Assembly (NCBI GenBank): GCA_017409825.1
Contig: JAFQRZ010000034.1
Coordinates: 1-64,000, forward strand
DNA: 64,000 nt
Direction: 5' to 3'
Origin: Agathobacter sp.
GTDB taxonomy: Bacteria > Bacillota > Clostridia > Lachnospirales > Lachnospiraceae
Each line of letters starts with the position of its first letter. Within the stretch, counting starts at the first letter, position 1. Of the stretch, positions 1 to 64,000 are shown piece after piece. The notes beneath the pieces are model-generated. The model was not told the origin of the DNA and made no database searches. It saw nothing but the letters and a program-made list of their open reading frames with translations. Both the position numbers and the translations under genes were made by a program.

Positions 1-140
1 CAACACCACATTTCTCTAAGAAAGTAGATGAATGGAATGAGGAGCAGTTTAAAGTTTGGTGTGACTATCACTATAGTATTTGTAGACAGAAGTCATTACT
101 TGGAGCAAGTAATCATGCGGTGATTGTGGGAAGAAAGTAA
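1..140 (+). CDS. 3' end of a gene, possibly a class I SAM-dependent methyltransferase (partial)
   Basis: An open frame enters from the left edge (first full codon at base 3) and stops with TAA at 138-140, giving the last 45 residues of a protein. The tail contains WNEEQFKVWCDYHYSICRQ and ends NHAVIVGRK. That resembles the C-terminus of small clostridial SAM-dependent methyltransferases, from memory of the family. The SAM-binding core is outside the window, so the call is weak. The NUDIX gene starts 14 bases downstream, so the two may be cotranscribed. Confidence 0.45.
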   Translation, partial: TPHFSKKVDEWNEEQFKVWCDYHYSICRQKSLLGASNHAVIVGRK

Positions 141-154
141 GAGGTTTTATATTT

Positions 155-634
155 ATGATAGACAAAGATTGGTTGTTCACAACAGAAAAATATATTTGTG
201 ACCTGCGAACAGTAGCGGTGCTTGTAAAAGATGGGAAAATCCTTGTTCAACGCGAAAAGGATGGAAATGAATATGCTCTGCCGGGTGGTCATGTAAAAAT
301 AGGCGAGACTCTCGAAGCTGGATTAATTCGTGAGACACAGGAAGAAATGGGTGTCAAAATAGAATGTAAGCGTATGCTATGGAGCGAGGAATGTTTTTGG
401 GAATGGAACGGAAAGCAGGCACATAATATTGCATTTTATTATCTAATTGAGTTGTGTGAGGATTTAGATATTCCAGATGATGGTGAGTTTGTATCGCACA
501 AAGATAATTGCAATGTAGTAATTGGCTGGATGCCAATTGAAAAGTTACAAGAAATTACAATATATCCAGATTTTTTGAAGAAAGAGATTTATCAATTGGA
601 AGGTCCTGTGAAACATTTTGTGTCGAAAGGATAA
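155..634 (+). CDS. NUDIX hydrolase
   Basis: A 159-residue NUDIX-fold pyrophosphohydrolase, expected in the cytosol and cleaving a nucleoside diphosphate linked to some other moiety; the substrate cannot be told from sequence. The NUDIX box is complete at residues 45-67: Gly45, Glu51, then Arg59-Glu60 and Glu63-Glu64 as the metal-binding helix, closing with Gly66-Val67. Length is typical of single-domain members. The ATG at 155 is preceded by AGAGG at about 141, a weak ribosome-binding site. A terminator follows at 662-692. It could be a housekeeping mutT-like enzyme or a specialised paralogue. Confidence 0.9.
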   Translation: MIDKDWLFTTEKYICDLRTVAVLVKDGKILVQREKDGNEYALPGGHVKIGETLEAGLIRETQEEMGVKIECKRMLWSEECFWEWNGKQAHNIAFYYLIELCEDLDIPDDGEFVSHKDNCNVVIGWMPIEKLQEITIYPDFLKKEIYQLEGPVKHFVSKG

Positions 635-661
635 AAGCAATATAGTAGATCAGTAAGTTAT

Positions 662-692
662 AAATAGTCACGAAAAAAATTCGTGGCTATTT
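662..692 (+). terminator. Rho-independent terminator after the NUDIX gene
   Basis: AATAGTCACGAA pairs with TTCGTGGCTATT (one G-U) around a short A-rich loop, followed by TTTT. It separates the NUDIX unit from the sigma-factor unit. Confidence 0.85.
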
Positions 693-791
693 TGATTTTC
701 TATGTCGCGTTTTTGGTTGCTAAGTCGTTATACTTAATGAAAGAGGAAACCGGAATCCAAATTTCAGTTGAAACAAAGGAAGGAAATAAAA

Positions 792-1277
792 TTGCCAAGC
801 AACTGGTTAGAACAAATCTATGAAGAAAGAAAACAAGAGCTATTTCGCTTTTTATATGTACTTTTAGGTGACAAGCAGTCTGCGGAAGATGCACTACAAG
901 ACACGTTTTTAAAAGCGTATCTGAGTCGAAGTAAGTATATTGAAATGCAACAGGAAAAAGCATGGCTTTATCAAATTGCAAGAAATACAGCTTACGATAT
1001 GTTTCGAAAACGACGCAGAGAGTTTCCAATCGAGAAAGAGCAGATAAATGATGCAATAGAAAAAGTTGTACATCATGAAGATTTCCATGAACATTTGATA
1101 TATATGGAAATGATAGCAGATTTGAATGAGGTAGAACGTGAGATAGTTTCGTTAAAAATTATCGCAGGATTAACTCATCAAGAGATTGCAAAGGTACTTC
1201 ATATGACTACTGGAAGTGTGAAAAAGCGATATGAGAGAGCTTTAAACAAGTTGAAGGCAAATTATGAGGAGGACTAA
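792..1277 (+). CDS. RNA polymerase sigma factor, sigma-70 family (ECF type)
   Basis: A small sigma factor that directs RNA polymerase to a private set of promoters. Region 2 is near the N-terminus (LFRFLYVLLGDKQSAEDALQ), region 4 near the C-terminus (EREIVSLKIIAGLTHQEIA then a recognition helix with SVKKRYERAL). There are no regions 1 or 3, as usual for ECF factors. I place the start at TTG 792 (161 aa) because AAGGAAGG lies 8 nt upstream; a longer reading from TTG 768 has no ribosome-binding site. Two bases separate it from the membrane-protein gene at 1280, the usual sigma/anti-sigma pairing. The regulon is unknown. Confidence 0.88.
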   Translation: MPSNWLEQIYEERKQELFRFLYVLLGDKQSAEDALQDTFLKAYLSRSKYIEMQQEKAWLYQIARNTAYDMFRKRRREFPIEKEQINDAIEKVVHHEDFHEHLIYMEMIADLNEVEREIVSLKIIAGLTHQEIAKVLHMTTGSVKKRYERALNKLKANYEED

Positions 1278-1279
1278 GC

Positions 1280-2053
1280 ATGAGTAATGAAAAAATAGAA
1301 AAAATGCTTTATGATGCTCAGGAAAAACTTCCTACTACAAGTTTAGAATGGAGGGTTTCGGATATGGCAGAAAAAAGGGTGCAAAAGAAGAAATTTTATA
1401 TGAATAAGGTAGTGGCAGCATGTGTTGCATTTGTGATGTTTCTAGGAATTGGTGGTGTTACAGTACTGGCAAATATGGAAATGAATATTGAGCCCGGCAA
1501 TTATTCTCAATGGGTAGATATTCGAAGTGAAATGAATTGGGATGAATATGAACAATTTATGGGAAAAAGAGGGTTTGTACTTCCAGAAAATTTTGCAGAT
1601 TACAAATATGATAACTATCGCACACTATTAGTTGCAAAAAAAGGAGATACTTATTGGGATGCACTGACAAAGAATGTATATAATCCGATTGATATCGAAT
1701 ATGATGATGTTCCATCAAAGCAATATGATGAGAATGGACATCCGGTTAATGTAGAAGGTGATGATGGACAGTGGATTAACATAAGTTTAGGAACGTTAGA
1801 TGAAGCATATTGGTCTGCATATTATGAATTTGAAAAGGTAGATGATGTATGGGTCTATGCAGAAGCAGAAACAACATTCGAATACGAAGAAAGGATTATC
1901 TATGGAAAGATAAAACATTTTGAAGCAGGTGATTCTATGAACTGGCGTTGGATAGATGAAAAGGAAAAAGTTTGTTGGAGTGTAAATGTTCCGTTGGAGA
2001 AAGGATTAGATAGTGTAGAGATAGTAAAAGAGATAATTGATTTAAATAAATAG
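1280..2053 (+). CDS. Single-pass membrane protein, probable partner (anti-sigma role) of the upstream sigma factor
   Basis: A 257-residue protein with a charged cytoplasmic segment (1-43), one membrane helix (about 44-64) and an acidic, Trp/Tyr-rich outer domain of about 190 residues that I do not recognise. The layout and the 2-base spacing after the sigma gene suggest that its N-terminus holds the sigma factor until an envelope signal arrives; this is inference. No zinc-binding anti-sigma motif (HxxxCxxC) is visible. Start ATG 1280 has GAGGAGG at 1266-1272. No terminator is evident before the next gene. Confidence 0.7.
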   Translation: MSNEKIEKMLYDAQEKLPTTSLEWRVSDMAEKRVQKKKFYMNKVVAACVAFVMFLGIGGVTVLANMEMNIEPGNYSQWVDIRSEMNWDEYEQFMGKRGFVLPENFADYKYDNYRTLLVAKKGDTYWDALTKNVYNPIDIEYDDVPSKQYDENGHPVNVEGDDGQWINISLGTLDEAYWSAYYEFEKVDDVWVYAEAETTFEYEERIIYGKIKHFEAGDSMNWRWIDEKEKVCWSVNVPLEKGLDSVEIVKEIIDLNK

Positions 2054-2118
2054 GGCATACTTGATTTCCTAGTTTTTCCCCAACTCTACGTTTCGTTTGG
2101 TGCATTTTAGTAAAAATA

Positions 2119-2128
2119 TAGTATACTA
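2119..2128. promoter_or_regulatory. Palindrome over a -10 box, candidate operator of the XRE gene
   Basis: TAGTATACTA is a perfect 10-bp palindrome enclosing a TATACT -10 hexamer (2122-2127), about 26 bp before the start codon of the XRE regulator. An autoregulatory site is plausible. No good -35 is seen at 17 bp. Confidence 0.45.
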
Positions 2129-2153
2129 AAATTAGCAAAAGGAGGTGGCAGTT

Positions 2154-2867
2154 GTGGAACAAGAGAAAATCGGTAAGTTTATAATGCAGCTTCGCAAAGA
2201 AAGAAATTTGACGCAAAAGGAGCTTGCAGAAAAAATTGGTGTGACAGACAGAGCCATCTCAAAATGGGAAAATGGTAGGGGGATGCCAGAGCTGTCTTTG
2301 ATAAAACCTTTGTGTGATGAACTGGATATTTCTGTGAACGAATTATTGAGTGGTGAAAGGATTGCAAAGGACGAATATCAAGAAAAATTAGAGGAGAATA
2401 TTTTGAATACGATTGCATATGCAAATGAAAAAGCGGAACGGGAACATCGTGTTTGTATGTATATTATCATTGTAGGACTATTGGTCATTTTTATTGCAAT
2501 GGGGATTGGTGGATGGATGATGTATGATAGGTGGGTGTTTCCAGAAGCGACTCCGATAAAGCAAATTAGTATGGAACGAATAGAGTCGATTCATGTGAGT
2601 GACCATGAGGAGAACGAAATAATAATCAATGAAACAGAGTTAGAATTAATGATTGCCTACATAAATAATGCAGAACCAACAAGATATTGGAGTGTGAATG
2701 ATTATCCAAGGGTCAGACCATATTATGAATTTGAGATTGCGATTAAGGGGGAAGAAAGAGAGCTTAGATATTTCATATATGAAGAAGATGGAGCGGTGTA
2801 TGTAGAGATGCTATATAATGGTGTTTGGGAAGTGGATAAAGGTGCCATCTATATTTTGGAGCAATAA
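2154..2867 (+). CDS. XRE-family regulator with a membrane anchor and outer domain
   Basis: The N-terminal helix-turn-helix (roughly residues 5-60, with NLTQKELAEKIGVTDRAISK and WENG) is the Cro/CI-type DNA-binding domain. One membrane helix follows at about 101-124 (CMYIIIVGLLVIFIAMGIGG), then about 110 outer residues without a recognisable family. It looks like a one-component membrane-tethered regulator. I use GTG 2154 (237 aa): AAAGGAGG ends about 8 nt before it, whereas GTG 2145 lies inside the ribosome-binding site. A palindrome over its -10 region suggests autoregulation. The target genes are unknown. Confidence 0.85.
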   Translation: MEQEKIGKFIMQLRKERNLTQKELAEKIGVTDRAISKWENGRGMPELSLIKPLCDELDISVNELLSGERIAKDEYQEKLEENILNTIAYANEKAEREHRVCMYIIIVGLLVIFIAMGIGGWMMYDRWVFPEATPIKQISMERIESIHVSDHEENEIIINETELELMIAYINNAEPTRYWSVNDYPRVRPYYEFEIAIKGEERELRYFIYEEDGAVYVEMLYNGVWEVDKGAIYILEQ

Positions 2868-2875
2868 ATCGTAAG

Positions 2876-2905
2876 GCTTCCGAGAGAAATCTCGGGAGCT
2901 TTTTT
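2876..2905 (+). terminator. Rho-independent terminator after the XRE gene
   Basis: GCTTCCGAGA pairs with TCTCGGGAGC around a GAAA tetraloop, followed by six T. Confidence 0.92.
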
Positions 2906-2935
2906 GGTGTGTGGAAACTTGGGAAATAAATTCTC

Positions 2936-2964
2936 TTTACGGAAAAGAAAGATAGAGTTATTAT
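2936..2964 (+). promoter_or_regulatory. Candidate promoter of the L,D-transpeptidase gene
   Basis: TTTACG (2936-2941), 17-bp spacer, TATTAT (2959-2964), upstream of ATG 3016. Confidence 0.5.
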
Positions 2965-3015
2965 AAGAATAATTAAATTCATTGCATAAAAGATTATAGG
3001 AAGGAAGAACGCAAG

Positions 3016-3843
3016 ATGAAACGTTTTATTTGTACTATATTTATGAGCTTAATGATGTTTGCATTAGTTGCATGCGGGAACAATCAAGAGGAAGATAAGG
3101 TTGGGCAACCAACAGAATCCCAGTCAGAAACAGAAATTGTAGAAAATGAAACGACGGAAGAGGAAGTAAATAAAGGTGAAATCTATTGGATAAAAGGAAC
3201 TACAGTTAATTTCAGAAAAGCCCCGGATTCCAATGGAGAAGTAATTGGTCAGCTAACAAAAGGAACAGAAATACAGAAACTGGGAGAAGAGGGAGATTGG
3301 CTATATGTGAGTTGTGATGAGGAGACGGGCTATATTCATAAAGATTATGTGTCGAACTATCTGCCGGCAAACACCATAGAAGGTGAGGTTTATATCATCG
3401 TGAAGAAATCGGAACGACGTCTGGAGCTATGGCAAGGGGAAACATTGATCATCTCAGAACCGATTGGATTAGGTTTTACACCGGTAGGACATAAGCAAGT
3501 GGAAGGTGATGGAAAGACACCAGAGGGCGAGTACTATGTGTGTGTAAGAAATGGAAATAGTGCTTATTATTTGTCGTTGGGTGTATCATATCCGAATAAA
3601 GAGGATGCCGCTGCAGCTCTTGCAGATGGAAGGATAAATAACGATACGTATGAACGCATCGCAAGTGCGATTGATAATGGACGACAGCCAGACTGGTATA
3701 CTCCTTTGGGTGGAGCAATTATGATTCATGGAGATGGCTCTGCTACGGACTGGACAGCGGGATGTATAGCAGTAGAGAATGATGTGATGGATATTCTGTT
3801 TGAGTATTGTCCATTAAGAACGAGAATTAGTATATTACCATAA
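3016..3843 (+). CDS. SH3b and YkuD-domain lipoprotein, probable L,D-transpeptidase
   Basis: A 275-residue cell-surface lipoprotein. The signal peptide ends in the lipobox LVAC with Cys20 as the lipidated residue. An acidic linker leads to a bacterial SH3 domain (about 55-115, VNFRKAPDSNGEVIG), then a YkuD L,D-transpeptidase domain (about 122-275). Catalytic signatures are MIHG (His238-Gly239) and TAGC (Cys250). The family forms 3-3 cross-links in peptidoglycan or attaches proteins to it. The gene is monocistronic, between a terminator and the galK promoter. An Ala/Asp-rich stretch near residues 197-205 lies inside the domain. Whether it acts as cross-linker or carboxypeptidase is not decided by sequence. 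Confidence 0.88.
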   Translation: MKRFICTIFMSLMMFALVACGNNQEEDKVGQPTESQSETEIVENETTEEEVNKGEIYWIKGTTVNFRKAPDSNGEVIGQLTKGTEIQKLGEEGDWLYVSCDEETGYIHKDYVSNYLPANTIEGEVYIIVKKSERRLELWQGETLIISEPIGLGFTPVGHKQVEGDGKTPEGEYYVCVRNGNSAYYLSLGVSYPNKEDAAAALADGRINNDTYERIASAIDNGRQPDWYTPLGGAIMIHGDGSATDWTAGCIAVENDVMDILFEYCPLRTRISILP

Positions 3844-3872
3844 TTGAAAAATGTCGTTTTTTTATATACAAT
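3844..3872 (+). promoter_or_regulatory. Promoter of the galK-symporter operon
   Basis: TTGAAA (3844-3849), 17-bp spacer, TACAAT (3867-3872), about 36 bp before the galK ATG. Confidence 0.7.
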
Positions 3873-3908
3873 AAAAACAGATATAAAATTTGCGTACAGG
3901 AGTTTGTA

Positions 3909-5186
3909 ATGGAAACAAAAAAGATAATAACATTAATTGAAAATGGAGAACTTGATTCAAAGCTAATCGATATCTATGTAGATGCAGAACAGCTAGATTA
4001 TCAAAAGAAGAGATATATTCATACGATAGCAAAATTTGAAGAGCATTATGGCGTGGGGGAAGTGCAGATTTTTAGTGCACCTGGTAGAAGTGAGATCGGT
4101 GGAAATCATACCGACCATCAGCACGGCAAAGTGTTAGCATGTGCAATTAACCGTGATGCGATTGGTGTGGTAAAACAGGTAGAGGCGAAGGAAATCAGAC
4201 TGATATCAGATGACTCAGAAGAATTTGTAGTAGATATTACAGACCTTGCGATAAAAGAAGAGGAAAAGGGAACAACCATATCATTAATCAAAGGTGTAGT
4301 AGCAGGATTCCAAGAAAGAAATTATAAGATTGGTGGGTTCCATGCCTATATTACGAGTGACGTGTTGATTGGTTCTGGCGTTTCTTCTTCGGCAGCATTT
4401 GAAACTTTGATTGGTAGCATTTTATCTGGATTGTATAATGAAATGAGTATTTCATCTACAGATATTGCGATAATCGGACAGTATGCTGAAAATGTGTATT
4501 TTGGCAAACCATGTGGTTTAATGGATCAGATGGCGTGTTCGACAGGAAGCTTGGTATATATTGACTTTAAAGAGCCCAAAGCACCTGTAGTAGAGAGAAT
4601 CCCATTTGATATGGAACGCTATGGATATAGTTTGTGTATTACTGATACGAAGGGCTCTCATGCGGATTTGACCGATGAATATGCAGCGGTTCCAGAAGAG
4701 ATGAAACGTGTAGCAAGATGCTTTGGCAAAGAAGTATTAGTGGATGTATCATTTGAAGAACTGCTAGAAAACATGACCGAAATCCGAGAAAAGACAAGTG
4801 ACCGATGTGTGTTGCGAGCATTGCATTTCCTAGCGGAAAACAAGAGAGTGGAAAAAGAAGTACGTGCACTAAAAGAGAGTAACCTAACAGAGTTCTTTGC
4901 GAATGTAAAGGCTTCCGGAGATTCCTCTTATAAATATCTGCAGAATGTGTATTCGGTGAAGGATGTACATCACCAGAATGTATCGTTAGCACTCGCCTTG
5001 AGTGAAGCCGTATTGGCAGACAAGGGTGTGTGCAGAGTGCATGGTGGAGGCTTTGCGGGAACGATTCAAGCCTTTGTAAAAAATGAAGCAGTAAAAGAGT
5101 ATCAGGGATACATGAATCAGATATTCGGTGATGGTTCTTGTAGTGTGTTCAAGATTCGAAATTATGGTGGAAAGTGTGTAATGTAG
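3909..5186 (+). CDS. galK: Galactokinase (GHMP kinase family)
   Basis: Phosphorylates galactose at C1 with ATP, the first step of the Leloir pathway. The galactokinase signature lies at residues 60-71 (GRSEIGGNHTDH, a variant of GRxNLIGEHTDY), the ATP-binding GHMP motif at about 153-164 (LIGSGVSSSAAF), and the C-terminal GHMP motif near the end (HGGGFAGTIQAFV). At 425 aa it is about 40 residues longer than the E. coli enzyme, mainly through an N-terminal extension. The altered signature (GGNHTDH) leaves room for a related sugar kinase. It lies 9 bp before a sugar symporter and presumably shares an operon with it. Confidence 0.85.
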   Translation: METKKIITLIENGELDSKLIDIYVDAEQLDYQKKRYIHTIAKFEEHYGVGEVQIFSAPGRSEIGGNHTDHQHGKVLACAINRDAIGVVKQVEAKEIRLISDDSEEFVVDITDLAIKEEEKGTTISLIKGVVAGFQERNYKIGGFHAYITSDVLIGSGVSSSAAFETLIGSILSGLYNEMSISSTDIAIIGQYAENVYFGKPCGLMDQMACSTGSLVYIDFKEPKAPVVERIPFDMERYGYSLCITDTKGSHADLTDEYAAVPEEMKRVARCFGKEVLVDVSFEELLENMTEIREKTSDRCVLRALHFLAENKRVEKEVRALKESNLTEFFANVKASGDSSYKYLQNVYSVKDVHHQNVSLALALSEAVLADKGVCRVHGGGFAGTIQAFVKNEAVKEYQGYMNQIFGDGSCSVFKIRNYGGKCVM

Positions 5187-5195
5187 GTATTGTTT

Positions 5196-6572
5196 ATGAA
5201 TAAGAGTAATAGTCTTACCAAAAAACATCTCTTAGGCTACACCCTAGGAGATTTTGGGGAGTGTATGACCTTCTCCATTATGGGAAGTTTTTTAACTAGA
5301 TATTATGTCAATGTGGCAATGATAGATATGGGCGTATTGGCGGTGCTGACTTTGGTATGGAAAATATGGGATACCATCAGCAATCCAATTGTTGGCATGT
5401 TTATGGACAAAATGTTTGCTAAGAAAAGATATAAGGATGGCAAATTCCGTCCATGGATGTTGCGAGCAACACCATTGGTTGCAATAACTGCAATATTGGT
5501 ATTTACGGCGCCAAATTTCGTAGATGGAATGGGCAAATTGGTGGTTGTATTTACCACGTATTTGTTGTACGAATTGGCATATAACCTGTTCAACATTCCG
5601 TATGGTAGTTTATTGGCAGCTATGGCGAAAACGGATGAAGAACGTGCGAAACTTTCTTCTGCACGAGGTGCAGGCGGAATGCTCGGAAGCATGATTCCGA
5701 TGATGCTTTTTCCAATTATCATTTCAGTTTTTGAAAAGACACCACAACTGGGCTATGGCATGGGTGTGACTGTGTCTGCGTTGGTTGGATTCGTATGCTG
5801 TCTTCTAAGCTATTGGTTCACGGAGGAACGTTGTACAACAGAAACAAAGGGCAAACCAGAGGATGCGAAAATTACAGATATTTTTAATACCCTAGCAAAG
5901 AATAAGGCAGTAATGGCGTTGTGTATTCATGGCGTTTGTCAGGGAATCATGATGGCGATTTCGCAGACGATGGGAACCTATATGTTTTCGGATGTGTTAG
6001 GCAGCATGGCGCTTATGAGTGCAAGTACGATGATTACCATGCCGTTTAGCGTTGTGACGCTTGTCCTCGCACCAAAATTAGTAAAGAAAATGGGTACTAC
6101 CAGCTTGATTAAACGTTCTTCGATTCTCGGAGCGATTACTTATGTCGTATTATTTATCTTACATATTACGACAAACATTAACGTGTGGACGCATATTATA
6201 TTAAGTGCTGTGGCTGGCGTGTTCACAGGCGTAGGAAATATGATGCAGTGGGGGCTTGTAGGTGAGGCCATTGATTACAATGAGTTCTTATTAGGTAAAC
6301 GTACCGAGGGAACCATTTACGGAACCTTTAATATGATTCGTCGCTTGGGTCAGGCGATTGGTTCTTCGGGTGGCGTGGCTCTGTTAGGTGTTATCGGCTA
6401 TGATGTTGCGCTTTCGAATGCGGGATTGGCGCAGAGCCCAACAACTATTTTAGGGATCAAAGCACTTTGTATTTTGGCCCCAGCCTTGGCAACCTTAGGT
6501 AGCTGGTTTGCATTCCGCTTTGTATGGAACATAACACCAGAAGTAAAGGCACAGATGGCAGAAAGTAAGTAA
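5196..6572 (+). CDS. GPH-family sugar:cation symporter (MFS fold)
   Basis: A polytopic membrane protein of 458 residues with about 12 hydrophobic segments. It begins with the glycoside-pentoside-hexuronide signature region (YTLGDFGECMTFSIMGSFLT) and carries a charged loop KKRYKDGKFRPWM after the second segment, as in GPH transporters such as MelB. It should import a galactoside or related sugar with Na+ or H+, supplying the adjacent galactokinase. I take ATG 5196 rather than TTG 5190; the ribosome-binding site is weak (TAGGTA), consistent with translational coupling to galK. Confidence 0.85.
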   Translation: MNKSNSLTKKHLLGYTLGDFGECMTFSIMGSFLTRYYVNVAMIDMGVLAVLTLVWKIWDTISNPIVGMFMDKMFAKKRYKDGKFRPWMLRATPLVAITAILVFTAPNFVDGMGKLVVVFTTYLLYELAYNLFNIPYGSLLAAMAKTDEERAKLSSARGAGGMLGSMIPMMLFPIIISVFEKTPQLGYGMGVTVSALVGFVCCLLSYWFTEERCTTETKGKPEDAKITDIFNTLAKNKAVMALCIHGVCQGIMMAISQTMGTYMFSDVLGSMALMSASTMITMPFSVVTLVLAPKLVKKMGTTSLIKRSSILGAITYVVLFILHITTNINVWTHIILSAVAGVFTGVGNMMQWGLVGEAIDYNEFLLGKRTEGTIYGTFNMIRRLGQAIGSSGGVALLGVIGYDVALSNAGLAQSPTTILGIKALCILAPALATLGSWFAFRFVWNITPEVKAQMAESK

Positions 6573-6601
6573 GATATCACTTACAATTTTGAATAGAAGA
6601 A

Positions 6602-7219
6602 ATGGAAAAGAAGTTGAAAAGTAAGAAAGAATTACGAAACGAAATTCTCCGATTAAGAGATGCGTTGTCCGAAGAGGATCGAAACGAAAAAAGTCATCTC
6701 ATTGCAGAGAAGGTAATTGCACAAAAAGAATTTACAGAAGCAGACAAGGTCCTCTTGTTTGCTTCTTTCAAAAGTGAGGTAGGAACACAGGAAATATTTG
6801 AGGCTGCCAGAACTGCTGGAAAAAGCGTGTATTATCCCAAGATACTGGGAAAGGAAATGGAGTTTTTTCTTGTGGAAAAGGCAGAGGATTTGTCCGAAGA
6901 ATACTGGGGCATTCGTGAACCGGAAGCAATTCTAGAGCGAAAGTTTTTTGCAAATCCAGAGGAAAAAATTTGTGTTATTATGCCAGGTGCCGTGTTTGAT
7001 GTGGAAGGAAATCGTATTGGCTATGGTGGTGGATATTATGATAAATTCTTGCAAAAGCTGGAAATAGAATTTTCTACCCAGCAACGAGAGGTATATAAGA
7101 TTGCGGTAGCGTTCGAATGTCAGATGACGGAGCTAGGAAATATTATAAGCGAAACGTATGATATAAAGCCAAATTGCATCATAACAGAAAAAAGAAAATT
7201 GCTAATAATTGCTTGCTAA
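6602..7219 (+). CDS. 5-formyltetrahydrofolate cyclo-ligase
   Basis: ATP-dependent conversion of 5-formyl-THF to 5,10-methenyl-THF, a cytosolic folate-salvage step. The 205-residue length fits the family. The diagnostic C-terminal motif is at about 127-150: IMPGAVFDVEGNRIGYGGG followed by YYDKFL. Basic residues at the N-terminus (KSKKELRNEILRLRD) match the ATP-binding region of the family. It lies 29 bp after the symporter gene and 43 bp before the oxidoreductase start, so it may be the third gene of a longer transcript. Confidence 0.92.
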   Translation: MEKKLKSKKELRNEILRLRDALSEEDRNEKSHLIAEKVIAQKEFTEADKVLLFASFKSEVGTQEIFEAARTAGKSVYYPKILGKEMEFFLVEKAEDLSEEYWGIREPEAILERKFFANPEEKICVIMPGAVFDVEGNRIGYGGGYYDKFLQKLEIEFSTQQREVYKIAVAFECQMTELGNIISETYDIKPNCIITEKRKLLIIAC

Positions 7220-7262
7220 TCTGCACACACTAATGGAAAATATTAGAAAGCAGGTGGCAGAC

Positions 7263-8615
7263 ATGAAATCATTGTGGAGTAAAACAGCCCAGTTGCCAGA
7301 ACGAGAGCAATTAGATGCAGACCTTAGAGTTCAGAATGTGGTAATTGGAGCTGGCATGGCAGGTGTACTGATTGGGTATCTTTTACAAGAGAAGGGACAA
7401 GAGGTTATCATCCTGGAGGCGAAGGAAATTGCGAGTGGGCAGACGAAAAATACCACTGCAAAAATCACAAGTCAGCATGGTCTCATTTATAATGATTTAA
7501 TCAAAAATGTTGGTCTAGAAAGAGCCAAAGGCTACGCACAGGCAAATGAAGCTGCCATTCAATTATATAAAGAAATTATTACAAAAGAAGGAATTGCTTG
7601 TCATTTTGAGGAGCTTCCTTCTTTTTTATATTCACAAAAAGAAGAAGGAATGCAGAAACTAAAAAAAGAAGCCATTGCGGCAAAAGCCTTGGGAATAGAT
7701 GCGGAATATATGCGTGGTGATAAAATCAAGGATTTGCCGTATGGGGTTATGGGAGCGGTCAAGTTTGGCGGACAGGCCCAGTTCCATCCCTTGGAGTTTA
7801 TCCAGGCGCTTGCCTCAAAGCTAACCATTTATGAACATAGTAATGTGTTAGAGGTGGATGAACATTTTGTGATTACAGACCAGCATGTGGTGGTGGCGGA
7901 TAATATCATATTTGCAACGCATTATCCGTTTCCAATTGTGCCGGGATATTATTTTTTGCGACAGCACCAAAGTAGAAGCTATGCAGTTGCAATAGAAGGA
8001 GCAGGGGTGCCAGAAAAGCTGGATGGTATGTATTATGGAATTGATCGAGGCGCATTGTCCTTTCGACATGCGATGGGAAAACTCATCGTGGGAGGCGGTT
8101 CCCATCGCACAGGGAAGAAAGATAAAATGGGAGGATATTGTTATCTAAGAGAACAGGTAAAGCGATATTATCCCGAGGCAGAAGAAAATGCGTGCTGGGC
8201 AGCACAGGATTGTATGCCACATGATGGGATTCCTTTTATCGGGAGGTTTTCCATTCAGCATGACAATTGGTATGTTTCCACAGGTTTCCAGAAATGGGGA
8301 ATGACGACGGCTATGGTTTCCGCTATGATTATTAGTGACATGATTGTGGGGAAAGAAAATCCCTATGCGCATACATTTTCACCGCAAAGATTATTGATAA
8401 GAGCTGGATATCAGAACTTCTTTGTTGATGTGTGGGAAAGTATTGTAAACTTAGGAAAAGGGATATTCGTAAAGAAAAATCAGAAATGTACGCACATGGG
8501 ATGTGCACTTCATTGGAATGAAGAGGAGCAAAGCTGGGATTGTCCTTGTCATGGTTCGCGATTTACGAAAGAAGGAGAAAGCATAGACAATCCAGCCCAG
8601 ACTATGTTAAAATAG
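7263..8615 (+). CDS. FAD-dependent oxidoreductase with C-terminal Rieske [2Fe-2S] domain
   Basis: A 450-residue fusion. The N-terminal half is a DAO-type flavoprotein with the dinucleotide motif GAGMAG at about 29-34 and the usual ILEAKE acidic strand end. The C-terminal 45 residues are a Rieske domain: Cys409 and His411 (CTHMGC) with Cys427 and His430 (CPCH) as cluster ligands, plus the two disulfide cysteines. The substrate is unknown. I use ATG 7263, which has AGGTGG 6 nt upstream; longer readings (TTG 7209) overlap the previous gene and lack a site. No terminator separates it from the antiporter operon, so a functional link is possible but unproven. Confidence 0.88.
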   Translation: MKSLWSKTAQLPEREQLDADLRVQNVVIGAGMAGVLIGYLLQEKGQEVIILEAKEIASGQTKNTTAKITSQHGLIYNDLIKNVGLERAKGYAQANEAAIQLYKEIITKEGIACHFEELPSFLYSQKEEGMQKLKKEAIAAKALGIDAEYMRGDKIKDLPYGVMGAVKFGGQAQFHPLEFIQALASKLTIYEHSNVLEVDEHFVITDQHVVVADNIIFATHYPFPIVPGYYFLRQHQSRSYAVAIEGAGVPEKLDGMYYGIDRGALSFRHAMGKLIVGGGSHRTGKKDKMGGYCYLREQVKRYYPEAEENACWAAQDCMPHDGIPFIGRFSIQHDNWYVSTGFQKWGMTTAMVSAMIISDMIVGKENPYAHTFSPQRLLIRAGYQNFFVDVWESIVNLGKGIFVKKNQKCTHMGCALHWNEEEQSWDCPCHGSRFTKEGESIDNPAQTMLK

Positions 8616-8676
8616 GAGTATTATTAGGGGAAGTCTACCTATTAGGTAGATGATAATGTATTTGGGGGAATTACAT

Positions 8677-9141
8677 ATGTATTTTTTGTTCTTATTGGCG
8701 TGGATTATTTTTAACGGGAATATTACGTTGGAAATTTTGATTTTTGGCGTAGTAATTGCAGCAGTAGTCCTTGCATTCATGTGCAAATTTATGGACTATA
8801 GCCTGAAAAAAGAAGCAGCCGTTTATAAAAAATCCATTTGGTTTCTTGCGTATGTTGTTTTGTTGATTCGTGAAATTATCAAAGCTAATCTTGCGATTAT
8901 TCCAAGAATTTTAACAGTTGAAGAAGAAATGGATCCAATCATTGTAAAATTCCGTACCAATTTAAAATCGGATTTTACCAGAATGCTGTTGGCAAATTCG
9001 ATTACTTTGACTCCGGGTACAATTACAGTTTCTTTGGAAGAGGATGAATATACGATTCATTGTCTGGATACGAGTTTGGCGGACGGGCTTGAAAACTCAG
9101 ATTTTGAGAAGGCCCTTATGAAATTGGACGAGGAGGACTAG
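8677..9141 (+). CDS. mrpE: Na+/H+ antiporter subunit E (MrpE / MbhA)
   Basis: First gene of the antiporter operon, encoding a 154-residue membrane protein with three hydrophobic segments at the N-terminal end and a cytoplasmic tail. LILANSITLTPGT-like wording (LLANSITLTPGTITV) is the signature of MrpE. ATG 8677 is chosen because GGGGGA sits 7 nt before it and the protein then begins directly with its first helix; a longer frame from 8650 adds nine residues without support. MrpE is an accessory subunit of Mrp and MBH complexes. Three bases separate it from mrpF. A small hairpin (TCTACC/GGTAGA, about 8635-8651) lies upstream. Confidence 0.93.
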   Translation: MYFLFLLAWIIFNGNITLEILIFGVVIAAVVLAFMCKFMDYSLKKEAAVYKKSIWFLAYVVLLIREIIKANLAIIPRILTVEEEMDPIIVKFRTNLKSDFTRMLLANSITLTPGTITVSLEEDEYTIHCLDTSLADGLENSDFEKALMKLDEED

Positions 9142-9144
9142 GTG

Positions 9145-9462
9145 ATGGCATTGGTACAACAGTTTGAATGGGTATTCCATATTATTTTGATTATTTTGGC
9201 GATTATGCTGGTGCTTTGCCTCATTCGTGCGGTGATTGGCCCACGTATTGCAGACCGTCTGGTTTCCGTAAATATGATGGGAACAATGATTATGTGCATC
9301 ATTGTAATTCTAGGTGTCATTATGGACGAAGGTTATCTAGCTGACATTGCACTCATTTACGCGATGATTAGTTTCCTGGCAGTTGTCGTTTTGACAAAAG
9401 TATATACAGGTGTGTATTTGGAACAAAAAGCAAAAAAAGAAAAGAAAAAGGAGGACAAATAG
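9145..9462 (+). CDS. mrpF: Na+/H+ antiporter subunit F (MrpF / MbhB)
   Basis: A 105-residue protein with three membrane helices. RAVIGPRIADRLVSVNMMG after the first helix is the conserved MrpF loop. The C-terminus is a lysine-rich cytoplasmic tail. I use ATG 9145 with AGGAGG at 9131-9136; GTG 9142 is too close. MrpF packs with MrpE and MrpG at the edge of the complex. The gene lies between mrpE and mrpG in the canonical order. Confidence 0.93.
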   Translation: MALVQQFEWVFHIILIILAIMLVLCLIRAVIGPRIADRLVSVNMMGTMIMCIIVILGVIMDEGYLADIALIYAMISFLAVVVLTKVYTGVYLEQKAKKEKKKEDK

Positions 9463-9463
9463 G

Positions 9464-9796
9464 ATGGAATGGATACGTTTTCTGTTAGGGGTTGCATTCA
9501 TCGTTATGGGTCTCCTTGTATTCGTGATTCAGTTGATTGGTGTATATAAGTTTAAATATGTGTTGAATCGTATGCATGCCGCAGGTATGGGAGATACATT
9601 GGGAATTTCCCTTTGTCTGATTGGAACGATGTTTTTATTTGGATGGAGCTTTACCTCCTTGAAAATTGCTTTGATTGCAGCATTTTTGTGGCTGGCTTCG
9701 CCAGTGTCTTCTCACTTGATTGCTCGTTTGGAGGTGACTACAAACGATGAATTGGAGAAGTATTGTAAGGTAGAAAAAGAAGAGGAGGAAGCATAA
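9464..9796 (+). CDS. mrpG: Na+/H+ antiporter subunit G (MrpG / MbhC)
   Basis: 110 residues with three hydrophobic helices and the family motif RMHAAGMGDTLGISL after the first. The start is ATG 9464, with AAGGAGG at 9448-9454; an upstream ATG at 9410 lies inside mrpF in another frame and is not used. The gene ends in an acidic tail. Its stop overlaps the start of the MbhD gene by one base, implying coupled translation. Confidence 0.93.
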   Translation: MEWIRFLLGVAFIVMGLLVFVIQLIGVYKFKYVLNRMHAAGMGDTLGISLCLIGTMFLFGWSFTSLKIALIAAFLWLASPVSSHLIARLEVTTNDELEKYCKVEKEEEEA

Positions 9797-10053
9797 TGAT
9801 AAAGATTTTTGAAACCATTTTGCTGCTTGGCTTAGTGGCATGTGCCATTGCTGTAAGCTTCTCCAAAAAGCTTTTGAATTCGATTTTGATTTTTATGTCC
9901 TACAGCTTGATGATGTCAGTCATTTGGATTCTTTTGGAATCACCGGATTTAGCGATTACCGAGGCTGCAGTAGGCGCTGGTGTTACCAGTTTGCTGTTCT
10001 TCGTAACCTTGAAGAAAATTCATGCGATAGAGGAGGAAAATAAAGATGAGTAA
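9796..10053 (+). CDS. MbhD-like subunit (DUF4040; part of MrpA in other species)
   Basis: An 85-residue three-helix protein with the SPDLAITEAAVGAG motif typical of MbhD/DUF4040. In Bacillus-type Mrp this segment is fused to the C-terminus of MrpA; here it is a separate gene, as in archaeal MBH. It overlaps mrpG by one base and the next gene by 8 bases. The acidic residues inside the membrane (Asp, Glu of LAITEA) are thought to line the sodium path in the family. Confidence 0.88.
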   Translation: MIKIFETILLLGLVACAIAVSFSKKLLNSILIFMSYSLMMSVIWILLESPDLAITEAAVGAGVTSLLFFVTLKKIHAIEEENKDE

Positions 10054-11002
10054 ACAGATTCCTCAGGATGAATTAAATAAAAAGAAAGCCTATCGTTTTA
10101 AGCAATGGATGCAGGGAGAGGTAGACCAGTATGTTGGTATCGTAGAAATGCAACGTCAGGAAGAGGTTGGCATTAGTGAGAATGAGGTCAAGAAGCATAA
10201 AAAAGACCAGGAAAAATTGTTTGCAGATATCTATGACAAAGAACATAACTGGGTTTACAAAGCATTCTTGCGTTTTTACAAGCTGGCAGCAGTCGTTTGT
10301 TGTATCGCTTTGATTGTGATGCTGATAGTCACAGTGTCCTATCTTCCACCAGTTGGAGAGCCAGGCAATCCTGCCCATAATGAAGTAGTAGGCAAATACA
10401 TTGAAGACGGTATGCAGGATACAGGTGCGGTAAATATTGTGGCAGGTATGATTTTGGATTATCGTGCGTTTGATACTTTTGGAGAATCGAATGTATTATT
10501 TATAGCTACCTGTGTCGTTATGCTTTTGATGCGTGATGACAAGAAGAAAAAAGGTGTGGATAGTGATGATATGCATTACGAGCCAAGGTTTGATAAAATC
10601 TTGCAGCAGGTAACCTTTATCCTATTCCCACTGATTATGATTTTCGGCATTTATGTAGTGGTAAATGGACATTTATCTCCTGGTGGAGGATTCTCTGGTG
10701 GTGCGATTATGGGGGCTGGCTTAATTCTGTATTTGAATGCATTTGGAATCGAAAAGATGGGCCGTTTCTTTACAGAAAATACGCATAAATATGTTTGTTT
10801 TGCAGCATTAAGCTTTTATTGCTTGGCTAAAAGCTATTCGTTCTTTACTGGTGCAAATCATTTAGAAAGCGTTATTTCGACTGGAGTGCCAGGAAATATT
10901 ATCAGTGCAGGTTTGATTCTGCCACTGAATATTTGTGTAGGATTGGTAGTGGCGTGTACGATGTATTCGTTCTATACGTTATTTAGAAAGGGAGGTTACT
11001 AA
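10046..11002 (+). CDS. Fused MbhE-MnhB antiporter subunit with N-terminal extension
   Basis: 318 residues. About the first 75 are a charged, helical cytoplasmic segment I cannot assign. Next is an MbhE-like part (helix VVCCIALIVMLIVTVSYLPP, then NIVAGMILDYRAFDTFGE and a second helix). From about residue 185 it is an MnhB/MrpB domain with VVNGHLSPGGGFSGGAIMGA and four helices. So three usually separate or MrpA-fused pieces are rearranged: MbhD alone, MbhE joined to MrpB. The start ATG 10046 has AGGAGG at about 10030 and overlaps the previous gene. Expected in the membrane, bridging the antiporter and proximal modules. Confidence 0.85.
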   Translation: MSKQIPQDELNKKKAYRFKQWMQGEVDQYVGIVEMQRQEEVGISENEVKKHKKDQEKLFADIYDKEHNWVYKAFLRFYKLAAVVCCIALIVMLIVTVSYLPPVGEPGNPAHNEVVGKYIEDGMQDTGAVNIVAGMILDYRAFDTFGESNVLFIATCVVMLLMRDDKKKKGVDSDDMHYEPRFDKILQQVTFILFPLIMIFGIYVVVNGHLSPGGGFSGGAIMGAGLILYLNAFGIEKMGRFFTENTHKYVCFAALSFYCLAKSYSFFTGANHLESVISTGVPGNIISAGLILPLNICVGLVVACTMYSFYTLFRKGGY

Positions 11003-11005
11003 AAT

Positions 11006-11383
11006 ATGATTGGTTTAAATTTTCTCCCGAATTTTGGTGAAGAAGTAGCGATGATTCTTTTTGGAATTGGTTTTGCGAACTTGCTTTTCCAGAAAAACTT
11101 AATCAAAAAGATTATTGGATTTAACATTATGGATACTGCGATTTTCTTATTCCTAGCAGAAAAGGGATATATTACAGGTCGTATCGCTCCAATCGTTGTC
11201 GATGGAATCCAAAGTGTAGAAAAATATATTAACCCAGTTCCAGGAGGTTTGGTGTTGACGGGTATCGTAGTTTCTGTATCTGTATCTGCGGTTATGTTGT
11301 CTTTGACGATGCGTTTGTATAAGCGTTATGGAACCTTGGACCTAGATGAGATTTCTGCACAGCTCCGAAAGGAGGGTAAATAA
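11006..11383 (+). CDS. mrpC: Na+/H+ antiporter subunit C (MrpC / MbhG, NuoK-like)
   Basis: A 125-residue, three-helix NuoK homologue. LFGIGFANLLFQKNLIKKI, followed by GFNIMDTAIFLFL, matches the first two helices of MrpC, and VDPLPQALVLTGIVI-like wording appears as PVPGGLVLTGIVVSVSVSAV. GGAGG precedes ATG 11006. Its TAA overlaps the next ATG by one base. Confidence 0.92.
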   Translation: MIGLNFLPNFGEEVAMILFGIGFANLLFQKNLIKKIIGFNIMDTAIFLFLAEKGYITGRIAPIVVDGIQSVEKYINPVPGGLVLTGIVVSVSVSAVMLSLTMRLYKRYGTLDLDEISAQLRKEGK

Positions 11384-12897
11384 TGGCATTTGTACAAAAC
11401 GTTCCATTTTTTTCCATCATGATTTCTATGTTTGCAGGAATCGTATCATCGATTTTGCCGGCGAAGGCAGCGCGGCGATTGAATATTGCAGCGACGGTTG
11501 TTATTGGTGCAATGTCTGCGTGGCTTCTAGTGTTTATGTTACAGTCAGATATCGGATATTACACCTATATGATGGGACATTTTCCTGCACCATGGGGAAA
11601 TGAAATCCGTGCTGGTGTATTAGAAGCGTTGATGGCGTTAGTATTCTGTATCGTTATGGTGCTGTCTCTTATGGGAGGACTTCACAAGCTTGATGAAGAA
11701 GTAGAGCCATCGAAAGAGAATTTATATTACATATTAGTTGACTTGCTTTTGGGTTCCCTTTTAGCATTGATTTATACGAACGATATTTTTACAGCATACG
11801 TATTCGTAGAAATCAATACCCTAGCAGCATGCGGTTTGATTGCGATTCGTCAGATCGGACGAACCTTTGAAGCAGCAGTGCGCTATATGATTATGAGCTT
11901 ATTAGGTTCCGGTCTTCTTTTGATGGGAATCTGTATGCTTTACGATATGACAGGACATCTGCTCATGTCCAATATGAAGGAATCCATTGCTGTAATTATG
12001 GAAGAAGGCACCTATGCAGTTCCAATGTTAGTAACGATTGGACTTATCGTCGTGGGTTTGGCGATTAAGAGTGCGTTATTCCCATTCCATGCTTGGCTGC
12101 CAGATGCGTATGGATATTCTACGGTATCTTCGGCTGCAATGTTGTCCAGTTTGGTTTCCAAAGGCTATATTTTCTTATTGGTAAAAATCTTCTACCGTGT
12201 GATTGGGTTGGAATATATCGCAGATAGTAAGGTGTTGAATATTATTTTCTGGTTTGCAATCTGTGGCATGATTTTTGGTTCCATGAATGCCATTTGGGAA
12301 AAGGACATTCGAAGAATGATTGCTTTTTCTTCGGTAGCACAGATCGGTTATATTTATATGGGATTTGGTTTGGGAACAGAGGCTGGTATTACTGCCAGTG
12401 TGTTCCACATGCTGATGCATAGTGCGACTAAATCACTGTTATTTATCTCAGCAATTGGACTTACGGATGCTTCTGGTTATAAGAGAGATTTCTTTGAAGT
12501 AACAGGGGCAGGCTATCGTAACAAGATTGCGGGTGCAGGATTTTTAGTTGGCTCTGTATCGATGGTAGGTGTGCCAATGTTTGCAGGCTTTGTCAGCAAG
12601 CTATTGTTCGCAGAAGCTGCGGTAGCAGACGCGTCTTGGAGAATGTTTCCAGCGATTATCGTATTAGCGATTAGTACGATTTTGAATGCGGTATATTTTA
12701 TGAAGACAGTACTTCGTATTTATACACCGATGCCTGTGGAGGAAGAACAGGCAAAAGGTTACGTATGTATTCCTTGGAAACAGAACAAGGTATATGCAGT
12801 AGTAATTGTTTTATTTATTGTTCTAAACGTAGTATTAGGTTGCAATTCGAAACCAATTATTATGATGATTGAAGAAGGATTACGCAACTTTATGTAG
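11383..12897 (+). CDS. mrpD: Proton-conducting antiporter subunit, MrpD/NuoN-like (first of four)
   Basis: A 504-residue polytopic protein with about 14 helices, homologous to NuoL/M/N. The key ion-path residues of the family are visible: Glu in YVFVEINTLAACG (helix 5) and Lys in GLAIKSALFPFHAWLPDA (helix 7), with a further Lys after it. Its place directly after mrpC matches MrpD/MbhH. It should translocate protons coupled to Na+ movement through neighbouring subunits. Confidence 0.88.
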   Translation: MAFVQNVPFFSIMISMFAGIVSSILPAKAARRLNIAATVVIGAMSAWLLVFMLQSDIGYYTYMMGHFPAPWGNEIRAGVLEALMALVFCIVMVLSLMGGLHKLDEEVEPSKENLYYILVDLLLGSLLALIYTNDIFTAYVFVEINTLAACGLIAIRQIGRTFEAAVRYMIMSLLGSGLLLMGICMLYDMTGHLLMSNMKESIAVIMEEGTYAVPMLVTIGLIVVGLAIKSALFPFHAWLPDAYGYSTVSSAAMLSSLVSKGYIFLLVKIFYRVIGLEYIADSKVLNIIFWFAICGMIFGSMNAIWEKDIRRMIAFSSVAQIGYIYMGFGLGTEAGITASVFHMLMHSATKSLLFISAIGLTDASGYKRDFFEVTGAGYRNKIAGAGFLVGSVSMVGVPMFAGFVSKLLFAEAAVADASWRMFPAIIVLAISTILNAVYFMKTVLRIYTPMPVEEEQAKGYVCIPWKQNKVYAVVIVLFIVLNVVLGCNSKPIIMMIEEGLRNFM

Positions 12898-12911
12898 AAA
12901 AGGGGAAAGTA

Positions 12912-14390
12912 ATGGGTCAATCGGTATTGATTTTATTTGCAATATTTGTTCCGATTCTGTTCGGGGTATGTATACTTGCAAAGCCGGGTTTTAAGACACG
13001 TAAGTCGCTAATTGCAACTGCGACAGTGGGACTAGTGGTAACAACCATTTTGTCTTTTGCCATTCTGTATATTGGGGATATGCAGCTAGAGTTGTTTGCG
13101 ATTGGTGAAAATATGAATATCTATTTTCATGCAGATAAGATGGGATGCATTTTTATGACCATCGTAACGATTGTTCTGCCGCTCGTGGGTATTTATGCAT
13201 TTGAATATATGGGGCATTACGAACAGGAGCAACGTTTCTTTGGCTTTTATCTGATGGTGTATGGCGTGTTGCTTGCACTTAGCTATGCGGGAAATATCGT
13301 AACATTCTATCTTTTTTATGAGATGATGAGTATTTTTTCCATGCCACTTGTATTTCATTTTCGAACCAAAGAAGCGGTTATGGCAGGCTTGAAATATCTG
13401 TTCTATTCGTTGACAGGGGCGTACTGTGTGCTGTTTGGAATTTATTTCTTAAATCAGTATACGACGACACTTGATTTTACAGCAGGTGGAACCTTGGATA
13501 TGTCAAAGGTTGCTGGTAATGAAGGCTTGCTTTTGATTGTAGCGATGTGTATGATCGTGGGCTTTGGTGTAAAAGCGGGTATGATTCCGCTTCATGCGTG
13601 GCTTCCAAATGCACATCCAATTGCACCAGCACCGGCGAGTGCGGCACTTTCTTCCATCATTGTTAAGATGGGTGTGTTTGGTGTGATGCGAGTGGTGTAC
13701 TATTTATTTGGTGCTGAGTTCCTTCGAGGAACCTGGGTGCAGTATACATGGATTACACTGACATTAATCACGGTATTTTTGGGTTCAATGCTGGCATACC
13801 GTGAAAAGGTATTCAAAAAACGTTTGGCATATTCTACAGTGAGTCAGGTTTCCTATATTTTATTTGGCATGGCGCTGCTTCATCCGCAAGCACTGACTGG
13901 TTCGCTTTTACATATTTTATTCCATGCGGTTATCAAGTCTGCTTTGTTTATGAGTGCAGGTGCAATTATCTACAAATGTGGTGTGGAACGAGTAGATGAA
14001 ATGCGAGGTATTGGTAAGAAGATGCCAAAGATTATGTGGTGTTACACCCTTTGTTCCTTGGCACTGATTGGAATTCCACCAGCAAGTGGATTTATCAGTA
14101 AATGGTATTTGGCAACAGGTTCTCTGGCAACAGAGCTTCCGGTGATTTCTTGGCTTGGACCAGTCATCCTTTTAATTAGTGCATTGCTTACTGCTGGCTA
14201 TCTGCTTCCAATTGCAATTGATGGATTCTTCCCTGGACCAGAGTTTGATTATGCAAATTTAGAAAAAAAAGATCCAACGAAACAGATGCTTGTGCCAATT
14301 ATGATATTGGCAGCATTAGCGGTTTTGCTTGGTGTATTCCCGAATTCCTTTGTGGATTACATGGGCGAACTGGTTCAGTTGTTATTTTAG
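12912..14390 (+). CDS. Proton-conducting antiporter subunit, NuoM/N-like (second of four)
   Basis: A 492-residue ND-like membrane protein. It keeps the helix-5 Glu (FYLFYEMMSIFSMPLVF) and the helix-7 Lys (GFGVKAGMIPLHAWLPNAHP), followed by the APAPASAALSSIIVKMG segment with another Lys. Such residues make it a likely active channel, not a structural remnant. Standard Mrp operons carry only two ND-like subunits (A and D), so this one is additional. It begins 14 bp after the previous gene with GGGGAAAG as ribosome-binding site. Confidence 0.86.
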   Translation: MGQSVLILFAIFVPILFGVCILAKPGFKTRKSLIATATVGLVVTTILSFAILYIGDMQLELFAIGENMNIYFHADKMGCIFMTIVTIVLPLVGIYAFEYMGHYEQEQRFFGFYLMVYGVLLALSYAGNIVTFYLFYEMMSIFSMPLVFHFRTKEAVMAGLKYLFYSLTGAYCVLFGIYFLNQYTTTLDFTAGGTLDMSKVAGNEGLLLIVAMCMIVGFGVKAGMIPLHAWLPNAHPIAPAPASAALSSIIVKMGVFGVMRVVYYLFGAEFLRGTWVQYTWITLTLITVFLGSMLAYREKVFKKRLAYSTVSQVSYILFGMALLHPQALTGSLLHILFHAVIKSALFMSAGAIIYKCGVERVDEMRGIGKKMPKIMWCYTLCSLALIGIPPASGFISKWYLATGSLATELPVISWLGPVILLISALLTAGYLLPIAIDGFFPGPEFDYANLEKKDPTKQMLVPIMILAALAVLLGVFPNSFVDYMGELVQLLF

Positions 14391-14405
14391 TGGGGGAGGT
14401 GTGAT

Positions 14406-15881
14406 ATGAATCAGTATTGGATTTTAGTAGCAATTCTCTTACCAATTGTAGGAGGCATTTCGGTTCGTTTCCTCCCTTATAAAAAGACGTGGGAGATGTA
14501 TGTTTTTCTAGAAGCAATTATGATTACCACTTCTCTTATCGTATGGGGATTGATTCTTGGAGGACCGACAGAAGTGTTCCATGTGGTGCATTTCTTTAAT
14601 GATTTGTCGATTTCCTTCAAGATAGATGGTATGACGATGGTGTTCGCAGGACTGGTTTCGATTTTGTGGCCATTAGCAACACTATACGGATTTGAATATA
14701 TGGAGCAGCATGACAGACAAGAAACCTTTTTCATGTTTTATAGTATTGCCTATGGTGTAACATTAGGAATTGCGTTTGCATCTGATATGTTGTCCATGTA
14801 TTTCTTTTATGAGTTATTGACCTTGTCTACGGTGCCTTTGGTAATGCATACCTTAAAAAGAGAGGCGATATTGGCAAGTAGAAAGTATCTCTATTATTCT
14901 TTAGGCGGTGCGGCATTTGCGCTGATGGGAATGGTTTTCCTTATGGTTTATGGAGATACCTTAGAATTTACTCTTGGTGGCGTGTTGTCTGCAGATAAAG
15001 TTGTTGGACACGAGAATATGCTGCTTTGGATTTATTTATTTGCATTTTTAGGATTTGGTGTAAAGGCAGCGATTTTCCCCGTTTCGGAATGGCTCCCAAC
15101 AGCGGGTGTTGCACCAACACCAGTTACAGCTTTGCTTCATGCGGTAGCAGTCGTAAAAGCAGGTGTATTTGCGATTATTCGACTTACGTACTATAGCTTT
15201 GGCACAGAGTTCCTTCGTGGAAGCTGGGTGCAGAATGTGGTAATGGCGTTGGCTATGTTTACGGCGGTATATGGTTGTAGTCGTGCGGTGAAGGAAAGCC
15301 ATATCAAGAGACGTTTGGCATATTCTACCGTAAGTAATTTGTCTTACATAATTTTTGGTGTAACCATTATGACACCAATGGGATTGGTGGGAGCTTTGTG
15401 TCACTTAGTTTGTCATGCAGTAATGAAGATTTGTTCCTTTATGTGTGCGGGTGCGTTCATGCATCAGACGGGAAAGAAATATGTGTTTGACATGGATGGT
15501 CTCGGATGGAAGATGCCGATTGTGTTCTGTACCTTAACTCTTAGTGGTATGGGACTTATGGGTGTGCCGGGACTTGCGGGTTTTGTCAGCAAATGGAATC
15601 TGGCAGCAGCTGCGGTTGATAGCAAAAATCCAATGGCATACTTTGGAGTTGTATGTTTGCTAATTTCAGCACTTTTGACTGCGATTTATATGATAAGTAT
15701 CGCAATGAGGGCATTCTTCCCACCTTGGGGCTTTGATCGAGAAGCTATTGCAGGTTCGACAGACCCTGGCTGGAAGATGTGCCTGCCAATCATGTTATGT
15801 GCGTTATTTACCATTCTGCTTGGACTTTTCTCATCTCCATTGGTTGACTTCTTTAGAGATGTAGCAGCAGGAATCTATTAG
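14406..15881 (+). CDS. Proton-conducting antiporter subunit, NuoM/N-like (third of four)
   Basis: 491 residues, the same fold as its neighbour and probably a tandem paralogue (both share FFNDLSISFKIDGMT-like and GFEYMEQ-type regions and matching helix spacing). The helix-5 Glu (YFFYELLTLSTVPLVMHT) and helix-7 Lys (GFGVKAAIFPVSEWLPTAG) are present. The usual HAWLP motif reads SEWLP, a local divergence. GGGGGAGG precedes ATG 14406. The 15-bp gap implies cotranscription. Confidence 0.86.
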   Translation: MNQYWILVAILLPIVGGISVRFLPYKKTWEMYVFLEAIMITTSLIVWGLILGGPTEVFHVVHFFNDLSISFKIDGMTMVFAGLVSILWPLATLYGFEYMEQHDRQETFFMFYSIAYGVTLGIAFASDMLSMYFFYELLTLSTVPLVMHTLKREAILASRKYLYYSLGGAAFALMGMVFLMVYGDTLEFTLGGVLSADKVVGHENMLLWIYLFAFLGFGVKAAIFPVSEWLPTAGVAPTPVTALLHAVAVVKAGVFAIIRLTYYSFGTEFLRGSWVQNVVMALAMFTAVYGCSRAVKESHIKRRLAYSTVSNLSYIIFGVTIMTPMGLVGALCHLVCHAVMKICSFMCAGAFMHQTGKKYVFDMDGLGWKMPIVFCTLTLSGMGLMGVPGLAGFVSKWNLAAAAVDSKNPMAYFGVVCLLISALLTAIYMISIAMRAFFPPWGFDREAIAGSTDPGWKMCLPIMLCALFTILLGLFSSPLVDFFRDVAAGIY

Positions 15882-15898
15882 AAAGGAGACGGGGGATT

Positions 15899-17989
15899 AT
15901 GATAGCAATTTTAATTTACCTTATGGTGTTTATGCCGATGACTGGTGCCCTTGTTTCCTACCTGATAGGACGTAAAAATAAAACAGCAAGAGATTACTTT
16001 GTTGCGGGATTAACAATTTTGGAATTTGTATTTGCGGCACTTTTGGTAGCGGCTGACGTGGGACACGAAGGCACTCTGGTGTATGTGCCTGAGGTCTGCG
16101 GAATGGGACTTACCTTTACCGTGGATGGATTTCGTGTATTGTATGCAGCAATTGCGTGCTTTATGTGGATGTGTACCAGTGTGTTTTCAAAAGAATATTT
16201 CGCGCATTACCGCAATCGAAACCGATATTATTTGTTTCAGTTGTTGACTTTAGGTGCGACGGCAGGCATTTTCCTTTCGGCAGATTTGTATACGACATTT
16301 ATCTTCTTTGAAGTTATGTCGATTTCTTCTTATGTGTGGGTAGCACATGATGAGACTGCACCTTCTATGCGAGCAGCAGCGACATATCTTGCGGTTGCAA
16401 TTATTGGTGGCTTGACGCTTTTGATGGGGTTGTTCCTGCTGTACAATCAAACAGGAACTCTGCTGATTGGCGAATTATATGAAGCATGTCAGGGCAAAAA
16501 TGTATACGCAGCATGTTTGTGTATGTTGGTGGGCTTTGGTGCAAAAGCAGGTGCGTTTCCACTTCAGATTTGGTTGCCAAAAGCACATCCAGTAGCACCA
16601 GCACCAGCGAGTGCATTGCTTTCGGGTATTCTGACAAAGACCGGTATATTTGGTGTGCTGGTAATCAGTTGTCAGATTTTGTTACATGATGCGGCATGGG
16701 GCGCATTTATATTGGTGATTGGTTTGATTACGATGTTTTTAGGAGCATTGCTTGCGGTATTCTCGATTGATTTCAAGAGAACCTTAGCGTGTTCTTCGGT
16801 TTCCCAGATTGGTTTCATTCTTGTGGGTGTAGGTATGCAAGGACTTTTGGGAGCACATAATGAAATCGCCATTCGCGGTACAGTACTTCATATGGTGAAC
16901 CACTCTCTGTTTAAATTGGTATTATTCATGGCAGCAGGTGTGATTTATATGAATATTCATAAGCTGGATTTGAATGATATTCGAGGCTTTGGACGTAAAA
17001 AACCATTGCTTAAATTTATCTATTTGATGGGAGCACTTGGTATTGGAGGTATCCCGCTTTGGAGCGGATATATCAGTAAGACACTTCTTCATGAGAGCAT
17101 GGTAGAATATATTCATGAAATAGAGGGAGGACATATTTTAAATAGTATTTTCTCATTACATACGATGGAAATTTTCGAATGGATTTTCCTTATCAGTGGA
17201 GGTATGACCATTGCGTATATGCTGAAATTGTATGTGGCGGTATTTGTTGAGAAAAACAAGGATGCAGCAGTGCAGGAGAAATATGATGGCATGAAAAAAT
17301 ACATGAATCCGGTCAGTGCCATTGTTTTAACCGCTTGTGCTACAATCTTCCCGATTTTTGGAACATTGCCTTATGCGACAATGGATGTTATGGCTGATAT
17401 GAGCGAAGGCTTTATGGGCTGGGACCATGCTGGGCATAGTGTAGATTATTTCACCTGGGTAAATCTCAAAGGAAGTGTGATTTCCATTATTATTGGAGTG
17501 ATATTATATTTTGGTGTAGTTCGAACACTTCTTATGAAGAAGCAGGCAGATGGAAGTCGCGATTATGCGAATAGATGGTGGAAGTATTTCGACTTGGAAG
17601 ATTATTTCTATCGTCCAGTATTGTTAAAGTTTTTACCGACAGTGTGTGCAGCGGTTTGCTTGGTTATCGACCGACTTGTGGATGGTGTTGTAGTTATCCT
17701 GCGTAAGACGATTTATAAGGATAGCTTGATTTATAAAGAAATGGATGAAGGCAATACGGTAACGTACGCATTGGGAAGCTTGTTTAATAGAGGTGCGGCA
17801 GTTTTGAATAAAACCGTATGGCGTAGTATGCCAAGAATGACAGATTATAGACATCGTTTTGCTTTAAAATACGCATCCTTCAAAGAGAATTTCGGATTTA
17901 TCGAACGCAGCTTGTCTTATGGATTAATCTTATTCTGCTTAGGATTATGTGCGGTTTTGATTTATCTTTTGGTTGCAGCTTTTGTGTAA
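15899..17989 (+). CDS. Large ND-like antiporter subunit (NuoL/MrpA-like, fourth)
   Basis: A 696-residue protein, the largest of the set. An ND-like core carries Glu in FFEVMSISSYVWVAH and Lys in GFGAKAGAFPLQIWLPKAHP, then LLSGILTKTGIFG. The C-terminal 200 residues add extra helices and a long amphipathic stretch (DYFTWVNLKGSVISIIIG onward), reminiscent of the NuoL/MbhI lateral helix. It lacks the MbhD/E segments of true MrpA, which are encoded separately upstream. Last gene of the operon; AAAGGAG precedes ATG 15899. No clear terminator follows; a small Cys-rich gene begins 44 bp later. Confidence 0.85.
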   Translation: MIAILIYLMVFMPMTGALVSYLIGRKNKTARDYFVAGLTILEFVFAALLVAADVGHEGTLVYVPEVCGMGLTFTVDGFRVLYAAIACFMWMCTSVFSKEYFAHYRNRNRYYLFQLLTLGATAGIFLSADLYTTFIFFEVMSISSYVWVAHDETAPSMRAAATYLAVAIIGGLTLLMGLFLLYNQTGTLLIGELYEACQGKNVYAACLCMLVGFGAKAGAFPLQIWLPKAHPVAPAPASALLSGILTKTGIFGVLVISCQILLHDAAWGAFILVIGLITMFLGALLAVFSIDFKRTLACSSVSQIGFILVGVGMQGLLGAHNEIAIRGTVLHMVNHSLFKLVLFMAAGVIYMNIHKLDLNDIRGFGRKKPLLKFIYLMGALGIGGIPLWSGYISKTLLHESMVEYIHEIEGGHILNSIFSLHTMEIFEWIFLISGGMTIAYMLKLYVAVFVEKNKDAAVQEKYDGMKKYMNPVSAIVLTACATIFPIFGTLPYATMDVMADMSEGFMGWDHAGHSVDYFTWVNLKGSVISIIIGVILYFGVVRTLLMKKQADGSRDYANRWWKYFDLEDYFYRPVLLKFLPTVCAAVCLVIDRLVDGVVVILRKTIYKDSLIYKEMDEGNTVTYALGSLFNRGAAVLNKTVWRSMPRMTDYRHRFALKYASFKENFGFIERSLSYGLILFCLGLCAVLIYLLVAAFV

Positions 17990-18032
17990 ATGCGTTAGTA
18001 TAAAGATATATATATGAAAAGGGGAAAATAAA

Positions 18033-18392
18033 ATGGCATTACAAGATGATTTGCGAGCACAACTGATTAAACAGTTTGCTGCAGAAGTTATAGAATTAAC
18101 GGAACAAAGTGGAAAGAAGTTTTATGCATGCCCAACCTGTAAGAGGCCAGTGGTAAAAAGCGATGTAAAGTGTCCGGGCTGTCAGCAGGCATTGTCATGG
18201 CAGAATATCCACGTGGTAGAACAGGGAGCAAACGGACCTAGATTTGCGACATTGCGATTTGAGGTGCCGGCCGATTTTGAAAAAGGGTATTGTAGAAAAT
18301 GTCCACTTTCTTATATTGCAAAAACAAATGCAGAGAATGTATATGAGTGTCCATTGAATAATCGTGTGAATTGTCCACTAGAAATTGAATAA
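18033..18392 (+). CDS. Small Cys-rich protein, probable double zinc ribbon, unknown function
   Basis: 119 residues, soluble. Eight cysteines occur as CPTC, CPGC (spaced as a zinc ribbon, about residues 33-55), then CRKC, ECPL and NCPL in the last 35 residues, suggesting two metal sites. I do not recognise a named family. AAGGGGAAA precedes ATG 18033. It sits 44 bp after the antiporter operon and before a strong terminator, so it may be its last cistron. Metal binding or a nucleic-acid role are both open. Confidence 0.7.
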   Translation: MALQDDLRAQLIKQFAAEVIELTEQSGKKFYACPTCKRPVVKSDVKCPGCQQALSWQNIHVVEQGANGPRFATLRFEVPADFEKGYCRKCPLSYIAKTNAENVYECPLNNRVNCPLEIE

Positions 18393-18398
18393 GTAGAG

Positions 18399-18449
18399 AA
18401 AACTGTTACGAAATAGATAGTAAAATGTCGATTTTGTAGCAGTTTTTTT
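18399..18449 (+). terminator. Rho-independent terminator ending the antiporter region
   Basis: AACTGTTACGAAAT pairs with ATTTTGTAGCAGTT (G-U pairs allowed), followed by seven T. Confidence 0.85.
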
Positions 18450-18450
18450 A

Positions 18451-18478
18451 TTGACAGATGAAAAGTTAAGAGTAAAAT
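18451..18478 (+). promoter_or_regulatory. Promoter of the NCS2 permease gene
   Basis: Consensus TTGACA (18451-18456), 16-bp spacer, TAAAAT (18473-18478). Confidence 0.75.
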
Positions 18479-18514
18479 AGATGTGTAAAAAATATAGAAA
18501 AGAAAGGGAAAGAT

Positions 18515-19876
18515 ATGTTAGAAAAATTATTCAAATTAAAAGAAAATAACACTAACGTAAAGACAGAAATCATTGGTGGTATTACCACATTCATGACTAT
18601 GGCTTACATCCTTGCTGTAAATCCACAGATTCTTTCTGCATCTGGTATGGATTCACAGGCAATTCTTATGGCTACAGCTATCGCTTCCTTCATTGGAACG
18701 ATTGTTATGGCCCTTATGGCAAACTATCCATTTGCACTTGCTCCAGGACTTGGTTTAAATGCTTATTTCGCATTTACCGTATGTGGACAGATGGGTTATA
18801 GCTGGCAGTTTGCATTATTTGCAGTATTTTTAGAAGGTTTGGTATTCATCGTATTATCACTTACCAATGTACGTGAAGCAATCTTCAATGCAATTCCATT
18901 ATCTTTGAAAAAAGGTATTTCTGTAGGTATCGGTTTGTTCATCGCATTTATCGGTTTACAGAATGCAAATCTCGTAGTAGCAGATGCATCTACAAAAGTT
19001 GCTATCGTTGATTTCGTGGAGAACTTCAATACCGTAGGTATTGGTGCATTGCTTGCAATTATCGGAACACTTATCATCGTAATTCTTTCTGTTAAGAATG
19101 TAAAAGGTGCGATTCTTATCGGTATCCTCGCTACATGGTTGCTTGGTATTGTTTGCCAGCTTACTGGTATTTATACGGTTGATCCAGCAAATGGATTCTA
19201 TTCTTTACTTCCAGCTTGGTCAGAATTTAACCTTGGTGCAATTGGACAGACCTTTGGTCAGTGTTTTGCTCCAGAAGCATTTGCAAATGTAAAATGGGTA
19301 GACCTTTTCGTTATTATGTGCTCATTCTTAATGGTAGATATGTTTGATACACTTGGTACCGTAATCGGTGTAGCAAACAAAGCAAAAATGTTAGATGAAA
19401 ACGGCAAGCTTCCTAAGGTAAAAGAAGTATTATTAGCAGATGCGATTGCTACTTCAGCAGGTGCGGTACTTGGTACATCTACAACTACTACATTCGTAGA
19501 AAGCTCTGCAGGTGTATCAGCTGGTGCTAGAACAGGTCTTGCATCTATCGTAACAGGTGCGTTATTCTTGCTTTCTATCTTCTTATCACCAGTATTCTGT
19601 GCAATCCCAGGATTTGCTACAGCACCAGCACTTATTTATGTTGGTTTCCTTATGATTACTGCAGTTGTAGAAATCGATATGGAAGATTTATCAGAAGCAA
19701 TTCCAGCATACCTTTGCTTAATCGGAATGCCACTCTTCTATAGCATTTCAGAAGGTATCGTATTCGGTGTTATTTCTTACGTTGTTATCAACCTTGTATG
19801 TGGTAAAGCAAAGAAAATCACACCACTTATGTATGTATTAGCTATTTTATTCGTATTGAAATATATTTTCTTATAA
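18515..19876 (+). CDS. NCS2-family purine permease (AzgA-type, xanthine/guanine/hypoxanthine)
   Basis: A 453-residue membrane protein with about 13-14 hydrophobic segments. The start (ENNTNVKTEIIGGITTFMTM followed by AYILAVNPQIL) and the MVDMFDTLGTVIGVA and GTSTTTTFVESSAGVSAGAR motifs identify the AzgA-like branch of NCS2 transporters, which import purine bases with protons. No purine riboswitch is visible upstream. The gene stands alone, with its own promoter and strong terminator. Substrate preference among purines cannot be read from sequence. Confidence 0.92.
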   Translation: MLEKLFKLKENNTNVKTEIIGGITTFMTMAYILAVNPQILSASGMDSQAILMATAIASFIGTIVMALMANYPFALAPGLGLNAYFAFTVCGQMGYSWQFALFAVFLEGLVFIVLSLTNVREAIFNAIPLSLKKGISVGIGLFIAFIGLQNANLVVADASTKVAIVDFVENFNTVGIGALLAIIGTLIIVILSVKNVKGAILIGILATWLLGIVCQLTGIYTVDPANGFYSLLPAWSEFNLGAIGQTFGQCFAPEAFANVKWVDLFVIMCSFLMVDMFDTLGTVIGVANKAKMLDENGKLPKVKEVLLADAIATSAGAVLGTSTTTTFVESSAGVSAGARTGLASIVTGALFLLSIFLSPVFCAIPGFATAPALIYVGFLMITAVVEIDMEDLSEAIPAYLCLIGMPLFYSISEGIVFGVISYVVINLVCGKAKKITPLMYVLAILFVLKYIFL

Positions 19877-19892
19877 AAGTAACAAGAGCTAT

Positions 19893-19930
19893 GAGGCTGT
19901 CGCAAATTTATTTTGCGGCAGCCTCTTTTT
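19893..19930 (+). terminator. Rho-independent terminator after the permease gene
   Basis: GAGGCTGTCGCAAA pairs with TTTGCGGCAGCCTC (one G-U) around a short loop, followed by five T. Confidence 0.95.
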
Positions 19931-19933
19931 GCC

Positions 19934-19962
19934 TTGTCAATCTAGAAATTATCTAGTAGAAT
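19934..19962 (+). promoter_or_regulatory. Candidate promoter of the 5'-nucleotidase gene
   Basis: TTGTCA (19934-19939), 17-bp spacer, TAGAAT (19957-19962). Confidence 0.65.
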
Positions 19963-20037
19963 ATGTAATAGTGGGGAAAGTGTGTGCAAAAGACACAATT
20001 TCGCAAAAGAAGTTATAGAAATATGAGGGATACCAAC

Positions 20038-23158
<3,121 letters not shown>

Positions 23159-23225
23159 TTTGATGCTTGGCTCAGCAGAACAATCCTTGCTGAGGATGAA
23201 GTGAGTAATAAAGGAGGAAGACCAC

Positions 23226-24167
23226 ATGGTAAAATACTATAGAACCGACGATAGTCGTATCCATGAAGAAGAAAAAATTGATAGTGGAGTATGGATTCAT
23301 ATGGTCGACCCGACGGCAGAAGAGACGATGCTTTTGGCGGATTCTTTGGATATCGACGTAGCAGACTTAAGAGCCGCACTCGACGAAGAAGAAAGTTCGC
23401 GTATTGAATTGGAAGACGGTTATACCCTCATCCTGATTGACGTTCCTTCAACAGAGATTCGTCACAAAAAAGTAATGTATACCACAATTCCTTTGGGTAT
23501 CATTTTGACACAGGATTTGATTATTACGGTTTGTACCGAAGACTTACCAGTGCTGCAGGCGTTTATCAATAACCGTGTAAAAGAATTTTCGACGAAGAAA
23601 AAACTTCGTTTCGTATATCAGATTCTTTATCGCACCACGGTTGTGTATCAGGGACATCTGCGTACCATCGACAAGAAGCGTAATGAAATCGAAGAACGAA
23701 TCGAAAACGACACACGAGAAGACGACCTTATTGCTTTGCATGAATTGGAATCTACACTGGTATACTTTGCGACATCTCTTCGTGCAAATGGAAATGTATT
23801 GGACCGACTCACTCGTTACAAGAGACTTGAGCAGTATCCAGAAGACAAAGAGCTTTTGGATGACGTAATTATCGAAAACAAGCAGGCGATTGAAATGACG
23901 GGTATTTATCGTGATATCATAAACGGTACTCGTGAGTTGATGTCTTCGGTATTGGATAAACGATTGAATAACGTTATGAAAACACTGACCTCGATCACAC
24001 TTATCATGGCGGTACCAACGGTTATTTCCGGTATCTATGGTATGAATGTAAATGCAGAGGGCGTGCCTTTTGCGACAGCGCCATTTGGATTTGCGGTTAT
24101 CTGCGTGTTGATTGTTGTAGTGTGTATTTTCATGCTGTGGTTCTTGAAACGGAAGAAGATGCTGTAA
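23226..24167 (+). CDS. corA: CorA-family Mg2+/Co2+ transporter
   Basis: 313 residues: a large cytoplasmic domain rich in charged helices, then two C-terminal membrane helices. The first ends with the diagnostic GIYGMNV, whose GMN forms the mouth of the pentameric channel. The end (FMLWFLKRKKML) is the basic tail of the family. AAGGAGG precedes ATG 23226. The spacer from trpS holds a small hairpin (CTCAGCA/TGCTGAG, 23171-23194) without a T-run. A terminator follows. Confidence 0.93.
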   Translation: MVKYYRTDDSRIHEEEKIDSGVWIHMVDPTAEETMLLADSLDIDVADLRAALDEEESSRIELEDGYTLILIDVPSTEIRHKKVMYTTIPLGIILTQDLIITVCTEDLPVLQAFINNRVKEFSTKKKLRFVYQILYRTTVVYQGHLRTIDKKRNEIEERIENDTREDDLIALHELESTLVYFATSLRANGNVLDRLTRYKRLEQYPEDKELLDDVIIENKQAIEMTGIYRDIINGTRELMSSVLDKRLNNVMKTLTSITLIMAVPTVISGIYGMNVNAEGVPFATAPFGFAVICVLIVVVCIFMLWFLKRKKML

Positions 24168-24195
24168 CTAACGAGACAAGCATAATGGATAAAAA

Positions 24196-24238
24196 TAAAC
24201 GCAGAGCATGTTTACATGCATCTGCGTTTTGTTTTTAG
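24196..24238 (+). terminator. Rho-independent terminator after corA
   Basis: AAACGCAGA and GCATG pair with CATGC and TCTGCGTTT in one long stem, followed by TTGTTTTT. Confidence 0.92.
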
Positions 24239-24245
24239 ACATGTG

Positions 24246-24322
24246 GTTTGGCGACTAGCCAAACAGCTCGAGCCTTAGTTGCGAAGCAACGGAAAAGAGT
24301 GCGTAGCACTCGTGGGTCGAGC
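24246..24322. other. Cluster of strong hairpins in the convergent corA/methyltransferase spacer
   Basis: GTTTGGC/GCCAAAC (24246-24264) is followed by a three-way-junction-like fold. GCTCGA (24266-24271) and TCGAGC (24317-24322) close two triloop hairpins: GTTGC-GAA-GCAAC (24278-24290) and GAGTGC-GTA-GCACTC (24297-24311). There is no T-run. A similar triloop hairpin occurs at 35808-35820. The function is unknown. Confidence 0.6.
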
Positions 24323-24336
24323 TTGCTTGTCTTATT

Positions 24337-25212
24337 TTACTTTCCTTCAAATCTACCACTAGCTCCACAAGGAAGTACTAATCCTGTCTCGGAAACAGGA
24401 AGTCCGATTTCGTTTGCAGTAGTAGTACCATCGAAGTCTTTTAAGGCTGTACTAATCATATAGGTAAGTACGGCTGGCTGTAAGCCTGTGGTGTATGAGT
24501 TCACTAAGAAGAATAATGGTTTGTCAGTAAGGAGCTGTGCACACAACTTAATAAGTGGATATACAGCTTCTTCAATTTTCCAGATTTCGCCCTTTGGTCC
24601 ACGTCCATAAGAAGGTGGATCCATGATGATGGCATCGTAGTGATTACCACGGCGGATTTCTCTTTCTACGAATTTTACACAGTCATCTACAATCCAGCGT
24701 ATTGGCGCTTCTGCCAAGGCAGAAGAAACAGCATTTTCTTTTGCCCATCCAACCATACCTTTAGAAGCATCTACGTGTGTAACACTTGCACCTGCAGCAG
24801 CGGCTGCCAAGGTTGCACCGCCAGTATAGGCGAAGAGGTTTAATACTTTGATTGGACGGCCTGCATTTTTAATCTTCTGTGAGAACCAATCCCAGTTGGT
24901 TGCCTGTTCAGGGAAAAGGCCTGTATGCTTAAAACTAAATGGCTTTAAGTTGAAGGTGAGCTGCTCGCCGATTGGCAAGTCGTAGTGAATGCTCCATTCA
25001 TTTGGCAAATCAAAGAATTCCCATTCGCCGCCACCCTTTTTACTTCTATGATAATGTCCGTTTAATTTCTTCCAATTTTTGTTTTTCTTAGGAGTATCCC
25101 AAATAACCTGAGGGTCCGGACGAAGCAATACATATTTGCCCCAGCGTTCCAGTTTTTCACCTTGTGAACAATCGATTACCTGGTAATCCTTCCATCCATC
25201 TGCAATCCACAT
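24337..25212 (-). CDS. Class I SAM-dependent methyltransferase (RlmI/RlmK-like catalytic domain)
   Basis: 291 residues, encoded opposite to corA. SAM-binding motif I is VLNLFAYTGGATLAAAAAGA, followed by VTHVDASKGMVGWAKEN; motif IV is IIMDPPSYGRGPKGE. These match the 23S rRNA m5C/m2G methyltransferase group, but the N-terminal PUA domain of RlmI is missing and the substrate is therefore uncertain. The N-terminus (MWIADGWKDYQVIDCSQGEK) is typical of a clostridial branch. GAAAGGA precedes its ATG. Confidence 0.85.
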   Translation of the reverse strand: MWIADGWKDYQVIDCSQGEKLERWGKYVLLRPDPQVIWDTPKKNKNWKKLNGHYHRSKKGGGEWEFFDLPNEWSIHYDLPIGEQLTFNLKPFSFKHTGLFPEQATNWDWFSQKIKNAGRPIKVLNLFAYTGGATLAAAAAGASVTHVDASKGMVGWAKENAVSSALAEAPIRWIVDDCVKFVEREIRRGNHYDAIIMDPPSYGRGPKGEIWKIEEAVYPLIKLCAQLLTDKPLFFLVNSYTTGLQPAVLTYMISTALKDFDGTTTANEIGLPVSETGLVLPCGASGRFEGK

Positions 25213-25309
25213 AATGAATTCCTTTCTTCTATATAAATAGCGTTGCTAACATAATTACTAGACTATCATATATGGTTTTTGGTAAAATGTCTAATACTTT
25301 TCATATAAA

Positions 25310-25338
25310 TTGAAAAAGAGAAACAAGTATGCTATGAT
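25310..25338 (+). promoter_or_regulatory. Promoter of the cobalamin-riboswitch unit
   Basis: TTGAAA (25310-25315), 17-bp spacer, TATGAT (25333-25338), just before the riboswitch. Confidence 0.7.
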
Positions 25339-25348
25339 TATCCACATA

Positions 25349-25545
25349 GTTCTATGCAAGGGGAAACAGGTGTAACTCCTGTACGAGCCCGTCGCCGTGA
25401 GGTACGTTATAAAAGTTAATCTACCTAAATGCCACAATTTAGGGAATGACCATTGGGAGTAATCTTGAGAAGGTTGATGAACGAAGTGCCAAGTCGAAAT
25501 ATCCGAGCATAGAACCCTTCATTACAAGTCGAAAGGGCTATGTAC
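25349..25545 (+). ncRNA. Cobalamin (B12) riboswitch with overlapping expression hairpin
   Basis: The outer stem is a perfect 9-bp pairing of GTTCTATGC (25349-25357) with GCATAGAAC (25507-25515). Inside are the conserved blocks GGGGAAACAGGTGTAACTCC and GCCCGTCGCCGTGAGGTACG, and a diverged B12 box (GCCAAGTCGAAATATCCGAG). The 3' strand of the outer stem can instead pair downstream: CATAGAACCCTT with AAGGGCTATG (25508-25544), so ligand binding should choose between two folds. No T-run follows, so control is probably at translation or through a less obvious site. The genes below encode a DUF4430 lipoprotein and an ECF S component, fitting B12 uptake. Confidence 0.85.
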
Positions 25546-25614
25546 GCCGCGAGAGCCGGTGGTGGAAGGAACCAGCACAGGTATGTGCAAATCAAATAAA
25601 AGGAGATTAAGAAT

Positions 25615-26118
25615 ATGCAAAAGAAATGGAACAACAAACTTTTGCCGCTCATTCTTAGTACAATGCTTATTGTGGCTATGGCATTTAGTATGACGGCGTG
25701 TGGTGGCAATGACACAGAGAAACCAAACACAGAAGGGCAGAATGTCGCTGGAACTGAAAATGATGCACCAGGAGATGTGCAGGATGAACAAGGGACACAG
25801 ACGGATGCGAAGGTTCTTGGCGAAGGTAAAACAGAATTTACCTTTGTGGTAGTTGATAAGGAAGGGAAAGAAACATCTTTTGAAATCCACACGGACAAAA
25901 CAACAGTGGGTGAAGCTTTATTAGAGCTTGAATTGATTCAGGGAGAAGCTGGCCCGTATGGACTGTATGTAAAAGCGGTGAATGGTACGACTTTGGATTA
26001 TGACAAGGATGGTATGTACTGGTCTTTTTATATTAATGGTGATTATGCGATGACGGGCGTAGATGTAACGGAAATAAAAGAGGGAGAAATCTATTCCTTT
26101 AAGGCGGAGAAGTCATGA
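25615..26118 (+). CDS. DUF4430 lipoprotein, probable cobalamin-binding
   Basis: A 167-residue lipoprotein. The signal peptide ends at MTAC with Cys29 lipidated; an acidic, Gly/Asn-rich linker follows, then a DUF4430 domain (about 75-165, FTFVVVDKEGKETSFEI, GEALLELELI, YWSFYINGDYAMTGVD). DUF4430 is related to the C-terminal domain of transcobalamin and intrinsic factor. Downstream of a B12 riboswitch and overlapping an ECF S-component gene, it is probably the surface capture protein for a cobamide. AAAGGAGA precedes ATG 25615. Confidence 0.85.
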   Translation: MQKKWNNKLLPLILSTMLIVAMAFSMTACGGNDTEKPNTEGQNVAGTENDAPGDVQDEQGTQTDAKVLGEGKTEFTFVVVDKEGKETSFEIHTDKTTVGEALLELELIQGEAGPYGLYVKAVNGTTLDYDKDGMYWSFYINGDYAMTGVDVTEIKEGEIYSFKAEKS

Positions 26119-26633
26119 GGTTAAAGACGAGAGAACTGGCTATTTTTGCGATGCTAGGAGCAATTATGTATCTGTCCAAAATTATCATGGAGTGGGTGCC
26201 GAATGTGCATTTGCTTGGAACACTTGTTATGGCCTACACCCTGGTATATAGAAAAAAGGCCTTGTATCCGATTTATGTATATGTGTTCTTAAATGGAGCA
26301 CTAGCAGGTTTTAACGCATGGTGGATTCCGTATCTATATGTATGGACGGTGCTTTGGGCAGTGACGATGCTGCTTCCGAAGAATATGCCGAAAAAAGTTG
26401 CGCCTATTATATATATGGTAGTGTGTGCATTGCATGGATTCGGGTTTGGGATTTTGTATGCACCTTCCCAAGCGGTTATGTTTGGTCTAAGCTTTGAGGC
26501 AACGCTTGCGTGGATTGCATCGGGCTTTCCGTTTGATGTGATGCACGGGATTGGCAACTTTTTCTGTGGGATGCTGATTGTACCGATTGCATCCGTGCTT
26601 CGAATGTTAGAGCGAAGTGCAAATTCAGAATAA
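26115..26633 (+). CDS. ECF transporter S component, probable cobalamin uptake
   Basis: 172 residues with five to six membrane helices. The N-terminus (TRELAIFAMLGAIMYLSKII) is typical of S components, which bind a vitamin and dock with a shared energising module encoded elsewhere. It overlaps the DUF4430 gene by four bases (ATGA), and both lie under the B12 riboswitch, so a cobalamin or precursor substrate is inferred. It resembles the proposed CblT-type S components, but family assignment was made only from motif and context. Confidence 0.82.
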   Translation: MRLKTRELAIFAMLGAIMYLSKIIMEWVPNVHLLGTLVMAYTLVYRKKALYPIYVYVFLNGALAGFNAWWIPYLYVWTVLWAVTMLLPKNMPKKVAPIIYMVVCALHGFGFGILYAPSQAVMFGLSFEATLAWIASGFPFDVMHGIGNFFCGMLIVPIASVLRMLERSANSE

Positions 26634-26644
26634 GAGAAAACGAG

Positions 26645-26678
26645 GGGCATCTTGCAAGAAATTTGTAAGGTGCCTTTT
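26645..26678 (+). terminator. Rho-independent terminator of the B12 unit
   Basis: GGCATCTTGCAA pairs with TTGTAAGGTGCC (G-U allowed) around a short loop, followed by four T. Confidence 0.75.
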
Positions 26679-26697
26679 GCATTCTACTTTTTGTAGG

Positions 26698-26735
26698 GTG
26701 ACAATTTTCTTCCTGTAATTTATACTACAATTACA
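26698..26735 (+). promoter_or_regulatory. Promoter and candidate autoregulatory operator of the second XRE gene
   Basis: GTGACA (26698-26703), 17-bp spacer, TATACT (26721-26726). An inverted repeat TGTAATT (26714-26720) / AATTACA (26729-26735) brackets the -10, as expected for a repressor site. Confidence 0.65.
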
Positions 26736-26766
26736 AAGAGGCCTCAGTGAGTGAAAGGAGGACGAC

Positions 26767-28026
26767 ATGAACGCAGAATATACAGGAAAGAAAATTTCGG
26801 AACTTCGTAAAGAAAAGAATATGACTCAAAAAGAGTTGGCAGATAAATTGCATGTGACAGATAAGGCAGTTAGCAAATGGGAGCGCGGTGCGAATTTTCC
26901 AGATCTTGGATTGATGGAAGAATTGGCAGTAGCGTTAGATACGACTCCTTCTATATTATTAGGTTTGGAGAATGCGACAAAAGAGGAGATTGTGAATTCG
27001 TTTGCGGAGATTTCGAATCAGCAATCAGAAGAAGCAGAGAAGGAAATCCAGCAGGTGGGATGGATTACCCTGTTTGCAGGGATTTTTCTTATTATATTTC
27101 TTGAGCCATCAAAGATGCATTGGTCGATAAGTGGTTTGCTAGGTGCAATTGTAGGTGTTTCTATTTATGTGCTTAAAAAATATAAGGCGGTTGGGGAGTT
27201 TGAACTCTTAGATACTGTGCTAGCAGAAGTGATTGTTGCGGATGGATTCATTTTTCTGTTGATTCAACTAGTTACAGGAAGTAATCCGCATATTATGGTA
27301 TCTGCAATAATTATTGGTATTGCGGTTATATGTGCACAGATGCTCTTTTATCGAGTGATGAAACCTCAATGGATGAAATTCCTACCGGTGGTTGTTTCTT
27401 TGTGCTGGTTAATGTGGGGAGTTCTGCTTGAATTGTCTAAAGCAAACTGGGAGAATCGTTATTGGGGAGAGTTTGCGGTTTATTCGATTTTGCCGTTTGT
27501 ATGTTGTATTGTTACATGGTTCGTTTGCAGAAAACTAGATGTTAATAAGGAGAATATCTTATCAAGTTTGAAACCATTTGCAATCGTGTTTGCGACGGCG
27601 TTGTTGCTTATTTGTTTGCTGGGTCAGGATTTGATAGCAAAAACTTATGTAATGGTATTTCATAAGAATTTGGAAAGCTATGCAGAAGAACTGCTGGACA
27701 AAGTTGAGGATGCAAGTGTAAACGATGAAAATATCTACTCTGCGGATAATGGTTTGTATCTAGTAGACAAGTATGGTTTCTGGGAAGTTACTTGTTATTC
27801 GAGTAATGGTATGGTTGAATTCATGGTGGGCGGAAAAGGCTTAGTATTTAATAGCACCTACTGGGGATTCTATTATTCGCCAGACAATACCCATAAGGTT
27901 TACCAGGGAGCAGATATTCCTTTGAATGTAAACAATGACTTGGCGGATTGGTATGGAGAAGGAGATAATTGGGGGAAATCTATACGACTGCGGGATAAGT
28001 GGTTCTGGTTTGAAGCGAGCTTCTAA
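26767..28026 (+). CDS. XRE-family regulator with multiple membrane helices
   Basis: 419 residues. The N-terminal helix-turn-helix (about 10-63, NMTQKELADKLHVTDKAVSK then WERG) is joined to a region with about seven hydrophobic segments (roughly 105-295) and an outer C-terminal domain of about 115 residues without a known family. It is a second membrane-bound one-component regulator in this window, built like the 2154 gene but with more helices. AAAGGAGG precedes ATG 26767. An inverted repeat around its own -10 suggests self-repression. Signal and targets are unknown. Confidence 0.85.
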   Translation: MNAEYTGKKISELRKEKNMTQKELADKLHVTDKAVSKWERGANFPDLGLMEELAVALDTTPSILLGLENATKEEIVNSFAEISNQQSEEAEKEIQQVGWITLFAGIFLIIFLEPSKMHWSISGLLGAIVGVSIYVLKKYKAVGEFELLDTVLAEVIVADGFIFLLIQLVTGSNPHIMVSAIIIGIAVICAQMLFYRVMKPQWMKFLPVVVSLCWLMWGVLLELSKANWENRYWGEFAVYSILPFVCCIVTWFVCRKLDVNKENILSSLKPFAIVFATALLLICLLGQDLIAKTYVMVFHKNLESYAEELLDKVEDASVNDENIYSADNGLYLVDKYGFWEVTCYSSNGMVEFMVGGKGLVFNSTYWGFYYSPDNTHKVYQGADIPLNVNNDLADWYGEGDNWGKSIRLRDKWFWFEASF

Positions 28027-28045
28027 TTAAGAAAATAATTATTCA

Positions 28046-28069
28046 GGGATAGTGAAAGCTATCCCTTTT
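28046..28069 (+). terminator. Rho-independent terminator after the second XRE gene
   Basis: GGGATAG pairs with CTATCCC around TGAAAG, followed by TTTT. Confidence 0.88.
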
Positions 28070-28243
28070 GTATTTTCTCAAAAACAACCTAAAACTCTAT
28101 AGACAAAATCTCCCAATTTGATATACTAACCAAGGTTGTTGACACGAGTTTCTTCTATATATAAGAAGAAATACCACATCTAGTGGCAAAAATATGCGAA
28201 ACATACTAATTTAATTTTGCACAAAAAATTTTTAAAAAAATTG

Positions 28244-28272
28244 TTGCAATTGCTGGTTTTCTCGTGTATAAT
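28244..28272 (+). promoter_or_regulatory. Main promoter of the S10-spc ribosomal operon
   Basis: TTGCAA (28244-28249), 17-bp spacer, consensus TATAAT (28267-28272), about 235 bp before rpsJ. A second, weaker candidate is TAGACA-16-TATACT at 28100-28127. Confidence 0.8.
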
Positions 28273-28278
28273 GACTTT

Positions 28279-28480
28279 TGCTGTGGCATGATAGCTGTGA
28301 AGCGTGAGGTTGCTAGCAAGTAAAATTGCTAGGTTTTCCGTGGAGCGAATGTCAAGTTAGGAAACTGACGACAAGTCACTGTACCCACATACGGTCTGCA
28401 TTAGGCAGAAACAACGTGTGAGAGTCTTTAGGACACACACGGAGAAGTGTACAGTCACCGCTTGTCGTACTGAAATTTTA
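28279..28480 (+). ncRNA. Structured 5' leader of the S10 operon
   Basis: About 200 nt of transcribed leader. A long closing stem pairs ACGACAAG (28368-28375) with CTTGTCGT (28461-28468) and ACTGTAC (28378-28384) with GTACAGT (28449-28455). Inside are two hairpins: TCTGC/GCAGA (28395-28409) and CGTGTG/CACACG (28415-28441). No T-run follows. Firmicutes and proteobacteria use S10 leaders for feedback by L4; the same role here is inference. The region 28070-28240 holds only A/T-rich promoter sequence. Confidence 0.65.
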
Positions 28481-28506
28481 AGTGCGAAAAGGAGGCGACT
28501 TTTTTT

Positions 28507-28824
28507 ATGGCAAGTCAAGTAATGAGAATCACTCTCAAGGCTTATGATCACGAATTAGTTGATTCATCAGCTAAAAAAATCATCGAAACTGTAAAGAAGA
28601 ATGGATCACAGGTGAGCGGACCAGTGCCACTTCCAACTAAGAAGGAAGTTATCACTATCTTAAGAGCTACTCACAAGTACAAAGATTCTCGTGAACAGTT
28701 CGAACAGAGAACTCATAAGAGACTTATCGATATCATTGCTCCAACACAGAAAACAGTTGATGCATTATCTCGTTTAGAAATGCCAGCTGGTGTTTACATT
28801 GATATCAAAATGAAAAACAAATAA
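28507..28824 (+). CDS. rpsJ: 30S ribosomal protein S10
   Basis: First gene of the S10 operon; S10 sits in the 30S head and also acts in antitermination as NusE. 105 residues, close to the usual length, with [20 protein letters not shown] at the start and [17 protein letters not shown] at the end. AAAAGGAGG precedes ATG 28507. A 151-bp spacer with small hairpins (for example GAACG/CGTTC) separates it from rplC, wider than most gaps in this operon. Confidence 0.98.
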
Positions 28825-28975
28825 GTTTTTCGAACACTACCTTATTTAATAAGGAAAACAAACAAAGAAATATCCCTGAATGGTTTACATAGATAAACTG
28901 CTCTAGGATGAACGGTTCCGCTACTCACTCGAATCGAGCATGAAGCGTTCCGCTGTAGAAAACAGGAGGTAAGAA

Positions 28976-29659
28976 ATGAAGAAAGCAATCTTAGCAACAA
29001 AAGTCGGAATGACTCAAATCTTCAATGCTGATGGAATCTTAGTTCCAGTAACAGTATTACAGGCTGGTCCATGTGTTGTTACTCAGGTTAAAACTGTAGA
29101 AAACGACGGATACAGCGCAGTTCAGGTTGGTTTTGTTGACAAGAAAGAAAAAGTTGTTAACAAAGATGCAACAGGAAAGAAAGAAATTAGAAACAGACAT
29201 GGCGTTAACAAAGCTGAAATGGGACACTTTGCAAAAGCTGGTGTAACAGGCAAGAGATTCGTTCGCGAATTCAAATTGGAAAACGCTAGTGACTACAACT
29301 TAGCAGATGTAATTAAAGCTGATATCTTTGCAGAAGGCGACAAAGTAGACGTAACTGCAATTTCAAAAGGTAAAGGCTTCCAGGGTGCTATTAAGAGATT
29401 AGGCCAGCACAGAGGACCTATGGCTCATGGTTCTAAATTCCATCGTCATCAGGGTTCAAACGGTGCTTGTTCATCACCTAGCCGTGTATTCAAAGGAAAA
29501 GGAATGCCTGGTCACATGGGTGCTGTAAAAGTTACAACACAGAACCTTGAAGTAGTAAGAGTTGATGCAGAAAACAACTTACTCTTAGTTAAAGGTGCTG
29601 TACCAGGAGCAAAGAAAGCTCTTATCACAGTAAAAGAAACAGTTAAAGCTCATAAATAG
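28976..29659 (+). CDS. rplC: 50S ribosomal protein L3
   Basis: Assembly-initiating 50S protein whose extended loop reaches the peptidyl transferase centre. At 227 residues it is slightly longer than E. coli L3. It contains [10 protein letters not shown] near the start, the [20 protein letters not shown] stretch and the KGMPGHMG loop. AGGAGG precedes ATG 28976. Followed by rplD after 30 bp. Confidence 0.98.
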
Positions 29660-29689
29660 TGCGCGAGTATTGAAAGGAGGAACTTTACG

Positions 29690-30310
29690 ATGGCTAAAGT
29701 AGCTGTATTAAATATGGCTGGTAAAGAAGTAGATACTATCGAATTAAACGACGCTGTTTTCGGTGTAGAAATCAACGAACATTTAGTTCACATGGCAGTA
29801 CTTCAGCAGCTTGCAAATAACCGCCAGGGAACACAGAAAGCAAAAACACGTTCTGAAGTAAGCGGTGGTGGAAAGAAACCATATAGACAGAAAGGTACAG
29901 GTCACGCTAGACAGGGTTCTACAAGAGCTCCACATTACACAGGCGGTGGCGTAGTATTCGCTCCAGTACCAAGAGACTACTCATTCAAATTAAACAAGAA
30001 AGAAAAGAGAGCAGCATTAAAATCTGCTTTAACTTCTAGAGTAGCTGAAAACAAATTCATCGTTCTTGATGAACTTAAATTAGACGAAATCAAAACAAAG
30101 AAGTTTGTTGAAGTTATGAACAACTTAAAAGTAGAAAAAGCTTTAGTAGTTCTTAACGACATGGATGCAAATGTAATTGCTTCTGCAAAGAACATTCCAA
30201 CTGTTAAAACAACTCAGACAAACGAACTTAACGTATTTGATGTATTAAAATATGACACAGTAGTAGTTACAAAAGCTGCTGTTGCAACAATCGAGGAGGT
30301 ATATGCGTAA
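29690..30310 (+). CDS. rplD: 50S ribosomal protein L4
   Basis: Core 50S protein lining the exit tunnel, and the feedback regulator of S10 operons in several bacteria. 206 residues, normal length, with the basic tunnel loop [28 protein letters not shown] precedes ATG 29690. Its stop shares one base with the rplW start, so translation is probably coupled. Confidence 0.98.
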
Positions 30311-30609
30311 TGGCAAATGTACAGTATTATGACGTAATCCTCAAACCAGTAGTAACTGAGAAGAGCATGAACGCTATGGCTGAAAAGAAATACACTTTCT
30401 TAGTTCATCCAGAAGCTAACAAAACAATGATTAAAGAAGCAGTAGAAAAAATGTTCGAAGGAACAAAGGTTGCCAGCGTAAACACAATGAACCTTGACGG
30501 AAAGAAAAAACGTCGTGGCATGGTAGTTGGTAAAACTGCTAAAACAAAAAAAGCTATCGTTACATTAACAGCTGACAGCAAAGATATCGAAATCTTCGCA
30601 GGTCTCTAA
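30310..30609 (+). CDS. rplW: 50S ribosomal protein L23
   Basis: Exit-tunnel protein that docks trigger factor and SRP. 99 residues with the usual start ([15 protein letters not shown]) and the [19 protein letters not shown] basic loop. The start overlaps the rplD stop by one base; the site GAGGAGG lies in the end of rplD. Confidence 0.98.
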
Positions 30610-30677
30610 AATTTAGATAGCAAGTAACTATGCGTCAGTAAAGACGCGATAATGAAAACGTTGAAAGGAGAACAACA

Positions 30678-31520
30678 ATGGGAATTAAGACTTATAACCC
30701 ATATACCCCTTCCAGAAGAAATATGACTGGCTCAGACTTCTCTGAAATCACAAAGACAACACCAGAGAAATCCCTTACAACTTCTTTAAAGAAAAACGCT
30801 GGTCGTAACAATCAGGGTAAAATCACAGTAAGACACCATGGCGGTGGAAACAGAAGAAAATACAGAATCATCGATTTCAAGAGAAATAAAGATGGTATTC
30901 CAGCAACTGTAATTGGTATCGAATACGATCCAAACAGAACAGCTAATATCGCATTAATCTGCTACGCAGATGGCGAAAAAGCATATATCTTAGCTCCAGC
31001 AGGTCTCACAGACGGCATGAAAGTTATGAACGGACCAGAAGCTGAAGTAAGAGTTGGTAACTGCTTACCACTTGAAAACATTCCAGTTGGTACTCAGATC
31101 CACAACATTGAGTTACTTCCAGGTAAAGGCGGACAGTTAGTACGTTCTGCTGGTTTAAGTGCTCAGTTAATGGCTAAAGAAGGAAAATATGCTACACTTC
31201 GTCTTCCATCAGGCGAAATGAGAATGGTTCCTATCGGATGTCGTGCAACAATCGGTGTTATCGGAAACGGTGACCACAACCTCATTAACATTGGTAAAGC
31301 CGGACGTAAACGTCACATGGGTATCCGCCCAACAGTTCGTGGTTCTGTAATGAACCCTAATGACCATCCACACGGTGGTGGTGAAGGTAGAGCACCAATC
31401 GGTCGTTCTGGCCCATCTACACCTTGGGGCAAACCAGCACTCGGCTTAAAGACAAGAAAGAAAAACAAGCAGTCTAACAAGCTCATCGTAAGAAGACGTG
31501 ACGGTAGAGCAATCAAATAG
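30678..31520 (+). CDS. rplB: 50S ribosomal protein L2
   Basis: Universally conserved 50S protein near the peptidyl transferase centre. 280 residues, normal length. It carries [20 protein letters not shown] near the N-terminus and the C-terminal [20 protein letters not shown] with the conserved histidine. AAAGGAG precedes ATG 30678. Confidence 0.99.
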
Positions 31521-31530
31521 GAGGTAAATT

Positions 31531-31806
31531 ATGGCACGTTCACTTAAAAAAGGACCATTCGCTGATGAAAGCTTATTGAAAAAAGTAGACGCGTTAAACG
31601 CTTCTGGTAACAAAGAAGTTATCAAGACTTGGTCACGTCGTTCTACAATTTTCCCATCTTTCGTTGGACATACAATTGCTGTTCATGACGGCAGAAAACA
31701 CGTTCCAGTATATGTTACAGAAGATATGGTTGGACACAAACTCGGTGAGTTCGTAGCAACTAGAACATATAAGGGACACGGAAAAGACGAAAAGAAATCT
31801 AGATAA
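31531..31806 (+). CDS. rpsS: 30S ribosomal protein S19
   Basis: 30S head protein contacting 16S rRNA and S13. 91 residues, full length, starting [18 protein letters not shown] and containing [26 protein letters not shown] precedes ATG 31531, 10 bp after rplB. Confidence 0.98.
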
Positions 31807-31831
31807 GATAGGTTGAAAGGAGGATCTATTC

Positions 31832-32218
31832 ATGGCTAAAGGACATAGAAGTCAGATTAAAAGAGAAAGAAATGAAGTAAAAGATACCAGACCTTCAGCT
31901 AAGTTATCTTATGCTAGAGTGTCTGTTCAGAAGGCTTGCTTCGTATTAGATGCTATCCGTGGTAAAAGTGTTGCAGAAGCTCTTGCTATCGTAACATACA
32001 ACCCAAGATATGCTTCAAGCCTTGTAAAGAAATTATTAGAATCAGCTATCGCAAACGCTGAAAACAACAACGGATTGAAAGCTGAAAACCTTTACGTTGC
32101 AGAATGTTATGCAAACAAAGGACCAACAATGAAGAGAATCAAACCTAGAGCACAGGGTAGAGCTTATAGAATCGAAAAGAGAATGAGCCACATCACAATC
32201 GTGCTTGATGAAAGATAG
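31832..32218 (+). CDS. rplV: 50S ribosomal protein L22
   Basis: Exit-tunnel protein; its loop is a site of macrolide-resistance mutations. 128 residues, with [20 protein letters not shown] and the tunnel hairpin [28 protein letters not shown] precedes ATG 31832. 11 bp before rpsC. Confidence 0.98.
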
Positions 32219-32229
32219 GAGGAGCAAAC

Positions 32230-32886
32230 ATGGGACAGAAAGTTAATCCTCATGGACTTAGAGTTGGCGTTATCAAAGACTGGGATTCTAAATGGTACGC
32301 AGATGCAGATTTCGCTGACTACTTAGTAGAAGATTACAATATTAGAACATTCTTAAAGAAAAAATTATACGCTGCTGGCGTTTCTAAGATTGAAATCGAA
32401 AGAACAGCTGACCGCGTTAAAGTAATTCTTTTCACAGCTAAACCTGGTGTAGTAATCGGTAAAGGTGGCGCTGAAATCGAAAAGATTAAAGCAGAAGTTC
32501 AGAAACTTACTACAAAGAAATTAGTAGTAGACATCAAAGAAGTTAAAAGACCTGACAGAGATGCTCAGCTTGTAGCTGAAAACATTGCATTACAGTTAGA
32601 AAATCGTGTTTCTTTCCGTCGTGCTATGAAATCTTGCATGGGTCGTGCAATGAAAGCAGGAGCAAAAGGTATCAAAGCTAGCGTTTCAGGACGTCTTGGT
32701 GGTGCTGATATGGCTCGTACAGAGTTCTACTCAGAAGGTACTATTCCACTTCAGACATTAAGAGCTGATATCGAATATGGTTTCGCTGAAGCTGACACAA
32801 CTTATGGTAAAGTTGGTGTTAAAGTATGGATTTACAAAGGCGAAGTGCTTCCTACAAAGGGTAACAAGGAAGGAGGAGCTCAGTAA
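32230..32886 (+). CDS. rpsC: 30S ribosomal protein S3
   Basis: mRNA-entry protein of the 30S head with helicase activity. 218 residues with the KH-domain motif [19 protein letters not shown] and the C-terminal domain [15 protein letters not shown]. Starts [26 protein letters not shown] precedes ATG 32230. Confidence 0.99.
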
Positions 32887-32888
32887 TT

Positions 32889-33326
32889 ATGTTAATGCCT
32901 AAGAGAGTTAAACATCGTAAACAGTTCCGTGGCTCAATGGCTGGTAAAGCTATGAGAGGTAACACAATCACTAATGGTGAATATGGTATCGTAGCAATGG
33001 AACCATGCTGGATCCGTTCTAACCAGATCGAAGCAGCCCGTATTGCTATGACACGTCACGTAAAACGTGGTGGAAAAGTTTGGATCAAAATTTTCCCAGA
33101 CAAACCAGTAACAGCTAAACCTGCTGAAACTCGTATGGGTTCCGGTAAAGGTACACTTGAATACTGGGTAGCAGTTGTTAAACCAGGTAGAGTATTATTT
33201 GAAATCTCCGGTGTTCAGGAAGACGTTGCTCGTGAAGCTTTACGTCTTGCTACACATAAATTACCTTGCAAATGTAAAGTAGTTTCTCGTGCAGATTTAG
33301 AAGGCGGTGTATCAAATGAAAACTAA
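32889..33326 (+). CDS. rplP: 50S ribosomal protein L16
   Basis: 50S protein near the A-site tRNA. 145 residues, starting [20 protein letters not shown] and containing [20 protein letters not shown]. The ribosome-binding site AAGGAGGAG lies inside the end of rpsC. Its last 11 bases overlap rpmC. Confidence 0.98.
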
Positions 33327-33525
33327 TGCATATGTTAAAGAATTAAAAGGCCAGACTGTAGAAGCTTTAAAAGCACAGTTGGTTGACGCAAAGAAAGAAC
33401 TTTTCAATTTGAGATTCCAGAACGCAACAAATCAGTTAGATAACACAGCAAGAATTAAAGAAGTTCGTAAGAACATCGCAAGAATTCAGACTGTTATCAC
33501 AGAAAAAGAAAACGTTGCAGAATAA
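33316..33525 (+). CDS. rpmC: 50S ribosomal protein L29
   Basis: Small helical 50S protein near the tunnel exit. 69 residues from ATG 33316 ([20 protein letters not shown]); a GTG at 33307 would add three residues without support. It contains [20 protein letters not shown], the family signature. Overlaps rplP by 11 bases, indicating translational coupling. Confidence 0.97.
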
Positions 33526-33558
33526 TCCAAAATCTTATCAGAAAGGAGACTTTAGGTC

Positions 33559-33813
33559 GTGGAAAGAAATCTTAGAAAAACACGTGTAGGTGTTGTTGTA
33601 AGCGATAAGATGGATAAGACAATCGTTGTAGCTGTAAGAGACAACGTAAGACATCCACTTTACAACAAAATCGTTAAAAAAACATACAAATTAAAAGCTC
33701 ATGACGAATTAAACGATGCAAAAATCGGTGATACAGTTAGAGTTATGGAAACAAGACCTTTATCTAAAGATAAGAGATGGAGACTTGTAGAAATCATGGA
33801 AAGAGCAAAATAA
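33559..33813 (+). CDS. rpsQ: 30S ribosomal protein S17
   Basis: 16S rRNA-binding assembly protein, 84 residues. It starts [20 protein letters not shown] and has the [22 protein letters not shown]-fold core. Translation begins at GTG 33559 with GAAAGGAG upstream. Confidence 0.98.
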
Positions 33814-33831
33814 TAGAAGGAGGCTACAAGC

Positions 33832-34200
33832 ATGGTACAGCAGGAAAGCAGACTCAAAGTTGCAGACAATACTGGCGCTAAAGAGTTACTTGTTATCCGC
33901 GTTATGGGTGGATCTACCAGAAGATATGCGAACATCGGTGATGTAATCGTTGCTACTGTTAAAGATGCAACACCAGGCGGTGTTGTTAAAAAAGGCGACG
34001 TTGTTAAGGCCGTTGTTGTTCGTTCAGTAAAAGGTGCCCGTCGTAAAGATGGTTCTTATATTAAATTTGATGAAAACGCAGCAGTTATTATCAAAGATGA
34101 CAAAACTCCAAAAGGAACACGTATCTTTGGACCAGTAGCTCGTGAGCTTCGTGAGAAACAGTTTATGAAGATTGTTTCTTTGGCTCCAGAAGTATTGTAG
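33832..34200 (+). CDS. rplN: 50S ribosomal protein L14
   Basis: 50S protein at the subunit interface. 122 residues, standard length: [20 protein letters not shown] at the start, then the signature around [26 protein letters not shown] precedes ATG 33832. Confidence 0.99.
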
Positions 34201-34213
34201 GAGGAGAACGAAG

Positions 34214-34525
34214 ATGGCAAGTATGAAAATCAAAAAAGGCGATATGGTTAAAGTTATCGCTGGTAAAGACAAAGACAAAGAAGGCAAAGTAATTGCCGTA
34301 AATGTAAAAAACAACACACTCCTCGTTGAAGGTGTTAACATGATTACAAAACATACAAAACCTAGCATGGCTAACCAGCAGGGCGGTATCGTTCACCAGG
34401 AAGGACCTATCAACGTTTCTAACGTTATGCTTCTCCACGAAGGAAAAGCTACAAGAGTAGGTTTCAAAATGGATGGCGACAAGAAAGTTCGTTTTGCTAA
34501 AGCAACAGGTAAAGTAATCGATTAA
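34214..34525 (+). CDS. rplX: 50S ribosomal protein L24
   Basis: Assembly-initiator 50S protein with a KOW domain ([20 protein letters not shown]). 103 residues from ATG 34214, with AGGAGG about 10 nt upstream; a longer frame starting at 34172 lies within rplN and is not the real start. Confidence 0.98.
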
Positions 34526-34548
34526 TTTGAGGAGAGGAGGACAAACAG

Positions 34549-35088
34549 TTGAGTAGACTTAGAGATATGTATGAATCCGAAATTAGAGACGCAATGGTTA
34601 AAAAATTCGGATATAAAAACGTTATGGAAATTCCAAAGCTTGACAAGATCGTAGTTAACATGGGTGTTGGTGAAGCTAAGGAAAACGCAAAAATTCTTGA
34701 AGCAGCTGTAAAAGACATGGAAGCAATTACCGGTCAGAAAGTTGTTACAACTAAGGCTAAAAACGCAGTAGCTAACTTCAAAATCCGTGAAGGTATGCCA
34801 ATCGGATGTAAAGTTACATTACGTGGCGAAAAAATGTATGAATTCGCTGATAGACTTATCAACCTTGCATTACCACGTGTACGTGACTTTAGAGGTGTAA
34901 ACCCTAACGCGTTTGACGGTCGTGGAAACTATGCACTTGGTATCAAAGAACAGATCATCTTCCCTGAAATTGAATACGATAAAGTAGACAAAGTAAGAGG
35001 TATGGATGTAATCTTTGTTACAACTGCAAAAACAGACGAAGAAGCACGTGAATTATTGACATTGTTCAATATGCCATTCGCAAAATAA
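34549..35088 (+). CDS. rplE: 50S ribosomal protein L5
   Basis: 5S rRNA-binding protein of the central protuberance. 179 residues with [20 protein letters not shown] near the start and [20 protein letters not shown] later. The start is TTG 34549, preceded by GAGAGGAGG, a rare start codon for a ribosomal protein. Confidence 0.98.
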
Positions 35089-35106
35089 TTTAGGAGGGAA
35101 TTTTAA

Positions 35107-35292
35107 ATGGCTAAGACTAGTATGAAAGTTAAACAGCAGCGTAAACAGAAATTCTCTACTAGAGAATACACACGTTGCAACATCTGTGGACGTCCACATT
35201 CAGTTTTAAGAAAATACGGAATCTGTCGTGTATGTTTCCGTGAATTAGCTTATAAAGGTCAGATTCCAGGTGTTAAAAAAGCATCTTGGTAA
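35107..35292 (+). CDS. rpsN: 30S ribosomal protein S14, zinc-binding (type Z)
   Basis: 61-residue short S14 with four zinc-ligand cysteines: CNIC and CRVC around [11 protein letters not shown]. Such type Z copies occur in Gram-positive spc operons. AGGAGG precedes ATG 35107. Confidence 0.98.
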
Positions 35293-35317
35293 AATTTTTA
35301 AAGGAGGAAATATACAC

Positions 35318-35725
35318 ATGGGTATGGTAACAAGTGATCCAATCGCAGATATGCTTACAAGAATTCGTAATGCAAATACTGCAAAACATGATACAGTAGA
35401 TGTTCCATCTTCAAAAATGAAAGTTGCTATCGCTGACATCCTTTTAAACGAAGGTTTCATCGAAAAATATGACATCGTAGAAGACGGAAACTTCAAAACA
35501 ATGCATATCACATTGAAATACGGCGTAGATAAAAACGAAAAAGTTATCACAGGTATTAAGAGAATCTCTAAACCAGGTCTTCGTGTTTACGCTGGTAAAG
35601 ATGAACTTCCAGTAGTACTTGGAGGTTTAGGTATCGCTATCCTTTCAACCAATCAGGGTATCATCACTGATAAAGAAGCTAGAAAGCTTCAGGTTGGTGG
35701 CGAAGTTCTTGCGTTTGTATGGTAG
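35318..35725 (+). CDS. rpsH: 30S ribosomal protein S8
   Basis: Central-domain assembly protein and, in E. coli, the spc operon repressor. 135 residues from ATG 35318 ([20 protein letters not shown]) with AAAGGAGG upstream; an earlier ATG (35270) lies inside rpsN. Ends with [13 protein letters not shown] 207-bp structured spacer follows, unlike the tight gaps elsewhere. Confidence 0.98.
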
Positions 35726-35732
35726 GCATTGA

Positions 35733-35874
35733 ACACTTGGCGAGAGCGAGCTTCTTGCGAAGCTCGAGACTAGTGTGAAAGCCGTTCCCTGAGATTAGTG
35801 AAAGCAAGTTGCTATGCAACGTAGCTTGAACTTAACGAAGGGAACCTCCCGTCCTACCTTAGGACATTAGGGAG
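35733..35874 (+). ncRNA. Three consecutive strong stem-loops between rpsH and rplF
   Basis: Hairpin 1 (35733-35776): CGAGCTTC-TTGC-GAAGCTCG closed by ACACT/AGTGT. Hairpin 2 (35784-35845): GTTCCCT/AGGGAAC enclosing AAGC/GCTT and the triloop GTTGC-TAT-GCAAC. Hairpin 3 (35846-35874): CTCCC/GGGAG with GTCCTA/TAGGAC. No T-run follows any of them. This looks like a leader or processing region inside the operon; no known family was recognised. Confidence 0.6.
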
Positions 35875-35932
35875 TATTATTCAATATATTTAACTTATAA
35901 ACCTTATTTTTAAATTTATAGGAGGTACGGGC

Positions 35933-36472
35933 ATGTCACGTATAGGAAGAATGCCAATCGCAGTTCCAGCTGGCGTAACAGTTGAAATTGCAGAAAATAA
36001 TCATGTGACTGTAAAAGGTCCAAAGGGAACTCTTGAAAGAACTCTCCCTTCAGAAATGGAAATCAAATTAGAAGGCGATGTTATCACTGTAACACGTCCA
36101 AATGATTTGAAGAAAATGAAATCATTACATGGTTTAACAAGAACACTTGTAAATAACATGGTTGTTGGTGTAACAGCTGGTTATACAAAAGTTCTCGAAG
36201 TAAACGGTGTTGGTTACAAAGCTTCAAAAGCTGGAAAGACTCTTACTCTTAACTTAGGATATTCTCATCCAGTAGTTATGGAAGATCCAGAAGGCATTGA
36301 ATCAACTGTAACAGATAACAAAATCACAATCACAGGTATCGATAAAGAAAAAGTTGGCCAGTACGCAGCTGAAATCAGAGACAAGAGAAGACCTGAACCA
36401 TACAAGGGCAAAGGTATTAAGTATGCTGATGAAGTTATTAGACGTAAAGTTGGTAAGACTGGTAAGAAATAA
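35933..36472 (+). CDS. rplF: 50S ribosomal protein L6
   Basis: 50S protein near the factor-binding site. 179 residues starting [19 protein letters not shown], with the C-terminal signature [24 protein letters not shown] precedes ATG 35933, after the structured spacer. Confidence 0.98.
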
Positions 36473-36490
36473 TTAAAGGAGTGACAAGAA

Positions 36491-36859
36491 ATGGTTAGTA
36501 AGAAATCAAGAACAGAAGTTCGTGTAAAGAAACACAACAGAATGCGTAATCATCTTGCAGGTACAGCAGAACGTCCACGTTTAGCTGTATTCAGAAGCAA
36601 CAACCATATGTACGCTCAGATTATTGATGATACAGTTGGAAATACTCTTGTAGCTGCATCTACTCTTGACAAAGATGTAAAGGCAGAACTTGAAAAAACT
36701 AATAACGTTGACGCAGCAGCAAAACTTGGCGCTGTAGTTGCTAAAAAGGCATTAGATAAAGGTATTACAACTGTTGTCTTCGATAGAGGCGGATTTATTT
36801 ACGCAGGCAAAATTAAAGCATTAGCTGAAGCAGCTCGTGAAGCTGGATTAGATTTTTAG
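36491..36859 (+). CDS. rplR: 50S ribosomal protein L18
   Basis: 5S rRNA-binding protein. 122 residues with [20 protein letters not shown] and the end [27 protein letters not shown] precedes ATG 36491. Confidence 0.98.
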
Positions 36860-36872
36860 GAGGAAGACAAAC

Positions 36873-37382
36873 ATGAGACGTGAAATCATTGATGGAAGTC
36901 AATTAGAATTAGTTGACAAAGTTGTTGACATCAAACGTGTAACAAAAGTTGTTAAAGGTGGACGTAACATGCGTTTCACAGCTTTAGTTGTTGTTGGTGA
37001 CAAAAACGGTCATGTTGGCGCTGGTCTTGGTAAAGCAGCAGAAGTTCCTGAAGCTATCCGCAAGGGCAAAGAAGATGCTATCAAGAATTTAATTAGCGTT
37101 AAATTAGACGACAATCACAGTATTACACATGATGTAACAGGTAAATTTACAGGTGCTTCCGTATTATTAAAGAAGTCTCCTGAAGGTACTGGTATCATCG
37201 CTGGTGGTCCAGCTCGTTCCGTTTGTGAACTTGCAGGTATCGAAAACATTCGTACAAAATCTTTAGGATCAAACAACAAGCAGAACGTTGTACTTGCAAC
37301 AATCGAAGCTTTAAAGACATTAAGATCCCCTGAAGAAGTAGCTAGACTTCGTGGAAAATCTGTAGAAGAAATCTTGGGTTAA
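36873..37382 (+). CDS. rpsE: 30S ribosomal protein S5
   Basis: Decoding-fidelity protein at the mRNA entry. 169 residues with [20 protein letters not shown] and [26 protein letters not shown] precedes ATG 36873. Confidence 0.98.
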
Positions 37383-37396
37383 GGAGGAATTGAGAA

Positions 37397-37582
37397 ATGG
37401 CAGATAAGAAAGTAAAAGTTACACTTATTAAGTCAACAATTGGTGCAGTTCCTAAGAACAAGAAAACTATCGAAGCTTTAGGATTATCTAAATTATACAA
37501 AACTGTAGAATTACCAGATAACGCAGCTACACAGGGCGCGCTTCGTAAAGTAGCACCATACGTAAAAGTAGAAGAAGTTTAA
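37397..37582 (+). CDS. rpmD: 50S ribosomal protein L30
   Basis: 61-residue 50S protein, short bacterial form ([40 protein letters not shown]). AAGGAGG precedes ATG 37397. Confidence 0.98.
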
Positions 37583-37602
37583 TAAGACAAGGAGGTGCCG
37601 TG

Positions 37603-38043
37603 ATGGATTTATCTAATTTAAGAGCAGCAGAAGGCTCAACTCATAATGATAATTTCAGAAGAGGCCGTGGACACGGTTCAGGTAACGGTAAGACTGCTGG
37701 TAAGGGCCACAAGGGTCAAAAAGCTCGTTCTGGAGCACCAAGACCAGGATTTGAAGGTGGACAGATGCCATTATATAGAAGATTACCTAAGAGAGGATTC
37801 AAATGCCGTAACTCTAAGGAAATCATCGGAATCAATGTATCAGCTCTTGAAAGATTCGAAAATGATTCAGTTGTTTCAATTGAAACATTATTAGAAGCTG
37901 GTATCATCAAAAACACTGCAGATGGTGTTAAGATTCTTGGAAATGGTGAACTTACTAAGAAGCTTACAGTTCAGGCAAATGCATTTAGCGCAGGCGCAGT
38001 AGAAAAAATCGAAGCTCTTGGTGGAAAAGCAGAGGTGATCTAA
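37603..38043 (+). CDS. rplO: 50S ribosomal protein L15
   Basis: Late-assembly 50S protein. 146 residues from ATG 37603 with AAGGAGG 7 nt upstream; GTG 37600 is the poorer choice. It carries the Gly/Lys-rich N-terminal arm ([20 protein letters not shown]). Its stop overlaps the secY start by one base. Confidence 0.98.
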
Positions 38044-39356
38044 TGCTTGAGACACTTCGCAATGCATTTAAGGTAAAAGATATTCGAAATAGAATCATTT
38101 TTACATTTTTAATGCTCATCGTCATCAGAATAGGAAGTCAGCTTCCTGTTCCTGGTGTCAATGGTGATGTATTTAGAAGCTGGTTTGAAAGCCAGGCAGC
38201 AGGTTTAGGATTCTTTGATGCTATTACAGGTGGTTCATTCCTTAGCATGTCAGTATTTGCTTTGAATATCACCCCATACATCACATCATCTATTATCATG
38301 CAGCTTCTTACAATTGCAATTCCTGCATTGGAAGAAATGCATAAAGATGGTGAAGAAGGAAGAAAGAAAATTGCAGAAATCACTCGTTATTTAACAGTTG
38401 GACTTGCACTTTTCGAATCTTCTGCAATGACATACGGCTTCTGGAGAAGCGGTTATTTATTAGAGAAAAACGCGCTTACTGTAATCACCGTAATTGCCGC
38501 TCTTACAGCAGGTTCTGCTGTACTTATGTGGATTGGTGAACGTATCACAGAAAAGGGTGTTGGTAATGGTATTTCTATCGTATTGGTAATTAATATCATT
38601 TCTCGTATTCCTGCTGATATGGGAGCTCTTTGGAATCAGTTTATTGATGGCAAAGGACTTCTTCAGGGAGTGATTGCAGCAGTTGTTATTTTAGCAGTTA
38701 TCATCGGAATGGTTGTATTCGTAATCGTTCTTCAGGGTGCTGAAAGAAGAATTCCTGTTCAATACTCCAAGAAAATGCAGGGTCGTAAACAGGTTGGTGG
38801 TCAGCAGACACACATTCCATTAAAAGTAAACACAAGTGGTGTTATCCCAGTTATCTTTGCTCAGTCATTGATGCAGACACCAGTTATCTTAGCAAGTCTC
38901 TTTGGATGGGGCGGCGGTACAGATTTCTGGAGCAAGGTATTAAATGGCTTGAATCAGGCAAACTGGTGTAATCCAAAAGAACCAATTTACACAATCGGTC
39001 TTCTTGTTTACATTTTGCTTATCATCGGATTTGCATATTTCTATACACAGATTTCTTTCAATCCATTAGAAATTGCAAACAACATGAAAAAAGCAGGTGG
39101 ATTTATTCCTGGTATGAGACCTGGTAAAACAACTAGTGATTACTTAAATCAGGTATTAAATTATATCGTACTTATTGGAGCTGTTGGTTTAACATTTATC
39201 GCAATTGTACCAATTTTCTTCAGTGGAGTATTTGGAGCTAGCGTATCTTTCGCGGGAACATCACTTATCATCGTTGTAGGTGTTGTAATCGAAACATTAA
39301 AACAGATTGAATCTCAGATGAGAGTACGTTACTATAAAGGATTTTTGAATGACTAA
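38043..39356 (+). CDS. secY: Preprotein translocase subunit SecY
   Basis: Channel subunit of the general secretion system, 437 residues with ten membrane helices. It carries IRIGSQLPVPGVNGDVFRSW, ISIVLVINIISRIPADM after helix 4, and the C-terminal VLIGAVGLTFIAIVPIFFSG. It overlaps rplO by one base, so expression is coupled to the spc operon. A stem-loop follows (39365-39393, TGGAGATACT/AGTATCTCCA) without a T-run, before adk. Confidence 0.98.
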   Translation: MLETLRNAFKVKDIRNRIIFTFLMLIVIRIGSQLPVPGVNGDVFRSWFESQAAGLGFFDAITGGSFLSMSVFALNITPYITSSIIMQLLTIAIPALEEMHKDGEEGRKKIAEITRYLTVGLALFESSAMTYGFWRSGYLLEKNALTVITVIAALTAGSAVLMWIGERITEKGVGNGISIVLVINIISRIPADMGALWNQFIDGKGLLQGVIAAVVILAVIIGMVVFVIVLQGAERRIPVQYSKKMQGRKQVGGQQTHIPLKVNTSGVIPVIFAQSLMQTPVILASLFGWGGGTDFWSKVLNGLNQANWCNPKEPIYTIGLLVYILLIIGFAYFYTQISFNPLEIANNMKKAGGFIPGMRPGKTTSDYLNQVLNYIVLIGAVGLTFIAIVPIFFSGVFGASVSFAGTSLIIVVGVVIETLKQIESQMRVRYYKGFLND

Positions 39357-39423
39357 AAGTACATTGGAGATACTGGCTTTGCTAGTATCTCCATTAGTGC
39401 TATAAAATAGGAGAAATACAACT

Positions 39424-40068
39424 ATGAAAATTATTATGTTAGGGGCTCCTGGTGCTGGAAAAGGAACTCAGGCAAAACAGATTGCAGCAAAATATGAAAT
39501 CCCACACATCTCAACAGGGGATATTTTCCGTGCAAATATCAAAAATGGTACAGAACTTGGTAAAAAAGCAAAAGAATATATGGATCAGGGTATGCTTGTT
39601 CCAGACGAACTTACTTGCGATTTAGTTATGGATCGTATTGCACAGGATGACTGTGAAAGAGGATTTGTATTAGATGGTTTCCCAAGAACAATTCCACAGG
39701 CAGAAGCTTTGACAAATGCGTTAACAAAAATCGGTCAGTCTATGGACTACGCAATTGATGTGGATGTGCCAGATGAAAACATTGTAAACAGAATGAGTGG
39801 CAGACGCGCTTGTTTAAACTGCGGAGCTACATACCATATCGTATTTAACCCTACAAAAGCAGAGGGTGTATGCGATGCTTGTGGCAACGAAACTGTTTTA
39901 CGTGATGATGATAAGCCAGAGACAGTGCAGAAACGTCTCAGTGTATATCATGATCAGACACAGCCTCTAATTGATTATTATAAAGAACAAAATATTTTAA
40001 AATCTGTAGATGGAACAAAACCAATGGATGAAGTATTTTCTGACATTGTTGCCATTTTAGGAGAATAA
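39424..40068 (+). CDS. adk: Adenylate kinase
   Basis: Interconverts ATP, ADP and AMP in the cytosol. 214 residues with the P-loop [14 protein letters not shown] (7-20), the [13 protein letters not shown] motif and a LID domain carrying a zinc site (CLNC and CDAC), the Gram-positive form. Starts at ATG 39424 and ends 2 bp before map, as in Firmicutes. Confidence 0.98.
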
Positions 40069-40070
40069 TA

Positions 40071-40859
40071 ATGTCTGTCAAGATTAAAACCCCTCACGAA
40101 ATCGAATTGATGCGTGAAGCGGGCAGGATACTTGCTCTCGTGCATGAAAATCTTGCAAAAGAGATTAAGCCAGGTATGTCAACACTTGATATTGACAGGC
40201 TGGGAGAAGAAATGATCCGAAGCTACGGATGTATTCCTTCTTTTAAGAATTATTGTGGATATCCAGCATCTATTTGTGTATCTGTGAACGAGGAAGTGGT
40301 TCATGGAATTCCAAATGCAAAACGCATATTGCAGGAAGGCGATATCGTAAGTTTAGATGCAGGTGTTATCTATAAAGGATATCATTCCGATGCGGCTAGA
40401 ACAGTTGGTGTTGGAGAGATATCAGAAGAAGCGAAGCTTCTCATCGAAAGAACTCGAATGAGCTTCTTCGAAGGAATGAAGATGGCAGTTGCTGGAAATC
40501 ATTTACATGATATATCCAATAACATTGCAGCGTATGCAGAGAGTTTTGGATATGGTGTAGTAAGAGATTTGGTTGGACATGGCATTGGTTCTCAGCTTCA
40601 CGAGGAGCCAGAAGTGCCAAACTTCAGAAAAAGAACAAGAGGCTTAAAGCTTCGCGCGGGTATGACCTTAGCGGTAGAGCCTATGATTAATATAGGTACT
40701 CACGAAGTGTTGTGGCTGGATGATGACTGGACAGTTATCTCAGAGGATTTATCTCTATCCGCCCATTATGAAAATACAATTCTTATTACAGAAGGAAAAC
40801 CTGAGCTTTTAACGTTAACCGAAAGTGAAAAAGCAGCAGGTGCTCTGGAGCTATTTTAG
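40071..40859 (+). CDS. map: Methionine aminopeptidase, type I
   Basis: Removes the initiator methionine from nascent proteins. 262 residues, with metal ligands in SLDAGVIYKGYHSDAARTVG, LVGHGIGSQLHEEPEVPNF, LAVEPMINIG and the late YENTILIT Glu. It starts 2 bp after adk. The last 15 residues are an extra tail (TESEKAAGALELF). Confidence 0.96.
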   Translation: MSVKIKTPHEIELMREAGRILALVHENLAKEIKPGMSTLDIDRLGEEMIRSYGCIPSFKNYCGYPASICVSVNEEVVHGIPNAKRILQEGDIVSLDAGVIYKGYHSDAARTVGVGEISEEAKLLIERTRMSFFEGMKMAVAGNHLHDISNNIAAYAESFGYGVVRDLVGHGIGSQLHEEPEVPNFRKRTRGLKLRAGMTLAVEPMINIGTHEVLWLDDDWTVISEDLSLSAHYENTILITEGKPELLTLTESEKAAGALELF

Positions 40860-40898
40860 AAACAAATCAGTTTAAGTTTATTTCAGGAGGATTTGAAA

Positions 40899-41117
40899 AT
40901 GTCAAAAGCAGACGTTATTGAAGTTGAAGGTGTTGTAGTAGATAAGTTACCAAACGCATTTTTTAAAGTGCAGCTTGAAAATGGTCATGAAATTCTTGCT
41001 ACAATTAGTGGTAAATTAAGAATGAACTTCATTCGTATTTTGCCAGGTGACAAGGTTACAATTGAAATGTCACCATACGATTTAACCAAAGGTCGTATTA
41101 TCTGGAGAGATAAATAG
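40899..41117 (+). CDS. infA: Translation initiation factor IF-1
   Basis: 72-residue OB-fold factor binding the 30S A site. [20 protein letters not shown] and the [20 protein letters not shown] end are typical. ATG 40899 with AGGAGG upstream is chosen over TTG 40893. Confidence 0.97.
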
Positions 41118-41137
41118 AAAATTTAGTAAATTCGTTA

Positions 41138-41166
41138 TTGACTTTTAAGAAGTGCCTGTATATAAT
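41138..41166 (+). promoter_or_regulatory. Internal promoter between infA and rpmJ
   Basis: TTGACT (41138-41143), 17-bp spacer, TATAAT (41161-41166): a near-consensus promoter that can drive rpmJ and the alpha operon independently. The leader holds CCCGTAAAACGGG hairpin repeats. Confidence 0.8.
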
Positions 41167-41252
41167 GTTATACGGACACTTTTGGAAAAGTACCCGTAAA
41201 ACGGGTGACAACCCGTGTAAAATGGGGCTTTAAAGAGAAAGGAGGATTTGCT

Positions 41253-41366
41253 GTGAAGGTAAGATCATCAGTTAAACCTATTTGCGAAAAATGCAAAGTC
41301 ATCAAAAGAAAAGGAAGCATCATGATTATTTGTGAAAATCCAAAACACAAACAGCGTCAGGGCTAA
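41253..41366 (+). CDS. rpmJ: 50S ribosomal protein L36 (zinc-binding)
   Basis: 37-residue protein too short for a standard gene finder threshold. It reads [20 protein letters not shown] and continues to [11 protein letters not shown]; Cys11, Cys14, Cys27 and His32 form the zinc site. GTG 41253 is preceded by AAAGGAGG. Confidence 0.96.
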
Positions 41367-41647
41367 TTCTTTTCCACTGTCGTAACATATGCGACAAAAA
41401 CTCATTATGTGCGGCTGTAGCGTGAGTATTCTTGCGCTATTCATAATAAACAGAACGCAATCTGGTAATGCGTTATTATACCGAGTGACGTATTACGAAT
41501 TTGCAAAATATGGGAACCTATCTGTATGTACACATTTCAGGGCGTGCAACCGCAGCTGCATGGGGATAGGGGTTCGGGAAAAAGGTATATTGGTTGCGAA
41601 TATATCGTTACTATTAATCAGAAAAATATTATGGAGGTTATACACAC
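41367..41647 (+). promoter_or_regulatory. 281-nt spacer before rpsM, possible structured leader
   Basis: No gene is credible here. Small hairpins are visible: TGTCG/CGACA (about 41380), TAGCG/CGCTA (about 41418-41439) and AACGCA/TGCGTT (about 41455-41475). The spacing is unusual inside the alpha operon. In E. coli S4 represses translation at the rpsM leader; a similar role here is inference. Confidence 0.4.
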
Positions 41648-42016
41648 ATGGCTCGTATTGCAGGTGTAGATTTACCAAGAGAAAAACGTGTAGAAATCGG
41701 CTTGACTTATATCTATGGTATCGGAAGAGTAAGCTCTAACCGTATCCTTGAAGCTGCCGGTGTAGATCCTAGCACACGTGTTAGAGATTTAACAGACGAC
41801 GAAGTTAAGAGAATCAGTGCAGTTATCGATGAAACTCAGACTGTAGAAGGTGATTTACGTAGAGAAATCGCTTTAAATATTAAGAGACTTCAGGAAATTG
41901 GATGCTATCGTGGTATCCGTCATAGAAAAGGACTTCCAGTTCGTGGTCAGAAAACAAAGACTAATGCTAGAACTAGAAAAGGTCCTAAGAGAACAGTAGC
42001 GAACAAAAAGAAATAA
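41648..42016 (+). CDS. rpsM: 30S ribosomal protein S13
   Basis: 30S head protein bridging to the 50S. 122 residues: [20 protein letters not shown] at the start and the basic tail [21 protein letters not shown] precedes ATG 41648. Confidence 0.98.
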
Positions 42017-42062
42017 TAGGGCACTTAGTGCGTAAAATTTTGAGAAAGTAGGTTAGTTTAAA

Positions 42063-42458
42063 ATGGCTAAAAATGTTGCAAAAAAAGTAACTAAAAAGCG
42101 TGTAAAGAAAAACGTTGAACGCGGACAGGCACATATCCAGGCATCTTTTAACAACACAATCGTTACAATTACAGATGCACAGGGTAATGCTTTATCATGG
42201 GCAAGTGCTGGTGGTCTTGGATTTAGAGGTTCAAAGAAATCTACTCCATATGCTGCACAGATGGCAGCTGAAACTGCTACAAAAGCAGCTTTAATTCATG
42301 GTTTAAAGACAGTTGACGTATTTGTAAAGGGACCAGGTTCAGGTAGAGAAGCAGCTATCCGTGCACTCGCAGCTTGCGGTCTCGAAGTTACATCAATCAA
42401 AGACGTAACTCCAGTTCCTCACAACGGATGCCGTCCACCAAAACGCAGAAGAGTTTAA
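42063..42458 (+). CDS. rpsK: 30S ribosomal protein S11
   Basis: Platform protein of the 30S. 131 residues with [20 protein letters not shown] and [18 protein letters not shown] at the C-terminus. A weak site (AGTAGG) precedes ATG 42063. Confidence 0.98.
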
Positions 42459-42477
42459 TTAGGAGGGATAGATTAAG

Positions 42478-43068
42478 ATGGCAGTTAATAAAGTACCTGT
42501 ACTTAAAAGATGTAGATCCCTTGGTTTAGAACCAAGCTATTTAGGATATGATAAGAAGTCAAAAAGAAACTTAAGCAGAGCAAACAAGAAAGTTTCTGAA
42601 TATGGACTTCAGTTAAGAGAAAAACAGAAAGCTAAATTCATCTATGGTGTATTAGAAAAACCTTTCCGTAACTACTACGAAAAGGCTGATAAGATGAAAG
42701 GCTTAACAGGTCCAAACTTAATGACTATGTTAGAAACAAGACTTGATAACGTAGTATTCCGTTTAGGTTGGGCTCGTACAAGAAGAGAAGCTAGACAGAT
42801 TGTTGACCACAAGTTCGTTACAGTAAACGGCAAGATCGTTAACATTCCTTCATACTTAGTAAAAGCTGGAGACGTTATCGAAATCCGCGAAGCTAAGAAG
42901 AGCACTCAGAGAATGAAAGACATCGCTGAAGTTGCTGGTGGAAGAATCGTACCAGAATGGTTAGATGCAGAAGATAACTTCAAAGGTACAATCAAAAACT
43001 TACCAACACGTGAACAGATCGATGTTCCAGTTGACGAAATGCTTATCGTCGAATTATACTCTAAATAA
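42478..43068 (+). CDS. rpsD: 30S ribosomal protein S4
   Basis: Assembly-initiating protein with an S4 RNA-binding domain. 196 residues with [20 protein letters not shown] and the SxxxARQ-type [20 protein letters not shown] segment. AGGAGG precedes ATG 42478. A strong hairpin follows at 43080-43116. S4 often autoregulates. Confidence 0.98.
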
Positions 43069-43079
43069 GATGAAATTTT

Positions 43080-43116
43080 ACGGATTTTTGCCGTGGCATT
43101 GGCCACGGCTATCCGT
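43080..43116 (+). other. Strong hairpin between rpsD and rpoA
   Basis: GCCGTGGC (43090-43097) pairs perfectly with GCCACGGC (43102-43109), extended by ACGGAT (43080-43085) and ATCCGT (43111-43116). No T-run follows, so it is not a standard terminator; processing, mRNA stability or S4 control are candidates. Confidence 0.75.
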
Positions 43117-43165
43117 CGCTTAACGTAGAGTTGTTATCAGAAACCCGAGAAGGAGGGACTTTGTA

Positions 43166-44125
43166 GTGTTCGATTTTGAAAAACCAAGAATTGAAATCGC
43201 AGAAATTTCAGAAGACAAAAAATATGGTAGATTTGTTGTAGAACCATTAGAAAGAGGCTATGGTACAACACTTGGTAACTCACTTAGAAGAATTATGCTT
43301 TCTTCATTACCAGGCGCTGCTGTAAGCCAGGTTAAAATTGATGGAGTTTTACATGAATTTAGCTCAATCCCAGGCGTAAAAGAAGACGTTACTGAGATTA
43401 TCATGAATATCAAGAACCTTGCTATTCGTAACAATAGTTCTACAAATGAACCTAAAGTTGCTTATATCGAATTCGAAGGTGAAGGCGTTGTAAAAGCAAG
43501 CGATATTCAGGTTGATTCTGATATCGAAATTTTAAATCCAGAATTAGAAATCGCTCACTTGAATGGTGGTGTGGATTCTAAATTATACATGGAACTTACT
43601 ATCACAAAAGGTAGAGGTTATATCAGTGCAGATAAGAACAAAACAGAAGATACACCAATTGGCGTAATCGCAATTGATTCTATCTACACACCAGTAGATC
43701 GTGTAAACCTTACTGTAGAAAACACTCGTGTAGGTCAGGTTACAGACTACGATAAGCTTACTTTGGATGTGTTCACAAACGGAACACTTGAACCAGACGA
43801 AGCAGTTTCACTTGCTGCTAAAGTATTAAGCGAGCACTTAAATCTCTTCATCGACCTTTCCGATGCTGCTCAGCAGGCTGAAGTTATGGTTGAAAAAGAA
43901 AATGACGCACAGGAAAAAGTTCTTGAAATGAACATTGATGAACTTGAATTATCTGTACGTTCATACAACTGCTTGAAGAGAGCTGGTATCAATACAGTTG
44001 CAGAACTTATCAACAGAACTCCAGAAGATATGATGAAAGTTCGTAACTTAGGACGTAAGTCTTTAGAAGAAGTATTAGCTAAATTAAAAGAATTAGGTTT
44101 ACAGTTAAACCAGGGTGATGAATAA
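43166..44125 (+). CDS. rpoA: DNA-directed RNA polymerase subunit alpha
   Basis: Dimerising platform of RNA polymerase. 319 residues: N-terminal domain with [20 protein letters not shown] and the C-terminal DNA/regulator-binding domain with [20 protein letters not shown]. Start GTG 43166 with AAGGAGG 9 nt upstream. Confidence 0.98.
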
Positions 44126-44161
44126 TCCCTTTGTTTATAAATACTCATATAGGCAGAACCG

Positions 44162-44274
44162 ATAAGACCGAAGAGCGCGGCTTATGTCTTGTTCATGAGT
44201 GGCAACTTGGTAGCATTGCTACCTAAATAAGAAAAATGCATTCGGTAAGTAAGACCAAAGAGCGTGGCCGGATG
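44162..44274 (+). ncRNA. Tandem hairpins with conserved AAGAGCG loop upstream of rplQ
   Basis: A 19-nt core TAAGACC[G/A]AAGAGCG[C/T]GGC occurs at 44163-44181 and 44250-44268. Each copy forms a hairpin with loop AAGAGCG. In copy 1 the closing pairs are CCG/CGG within ATAAG/CTTAT; in copy 2 they are CCA/TGG within CATTCGG/CCGGATG. The G-C to A-T change is compensatory, supporting RNA structure. Probably the rplQ leader. Confidence 0.7.
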
Positions 44275-44297
44275 TACCACAAATGGAGGAAAGAAAA

Positions 44298-44816
44298 ATG
44301 GCAAAATATCGTAAATTAAGCAGAACAAGCAGCCAGAGAAAAGCATTATTAAGAGGCCAGGTTACACAGCTTCTTGCTAATGGCAAAATCGTAACAACTG
44401 AATCAAAAGCAAAAGAAGTTCGCAAAATCGCTGAAGGACTTATTGCTATGGCAGTTCGCGAAAAAGACAACTTCGAAGAAGTTACTGTAACAGCTAAAGT
44501 TGCTCGTAAAGACAAAGATGGCAAGAGAGTAAAAGAAGTTGTAGACGGAAAGAAAGTTACTGTATATGATGAAGTACAGAAAACAATCAAAAAAGATTTA
44601 CCTTCAAGACTTCATGCTAGAAGAGAAATGCTTAAAGTTCTCTACACAGTAAAAGAAGGACAGGGTAAAAAAGCTTCAGAAGTTGATATGGTTGCAAAAT
44701 TATTCGACGAAATCGCTCCTAAATACGTAAACCGTAACGGTGGTTACACAAGAATCGTTAAAATCGGTCAGCGTAAAGGTGACGGTGCTTTAGAAGTAGT
44801 TCTTGAATTAGTTTAA
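44298..44816 (+). CDS. rplQ: 50S ribosomal protein L17, long form
   Basis: 50S protein near the tunnel exit. It starts MAKYRKLSRTSSQRKALLRG and ends with GQRKGDGALEVVLELV, both typical. At 172 residues it is about 45-55 longer than E. coli L17 (127 aa), owing to a charged insert at roughly residues 48-100 (VTVTAKVARKDKDGKRVKEV and onward). ATG 44298 with GGAGG upstream is chosen; 44283 would only add five residues. Terminator follows at 44837. Confidence 0.96.
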   Translation: MAKYRKLSRTSSQRKALLRGQVTQLLANGKIVTTESKAKEVRKIAEGLIAMAVREKDNFEEVTVTAKVARKDKDGKRVKEVVDGKKVTVYDEVQKTIKKDLPSRLHARREMLKVLYTVKEGQGKKASEVDMVAKLFDEIAPKYVNRNGGYTRIVKIGQRKGDGALEVVLELV

Positions 44817-44836
44817 TATTAAGGCTAGCAAAATTA

Positions 44837-44878
44837 ATGCTACAGTGATAATATAAAATTATCATTGTAGCATTTTTT
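44837..44878 (+). terminator. Rho-independent terminator of the alpha operon
   Basis: ATGCTACAGTGATAAT pairs with ATTATCATTGTAGCAT (one G-U), followed by six T. Confidence 0.95.
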
Positions 44879-44916
44879 GTTGCAAAATCAGGAAAACTCA
44901 AAAGAGGTGAATGGTT

Positions 44917-47829
44917 ATGAAGTTGGGAAAGGAACTTCAAAATGCGAAAAAAAGAATACTTTGTGGAATAATTTTGTTGGGGATAGCTTTGTCTATTCTA
45001 CCTATGTCCACAGGAACATTTCGAGCAGATGAGAAAGTGATTCGAATTGGTTATGATGCGAACTCTAACTTTATTAAGGAAACGGACGGAAAGTTCTATG
45101 GGTATGGAGTTGAGTATTTGGAAAAAATTGCAGAATATACTGGCTGGAAGTATGAATATATCAATGATGAGAGCTGGCATGCTTCTTTGGACAAGCTACG
45201 CAATGGCGAGATTGATTTGATTTGTACAGCGCATTATACCGACGATAGAGCGACAGAATTTTTATATTCGGATATTCCGTTAGGATATGAAGCCTCTCTT
45301 TTATATGCTAAACCAGATAGTGAAATTTCTTATCAGGATTATGAAGCAATGCAGGGATGTAAAATTGGTCTCTTAAAGGAAAGTTATTCTGCGCAGGATT
45401 TTGCTGCATACGCCTTAAAGCAAGGGATTCAGTATGAGGGTGTGTATTTCGAACGAGAAAACGAAATGATGCAGGCGCTTAAAGCTGATGAAATTGATAT
45501 GATGGTTATTGGTAGTCGATATGCGACTTCGAAGCTTAAGTTAGTAGATACATCAGGTGCTAACGCATTTTATTGTATCGCAGAAGATGATAATACAGCC
45601 TTAATTGAAGAGATCGAAACGGTGCTTCAACAGATTATGTTTGATGAGCCGACCTTTGAAGGGACCTTAAACAATAAATATTTTGGACATAGTGCGATAT
45701 CGAATGCACCATTATATACCAAAGAAGAACTTGCCTATATTGAAAATCTTGGGCAGATAAAAGTAAAGCTGATTCAAGATCAGAAACCGTCTTGTTATTA
45801 TGAAGATGGCGAAACAAAAGGTATCTGGGTGGAGGTTATTAAACTTCTTGCGCAAAAGAGTGGAATCGATTTGGTGCTGGAAGGTAGTGATACGGAAGAA
45901 TATGCGCAGGAAACCTATGAGAGATATTTGGCGGATGGATATCTCTTGCTTCGTACACAGAAGGCATTGGAACACATGCGTGATTTGGAAGGGACAATAA
46001 CTTCCAATGCGATTACCAATGTATCCGTGTCTTATGTAAAACGGCAGGCCGCTTTCGTAGAAGACAAATATGTTTCTCATGTAATTGCGACTTCAAAGGA
46101 TTTGGCATATCTGGAGCCAATGTTGTTGGAAGAAAATCCGGACTATGAAATAAAATATTTTGAGAATACCAAAGAGTGTTTAGAAGCACTGATTCGAAAA
46201 GAAGCAGGCATGGTGATTCAAAATAGCCATCGCACCAGCTATTTGATGCAGAAGCCAGAGTATGCGGAAAAACTGGCAATCGTGCCTGGTGTAGATCATG
46301 GAAGTGATGTATGCCTGGTTGCTACGGAAGAACAGGAAATGTTAATCAATATTATTAACAAAGCCATTCATCATATATCCTATGCAGAAATCAATGAAAT
46401 TGTAAAAAGAGAATTGTTGATGAATCCATACGCATTTGAATGGGAGGATATCGTATATCTCTACTGGGAATGGATGGTATTGTTGGTAGCTATCATTGCA
46501 ATAGCGTTGATTATTTATACCACACTTATGCATCGACTGACGGCTGCAAAGATACAGAAAAAAGAATATGAGCTTTTGCAGAAAAAGGTACAGTTGGATG
46601 AAGTGACGGGATTGTACAATCGTTCTTACTTCTATGAAATGGCAAGAGAGCTCATTGCGGAAACCGATGAAGAAATGTGCATTATTACCATGGACATTTC
46701 GAATTTCAAAATTGTAAACGAGCTCTATGGTATGAATGTAGGGGATCGTCTATTAAAAGAAATCGGTCAGCAGGTGCAAAAGTTAGATAAGAATCATCAT
46801 ATGATACCATCTCGTTTTATGGCGGACCACTATTATATGTGTATGCCAAAATCAGAATTTGACCAAATTGAATTTCCTAAGAGCTTCAAGACCTTCTTAG
46901 AGGATATGGATATTCGTGTGGTATATGGTGTTTTCTTGGTAGAAGACCATAAGGAAATGCCGATTAACGTAATGTGTGATAGAGCTTTTCTTGCTGCACA
47001 TGATAAGAATTACAAATATGTAGAGTACATTCATTTCTATAATGATAGTGAGCGTCAGCAGCAATTAGTGGAGCAGGAAATTGAGTATGAGATGGAAAAA
47101 GCTTTGGAAGAGCGACAGTTCTATATTGTAGTTCAGCCGAAATATGATCCTGTGACAGAAAAAATCGTTGGTGGGGAAACACTTGTAAGATGGCAGCATC
47201 CGACAAAGGGAATTATTTCTCCAGGTATATTCATTAAAGTATTTGAAAAAGACGGATTTATCATTCAGTTGGATTACTTCGTTTGGGAAGAAACCTGTCG
47301 TTTGCAGGCACAAATGAAGCAAAAGGGCATACAGACCGTACCGATTTCCATCAATGTGTCCAGAGCGCATTTCTACGGCAGTGAGCTGCAAAATAAACTG
47401 CGAGAGTTGATTCAGAAATATAATCTGGAAACCTCAGATATTGAGTTGGAGATTACAGAATCCATCTGTGGAGAGGATTCCGGAAATATCTATGATTTGA
47501 TTCGTGAGCTTCAAAATGAAGGCTTTAAGATTGCAATGGACGATTTCGGAAGTGGATATTCTTCCTTGAATATGTTAAAAGAAATGCCATTGGATATTAT
47601 TAAGATGGATTTGAAATTCTTAGACGGGGAAGAAGCCAAGAGTCGTCTTATCTTAAAAGCACTTATTGAAATGGCGCAGACCATGGGATTGAAGGTGGTA
47701 GTAGAAGGGGTGGAAATTCTTTCACAGGTAGAATTTTTAAGACAGTTCCAAGACTGTTACTTGCAGGGCTACTATTTTTCACGTCCAGTTGTGGCAGAGA
47801 CATTTGAAGAGATGGTAGAACAAAATTAA
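44917..47829 (+). CDS. Sensor protein: two extracellular substrate-binding domains, degenerate GGDEF, EAL phosphodiesterase
   Basis: 970 residues. An N-terminal signal anchor (about 14-32) leads to two SBP_bac_3-type domains (roughly 40-250 and 260-505), then a membrane helix (about 517-540). The GGDEF domain (about 553-690) has MADHY at 635-639 where GG[D/E]EF belongs, so it should not make c-di-GMP. The EAL domain (about 705-965) keeps its catalytic set: Glu754 in ETLVRW, Asn in ISINVS, ELEITES, MDDFGSGYSS, Lys in IIKMDLKF, VVEGVE and LQGYYF. So it is likely a ligand-controlled c-di-GMP phosphodiesterase. I chose ATG 44917 (AGAGGTG 7 nt upstream) over ATG 44911. Confidence 0.88.
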   Translation: MKLGKELQNAKKRILCGIILLGIALSILPMSTGTFRADEKVIRIGYDANSNFIKETDGKFYGYGVEYLEKIAEYTGWKYEYINDESWHASLDKLRNGEIDLICTAHYTDDRATEFLYSDIPLGYEASLLYAKPDSEISYQDYEAMQGCKIGLLKESYSAQDFAAYALKQGIQYEGVYFERENEMMQALKADEIDMMVIGSRYATSKLKLVDTSGANAFYCIAEDDNTALIEEIETVLQQIMFDEPTFEGTLNNKYFGHSAISNAPLYTKEELAYIENLGQIKVKLIQDQKPSCYYEDGETKGIWVEVIKLLAQKSGIDLVLEGSDTEEYAQETYERYLADGYLLLRTQKALEHMRDLEGTITSNAITNVSVSYVKRQAAFVEDKYVSHVIATSKDLAYLEPMLLEENPDYEIKYFENTKECLEALIRKEAGMVIQNSHRTSYLMQKPEYAEKLAIVPGVDHGSDVCLVATEEQEMLINIINKAIHHISYAEINEIVKRELLMNPYAFEWEDIVYLYWEWMVLLVAIIAIALIIYTTLMHRLTAAKIQKKEYELLQKKVQLDEVTGLYNRSYFYEMARELIAETDEEMCIITMDISNFKIVNELYGMNVGDRLLKEIGQQVQKLDKNHHMIPSRFMADHYYMCMPKSEFDQIEFPKSFKTFLEDMDIRVVYGVFLVEDHKEMPINVMCDRAFLAAHDKNYKYVEYIHFYNDSERQQQLVEQEIEYEMEKALEERQFYIVVQPKYDPVTEKIVGGETLVRWQHPTKGIISPGIFIKVFEKDGFIIQLDYFVWEETCRLQAQMKQKGIQTVPISINVSRAHFYGSELQNKLRELIQKYNLETSDIELEITESICGEDSGNIYDLIRELQNEGFKIAMDDFGSGYSSLNMLKEMPLDIIKMDLKFLDGEEAKSRLILKALIEMAQTMGLKVVVEGVEILSQVEFLRQFQDCYLQGYYFSRPVVAETFEEMVEQN

Positions 47830-47837
47830 ATTAGAGC

Positions 47838-47875
47838 AAAAAAGAAGTGTAACCGAGCGGCTACACTTCTTTTTT
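47838..47875. terminator. Bidirectional terminator between the GGDEF-EAL and prs genes
   Basis: AAAAAAGAAGTGTA pairs with TACACTTCTTTTTT; the A-run and T-run serve both convergent genes. Confidence 0.9.
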
Positions 47876-47912
47876 GATTTGGAACGCAATTACAAAGGAG
47901 AATTGCGATATT

Positions 47913-49100
47913 TTATAAACTATATGGGTCAGCTTTATACTGTTCAATAATCTTCTGACATCTGTCGTATGGGTTTAATAAATCGCTGATAGAAGCATCA
48001 TGGTTTAATGTATCAATGATGTAAGCGATGTATTTGCTCATATCGCAGTTGATGTAGTATTCTCTAGAAAGTAATTCTGGAGTCTGGTAGGTTAAGTTGG
48101 TTGTTACAACACGGTAGATTAAGCCTTCTTCGTAAGCCTCGTCAAATGAAGCAAGACCATTTGTGAAAAGACCGAAGGTAGAGCAAACAAAAATACGGTT
48201 TGCGTTACGTTTCTTTAATTCTTTTGCTGTATCAATCATACTTTCGCCAGAAGAAATCATATCGTCTAAGATGATTACGTCTTTACCGTTCAAGTCCTGT
48301 CCAAGGAATTCGTGTGCAACGATTGGGTTACGTCCGTCTACAATCTTTGTATAGTCGCGACGTTTGTAGAACATACCCATATCTACACCGAGAATGTTTG
48401 CTAAGTAAATCGCACGGCTTGTTGCACCTTCGTCTGGTGAGATAACCATCAAATGTTCTGGGTCAATCTGTAAATCTTTCACATTGTGGAAGATACCTTT
48501 GATGAATTGGTAAACTGGGCGAACAGATTCGAAACCACCACGAAGTGGAATCGCGTTCTGTACACGTGGGTCATGTGCGTCAAAGGTAATAATATTGTCT
48601 ACGCCCATTGCTACTAATTCCTGAAGTGCTACTGCACAGTCAAGAGATTCGCGGGAAGAGCGTTTGTGCTGACGGCTTTCGTAAAGGAAAGGCATGATAA
48701 CAGTGATTCTTCTTGCTTTTCCGCTACAAGCAGCAATAATACGTTTTAAATCTGCGTAGTGATCATCTGGTGACATGTGGTTCTGCTGTCCACAAAGCTT
48801 ATAGGTTAAGCTCCAGTTGGTAACATCTACTAAAATGTATAAGTCAAGACCACGAATAGACTTGTTGATTACACATTTTGCTTCGCCGGAACCGAAACGT
48901 GGAGTTGATACAGGGATTACATAACTATCTTTGTGGTAATCCTTGAATGCAGCATCGTGCTGATGTTCGTGTTCACGGTGTTCTCTCCAAGTGGTGAGGT
49001 ACTGGTCTACCTTTGCACCCATATCGGTACAGCTTTTGGTAGGAATGAGTCCTACGATACCAGTTGGAATCGTTTCTAAAATTCTTTCATCGTTTGGCAT
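47913..49100 (-). CDS. prs: Ribose-phosphate pyrophosphokinase (PRPP synthetase), divergent long form
   Basis: Makes PRPP from ribose 5-phosphate and ATP for nucleotide and amino-acid synthesis. 395 residues, about 75 longer than standard Prs (about 315-320). Recognisable parts are VIMPFLYESRQHKRSSRESL in place of the MPYxxYARQDR ATP-binding flexible loop, NIITFDAHDPRVQNAIPL, and the PRPP loop VIILDDMISSGESMIDTA in place of DDxxDTGGT. The start is at 49100 (MPNDERILETIPTGIVG) with AGGAGG upstream; a longer frame to 49259 runs into dnaC. A perfect hairpin (CTTATAC/GTATAAG, 49137-49155) precedes it. The changed loops leave some doubt about substrate or regulation. Confidence 0.85.
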   Translation of the reverse strand: MPNDERILETIPTGIVGLIPTKSCTDMGAKVDQYLTTWREHREHEHQHDAAFKDYHKDSYVIPVSTPRFGSGEAKCVINKSIRGLDLYILVDVTNWSLTYKLCGQQNHMSPDDHYADLKRIIAACSGKARRITVIMPFLYESRQHKRSSRESLDCAVALQELVAMGVDNIITFDAHDPRVQNAIPLRGGFESVRPVYQFIKGIFHNVKDLQIDPEHLMVISPDEGATSRAIYLANILGVDMGMFYKRRDYTKIVDGRNPIVAHEFLGQDLNGKDVIILDDMISSGESMIDTAKELKKRNANRIFVCSTFGLFTNGLASFDEAYEEGLIYRVVTTNLTYQTPELLSREYYINCDMSKYIAYIIDTLNHDASISDLLNPYDRCQKIIEQYKADPYSL

Positions 49101-49158
49101 GGGGTCCTCCGTATAAAAAAGTTGTTTATAAATTAGCTTATACAAAACGTATAAGTAA

Positions 49159-50139
49159 CTACCTAAGTTTTTTCTGAATGCGAATATCGTCACCAAATAA
49201 TTTGATGAGTGTATAATTGCTAGAAATTCGCGACCAGGTACGTTCGGAATACATATCAATCATCTGATTCAGATTCAAATTGGTTGAGATGATTGTCGAT
49301 TTTTGTCGAAGAAGTCGTTCATTTACACACAAAAATAATTGCGAAGTCGTAAATGAGTTGGCAAATTCGGTTCCTAAATCATCGATAATCAGTAAATCGC
49401 AATCGAAAATATTCTGGTGTGCAGCAATTGCATCAGCATCGCGGTCAAACACACCTTTGCTCAATATATCAAATAATTGGAAGGCTGTAAAGTAAATAAC
49501 AGAATAGCCTTTTTCCAATAATTCCTTAGCTACACAGTTGGAAAGGAACGTTTTTCCAACGCCGGTATTACCATAAAAGAATAGATTCTTTGGCTTATGC
49601 TCGAAATCCTCGATGAAATGTTTGCATTCATCTACAGCACGTTTTGCAGTGTCAAGTGAGGATAAGCCAGTAGTTGGATTTATCTCTTCGTCAGAATAGT
49701 ATTCGTAAGAGAAGGAGTTAAAATTCTCGCGTGATAAAATATTTTTAATATTCGACTGAGAATAAACGACGTTGATGACTTCCTGCTTAAAGCAGTGACA
49801 TTTTTCACCATTGATATAACCAGTATCCTTGCAATCGCAACAGGTATAAACTGGTTCGAAAAAATCTTCGTCATAACCGAGCGCAAAAAGCAGTTGTTTC
49901 TTTTCCTTGCGTAAGTCTTCGATTTTCTTTTTCAAGAGCTGATAGCTTAAATTATCGTCCTCGAGCTTCTTGCGAGCTGCTTCTACGGAAAGAGAAGCAA
50001 TCGCATCATTTATGGATTTTAGCTGAGGCACCTGGGCATAAACCGCATCTAATCGTTCCTGTGTTAAATGGCGATTGTGAAGCTGTCTGCTTTGGTAGCC
50101 ACGCATAATTTCGTCATACTGTGCATTTGTAAGTGCCAT
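49159..50139 (-). CDS. dnaC: DnaC/DnaI-like helicase-loading ATPase
   Basis: 326-residue AAA+ protein that helps load the replicative helicase. The N-terminal helicase-binding part carries a zinc-binding cluster (Cys100, 101, 103 and Cys114, 116 in CCDCKDTGYINGEKCHC). Walker A is GNTGVGKT (190-197), Walker B LLIIDD (249-254), and an arginine-finger region appears near the end (SERTWSRISSNYTLIKL). It follows the DnaD-like gene after 26 bp on the same strand, the same pairing as dnaD/dnaI partners of the Firmicutes primosome. Confidence 0.92.
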   Translation of the reverse strand: MALTNAQYDEIMRGYQSRQLHNRHLTQERLDAVYAQVPQLKSINDAIASLSVEAARKKLEDDNLSYQLLKKKIEDLRKEKKQLLFALGYDEDFFEPVYTCCDCKDTGYINGEKCHCFKQEVINVVYSQSNIKNILSRENFNSFSYEYYSDEEINPTTGLSSLDTAKRAVDECKHFIEDFEHKPKNLFFYGNTGVGKTFLSNCVAKELLEKGYSVIYFTAFQLFDILSKGVFDRDADAIAAHQNIFDCDLLIIDDLGTEFANSFTTSQLFLCVNERLLRQKSTIISTNLNLNQMIDMYSERTWSRISSNYTLIKLFGDDIRIQKKLR

Positions 50140-50165
50140 GTGTTCCTCCGAAATTTAGGATGTAC

Positions 50166-51266
50166 CTACTGTACAGATGAAGTAAGTAACATTTTTTCAA
50201 GTTTATCAAAATCATAAGTGCGCTGCTCGAAATTGTTGAATTTGTTGCGCTTTGCAGCAGTTGTATGTGTTGGTGTTGCAGTGCGTTTGTTTTTGGAATA
50301 TGCTTCATCCAAAGTAGCAATATCCTTTAATGTATGTACATTCTGATTATGCCAGTTGGTTAAAATGCTATCGGCATATTCGAAGCTAGGTTTTTGCGTC
50401 GCAGTAATGGTACGTTTGCAAGCCTCTTGAATGATTTCGATATCAAACGCAAATTCTTTCGACCATTTGTTGACAAAAACGATTTCAGAATCTGCAAGAT
50501 TTCGTCCGCTGATACCAAAGGCTTTCATAATGCTGTAATAAGCTTTGGAACGAATCGAAACATGCTCCTTTGCCTTTTCGATGGAATCAATCCCATTTTC
50601 GGCCCAACCAAGAGCAACCTTGTCCATATAACGAAGGCTGGAATGTCCATTGGTGATGCAGTATTCCACTAAATATTCGATTAATTCTCCAGAGAATTTC
50701 AAGCCGTCATACCAAAAGAACAGTGTGTTCATTTCAGTAGAATTTAGTGGATGTTTCAAATAGGTTTCTATGATGAATAAAAGCTCAGATACCTCATGAT
50801 TATTGGTAAAGGCCTTTACTTCGTCTAAACTGTATTCACGTTTCTTGCTTGCTGGTGTAGACGCTGCTTTTTTGGTACGAGCAGGTTTCGCTTCTTCTAT
50901 AACAGGCACTTCTGCTGGTGCAACTGTGATTTCTACCACAGGCGCAGCAGTGTGCTGTACACCACCGGTCAAGTCTTTGAAGCAGACACCAGTAAGCTGG
51001 TTCTTGTCATTTAATTCAATGCTTAAAACCCCTACTTTTTCCCAATACTTTAATGCACGAAGAATATCTTTCTCCGTATAGTTAAAATGATCTGCGATGG
51101 CAGAAATAGAGCAGTCTGAGGCTGCAGAAGAGCCCATACAGCGTAAAAGGAACAAATATACCTTTACGAATTCGCCATTTGCATCTGCCATATATTTATC
51201 GATAAACACACGTGGCACACTGATGTGGTTGTGTGGGTAATCGCTTTTTAACTGAATCATTGACAT
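50166..51266 (-). CDS. dnaD: DnaD-like replication initiation protein
   Basis: 366 residues. An N-terminal winged-helix part (about 15-85, with ISAIADHFNYTEKDILRALK and YWEKVGVLSIE) is joined by a low-complexity linker (about 115-145, Ala/Pro/Lys-rich) to one or two DnaB2/DnaD C-terminal domains with the YxxxI motif region near YADSILTNWHN. Such proteins remodel origin DNA and recruit the DnaI/DnaC ATPase encoded next. ATG 51266 is chosen because AGAGGTG lies 5-6 nt before it. DnaA-box-like sites lie just upstream. Confidence 0.88.
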   Translation of the reverse strand: MSMIQLKSDYPHNHISVPRVFIDKYMADANGEFVKVYLFLLRCMGSSAASDCSISAIADHFNYTEKDILRALKYWEKVGVLSIELNDKNQLTGVCFKDLTGGVQHTAAPVVEITVAPAEVPVIEEAKPARTKKAASTPASKKREYSLDEVKAFTNNHEVSELLFIIETYLKHPLNSTEMNTLFFWYDGLKFSGELIEYLVEYCITNGHSSLRYMDKVALGWAENGIDSIEKAKEHVSIRSKAYYSIMKAFGISGRNLADSEIVFVNKWSKEFAFDIEIIQEACKRTITATQKPSFEYADSILTNWHNQNVHTLKDIATLDEAYSKNKRTATPTHTTAAKRNKFNNFEQRTYDFDKLEKMLLTSSVQ

Positions 51267-51366
51267 AAAAAACACCTCTCTAAGTTCCCATAGTATAGCA
51301 CAGAAAATTTAGAAATGGAAGAGCAAAAAATCCCACAAACCCAGTAAAATCAAGGGTTTGCAGAAT

Positions 51367-51483
51367 TGTGGATAAGTGGATAACTAGGTAGACATGCCCT
51401 GTTTTCAAGGCTTTGCGAGGGGTAAAAAAATCCACATTAAAACGGGATAAGCTCTCCTGCTTTAATGTGGATATTGTGGACAA
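51367..51483. promoter_or_regulatory. Cluster of DnaA-box-like sites upstream of dnaD-dnaC
   Basis: On the minus strand, TTATCCACA (51375-51367) is an exact DnaA box. Three one-mismatch sites lie nearby: TTATCCACT (51384-51376), ATATCCACA (51474-51466) and TTGTCCACA (51483-51475). They fall in the 200-bp spacer between murC and dnaD, consistent with DnaA control of the replication pair. A TATACT -10 for dnaD is visible at about 51297-51292 on the minus strand. Confidence 0.55.
51424..51471 (-). terminator. Rho-independent terminator of murC
   Basis: Read on the minus strand, TCCACATTAAA pairs with TTTAATGTGGA, followed by seven T (the A-run at 51424-51430). Confidence 0.85.
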
Positions 51484-52863
51484 CTAGTTGCCTAACAAAG
51501 ATTCGCCGATTTCTACGACGTTTCCGGCTCCCATAGTTATCAACAGGTCGCCGTTCATACAATTTTTTAATAAAAATTTTTCAATTTCCTCAAAAGATGG
51601 GAAATAATAGCTTTCGGTACCTTTTTCTTTTACCAAAGCGAGTAGGTCTTTCGAACTGATGCCGATTGTGTTTTTCTCACGGGCTGCATAAATATCAGCA
51701 AGCACTAATACATCTGCCTGTGATAATACATCAGCAAATTCATGCAAGAAAGCATGAGTTCTGGTGTAGGTATGTGGCTGGAATACCAATACCAACCTCT
51801 TATGCGGATAATTTGCAGCAGCATCTAAGGTTGCCTGGATTTCGGTTGGATGATGCGCATAATCATCAATGATAGTTACACCATCAACTTCGCCTTTGTA
51901 CTGGAAGCGACGGTTGGCACCACCGAATTTGCGTAAGCCAACAAGAACTTCTTCCTGTGGAAGTTCCATAAGATGTGCTAAAGCAATACAAGCTAAGGCG
52001 TTGGATACATTATGCATACCAGGAACATTCAAATGTACTTTCATCAGAGGTTTGCCCTCGTACATCGCAGTAAACATACCGCAGGCTCTGTCGTCAAAAC
52101 GAATATCTTCTGCATAGAAATCAAATCTTGGATCGAATCCATAGGTAAGAACCTTGTGTGGCAAATGTGCAACTAACTCTTCGTAATTTTCAATTTCACC
52201 ATTGATGATGGTTGCGCCATCAGCACGGGTGTTTGCTGCGAATTTCTGAAATGAATTACGCACATCTTCCAAATCCTTGAAGAAGTCTAGGTGTTCTGCT
52301 TCTACATTTAAAATAATACTGTATTTTGGACGGAAATTCAAAAAGCTGTTTGTGTATTCACAAGCTTCGGAAATGAATACTTCCGATTCGCCGACACGAA
52401 GGTTTCCATCAATAGCGGAAAGGATGCCGCCAACAGTAATGGTAGGGTCTGTATTTGCTTCCAAAAGCACCTGGCTAATCATGGATGTTGTCGTAGTTTT
52501 TCCATGCGTACCAGAAACTGCAATAGAGTTTTGGTAATTATCCATGATTTGTCCCAAAAGCTGTGCACGGGTAATCATAGGAATGTTTGCATTTTTGGCT
52601 GCCTGCCATTCTTCATTATCTTCGTGAATCGCTGCAGTATATACAACTAAATCGATATCGGATGTAATATTTTCTGCAACCTGTCCATAATATATTTTGA
52701 TGCCCTTGGTTTCAAGCTGTTTCGTGAGGGCGGATTCCTTCATGTCAGAACCGCTGATAGTAAATCCTTGGTCCAAAAGGATTTCTGCAAGACCACTCAT
52801 GCTGATACCGCCGATGCCCATAAAATATACGTGGATTGGTTCGTTAAAATTAAGTGTATACAT
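51484..52863 (-). CDS. murC: UDP-N-acetylmuramate--L-alanine ligase
   Basis: Adds L-alanine to UDP-MurNAc, a cytosolic step of peptidoglycan synthesis. 459 residues, normal length. N-terminal dinucleotide-like motif YFMGIGGISMSGLAEILL, P-loop GTHGKTT at 118-124, and the C-terminal IDDYAHHPTEI stretch are all present. AAGGGGAAG precedes the ATG. It has its own promoter and terminator. Confidence 0.96.
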   Translation of the reverse strand: MYTLNFNEPIHVYFMGIGGISMSGLAEILLDQGFTISGSDMKESALTKQLETKGIKIYYGQVAENITSDIDLVVYTAAIHEDNEEWQAAKNANIPMITRAQLLGQIMDNYQNSIAVSGTHGKTTTTSMISQVLLEANTDPTITVGGILSAIDGNLRVGESEVFISEACEYTNSFLNFRPKYSIILNVEAEHLDFFKDLEDVRNSFQKFAANTRADGATIINGEIENYEELVAHLPHKVLTYGFDPRFDFYAEDIRFDDRACGMFTAMYEGKPLMKVHLNVPGMHNVSNALACIALAHLMELPQEEVLVGLRKFGGANRRFQYKGEVDGVTIIDDYAHHPTEIQATLDAAANYPHKRLVLVFQPHTYTRTHAFLHEFADVLSQADVLVLADIYAAREKNTIGISSKDLLALVKEKGTESYYFPSFEEIEKFLLKNCMNGDLLITMGAGNVVEIGESLLGN

Positions 52864-52909
52864 AAAAACTTCCCCTTCTATATTGATAGTTTACTCTTTT
52901 ATTGCTTCT

Positions 52910-52937
52910 ATTATAACTCTTATCTAGTCTTTTGCAA
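52910..52937 (-). promoter_or_regulatory. Promoter of murC
   Basis: On the minus strand TTGCAA (52937-52932), 16-bp spacer, TATAAT (52915-52910). Confidence 0.8.
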
Positions 52938-52945
52938 ACCAAAGG

Positions 52946-52973
52946 TTGTCGAAAAAAAATATTGTGATATAAT
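52946..52973 (+). promoter_or_regulatory. Promoter of spoVG
   Basis: TTGTCG (52946-52951), 16-bp A-rich spacer, TATAAT (52968-52973). Confidence 0.75.
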
Positions 52974-53017
52974 TTAGATATAAGGGAAGAAATATGTATG
53001 GCAAAGGGGGCTTGTTT

Positions 53018-53287
53018 ATGCAAATAACAGACGTACGTATTCGAAGGGTAGAAAAAGAAGGGAAAATGAAGGCAGTGGTTTCGATTACCATTGAAAATGA
53101 GTTTGTGATTCATGACATCAAGGTAATTGACGGAGAAAAAGGCTTGTTCATTGCAATGCCGAGCCGTAAGGCAAGTGATGGGGAATATCGCGATATCGCA
53201 CACCCAATCAACTCTGCCACAAGAGAGAGAATTTCGAATCTGATCTTGGAGAAGTATCAGGAGGAAATAGACAAAGAGCTTGATTAA
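53018..53287 (+). CDS. spoVG: SpoVG regulatory protein
   Basis: Small RNA/DNA-binding regulator of sporulation and cell division in Firmicutes. 89 residues from ATG 53018: [20 protein letters not shown], then the conserved [20 protein letters not shown] core. AAAGGGGG lies about 9 nt upstream; a start at 52994 would add eight residues without support. Divergently arranged from murC. A terminator follows. Confidence 0.95.
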
Positions 53288-53292
53288 GAAAA

Positions 53293-53319
53293 ACCCTCGC
53301 CGAACGGGCGAGGGCTTTT
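53293..53319 (+). terminator. Rho-independent terminator between spoVG and pth
   Basis: CCCTCGCC pairs with GGCGAGGG around a GAAC-type loop, followed by CTTTTT, ending directly before the pth ribosome-binding site. Confidence 0.93.
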
Positions 53320-53332
53320 TAAGGAGAAATAT

Positions 53333-53908
53333 ATGTTTGTAATTGTAGGCTTAGGAAATCCAGGAAAGAAATATGATAATACCAGACACAATGCAGGATT
53401 TATTTTCATTGATGCGTTGGCGGATAAATATGGAATTAGCATCAGCGAGAAAAAACATAAGGCGTTGTGTGGGTCTGGTGTTATCGAAGGAAATAAGGTG
53501 CTTTTGGTGAAGCCACAGACCTTTATGAATTTGAGTGGTGAGAGTGTAAGGTCGGTGATGGACTTTTATAAGATCGATCCAGAAGAAGATATGCTGGTAA
53601 TCTATGATGATATCAGTCTTGCACCAGGAAATATCCGCATTCGCAAAAAAGGAAGTGCAGGTGGGCATAATGGAATTAAGAGCATTATTGCCCATGCGGG
53701 TACACAGAATTTTATGCGCATTAAAGTAGGTGTTGGTGAGAAGCCAAGTGGCTGGGATTTGGCTGACTATGTGCTTGGACATTTCTCCGAAGAAGATAAT
53801 GCGAAATTGAAAGAAATTATGCCGGACGTGATGCAGGCAGCAACACTTATGGTCCAAGGGGATGTGGACAAGGCAATGAACGATTTTAATGCAAAGAAGC
53901 AGGTATAA
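53333..53908 (+). CDS. pth: Peptidyl-tRNA hydrolase
   Basis: Recycles peptidyl-tRNAs released from stalled ribosomes. 191 residues with IVGLGNPGKKYDNTRHNAGF, the catalytic His19, and the QTFMNLSGESV and GHNGIKSII motifs. AAGGAG precedes ATG 53333. Three bases separate its stop from mfd, a common Firmicutes pairing. Confidence 0.97.
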   Translation: MFVIVGLGNPGKKYDNTRHNAGFIFIDALADKYGISISEKKHKALCGSGVIEGNKVLLVKPQTFMNLSGESVRSVMDFYKIDPEEDMLVIYDDISLAPGNIRIRKKGSAGGHNGIKSIIAHAGTQNFMRIKVGVGEKPSGWDLADYVLGHFSEEDNAKLKEIMPDVMQAATLMVQGDVDKAMNDFNAKKQV

Positions 53909-53911
53909 AGC

Positions 53912-56900
53912 GTGAAAACATTTGTAGAACCCTTGAAAAATTTGAGCGGCTTTGCGGATATGCGAAAGCACGCGCAGCAGGAAAAAGGTCTATACTCCAT
54001 TTCGGGATGTATCGACGCACAAAAATCTCATATGATGTATGCATGTAGCGATGGTAAAAAGAACAATATCATCGTTACTTTTCATGAACAAAAGGCGAAA
54101 GAACTCTACGAGGACTATCGCTTTTTTGATTCTGATGTAGTATATTTTCCGGCAAAGGATGTACTATTTTATCAATCGGATATTCGTGGAAATGTTCTAA
54201 CGGCAGAACGTATTCGTGCGCTCAAAGCGATTCACGAGCAGGAGCAGGTAACTGTAATTACTACCTTTGATGCATTGATGAATACACAGGCTCCTCCAGA
54301 AAAAATGTGGAACTGTCTGCTTACACTTATGCCAGGTGATGAAGTGAAATTGGAAGAAGTGACCCAGCAGCTGGTTCGTATGGGATATGAAAAAGAGTAT
54401 CAGGTAGAAACCATGGGGCAGTTTGCTCTGCGAGGCGGAATACTTGATATTTTTCCATTGACGGAGGAGAATCCGATTCGAATCGAGATGTGGGGCGACG
54501 AAATCGATACGATTCGAACCTTTGATACGGAAAGTCAGAAATCCATTGAAAATATAGATGAGATAAAAATATACCCAGCTTGTGAGCTGGTACTTACGGA
54601 AGAGGAAAAAAGAGCAGGCATTGAAAAGCTTTTGAAAGAGGCGAAGAAGACTTCGGATAAGCTTCGTAAAGAGATGAAGACGGAAGAAGCCCATCGAATG
54701 CTCTCTACAGCAGAGGAGAAGGCGGAAGAGTGGGGCGAACTGTCAATTTATGCAGGTATGGATGCGTATCTGTCGTATTTTTGCGAAGAACGCATTGGGC
54801 TTTTGGATTATTTTTCACCAGAAGATACCTTTCTGTTCTTTGATGAATTAAGTCGTTGCGTAGAGCGTGGAAAGCAGACAGAGCTAGAATTTTCGGAGAG
54901 TATGAAGCATCGTCTGGAGAAAGGGTATATTCTTCCAGGACAGATGAAAGAGCTCTTTTTAGAGAAGGAAATCATTGGGAAATGCAACCAGTTTTCTTGC
55001 ATTTCATTTGCAGCATTGGATGTAAAAGCGAATGGGTTAAAGCAGCAGGGGACTTTTGGCATTCACGTAAAAAGCGTAAATTCCTATAACAACAGTTTTG
55101 AGCTTTTGGTAAAGGATTTAAAAAATTATAAGAAAAATCATTATAAAATTATCTTGCTTTCTGGCTCCCGTACCAGAGCGAAGCGTCTGGCAGAGGATTT
55201 GCTGGATGAGGGATTGAATAGCTTTTATACCGAAGATTATGACCACGAACTTTTGGAAGGTCAGATTATGGTATGTTACGGCAAGGTACATCGTGGATAT
55301 GAATATCCGATTTTGCAGTTTGCAGTAATTACGGAAACGGATATCTTCGGTGGAGAGAAAAAGAAGAAAAAACGTCATAGAACCTACGAAGGAGAAAAGA
55401 TTGCGAACTTTACAGATCTGAATGTAGGGGATTATGTGGTACACGAAAACCATGGTCTAGGCGTTTATAAAGGCATTGAGAAAATTGAAGTAGATAAAAT
55501 ATTAAAGGACTACATCAAGATAGAATATGCTGGCGGGTCCAACTTGTATATTTTGGCCACCCAGCTTGAAATGATTCAAAAATACGCAGGTAAGGATGCC
55601 AAGAAACCAAAGCTCAATCGCCTAGGCGGTCAGGAATGGACGAAGACCAAGTCGCGTGTGCGTGGGGCAGTAAAAGAAATTGCAGCGGATCTGGTGAAAC
55701 TGTATGCCCTTCGTGAAGAAAAAAATGGTTTTGTATATGGGCCAGATACAGTATGGCAGAGAGAATTTGAAGAGCTCTTCCCATTCGAGGAAACACAGGA
55801 CCAGGTGCTTGCGATTGAGGATACCAAGCGAGATATGGAAAGCACCAAAATCATGGATCGCTTGATTTGTGGCGATGTGGGATATGGAAAAACCGAGGTT
55901 GCGATTCGTGCTGCATTTAAAGCGGTGCAGGAAGGAAAGCAGGTTGCATATCTTGCACCAACGACGATTTTGGCACAGCAGATTTATAATACGTTTTCCC
56001 AGCGTATGAAGGATTTCCCAGTACGCGTGGATTTGATGTGCCGATTCTGTACTGCTTCGGAAATGAAACATACCGTAGAAGGCTTGAAAAAGGGACAGGT
56101 GGATGTGGTAGTAGGAACACATCGAATTTTGTCGAAAGATGTCGAATTTAAAGATTTAGGACTCTTGGTTGTAGACGAAGAACAACGTTTTGGCGTTGCA
56201 CACAAAGAAAAAATTAAGCAGATGAAAACCAATGTAGACGTACTGACGTTGACTGCTACGCCAATTCCAAGAACACTTCACATGAGTTTGATTGGAATTC
56301 GCGATATGAGTGTGTTAGAAGAACCACCAATGGACCGACTCCCGATTCAAACCTATGTGATGGAATATAATGAGGAATTAGTACGTGAGGCAATCAATCG
56401 CGAGCTTGCGAGGGATGGCCAGGTGTTCTATGTCTATAATAAGGTAAAGGACATCGATGATATCACGACGAAGATTCAGTCGCTGGTGCCAGAGGCAAAT
56501 GTGGCTTTTGCACATGGGCAGATGAAAGAACGTGAGCTGGAGAAAATTATGTATCGTTTCATCAATGGAGAAATTGATGTGCTGGTTTCTACCACTATTA
56601 TTGAAACGGGGCTGGATATCTCTAATGTAAATACGATGATTATTCATGATGCAGATAATATGGGATTATCTCAGTTGTATCAGCTACGAGGCCGTGTAGG
56701 ACGTTCGAATCGTACGGCGTATGCATTCCTTATGTACCGTAGGAACAAAATGTTAAAAGAAGTGGCAGAAAAACGTCTGGCTGCGATGAAAGAATATTCC
56801 GAACTTGGCAGTGGATTTAAGATTGCGATGCGAGATTTGGAAATCCGTGGTGCGGGGAATCTTTTGGGCGCGGAACAGAGCGGGCACATGGAAGCCGTTG

Positions 56901-57451
56901 GATATGATTTGTATTGCAAGATGTTAAACGAAGCGGTAAAAGAGGCGAAGGGAGTCGTGGTAGAGGAGAAATTTGAAACCTCGATTGATATCAATACCAA
57001 CGCGTTTATACCACCGGCGTATGTTTCGAATGAATTGCAGAAATTAGACATCTACAAACGAATTGCAGGTATTGAAACAGAGGATGAGGCAGAAGAAATG
57101 CTAGAAGAACTCATCGACCGCTTTGGAGAACCACCAAAATCCGTACAAAATCTTTTGACTATTGCGAGACTGAAATTTTTTGCACATAGTTTGTATGTGA
57201 AGGAGGTCAGTCAAAAAAGCAATGAGCTAAAATTGGTGATGTATGAAAAAGCAAAAATCAATCCAGCCTTGATTCCGCAGGTAGTACAAACCAATGCACC
57301 ATTTCTTAAGTTTGTGGCAGATGCGAAGAATCCATATTTTGTTTATACCTTAAATGGAAATTCAAAGGAAAAAGGGAAGGATGTCGTAGAGATTTTAAAG
57401 AATCTGCTGGAAAATATGTCTGTTCTCGTGGAAAAAGCCTTTGATTCATAA
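53912..57451 (+). CDS. mfd: Transcription-repair coupling factor
   Basis: Displaces RNA polymerase stalled at DNA lesions and recruits UvrAB. 1179 residues. The order is the UvrB-like N-terminal region (LRGGILDIFPLTEENPI), the polymerase-interacting domain (GDYVVHENHGLGVYKGIEKI), the RecG-like motor with Walker A (GDVGYGKTEVAIRAAF), the DEEQ box (LLVVDEEQRFGVAHKEK), helicase motif VI (QLRGRVGRSNRTAYAF) and the TRCF tail. Start GTG 53912. The extreme 3' end (last two codons) coincides with the start of the large inverted repeat. Confidence 0.97.
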   Translation: MKTFVEPLKNLSGFADMRKHAQQEKGLYSISGCIDAQKSHMMYACSDGKKNNIIVTFHEQKAKELYEDYRFFDSDVVYFPAKDVLFYQSDIRGNVLTAERIRALKAIHEQEQVTVITTFDALMNTQAPPEKMWNCLLTLMPGDEVKLEEVTQQLVRMGYEKEYQVETMGQFALRGGILDIFPLTEENPIRIEMWGDEIDTIRTFDTESQKSIENIDEIKIYPACELVLTEEEKRAGIEKLLKEAKKTSDKLRKEMKTEEAHRMLSTAEEKAEEWGELSIYAGMDAYLSYFCEERIGLLDYFSPEDTFLFFDELSRCVERGKQTELEFSESMKHRLEKGYILPGQMKELFLEKEIIGKCNQFSCISFAALDVKANGLKQQGTFGIHVKSVNSYNNSFELLVKDLKNYKKNHYKIILLSGSRTRAKRLAEDLLDEGLNSFYTEDYDHELLEGQIMVCYGKVHRGYEYPILQFAVITETDIFGGEKKKKKRHRTYEGEKIANFTDLNVGDYVVHENHGLGVYKGIEKIEVDKILKDYIKIEYAGGSNLYILATQLEMIQKYAGKDAKKPKLNRLGGQEWTKTKSRVRGAVKEIAADLVKLYALREEKNGFVYGPDTVWQREFEELFPFEETQDQVLAIEDTKRDMESTKIMDRLICGDVGYGKTEVAIRAAFKAVQEGKQVAYLAPTTILAQQIYNTFSQRMKDFPVRVDLMCRFCTASEMKHTVEGLKKGQVDVVVGTHRILSKDVEFKDLGLLVVDEEQRFGVAHKEKIKQMKTNVDVLTLTATPIPRTLHMSLIGIRDMSVLEEPPMDRLPIQTYVMEYNEELVREAINRELARDGQVFYVYNKVKDIDDITTKIQSLVPEANVAFAHGQMKERELEKIMYRFINGEIDVLVSTTIIETGLDISNVNTMIIHDADNMGLSQLYQLRGRVGRSNRTAYAFLMYRRNKMLKEVAEKRLAAMKEYSELGSGFKIAMRDLEIRGAGNLLGAEQSGHMEAVGYDLYCKMLNEAVKEAKGVVVEEKFETSIDINTNAFIPPAYVSNELQKLDIYKRIAGIETEDEAEEMLEELIDRFGEPPKSVQNLLTIARLKFFAHSLYVKEVSQKSNELKLVMYEKAKINPALIPQVVQTNAPFLKFVADAKNPYFVYTLNGNSKEKGKDVVEILKNLLENMSVLVEKAFDS

Positions 57452-58018
57452 AGTTTGCTTGAAAAATTCCGATTTACCGACGCCTTTTCTTCATGTCTAG
57501 AAAGGTATATGCCCCTGTTTCTCGGATGCAATTTCGAGCATTTAAGGGAAACGCTAGCATTTTCTTGAAGAGCACGGCTTGCTTAACTTTTGTGTCTGGC
57601 ATCGCTTTTACGATTTGCAAGTGTATGTCCGTGTGTAGCACACACTGATATTCCTCTTTCAAGATTCTCTAATGTGGGCAGTCTTATAAAGGTGATATTA
57701 CATGAGCCATACAAAAACTCCGCACAAGAACGGTGCGTCAGACAGTTTGCATGGCTCATGACATTTTATAATCCTGCCCACATAAGAGAATCTAGGAAAG
57801 CATCATAATGGTGTGTGCTACACACGGACATACACTTGCAAATTGTAAAACATATGACAGACATAATAAATCAGAAAAGCAAGCCGTGTACTTCTTAGAA
57901 AATACAGCGTTTTTCTTAACTGAGAGAAATTGCATCCGAGAAACAGGGGCATATACATTTTGAAATATAAATATAAAGGCGTCGGCAAATCGGAATTTTT
58001 CAAGCAAACTTTATGAAT
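57444..58018. repeat. Large imperfect inverted repeat, gene-free
   Basis: The left arm (57444 to about 57730) is the reverse complement of the right arm (about 57732 to 58018), by blocks. A: 57444-57487 with 58018-57975, 43 of 44 matches. B: 57505-57535 with 57956-57926, 31 of 31. C: CACGGCTTGCTT, 57573-57584 with 57888-57877. D: 57613-57644 with 57843-57812, 32 of 32. E: 57662-57681 with 57793-57774, one mismatch. F: CATGAGCCAT, 57701-57710 with 57760-57751. The apex is CGCAC/GTGCG (57721-57737). Between blocks the arms diverge but keep similar lengths. The whole gene-free spacer is 57452-58105; beyond the repeat only a short leader and the ribosome-binding site TAGGAGG at 58095 are seen. 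Small frames inside are mirrored on both strands and not credible as genes. Confidence 0.9.
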
Positions 58019-58105
58019 TGCAAGAAAAGCCTTGCTAGATATGAGAAAAGGATTTATAATAATAAGATGATAAAAGGCGTACTATGCCTTGATTTAGGAG
58101 GAATT

Positions 58106-59188
58106 ATGAGATTGAAAAGATTGGCAGCTCTTGTTTTAGCAGGGGCACTGTGTTTAACATCATTCGTTGGATGTGGCGTAAATCCAGACGAAGCAGCAGC
58201 TACTTTAGGAGAACAGGAAGTTTCTGCTGGACTTGTAAATTTTGTTTGTAAGTATCAGAAGGCATCTATTGATGATTCGTATGCTACTTATTTTGGAAAA
58301 GATTTCTGGGATAAGGATATGTATGGCTATGGCACGACTATGGAAGACGACTTGAAAGCATCTATTATGAATGTGATGCATGAGTTATATACGGTAAAAG
58401 CACACATGTCAGATTATAAAGTAGAGCTTACTGAGGAAGAAAAAGCTGCAGTTACAAAAGCGGCTCAGGCATTTATGGCAGCAAACTCTGAAGAAGCAAT
58501 TAAAGAATTAGGCGCAAGCGAAGAAATCGTTACAGAAATGCTTACACTTTATACGATTCAGGCAAAAATGTATGATGCAATCATTGCAGATACAGACCGT
58601 GAAGTTTCTGATGAAGAAGCAAATATGCGTGGTATCACATTAGTAGAAATTGGTATTGCGGGCAAATACAATGACAAAGGTGCTTACGAAAAATATACAG
58701 AAGCAGAAGTAAAGGCAATCAAAGCAACTGCAAATAAGATTTTAACAGAATCTAGCAGTGTAGGTTTAGAAAAAGCTGCAAAGAATAATAAATATGAAGC
58801 AGTAGATACTGCTTATAACAAAAAAGATACTAGCATGGACAAAACACTTCTCGAAGCATTAAACGCATTGAAAGTTGGAGAAACTTCTAAGCTTATCGAA
58901 ACTACATCAGCTCTTTACATTGCAAGAATTGATGAAGATGTAGATAAGAAAGCGACAGAAGAAAATCGTGAAGCAATCATCGCAGAACGTGAAAGCAAAA
59001 CTTACAGTGACAAACTAAAAGCTTGGCAGAAGGATGATGGCTGGAAGGTAAATGATTCTGTAGTAGATAAGATTGATTTCCACAATCTTTTGACTCAGAA
59101 AGATCCATCCGAAAAGAACACTGAAAAAGTTGACTCAACAGAAAAGGCTGATTCTACAGAATCGGTAGAATCAACAGAAGGCAAGTAG
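58106..59188 (+). CDS. PrsA/SurA-like lipoprotein, putative foldase
   Basis: 360 residues from ATG 58106 (MRLKRLAALVLAGALCLTSF) with AGGAGG upstream; a longer frame from 58013 begins inside the inverted repeat and is rejected. The lipobox is FVGC, Cys23. The organisation (surface lipoprotein, N-terminal helical SurA_N-like part, middle region around VEIGIAGKYNDKGAYEKYTE that could be a PPIase-like domain) suggests a chaperone for exported proteins. I see no clear parvulin catalytic motif, so peptidyl-prolyl isomerase activity is uncertain. The tail is low-complexity with DSTEK/DSTES repeats. Confidence 0.7.
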   Translation: MRLKRLAALVLAGALCLTSFVGCGVNPDEAAATLGEQEVSAGLVNFVCKYQKASIDDSYATYFGKDFWDKDMYGYGTTMEDDLKASIMNVMHELYTVKAHMSDYKVELTEEEKAAVTKAAQAFMAANSEEAIKELGASEEIVTEMLTLYTIQAKMYDAIIADTDREVSDEEANMRGITLVEIGIAGKYNDKGAYEKYTEAEVKAIKATANKILTESSSVGLEKAAKNNKYEAVDTAYNKKDTSMDKTLLEALNALKVGETSKLIETTSALYIARIDEDVDKKATEENREAIIAERESKTYSDKLKAWQKDDGWKVNDSVVDKIDFHNLLTQKDPSEKNTEKVDSTEKADSTESVESTEGK

Positions 59189-59189
59189 T

Positions 59190-59705
59190 ATGAATAAAAA
59201 CAATATTGTTTTGATTGGCATGCCGGGGGTAGGGAAAAGCACAGTTGGTGTTATTCTTGCCAAGGTGTTAGGTTATCAGTTTTTGGATGCGGATTTGTTA
59301 ATCCAGGAGCAGGAGGGAAAACTTCTCAAGGACATTATTGCAGAGGTTGGAACAGATGGCTTCATCCAGGTGGAGAACCGTGTGAATGCCAGTATAAATT
59401 GTACAAAGACGATTATTGCGACAGGTGGAAGTGTTATTTATGGACAGGAAGCCATGGAGCATTTGAAAGAGATTGGTACAGTAGTATATTTAGAAGTGCC
59501 ATTTTCTACATTAGAAAAACGTCTCTCTGATATTAAAGGAAGAGGCGTGGTTCTAAAAGATGGACAAACATTGTACGACCTTTTTATGGAACGAACACCA
59601 CTTTATGAAAAGTATGCAGATGTTAGAGTTTCCGAAGAGGGACTAGGGGTAGAAGAAACCGTAGATTTATTGGTGAGCAAATTACAGAACTTGAATAACA
59701 ATTAA
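59190..59705 (+). CDS. aroK: Shikimate kinase
   Basis: Phosphorylates shikimate in chorismate synthesis. 171 residues with the P-loop GMPGVGKSTVG, the substrate motif FLDADLLIQEQEGK and the second substrate motif ATGGSVIYG. It starts two bases after the PrsA-like gene stop, so the pair is cotranscribed. Confidence 0.93.
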   Translation: MNKNNIVLIGMPGVGKSTVGVILAKVLGYQFLDADLLIQEQEGKLLKDIIAEVGTDGFIQVENRVNASINCTKTIIATGGSVIYGQEAMEHLKEIGTVVYLEVPFSTLEKRLSDIKGRGVVLKDGQTLYDLFMERTPLYEKYADVRVSEEGLGVEETVDLLVSKLQNLNNN

Positions 59706-59750
59706 GCAACTAAAGAATAATATATAAGAGATAGGTTGTTGAGGTGAAAG

Positions 59751-61043
59751 ATGGAACAGTACGTAATTAAAGGTGGAAATCCTTTATATGGTGAAGTGGA
59801 AATTGGCGGAGCGAAGAATGCAGCTCTTCCTATTTTAGCGGCAGCGATTATGACTGATGAAACCGTTACAATTGAAAACTTGCCAAACGTTAGGGATGTC
59901 AATGTACTTTTGCAGGCCATTGAACAGATTGGAGCCAGAGTGGAGCGTGTAAACGAGCACAAGGTGAAAATCAATGGATCTTTTATTCGTGATTTGACAG
60001 TTGATAATGAATTTATTCGAAAAATTAGAGCATCATACTATTTGATTGGTGCTTTGCTTGGAAAATACAGAAAAACTGCAGTTGCTCTTCCAGGTGGATG
60101 TGATATTGGAAGTCGTCCAATTGACCTTCACAAAAAGGGATTCTGTGCAATGGGTGCGAATGTAGATATTTCGCATGGGCTTTTTCAGGTAGAAGCGGAG
60201 CATTTGATTGGTACACATATTTATTTAGACAAGGTATCTGTTGGTGCGACAATTAATATTATGATGGCAGCAGCATTGGCAGAAGGTAAAACGGTTATTG
60301 AAAATGCGGCAAAAGAACCTCACGTTGTAGACGTTGCGAACTTCTTAAATAGCATGGGTGCGAACATTCGTGGTGCTGGTACAGATGTGATTCGTATCGT
60401 TGGAGTACAGAAGCTCCATAAAACAGAATATTCTATTATCCCAGACCAGATTGAAGCGGGCACATATATGTTTGCAGTAGCAGCAGCTGGTGGAGATGTG
60501 ATTGTAACAAATGTTATTCCGAAGCATTTAGAAGCAACTACTGCGAAGTTGATTGAAGCAGGTTGTGAAGTAGAAGAATTTGATGATGCAGTACGTGTAA
60601 TTTCCAATGGAAAATTACGCCGTACGCAGGTGACGACACTTCCATATCCAGGTTTCCCAACCGATATGCAGCCTCAGATGGCAGTTCTTTTGGGAATTGC
60701 AGAAGGAACCAGTACGGTAACGGAAAGTATCTTTGAAAATCGTTTCCGTTATGTGGATGAGCTTACCCGAATGGGAGCAAACATTAAGGTAGAAAGCAAC
60801 ATTGCAATTATCAATGGTGTTCCAAAATATACAGGTGCAAGAGTAAATGCACCAGACTTACGTGCAGGTGCGGCTCTTGTTATTGCAGGGCTTGCTGCAG
60901 AGGGCGTAACGGTAATTGATGATATTCACTATATTTTACGTGGGTATGAAAATTTAGATGTAAAGCTTAGAGAGCTTGGCGGCAAGATTGAACTTGTTAC
61001 AAGTGAGAAGGAATTGCAGAAGTTTATTCTTAAGGTTTCATAA
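59751..61043 (+). CDS. murA: UDP-N-acetylglucosamine 1-carboxyvinyltransferase
   Basis: First committed step of peptidoglycan synthesis, adding enolpyruvate to UDP-GlcNAc. 430 residues, normal length. It has the N-terminal Lys22-Asn23 of IGGAKNAALPI and the active-site loop LPGGCDIGSRPIDLH with Cys117, the fosfomycin target. The loop residues after it resemble the MurZ-type clostridial form. GAGGTGAA precedes ATG 59751. Confidence 0.95.
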   Translation: MEQYVIKGGNPLYGEVEIGGAKNAALPILAAAIMTDETVTIENLPNVRDVNVLLQAIEQIGARVERVNEHKVKINGSFIRDLTVDNEFIRKIRASYYLIGALLGKYRKTAVALPGGCDIGSRPIDLHKKGFCAMGANVDISHGLFQVEAEHLIGTHIYLDKVSVGATINIMMAAALAEGKTVIENAAKEPHVVDVANFLNSMGANIRGAGTDVIRIVGVQKLHKTEYSIIPDQIEAGTYMFAVAAAGGDVIVTNVIPKHLEATTAKLIEAGCEVEEFDDAVRVISNGKLRRTQVTTLPYPGFPTDMQPQMAVLLGIAEGTSTVTESIFENRFRYVDELTRMGANIKVESNIAIINGVPKYTGARVNAPDLRAGAALVIAGLAAEGVTVIDDIHYILRGYENLDVKLRELGGKIELVTSEKELQKFILKVS

Positions 61044-61050
61044 ATACTAC

Positions 61051-61123
61051 GAAATCCCCTACCCATATTCATTTATCGCTGTATTGGCATAAGGCTTCTA
61101 AATGAATATGGGTAGGGGATTTC
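61051..61123. repeat. Perfect 25-bp inverted repeat in the murA/HD-GYP spacer
   Basis: The 25 bp at 61051-61075 are the exact reverse complement of 61099-61123, around a 23-nt loop. Only TTCTTACTTT follows, so its terminator strength is uncertain. Both flanking genes converge on it. Confidence 0.85.
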
Positions 61124-61130
61124 TTACTTT

Positions 61131-61162
61131 GTAAAAACAAAAAGGAACTTCTACAGTTCCTT
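61131..61162 (-). terminator. Rho-independent terminator of the HD-GYP gene
   Basis: On the minus strand AAGGAACT pairs with AGTTCCTT, then TTTGTTTTT. Confidence 0.85.
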
Positions 61163-61176
61163 CTTGGCAATAAGTG

Positions 61177-62421
61177 TTATAAAATTTTGGTGATATATAG
61201 TTCGCGTTGACTAGATAAGTCTACGCAGGTGCCGTCGTCGAATTGGACGATTGGTTTGGACAATGTGTTCTGATTTAACATTACGATTTTACATCCGCGT
61301 CCGTCGTTTAGCATAACACGATTGCTTTGGTAAGTGCTTGCGATATTGTGCAAGAATACGTAAATGTATTTCGTGTGATATTTCTGGAAGCCTTCCTGCT
61401 CGAATTTTTCAATAACCTGGAATGGGCACAGCGGTTCACGATAGGAACGAGCTGCAGTCATGGCATCGTATACGTCTGCAATTGCAACAATCATTGCAAA
61501 GTCAGAAAGGAATTCGCTGGAAAGCTGATTAGGATAGCCTGTACCATCATAACGTTCATGATGCATAAGTGCAGCTTGTTTGATGCGAGAATCCATATCC
61601 TGATTGCGTAACATCTCATATCCAGTCTTTGGATGTGATTTGATAAGTGCAAATTCCTCGTCAGTAAGTTTGCCCGGCTTGTTTAATACTTCATCTGGAA
61701 TTGCAAGTTTGCCGATATCATGAAGTAAACCACAGCAGGTAAGGATGTCCAAATCATGCTGCTCCAAATGAAGCCAGCGTCCAATCATTCGAGAAATTAA
61801 TGCTACATTTACACAATGTGCATATACCGTATCATTGAGAGAGTGCATTTGATGTATCATATCAAATAACTCAACAATGGTATTGCGAGATGCGTAGAGT
61901 GGCTGCATTTTCTCGATAAGTTCTGTTGTGTTAATACTATATCCAGGTGTTTTAATAATGTTGGAAAAAACATCCTTTATGTGTTCGATGTATAACAAGT
62001 AGTCAACCTGAAATCCCTTAAATTCCGTAGAAACCATCATTCGACGAGAGTTGGACTGGGTTTCTTCTTTATATGTAACAACCTTTTCGCCCTCTTTTGG
62101 TTCTTCTGTAACAGGAGTTGGATGTGCTGGCATAACAGGAACTGGTGCCGCAACAGGAACCATAACAGGAACTACAGGTGTTGGAACAACGACAGGTGTA
62201 GGTGCTGGCGCTACGTTTGTAGCGGCAGCTAGTAACTGCCTTACAATTGGATCGTTGGAATCTACAGTTGCCGAGTCAACATTATAGAGCTTCATCCTGT
62301 TGATGATTTGGCGTGTAAGTTCTGTTCCAGCAGGTGTCAGAATCTGTCCGCTTGGTGTTACAATTGCTTCGAGAGTAATCATTCCAGGTTTTAGCTCTCT
62401 AGGTGATAATTTTATATTCAT
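61177..62421 (-). CDS. HD-GYP-domain protein, probable c-di-GMP phosphodiesterase
   Basis: 414 residues. The N-terminal region (about 1-65) resembles a DUF3391-like start (LKPGMITLEAIVTPSGQIL). A Pro/Val-rich linker (about 71-100) follows, then the HD-GYP domain: LLHDIGK with His234-Asp235 and HHERYDGTGYP at 287-297, plus GLLHDIGKLAIPDEVLNKPG. These are the catalytic metal residues of c-di-GMP (or cGAMP) phosphodiesterases. The last 60 residues form a PilZ-like or beta-rich tail. Together with the EAL protein at 44917, the window carries two potential c-di-GMP-degrading enzymes and no intact cyclase. Confidence 0.9.
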   Translation of the reverse strand: MNIKLSPRELKPGMITLEAIVTPSGQILTPAGTELTRQIINRMKLYNVDSATVDSNDPIVRQLLAAATNVAPAPTPVVVPTPVVPVMVPVAAPVPVMPAHPTPVTEEPKEGEKVVTYKEETQSNSRRMMVSTEFKGFQVDYLLYIEHIKDVFSNIIKTPGYSINTTELIEKMQPLYASRNTIVELFDMIHQMHSLNDTVYAHCVNVALISRMIGRWLHLEQHDLDILTCCGLLHDIGKLAIPDEVLNKPGKLTDEEFALIKSHPKTGYEMLRNQDMDSRIKQAALMHHERYDGTGYPNQLSSEFLSDFAMIVAIADVYDAMTAARSYREPLCPFQVIEKFEQEGFQKYHTKYIYVFLHNIASTYQSNRVMLNDGRGCKIVMLNQNTLSKPIVQFDDGTCVDLSSQRELYITKIL

Positions 62422-62491
62422 ACCTTCTCCTCAAAATACACATATATATCTAGTATAAATTTTGTACAATAAAATGTCAACAAAATAGAAC

Positions 62492-62520
62492 TTGACAGAT
62501 ATAGAAATATAGGGTATCGT
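62492..62520 (+). promoter_or_regulatory. Promoter of the metK leader
   Basis: Consensus TTGACA (62492-62497), 17-bp spacer, TATCGT (62515-62520, 4 of 6). Confidence 0.65.
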
Positions 62521-62558
62521 TTTTACTAGAAAGATATTAAATTTCATATTGTACTTTT

Positions 62559-62656
62559 CTCTTATTCAGAGTGATGGAGATACATAGGATCAATGAAGTC
62601 ACGGCAACCCCGTAAAAGGAAGGTGCCCACCTGAGCGAGTAATCGAGCAATAAGAG
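62559..62656 (+). ncRNA. SAM-I (S-box) riboswitch
   Basis: Outer stem CTCTTATT (62559-62566) with AATAAGAG (62649-62656). Conserved blocks are CAGAGTGATGGAG, the GATCAATGAAGTCACGGCAA stretch and GGAAGGTGCC. The 3' strand of the outer stem (AATAAGAGGGTT) can pair with the 5' arm of the downstream terminator (AATCCGCTTATT), giving a clear antiterminator. SAM binding should therefore terminate transcription before metK. Confidence 0.95.
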
Positions 62657-62679
62657 GGTTAATCATCTTGAAGATTTGT

Positions 62680-62710
62680 AATCCGCTTATTCACAATAAG
62701 CGGATTTTTT
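62680..62710 (+). terminator. Riboswitch-controlled terminator before metK
   Basis: AATCCGCTTATT pairs perfectly with AATAAGCGGATT around CAC, followed by six T. Confidence 0.95.
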
Positions 62711-62752
62711 ACTGTAACTAGAAAACAAATAGACAAAGAAAAGGAGAACAAA

Positions 62753-63937
62753 ATGGAAAAATTATTATTTACTTCCGAATCTGTAACTGAAGGTCATCCA
62801 GATAAGATGTGTGATGCGATTTCTGATGCAATTCTAGATGCTTGTTTAGAACAGGATCCAATGAGCCGCGTTGCTTGTGAAACAGCAGCTTGTACAGGCT
62901 TTGTATTGGTAACTGGTGAAATTACCACAAATGCACAGCTTGACGTACCAGGTATCGTTCGTAAAACGGTAAATGAAATCGGATACGACGATGCAAAGAC
63001 AGGTTTCGATGGAAATACATGTGCAGTTATGGTTGCTTTGGACAAGCAGTCAGCAGATATTGCAATGGGTGTTGATAAAGCATTAGAAGCAAAAGAAGGA
63101 ACACTTACGGACGAATTAGATACAGGTGCTGGTGACCAGGGTATGATGTTTGGTTATGCAAGTGATGAAACACCAGAGCTTATGCCATACCCAATCGCAT
63201 TGGCACATAAGCTTGCATTACAGTTGACTAAGGTTCGCAAAGATGGTACTCTTACTTACCTTCGTCCAGATGGAAAATCACAGGTTTCTGTAGAATACGA
63301 TGAAAATGGCGTTCCAGTACGTTTGGAAGCAGTGGTACTTTCTACACAGCATGATGAAGATGTAACACAGGAGCAGATTCATGCAGACATCAAGAAATAT
63401 GTATTTGACGAAATTCTTCCAGCGGAATTAATTGATGATAATACAAAATTCTTTATCAACCCAACTGGCCGTTTCGTAATCGGTGGACCACACGGAGATG
63501 CAGGTCTTACTGGTCGTAAAATTATCGTTGATACTTATGGTGGAATGGCTCGTCATGGTGGTGGTGCTTTCTCTGGTAAGGACTGCACAAAGGTAGACCG
63601 CTCTGCAGCCTATGCCGCTCGTTATGTAGCTAAGAATATCGTTGCAGCAGGTCTTGCGAAGAGATGTGAAATTCAGTTATCTTACGCAATTGGTGTTGCG
63701 CAGCCAACCTCTATCATGGTAGATGCATTTGGTACAGGTGTCGTTTCAAACGAAAAATTAGTTGAAATCGTTCGTAAAGAATTTGACCTTCGTCCAGCAG
63801 GTATCATCAAGATGCTCGACTTAAGAAGACCAATTTATCGTGCTACTGCTGCGTATGGACATTTCGGTAGAACTGACTTAGATCTTCCATGGGAAAAGAC
63901 AGACAAGGCAGAAGCATTAAAAGTTTATAATAATTAA
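62753..63937 (+). CDS. metK: S-adenosylmethionine synthetase
   Basis: Makes S-adenosylmethionine from methionine and ATP. 394 residues, normal length, with [20 protein letters not shown] at the start, the [13 protein letters not shown] signature and [28 protein letters not shown] precedes ATG 62753. Directly controlled by the SAM-I riboswitch; a terminator follows. Confidence 0.99.
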
Positions 63938-63962
63938 TAGAAATTTCATAAGTTTACGAAAG

Positions 63963-64000
63963 AAACATGGTATAATCAAAGAAGGTTATACCATGTTTTT
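63963..64000 (+). terminator. Rho-independent terminator after metK
   Basis: AAACATGGTATAA pairs with TTATACCATGTTT, then the T-run reaches the window edge. Confidence 0.9.

Follow-up and report, generated by a model that had tools for sequence, protein, structure and literature searches.

The 64,000-nucleotide stretch of DNA analysed here (the window) carries, between mfd and a PrsA-like gene, a single imperfect hairpin of 575 bases. It belongs to a dispersed family whose positions differ between sister species, showing that the element moves. On balance, we favour the reading that the family is a mobile DNA element that encodes no protein and whose working form is the folded single strand. 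If so, it would point to a way of moving DNA that has gone unrecognized so far and that escapes annotation, since the element encodes nothing. Nothing that we recognized as this hairpin family appeared in the literature, most subscription papers lying outside the search, and the family looks undescribed.

The arms of the hairpin pair over their full length, bearing out the giant inverted repeat of the original prediction: the 691-nt stretch 57430–58120 folds at −351 kcal/mol, compared with −157.65 kcal/mol (s.d. 7.27) for 20 shuffles (z −26.6). Ungapped arm pairs cover 44 nt (98% complementary), 100 nt (76%), 82 nt (78%), 34 nt (85%) and 15 nt (93%). As had been proposed, the 5′ arm begins within the final codons of mfd, whose open reading frame ends at 57451, and the exact edges of the element are uncertain by some bases. 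The region also lacks a credible gene, as the earlier reading held; the ten open reading frames of at least 30 amino acids that overlap 57460–58005 lie on both strands, overlap one another and reach at most 72 amino acids. Perfect blocks alternating with divergent segments, another part of that reading, are present in the window copy but, judged by eye on the alignment, are peculiar to this copy rather than a feature of the family. In a scan of 56900–58400, no promoter-like site fell inside the element, both of those found lying outside at 58032–58063, and neither of two terminator-like sites fell at the element ends, one being a weak minus-strand site at the apex (57737–57721). Searched against Rfam (Rfam 15) at the curated threshold, the window stretch matched no family (best sub-threshold hit NRON, 19.7 bits versus 50, E 0.007), and neither did ten loci of the hairpin family, which gave one match at E 0.48. 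Features are collected in Table 1, with the sense strand defined as the one bearing the AACTC..TCAGACA apex. The reverse complement of some apices of the family is GCGAAGC, and the DNA mini-hairpin GCGAAGC has special stability.

Table 1 Features of the hairpin element and related sites in the window
Feature	Position	Strand	Basis or remark
Whole hairpin element, type-B (non-terminator) tips	57444..58018	+	Arm pairing, fold and repeat search; site empty in 8 of 8 relatives listed
5′ arm	57444..57715	+	Inverted pairs I1–I5
3′ arm	57746..58018	+	Inverted pairs I1–I5
Conserved core	57663..57792	+	Covariance model R1, 146.2 bits; window copy among the 19 model sequences
Unpaired loop motif GGTGATATT (family form GTTGATATT)	57691..57699	+	Sequence
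Apex motif, 5′ side, AACTC	57716..57720	+	Sequence
Apical stem CGCAC/GTGCG	57721..57737	+	Other copies alternate with GGTGC/GCACC
Apex motif, 3′ side, TCAGACA (family TCAAACA)	57738..57744	+	Sequence
Promoter-like site of the PrsA-like gene	58032..58060	+	10 of 12 consensus matches; just outside the element; the region has no excess of such sites over chance
Lone terminator-like hairpin where, at the orthologous position, the sister genome carries element L028	19893..19925	+	Sequence equals the tip of L028

A DNA search found a family match at 35 or more places in the window's own genome (G000; at least 35, best 40 of 52 candidates scored) and at 40 or more in the sister genome (G007; at least 40, best 40 of 69 scored), and at none in the other 22 same-genus genomes searched. 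Places outnumber copies, because pairs of contig ends carry the same tip and look, by eye, like halves of a single copy. Of the 13 copies tested, 12 have no counterpart at the orthologous position in a relative. None of the eight relatives listed carries an element at the window site, among them G007, whose mfd stretch is 98% identical; seven of eight chosen G007 copies face an empty site in G000, the eighth having its flanks on two contigs; and all four chosen copies of genome G055 face an empty site in G011. Many copies, absent from relatives at the same sites, agree with the dispersed foldback element offered in the original prediction. The same note held that many copies with terminal duplications would indicate an ordinary foldback element; the copies are indeed many, but no constant target duplication was seen by eye at the window and 11 empty sites, where the spacers have diverged and a duplication of 2–5 bp could be missed.

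Short, non-coding copies with inverted ends, present in large numbers and at sites that vary between relatives, are what MITEs and foldback elements look like, and the type-A end GGGCTGTCGC presumably resembles the ends of insertion sequences. An ordinary MITE, however, as the internal-deletion offspring of an insertion sequence, would be moved by a transposase acting on its ends, whereas here variation is greatest at the ends and conservation greatest at the centre, one core occurs with two unrelated types of tip, target duplication is not constant and no parent insertion sequence was found by eye among the open reading frames at 12 loci. We regard this explanation as quite unlikely. Those reading frames, again by eye, included no transposase, and a gene travelling with the element was rejected, the neighbours at the 12 loci, read from translations, being different. 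Among the seven carriers in the genus, some of which are incomplete MAGs, the Y1 (RAYT) transposase PF01797 is present in G013 and G051 and absent from the other five (G000, G007, G055, G010 and G074); the reverse transcriptase PF00078 is present in G000, G010 and G051 and absent from the other four (G007, G055, G013 and G074). Judging from these domain matches, neither appears to be a constant partner of the family, which, like the absence of a constant target duplication, counts against the mobile DNA element that we favour. REPINs and BIMEs, which are moved by RAYT, are likewise intergenic palindromic mobile hairpins. They are, however, ~100 nt long, compared with ~500–600 nt for the hairpin family in the genus, and differ further in that the stems of the hairpin family vary between copies and five of its seven carriers lack the Y1 transposase. 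A REPIN consists of two REPs with a GTAG/CGTC tag at the base. Integron attC sites also keep structure over sequence and are read as a folded single strand, but the hairpin family is much longer and probably has no link to an integrase or to gene cassettes.

Sharp conservation of the paired blocks had been taken to suggest selection on pairing, but the direction of conservation is the reverse. Across 19 distinct cores, drawn from six genomes, the majority letter averages 0.64 in the 82 paired columns and 0.91 in the 26 unpaired ones; variation is concentrated in the paired columns. Internal loops at fixed positions, which the same reading anticipated, are borne out, and the most conserved unpaired letters are those of the apex, AACTCG..CTCAAACA. 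In the core arms of these 19 sequences, in an alignment fitted to the model, both sides change at 46 of 47 pairs, and standard pairs occupy 93.6% of cells. None of 500 shuffles reached the covariation score or the pairing, four reached the number of pair types, and sliding the partners gave pairing of at most 48.3%. In an unfitted MAFFT alignment of 25 copies, both sides change at 26 of 59 pairs; a 26-base match (L009) and a duplicate of L002 (L040) were left out of the family alignments. The apical stem takes three clearly different forms among 14 aligned G055 copies, every one of them paired.

Strong covariation together with conserved unpaired letters on one strand is the usual mark of structured RNA, and the large structured bacterial RNA classes in Rfam 15 share with the hairpin family covarying stems, conserved loops and lengths of hundreds of nucleotides. 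The family could thus be a large structured non-coding RNA class carried on a mobile unit, with the fold as the selected product and with loops that bind protein or ligand. In structured RNA, G•U intermediates are favoured over A•C, and no such preference was found in the hairpin family. Isolated mismatches comprise 80 G•T and 90 A•C in 17 copies of G000 and G007, and 77 and 82, respectively, in 17 copies of five other genomes. At 221 consensus pairs in 17 copies, with L026 dropped, there are 57 G•T and 50 A•C mismatches, and the core alignment contains 16 and 15 without one conserved G•T column, or 33 and 15 with it, the latter count speaking against the DNA reading. By contrast, nine tRNAs used as a control gave 10 G•T and no A•C (Fisher p 0.005 versus the hairpin family). 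Because G•T and A•C mismatches are equally common, pairing appears to be kept at the DNA level. The Rfam classes differ further from the hairpin family, which falls below every curated score, has no G•U excess and is mobile; moreover, at co-directional sites, 11 of 17 copies share the direction of the genes and 6 have the opposite one, which also speaks against an RNA. Thus, in the long hairpin RNA of the original prediction the internal loops stand, whereas the RNA role is weakened, since there is no G•U excess and the window copy contains no promoter-like site. Template switching, to go by the available text of PMC8794818, would hide a G•U signal, and conservation of loops on one strand would suit an RNA equally well, which counts against the folded DNA strand that we favour. 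Overall, we consider the RNA reading unlikely. If pairing is indeed kept in DNA, covariation that is close to perfect, which normally serves as evidence for a functional RNA, can be produced entirely at that level, and equal numbers of G•T and A•C mismatches would be the sign of it.

Replication template switching is the simplest explanation for how the arms stay paired. As described in the available text of PMC8604942 and PMC8794818, this process homogenizes the arms of quasipalindromes and inverts their spacers. Copying of one arm into the other would account for both the paired stems and the symmetry of G•T and A•C mismatches, and interiors inverted between sisters would follow because template switching also inverts spacers. 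The element lies in opposite orientation at all five loci common to G000 and G007, four of which rest on copies cut by contig ends. At the pair that is complete in both genomes (L002/L022), two windows at the tips align better in direct orientation (1.0 and 0.97, versus 0.8 and 0.8 when flipped), whereas the interior matches better when flipped. In 18 G000/G007 copies tested directly, none of the mid or outer arm segments had changed sides with respect to the core, and the switch points there therefore lie near the tips; in one G055 copy (L352), the outer arms have done so. In the mobile-element reading that we favour, a polymerase switching template between the arms during replication would copy a mutation in one arm onto the other, giving matched changes on both sides; the stems could then drift freely while staying paired, and the interior would invert. 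The unpaired motifs, at the apex and in the loops below it, may then be marks read on the folded strand by a putative mobilizing recombinase. Quasipalindrome correction, as covered in that available text, shares arm homogenization and spacer inversion with the family but is a mutational process rather than an element, and leaves copies at new sites and the kept loops unexplained.

The common core carries two unrelated types of tip, assigned by eye: type A is terminator-like and type B is not. All 13 type-A copies for which both neighbours were read have a gene pointing towards them on at least one side (10 lie between convergent and 3 between co-directional genes), and the six type-B copies, including that of the window, lie between divergent (three) or co-directional (three) genes. 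At seven of the eight empty type-A sites there is a simple terminator whose stem sequence is different, sometimes partly similar, and at the eighth, the site of L028, there is a terminator identical in sequence to the element tip. The latter, which is the lone hairpin of Table 1, is a fitting candidate for either a deletion scar or an original target. Many copies would thus replace the simple terminator of relatives with terminator-like hairpins at both tips, leaving the gene order terminated, as the empty sites partly show, and loss of a copy by slippage between short tip repeats could leave one tip behind as a terminator. These sites would also suit passive palindromes, that is, terminator hairpins that have no dedicated means of moving and that grow and spread by ectopic conversion and template switching, and the terminator stems at one locus differ among three relatives. 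Passive growth, however, sits poorly with central letters conserved across genera and with type-B copies that lie away from terminators, half of them between divergent genes, and we judge it highly improbable. A common repeated terminator as the target was rejected, lone GGCTGTCGCAAA..GCGACAGCC hairpins being rare (two in G007, one in G040 and none in G000, G011, G055 or G066).

In G000, 28 of the 35 places found at the DNA level are no more than 100 bases away from a contig end, and these are spread over 22 of the 36 contigs. Such clustering is what fold-back chimeras of assembly would produce; nevertheless, the single-contig genome G051 bears a copy, the complete Butyrivibrio fibrisolvens plasmid pNP243 bears a hairpin of 307 nt that contains the apex motif (scoring 308, compared with at most 54 for shuffles), and empty and filled sites are clean, which makes the chance of an artefact almost negligible. 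The position of so many places near contig ends instead implies that short-read assemblies break at members of the family and that the family is under-recorded. Copy-specific tips, paired across contig ends, could help to join contigs.

The 130-base core was found by covariance model in 7 of 62 genomes of the genus, a wider model found the family in at least 12 of 397 genomes of the taxonomic family, in 11 Lachnospiraceae genera, and a class-level search found it in at least 3 of 391 genomes, the window's own genome being counted each time. The family- and class-level counts are too low because seven candidates per genome were scored in those searches. Going by these model matches, eleven Lachnospiraceae genera form the firm range. 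Two genomes from other Clostridia families have weak model scores, yet apex and stems are visible. In 24 of 27 members (L001, L117 and L266 were dropped because the exact motif was unmatched), 11.3 of 14 bases of the stem beside the motif pair with their own partner versus 6.1 with the partners of others, at the best offset for both, and all 24 reach the swapped-partner 95% point of 8; this is supportive rather than proof, because some members were picked for a visible stem, a bias in favour.

More distant candidates come from short-motif searches. For the window element itself, a phage or plasmid origin was rejected, with no match in phage or plasmid records. Short-motif BLAST returned 14 plasmid records (E 0.1–6), five of which were looked at, and 23 phage records (E up to 10), both at chance level when taken alone; the motif query had no match in E. 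coli genomes. The whole hairpin of an Ilyobacter plasmid candidate scores 82, compared with a shuffle maximum of 80, candidates on Parabacteroides and Variovorax plasmids have local stems around the motif and their best inverted repeats elsewhere, and an Enterococcus plasmid match has no hairpin around the motif. The viral motif patterns gave 7, 0, 17 and 16 stretches, the looser first pattern being unused, and IMG/VR contributed two candidate contigs: L363, retained for its local fold, with the best inverted repeat around the motif lying elsewhere, and L393, with a score of 26 versus a null maximum of 24. A third contig, L370, was set aside (score 22, null 99% point 20). These candidates from other phyla are weaker than the Lachnospiraceae members. 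It is possible, if doubtful, that they belong to a widespread, perhaps bacteria-wide, class of mobile DNA hairpins, with information in the single-stranded apex and internal loops, with stems that drift as replication copies arm from arm, and with movement as folded single strands by a putative enzyme; we place the odds low because the other-phylum cases consist of chance-level BLAST matches and local stems.

Several individual loci show further peculiarities. At a site where G055 has an element (L336; G000 C27, ~18039–18159), the stem of the G000 terminator is unusually long (~29 bp), and G011 and G040 have short, different terminators. In copy L043 (G000 C10:32587–32991), both outer flanks carry an inverted stretch of ~15 bases that includes a stem of a host terminator, CCGTATCCATTGCCG, which looks like outward growth of the palindrome. 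Two G000 copies of different subfamilies, L041 (C4) and L052 (C31), contain the identical nested small hairpin TGAAAAGGTTCGCTGGACCTTTTCA in the same place on the 3′ side of the core, and two G010 copies (L109 and L113) contain another nested insert of ~80–100 bases. Finally, the single short, very perfect hairpin of genome G376 adjoins a tandem-repeat open reading frame (L270:1652–2302) with a recurring SGYxSExLQRKLKSARF-like unit.
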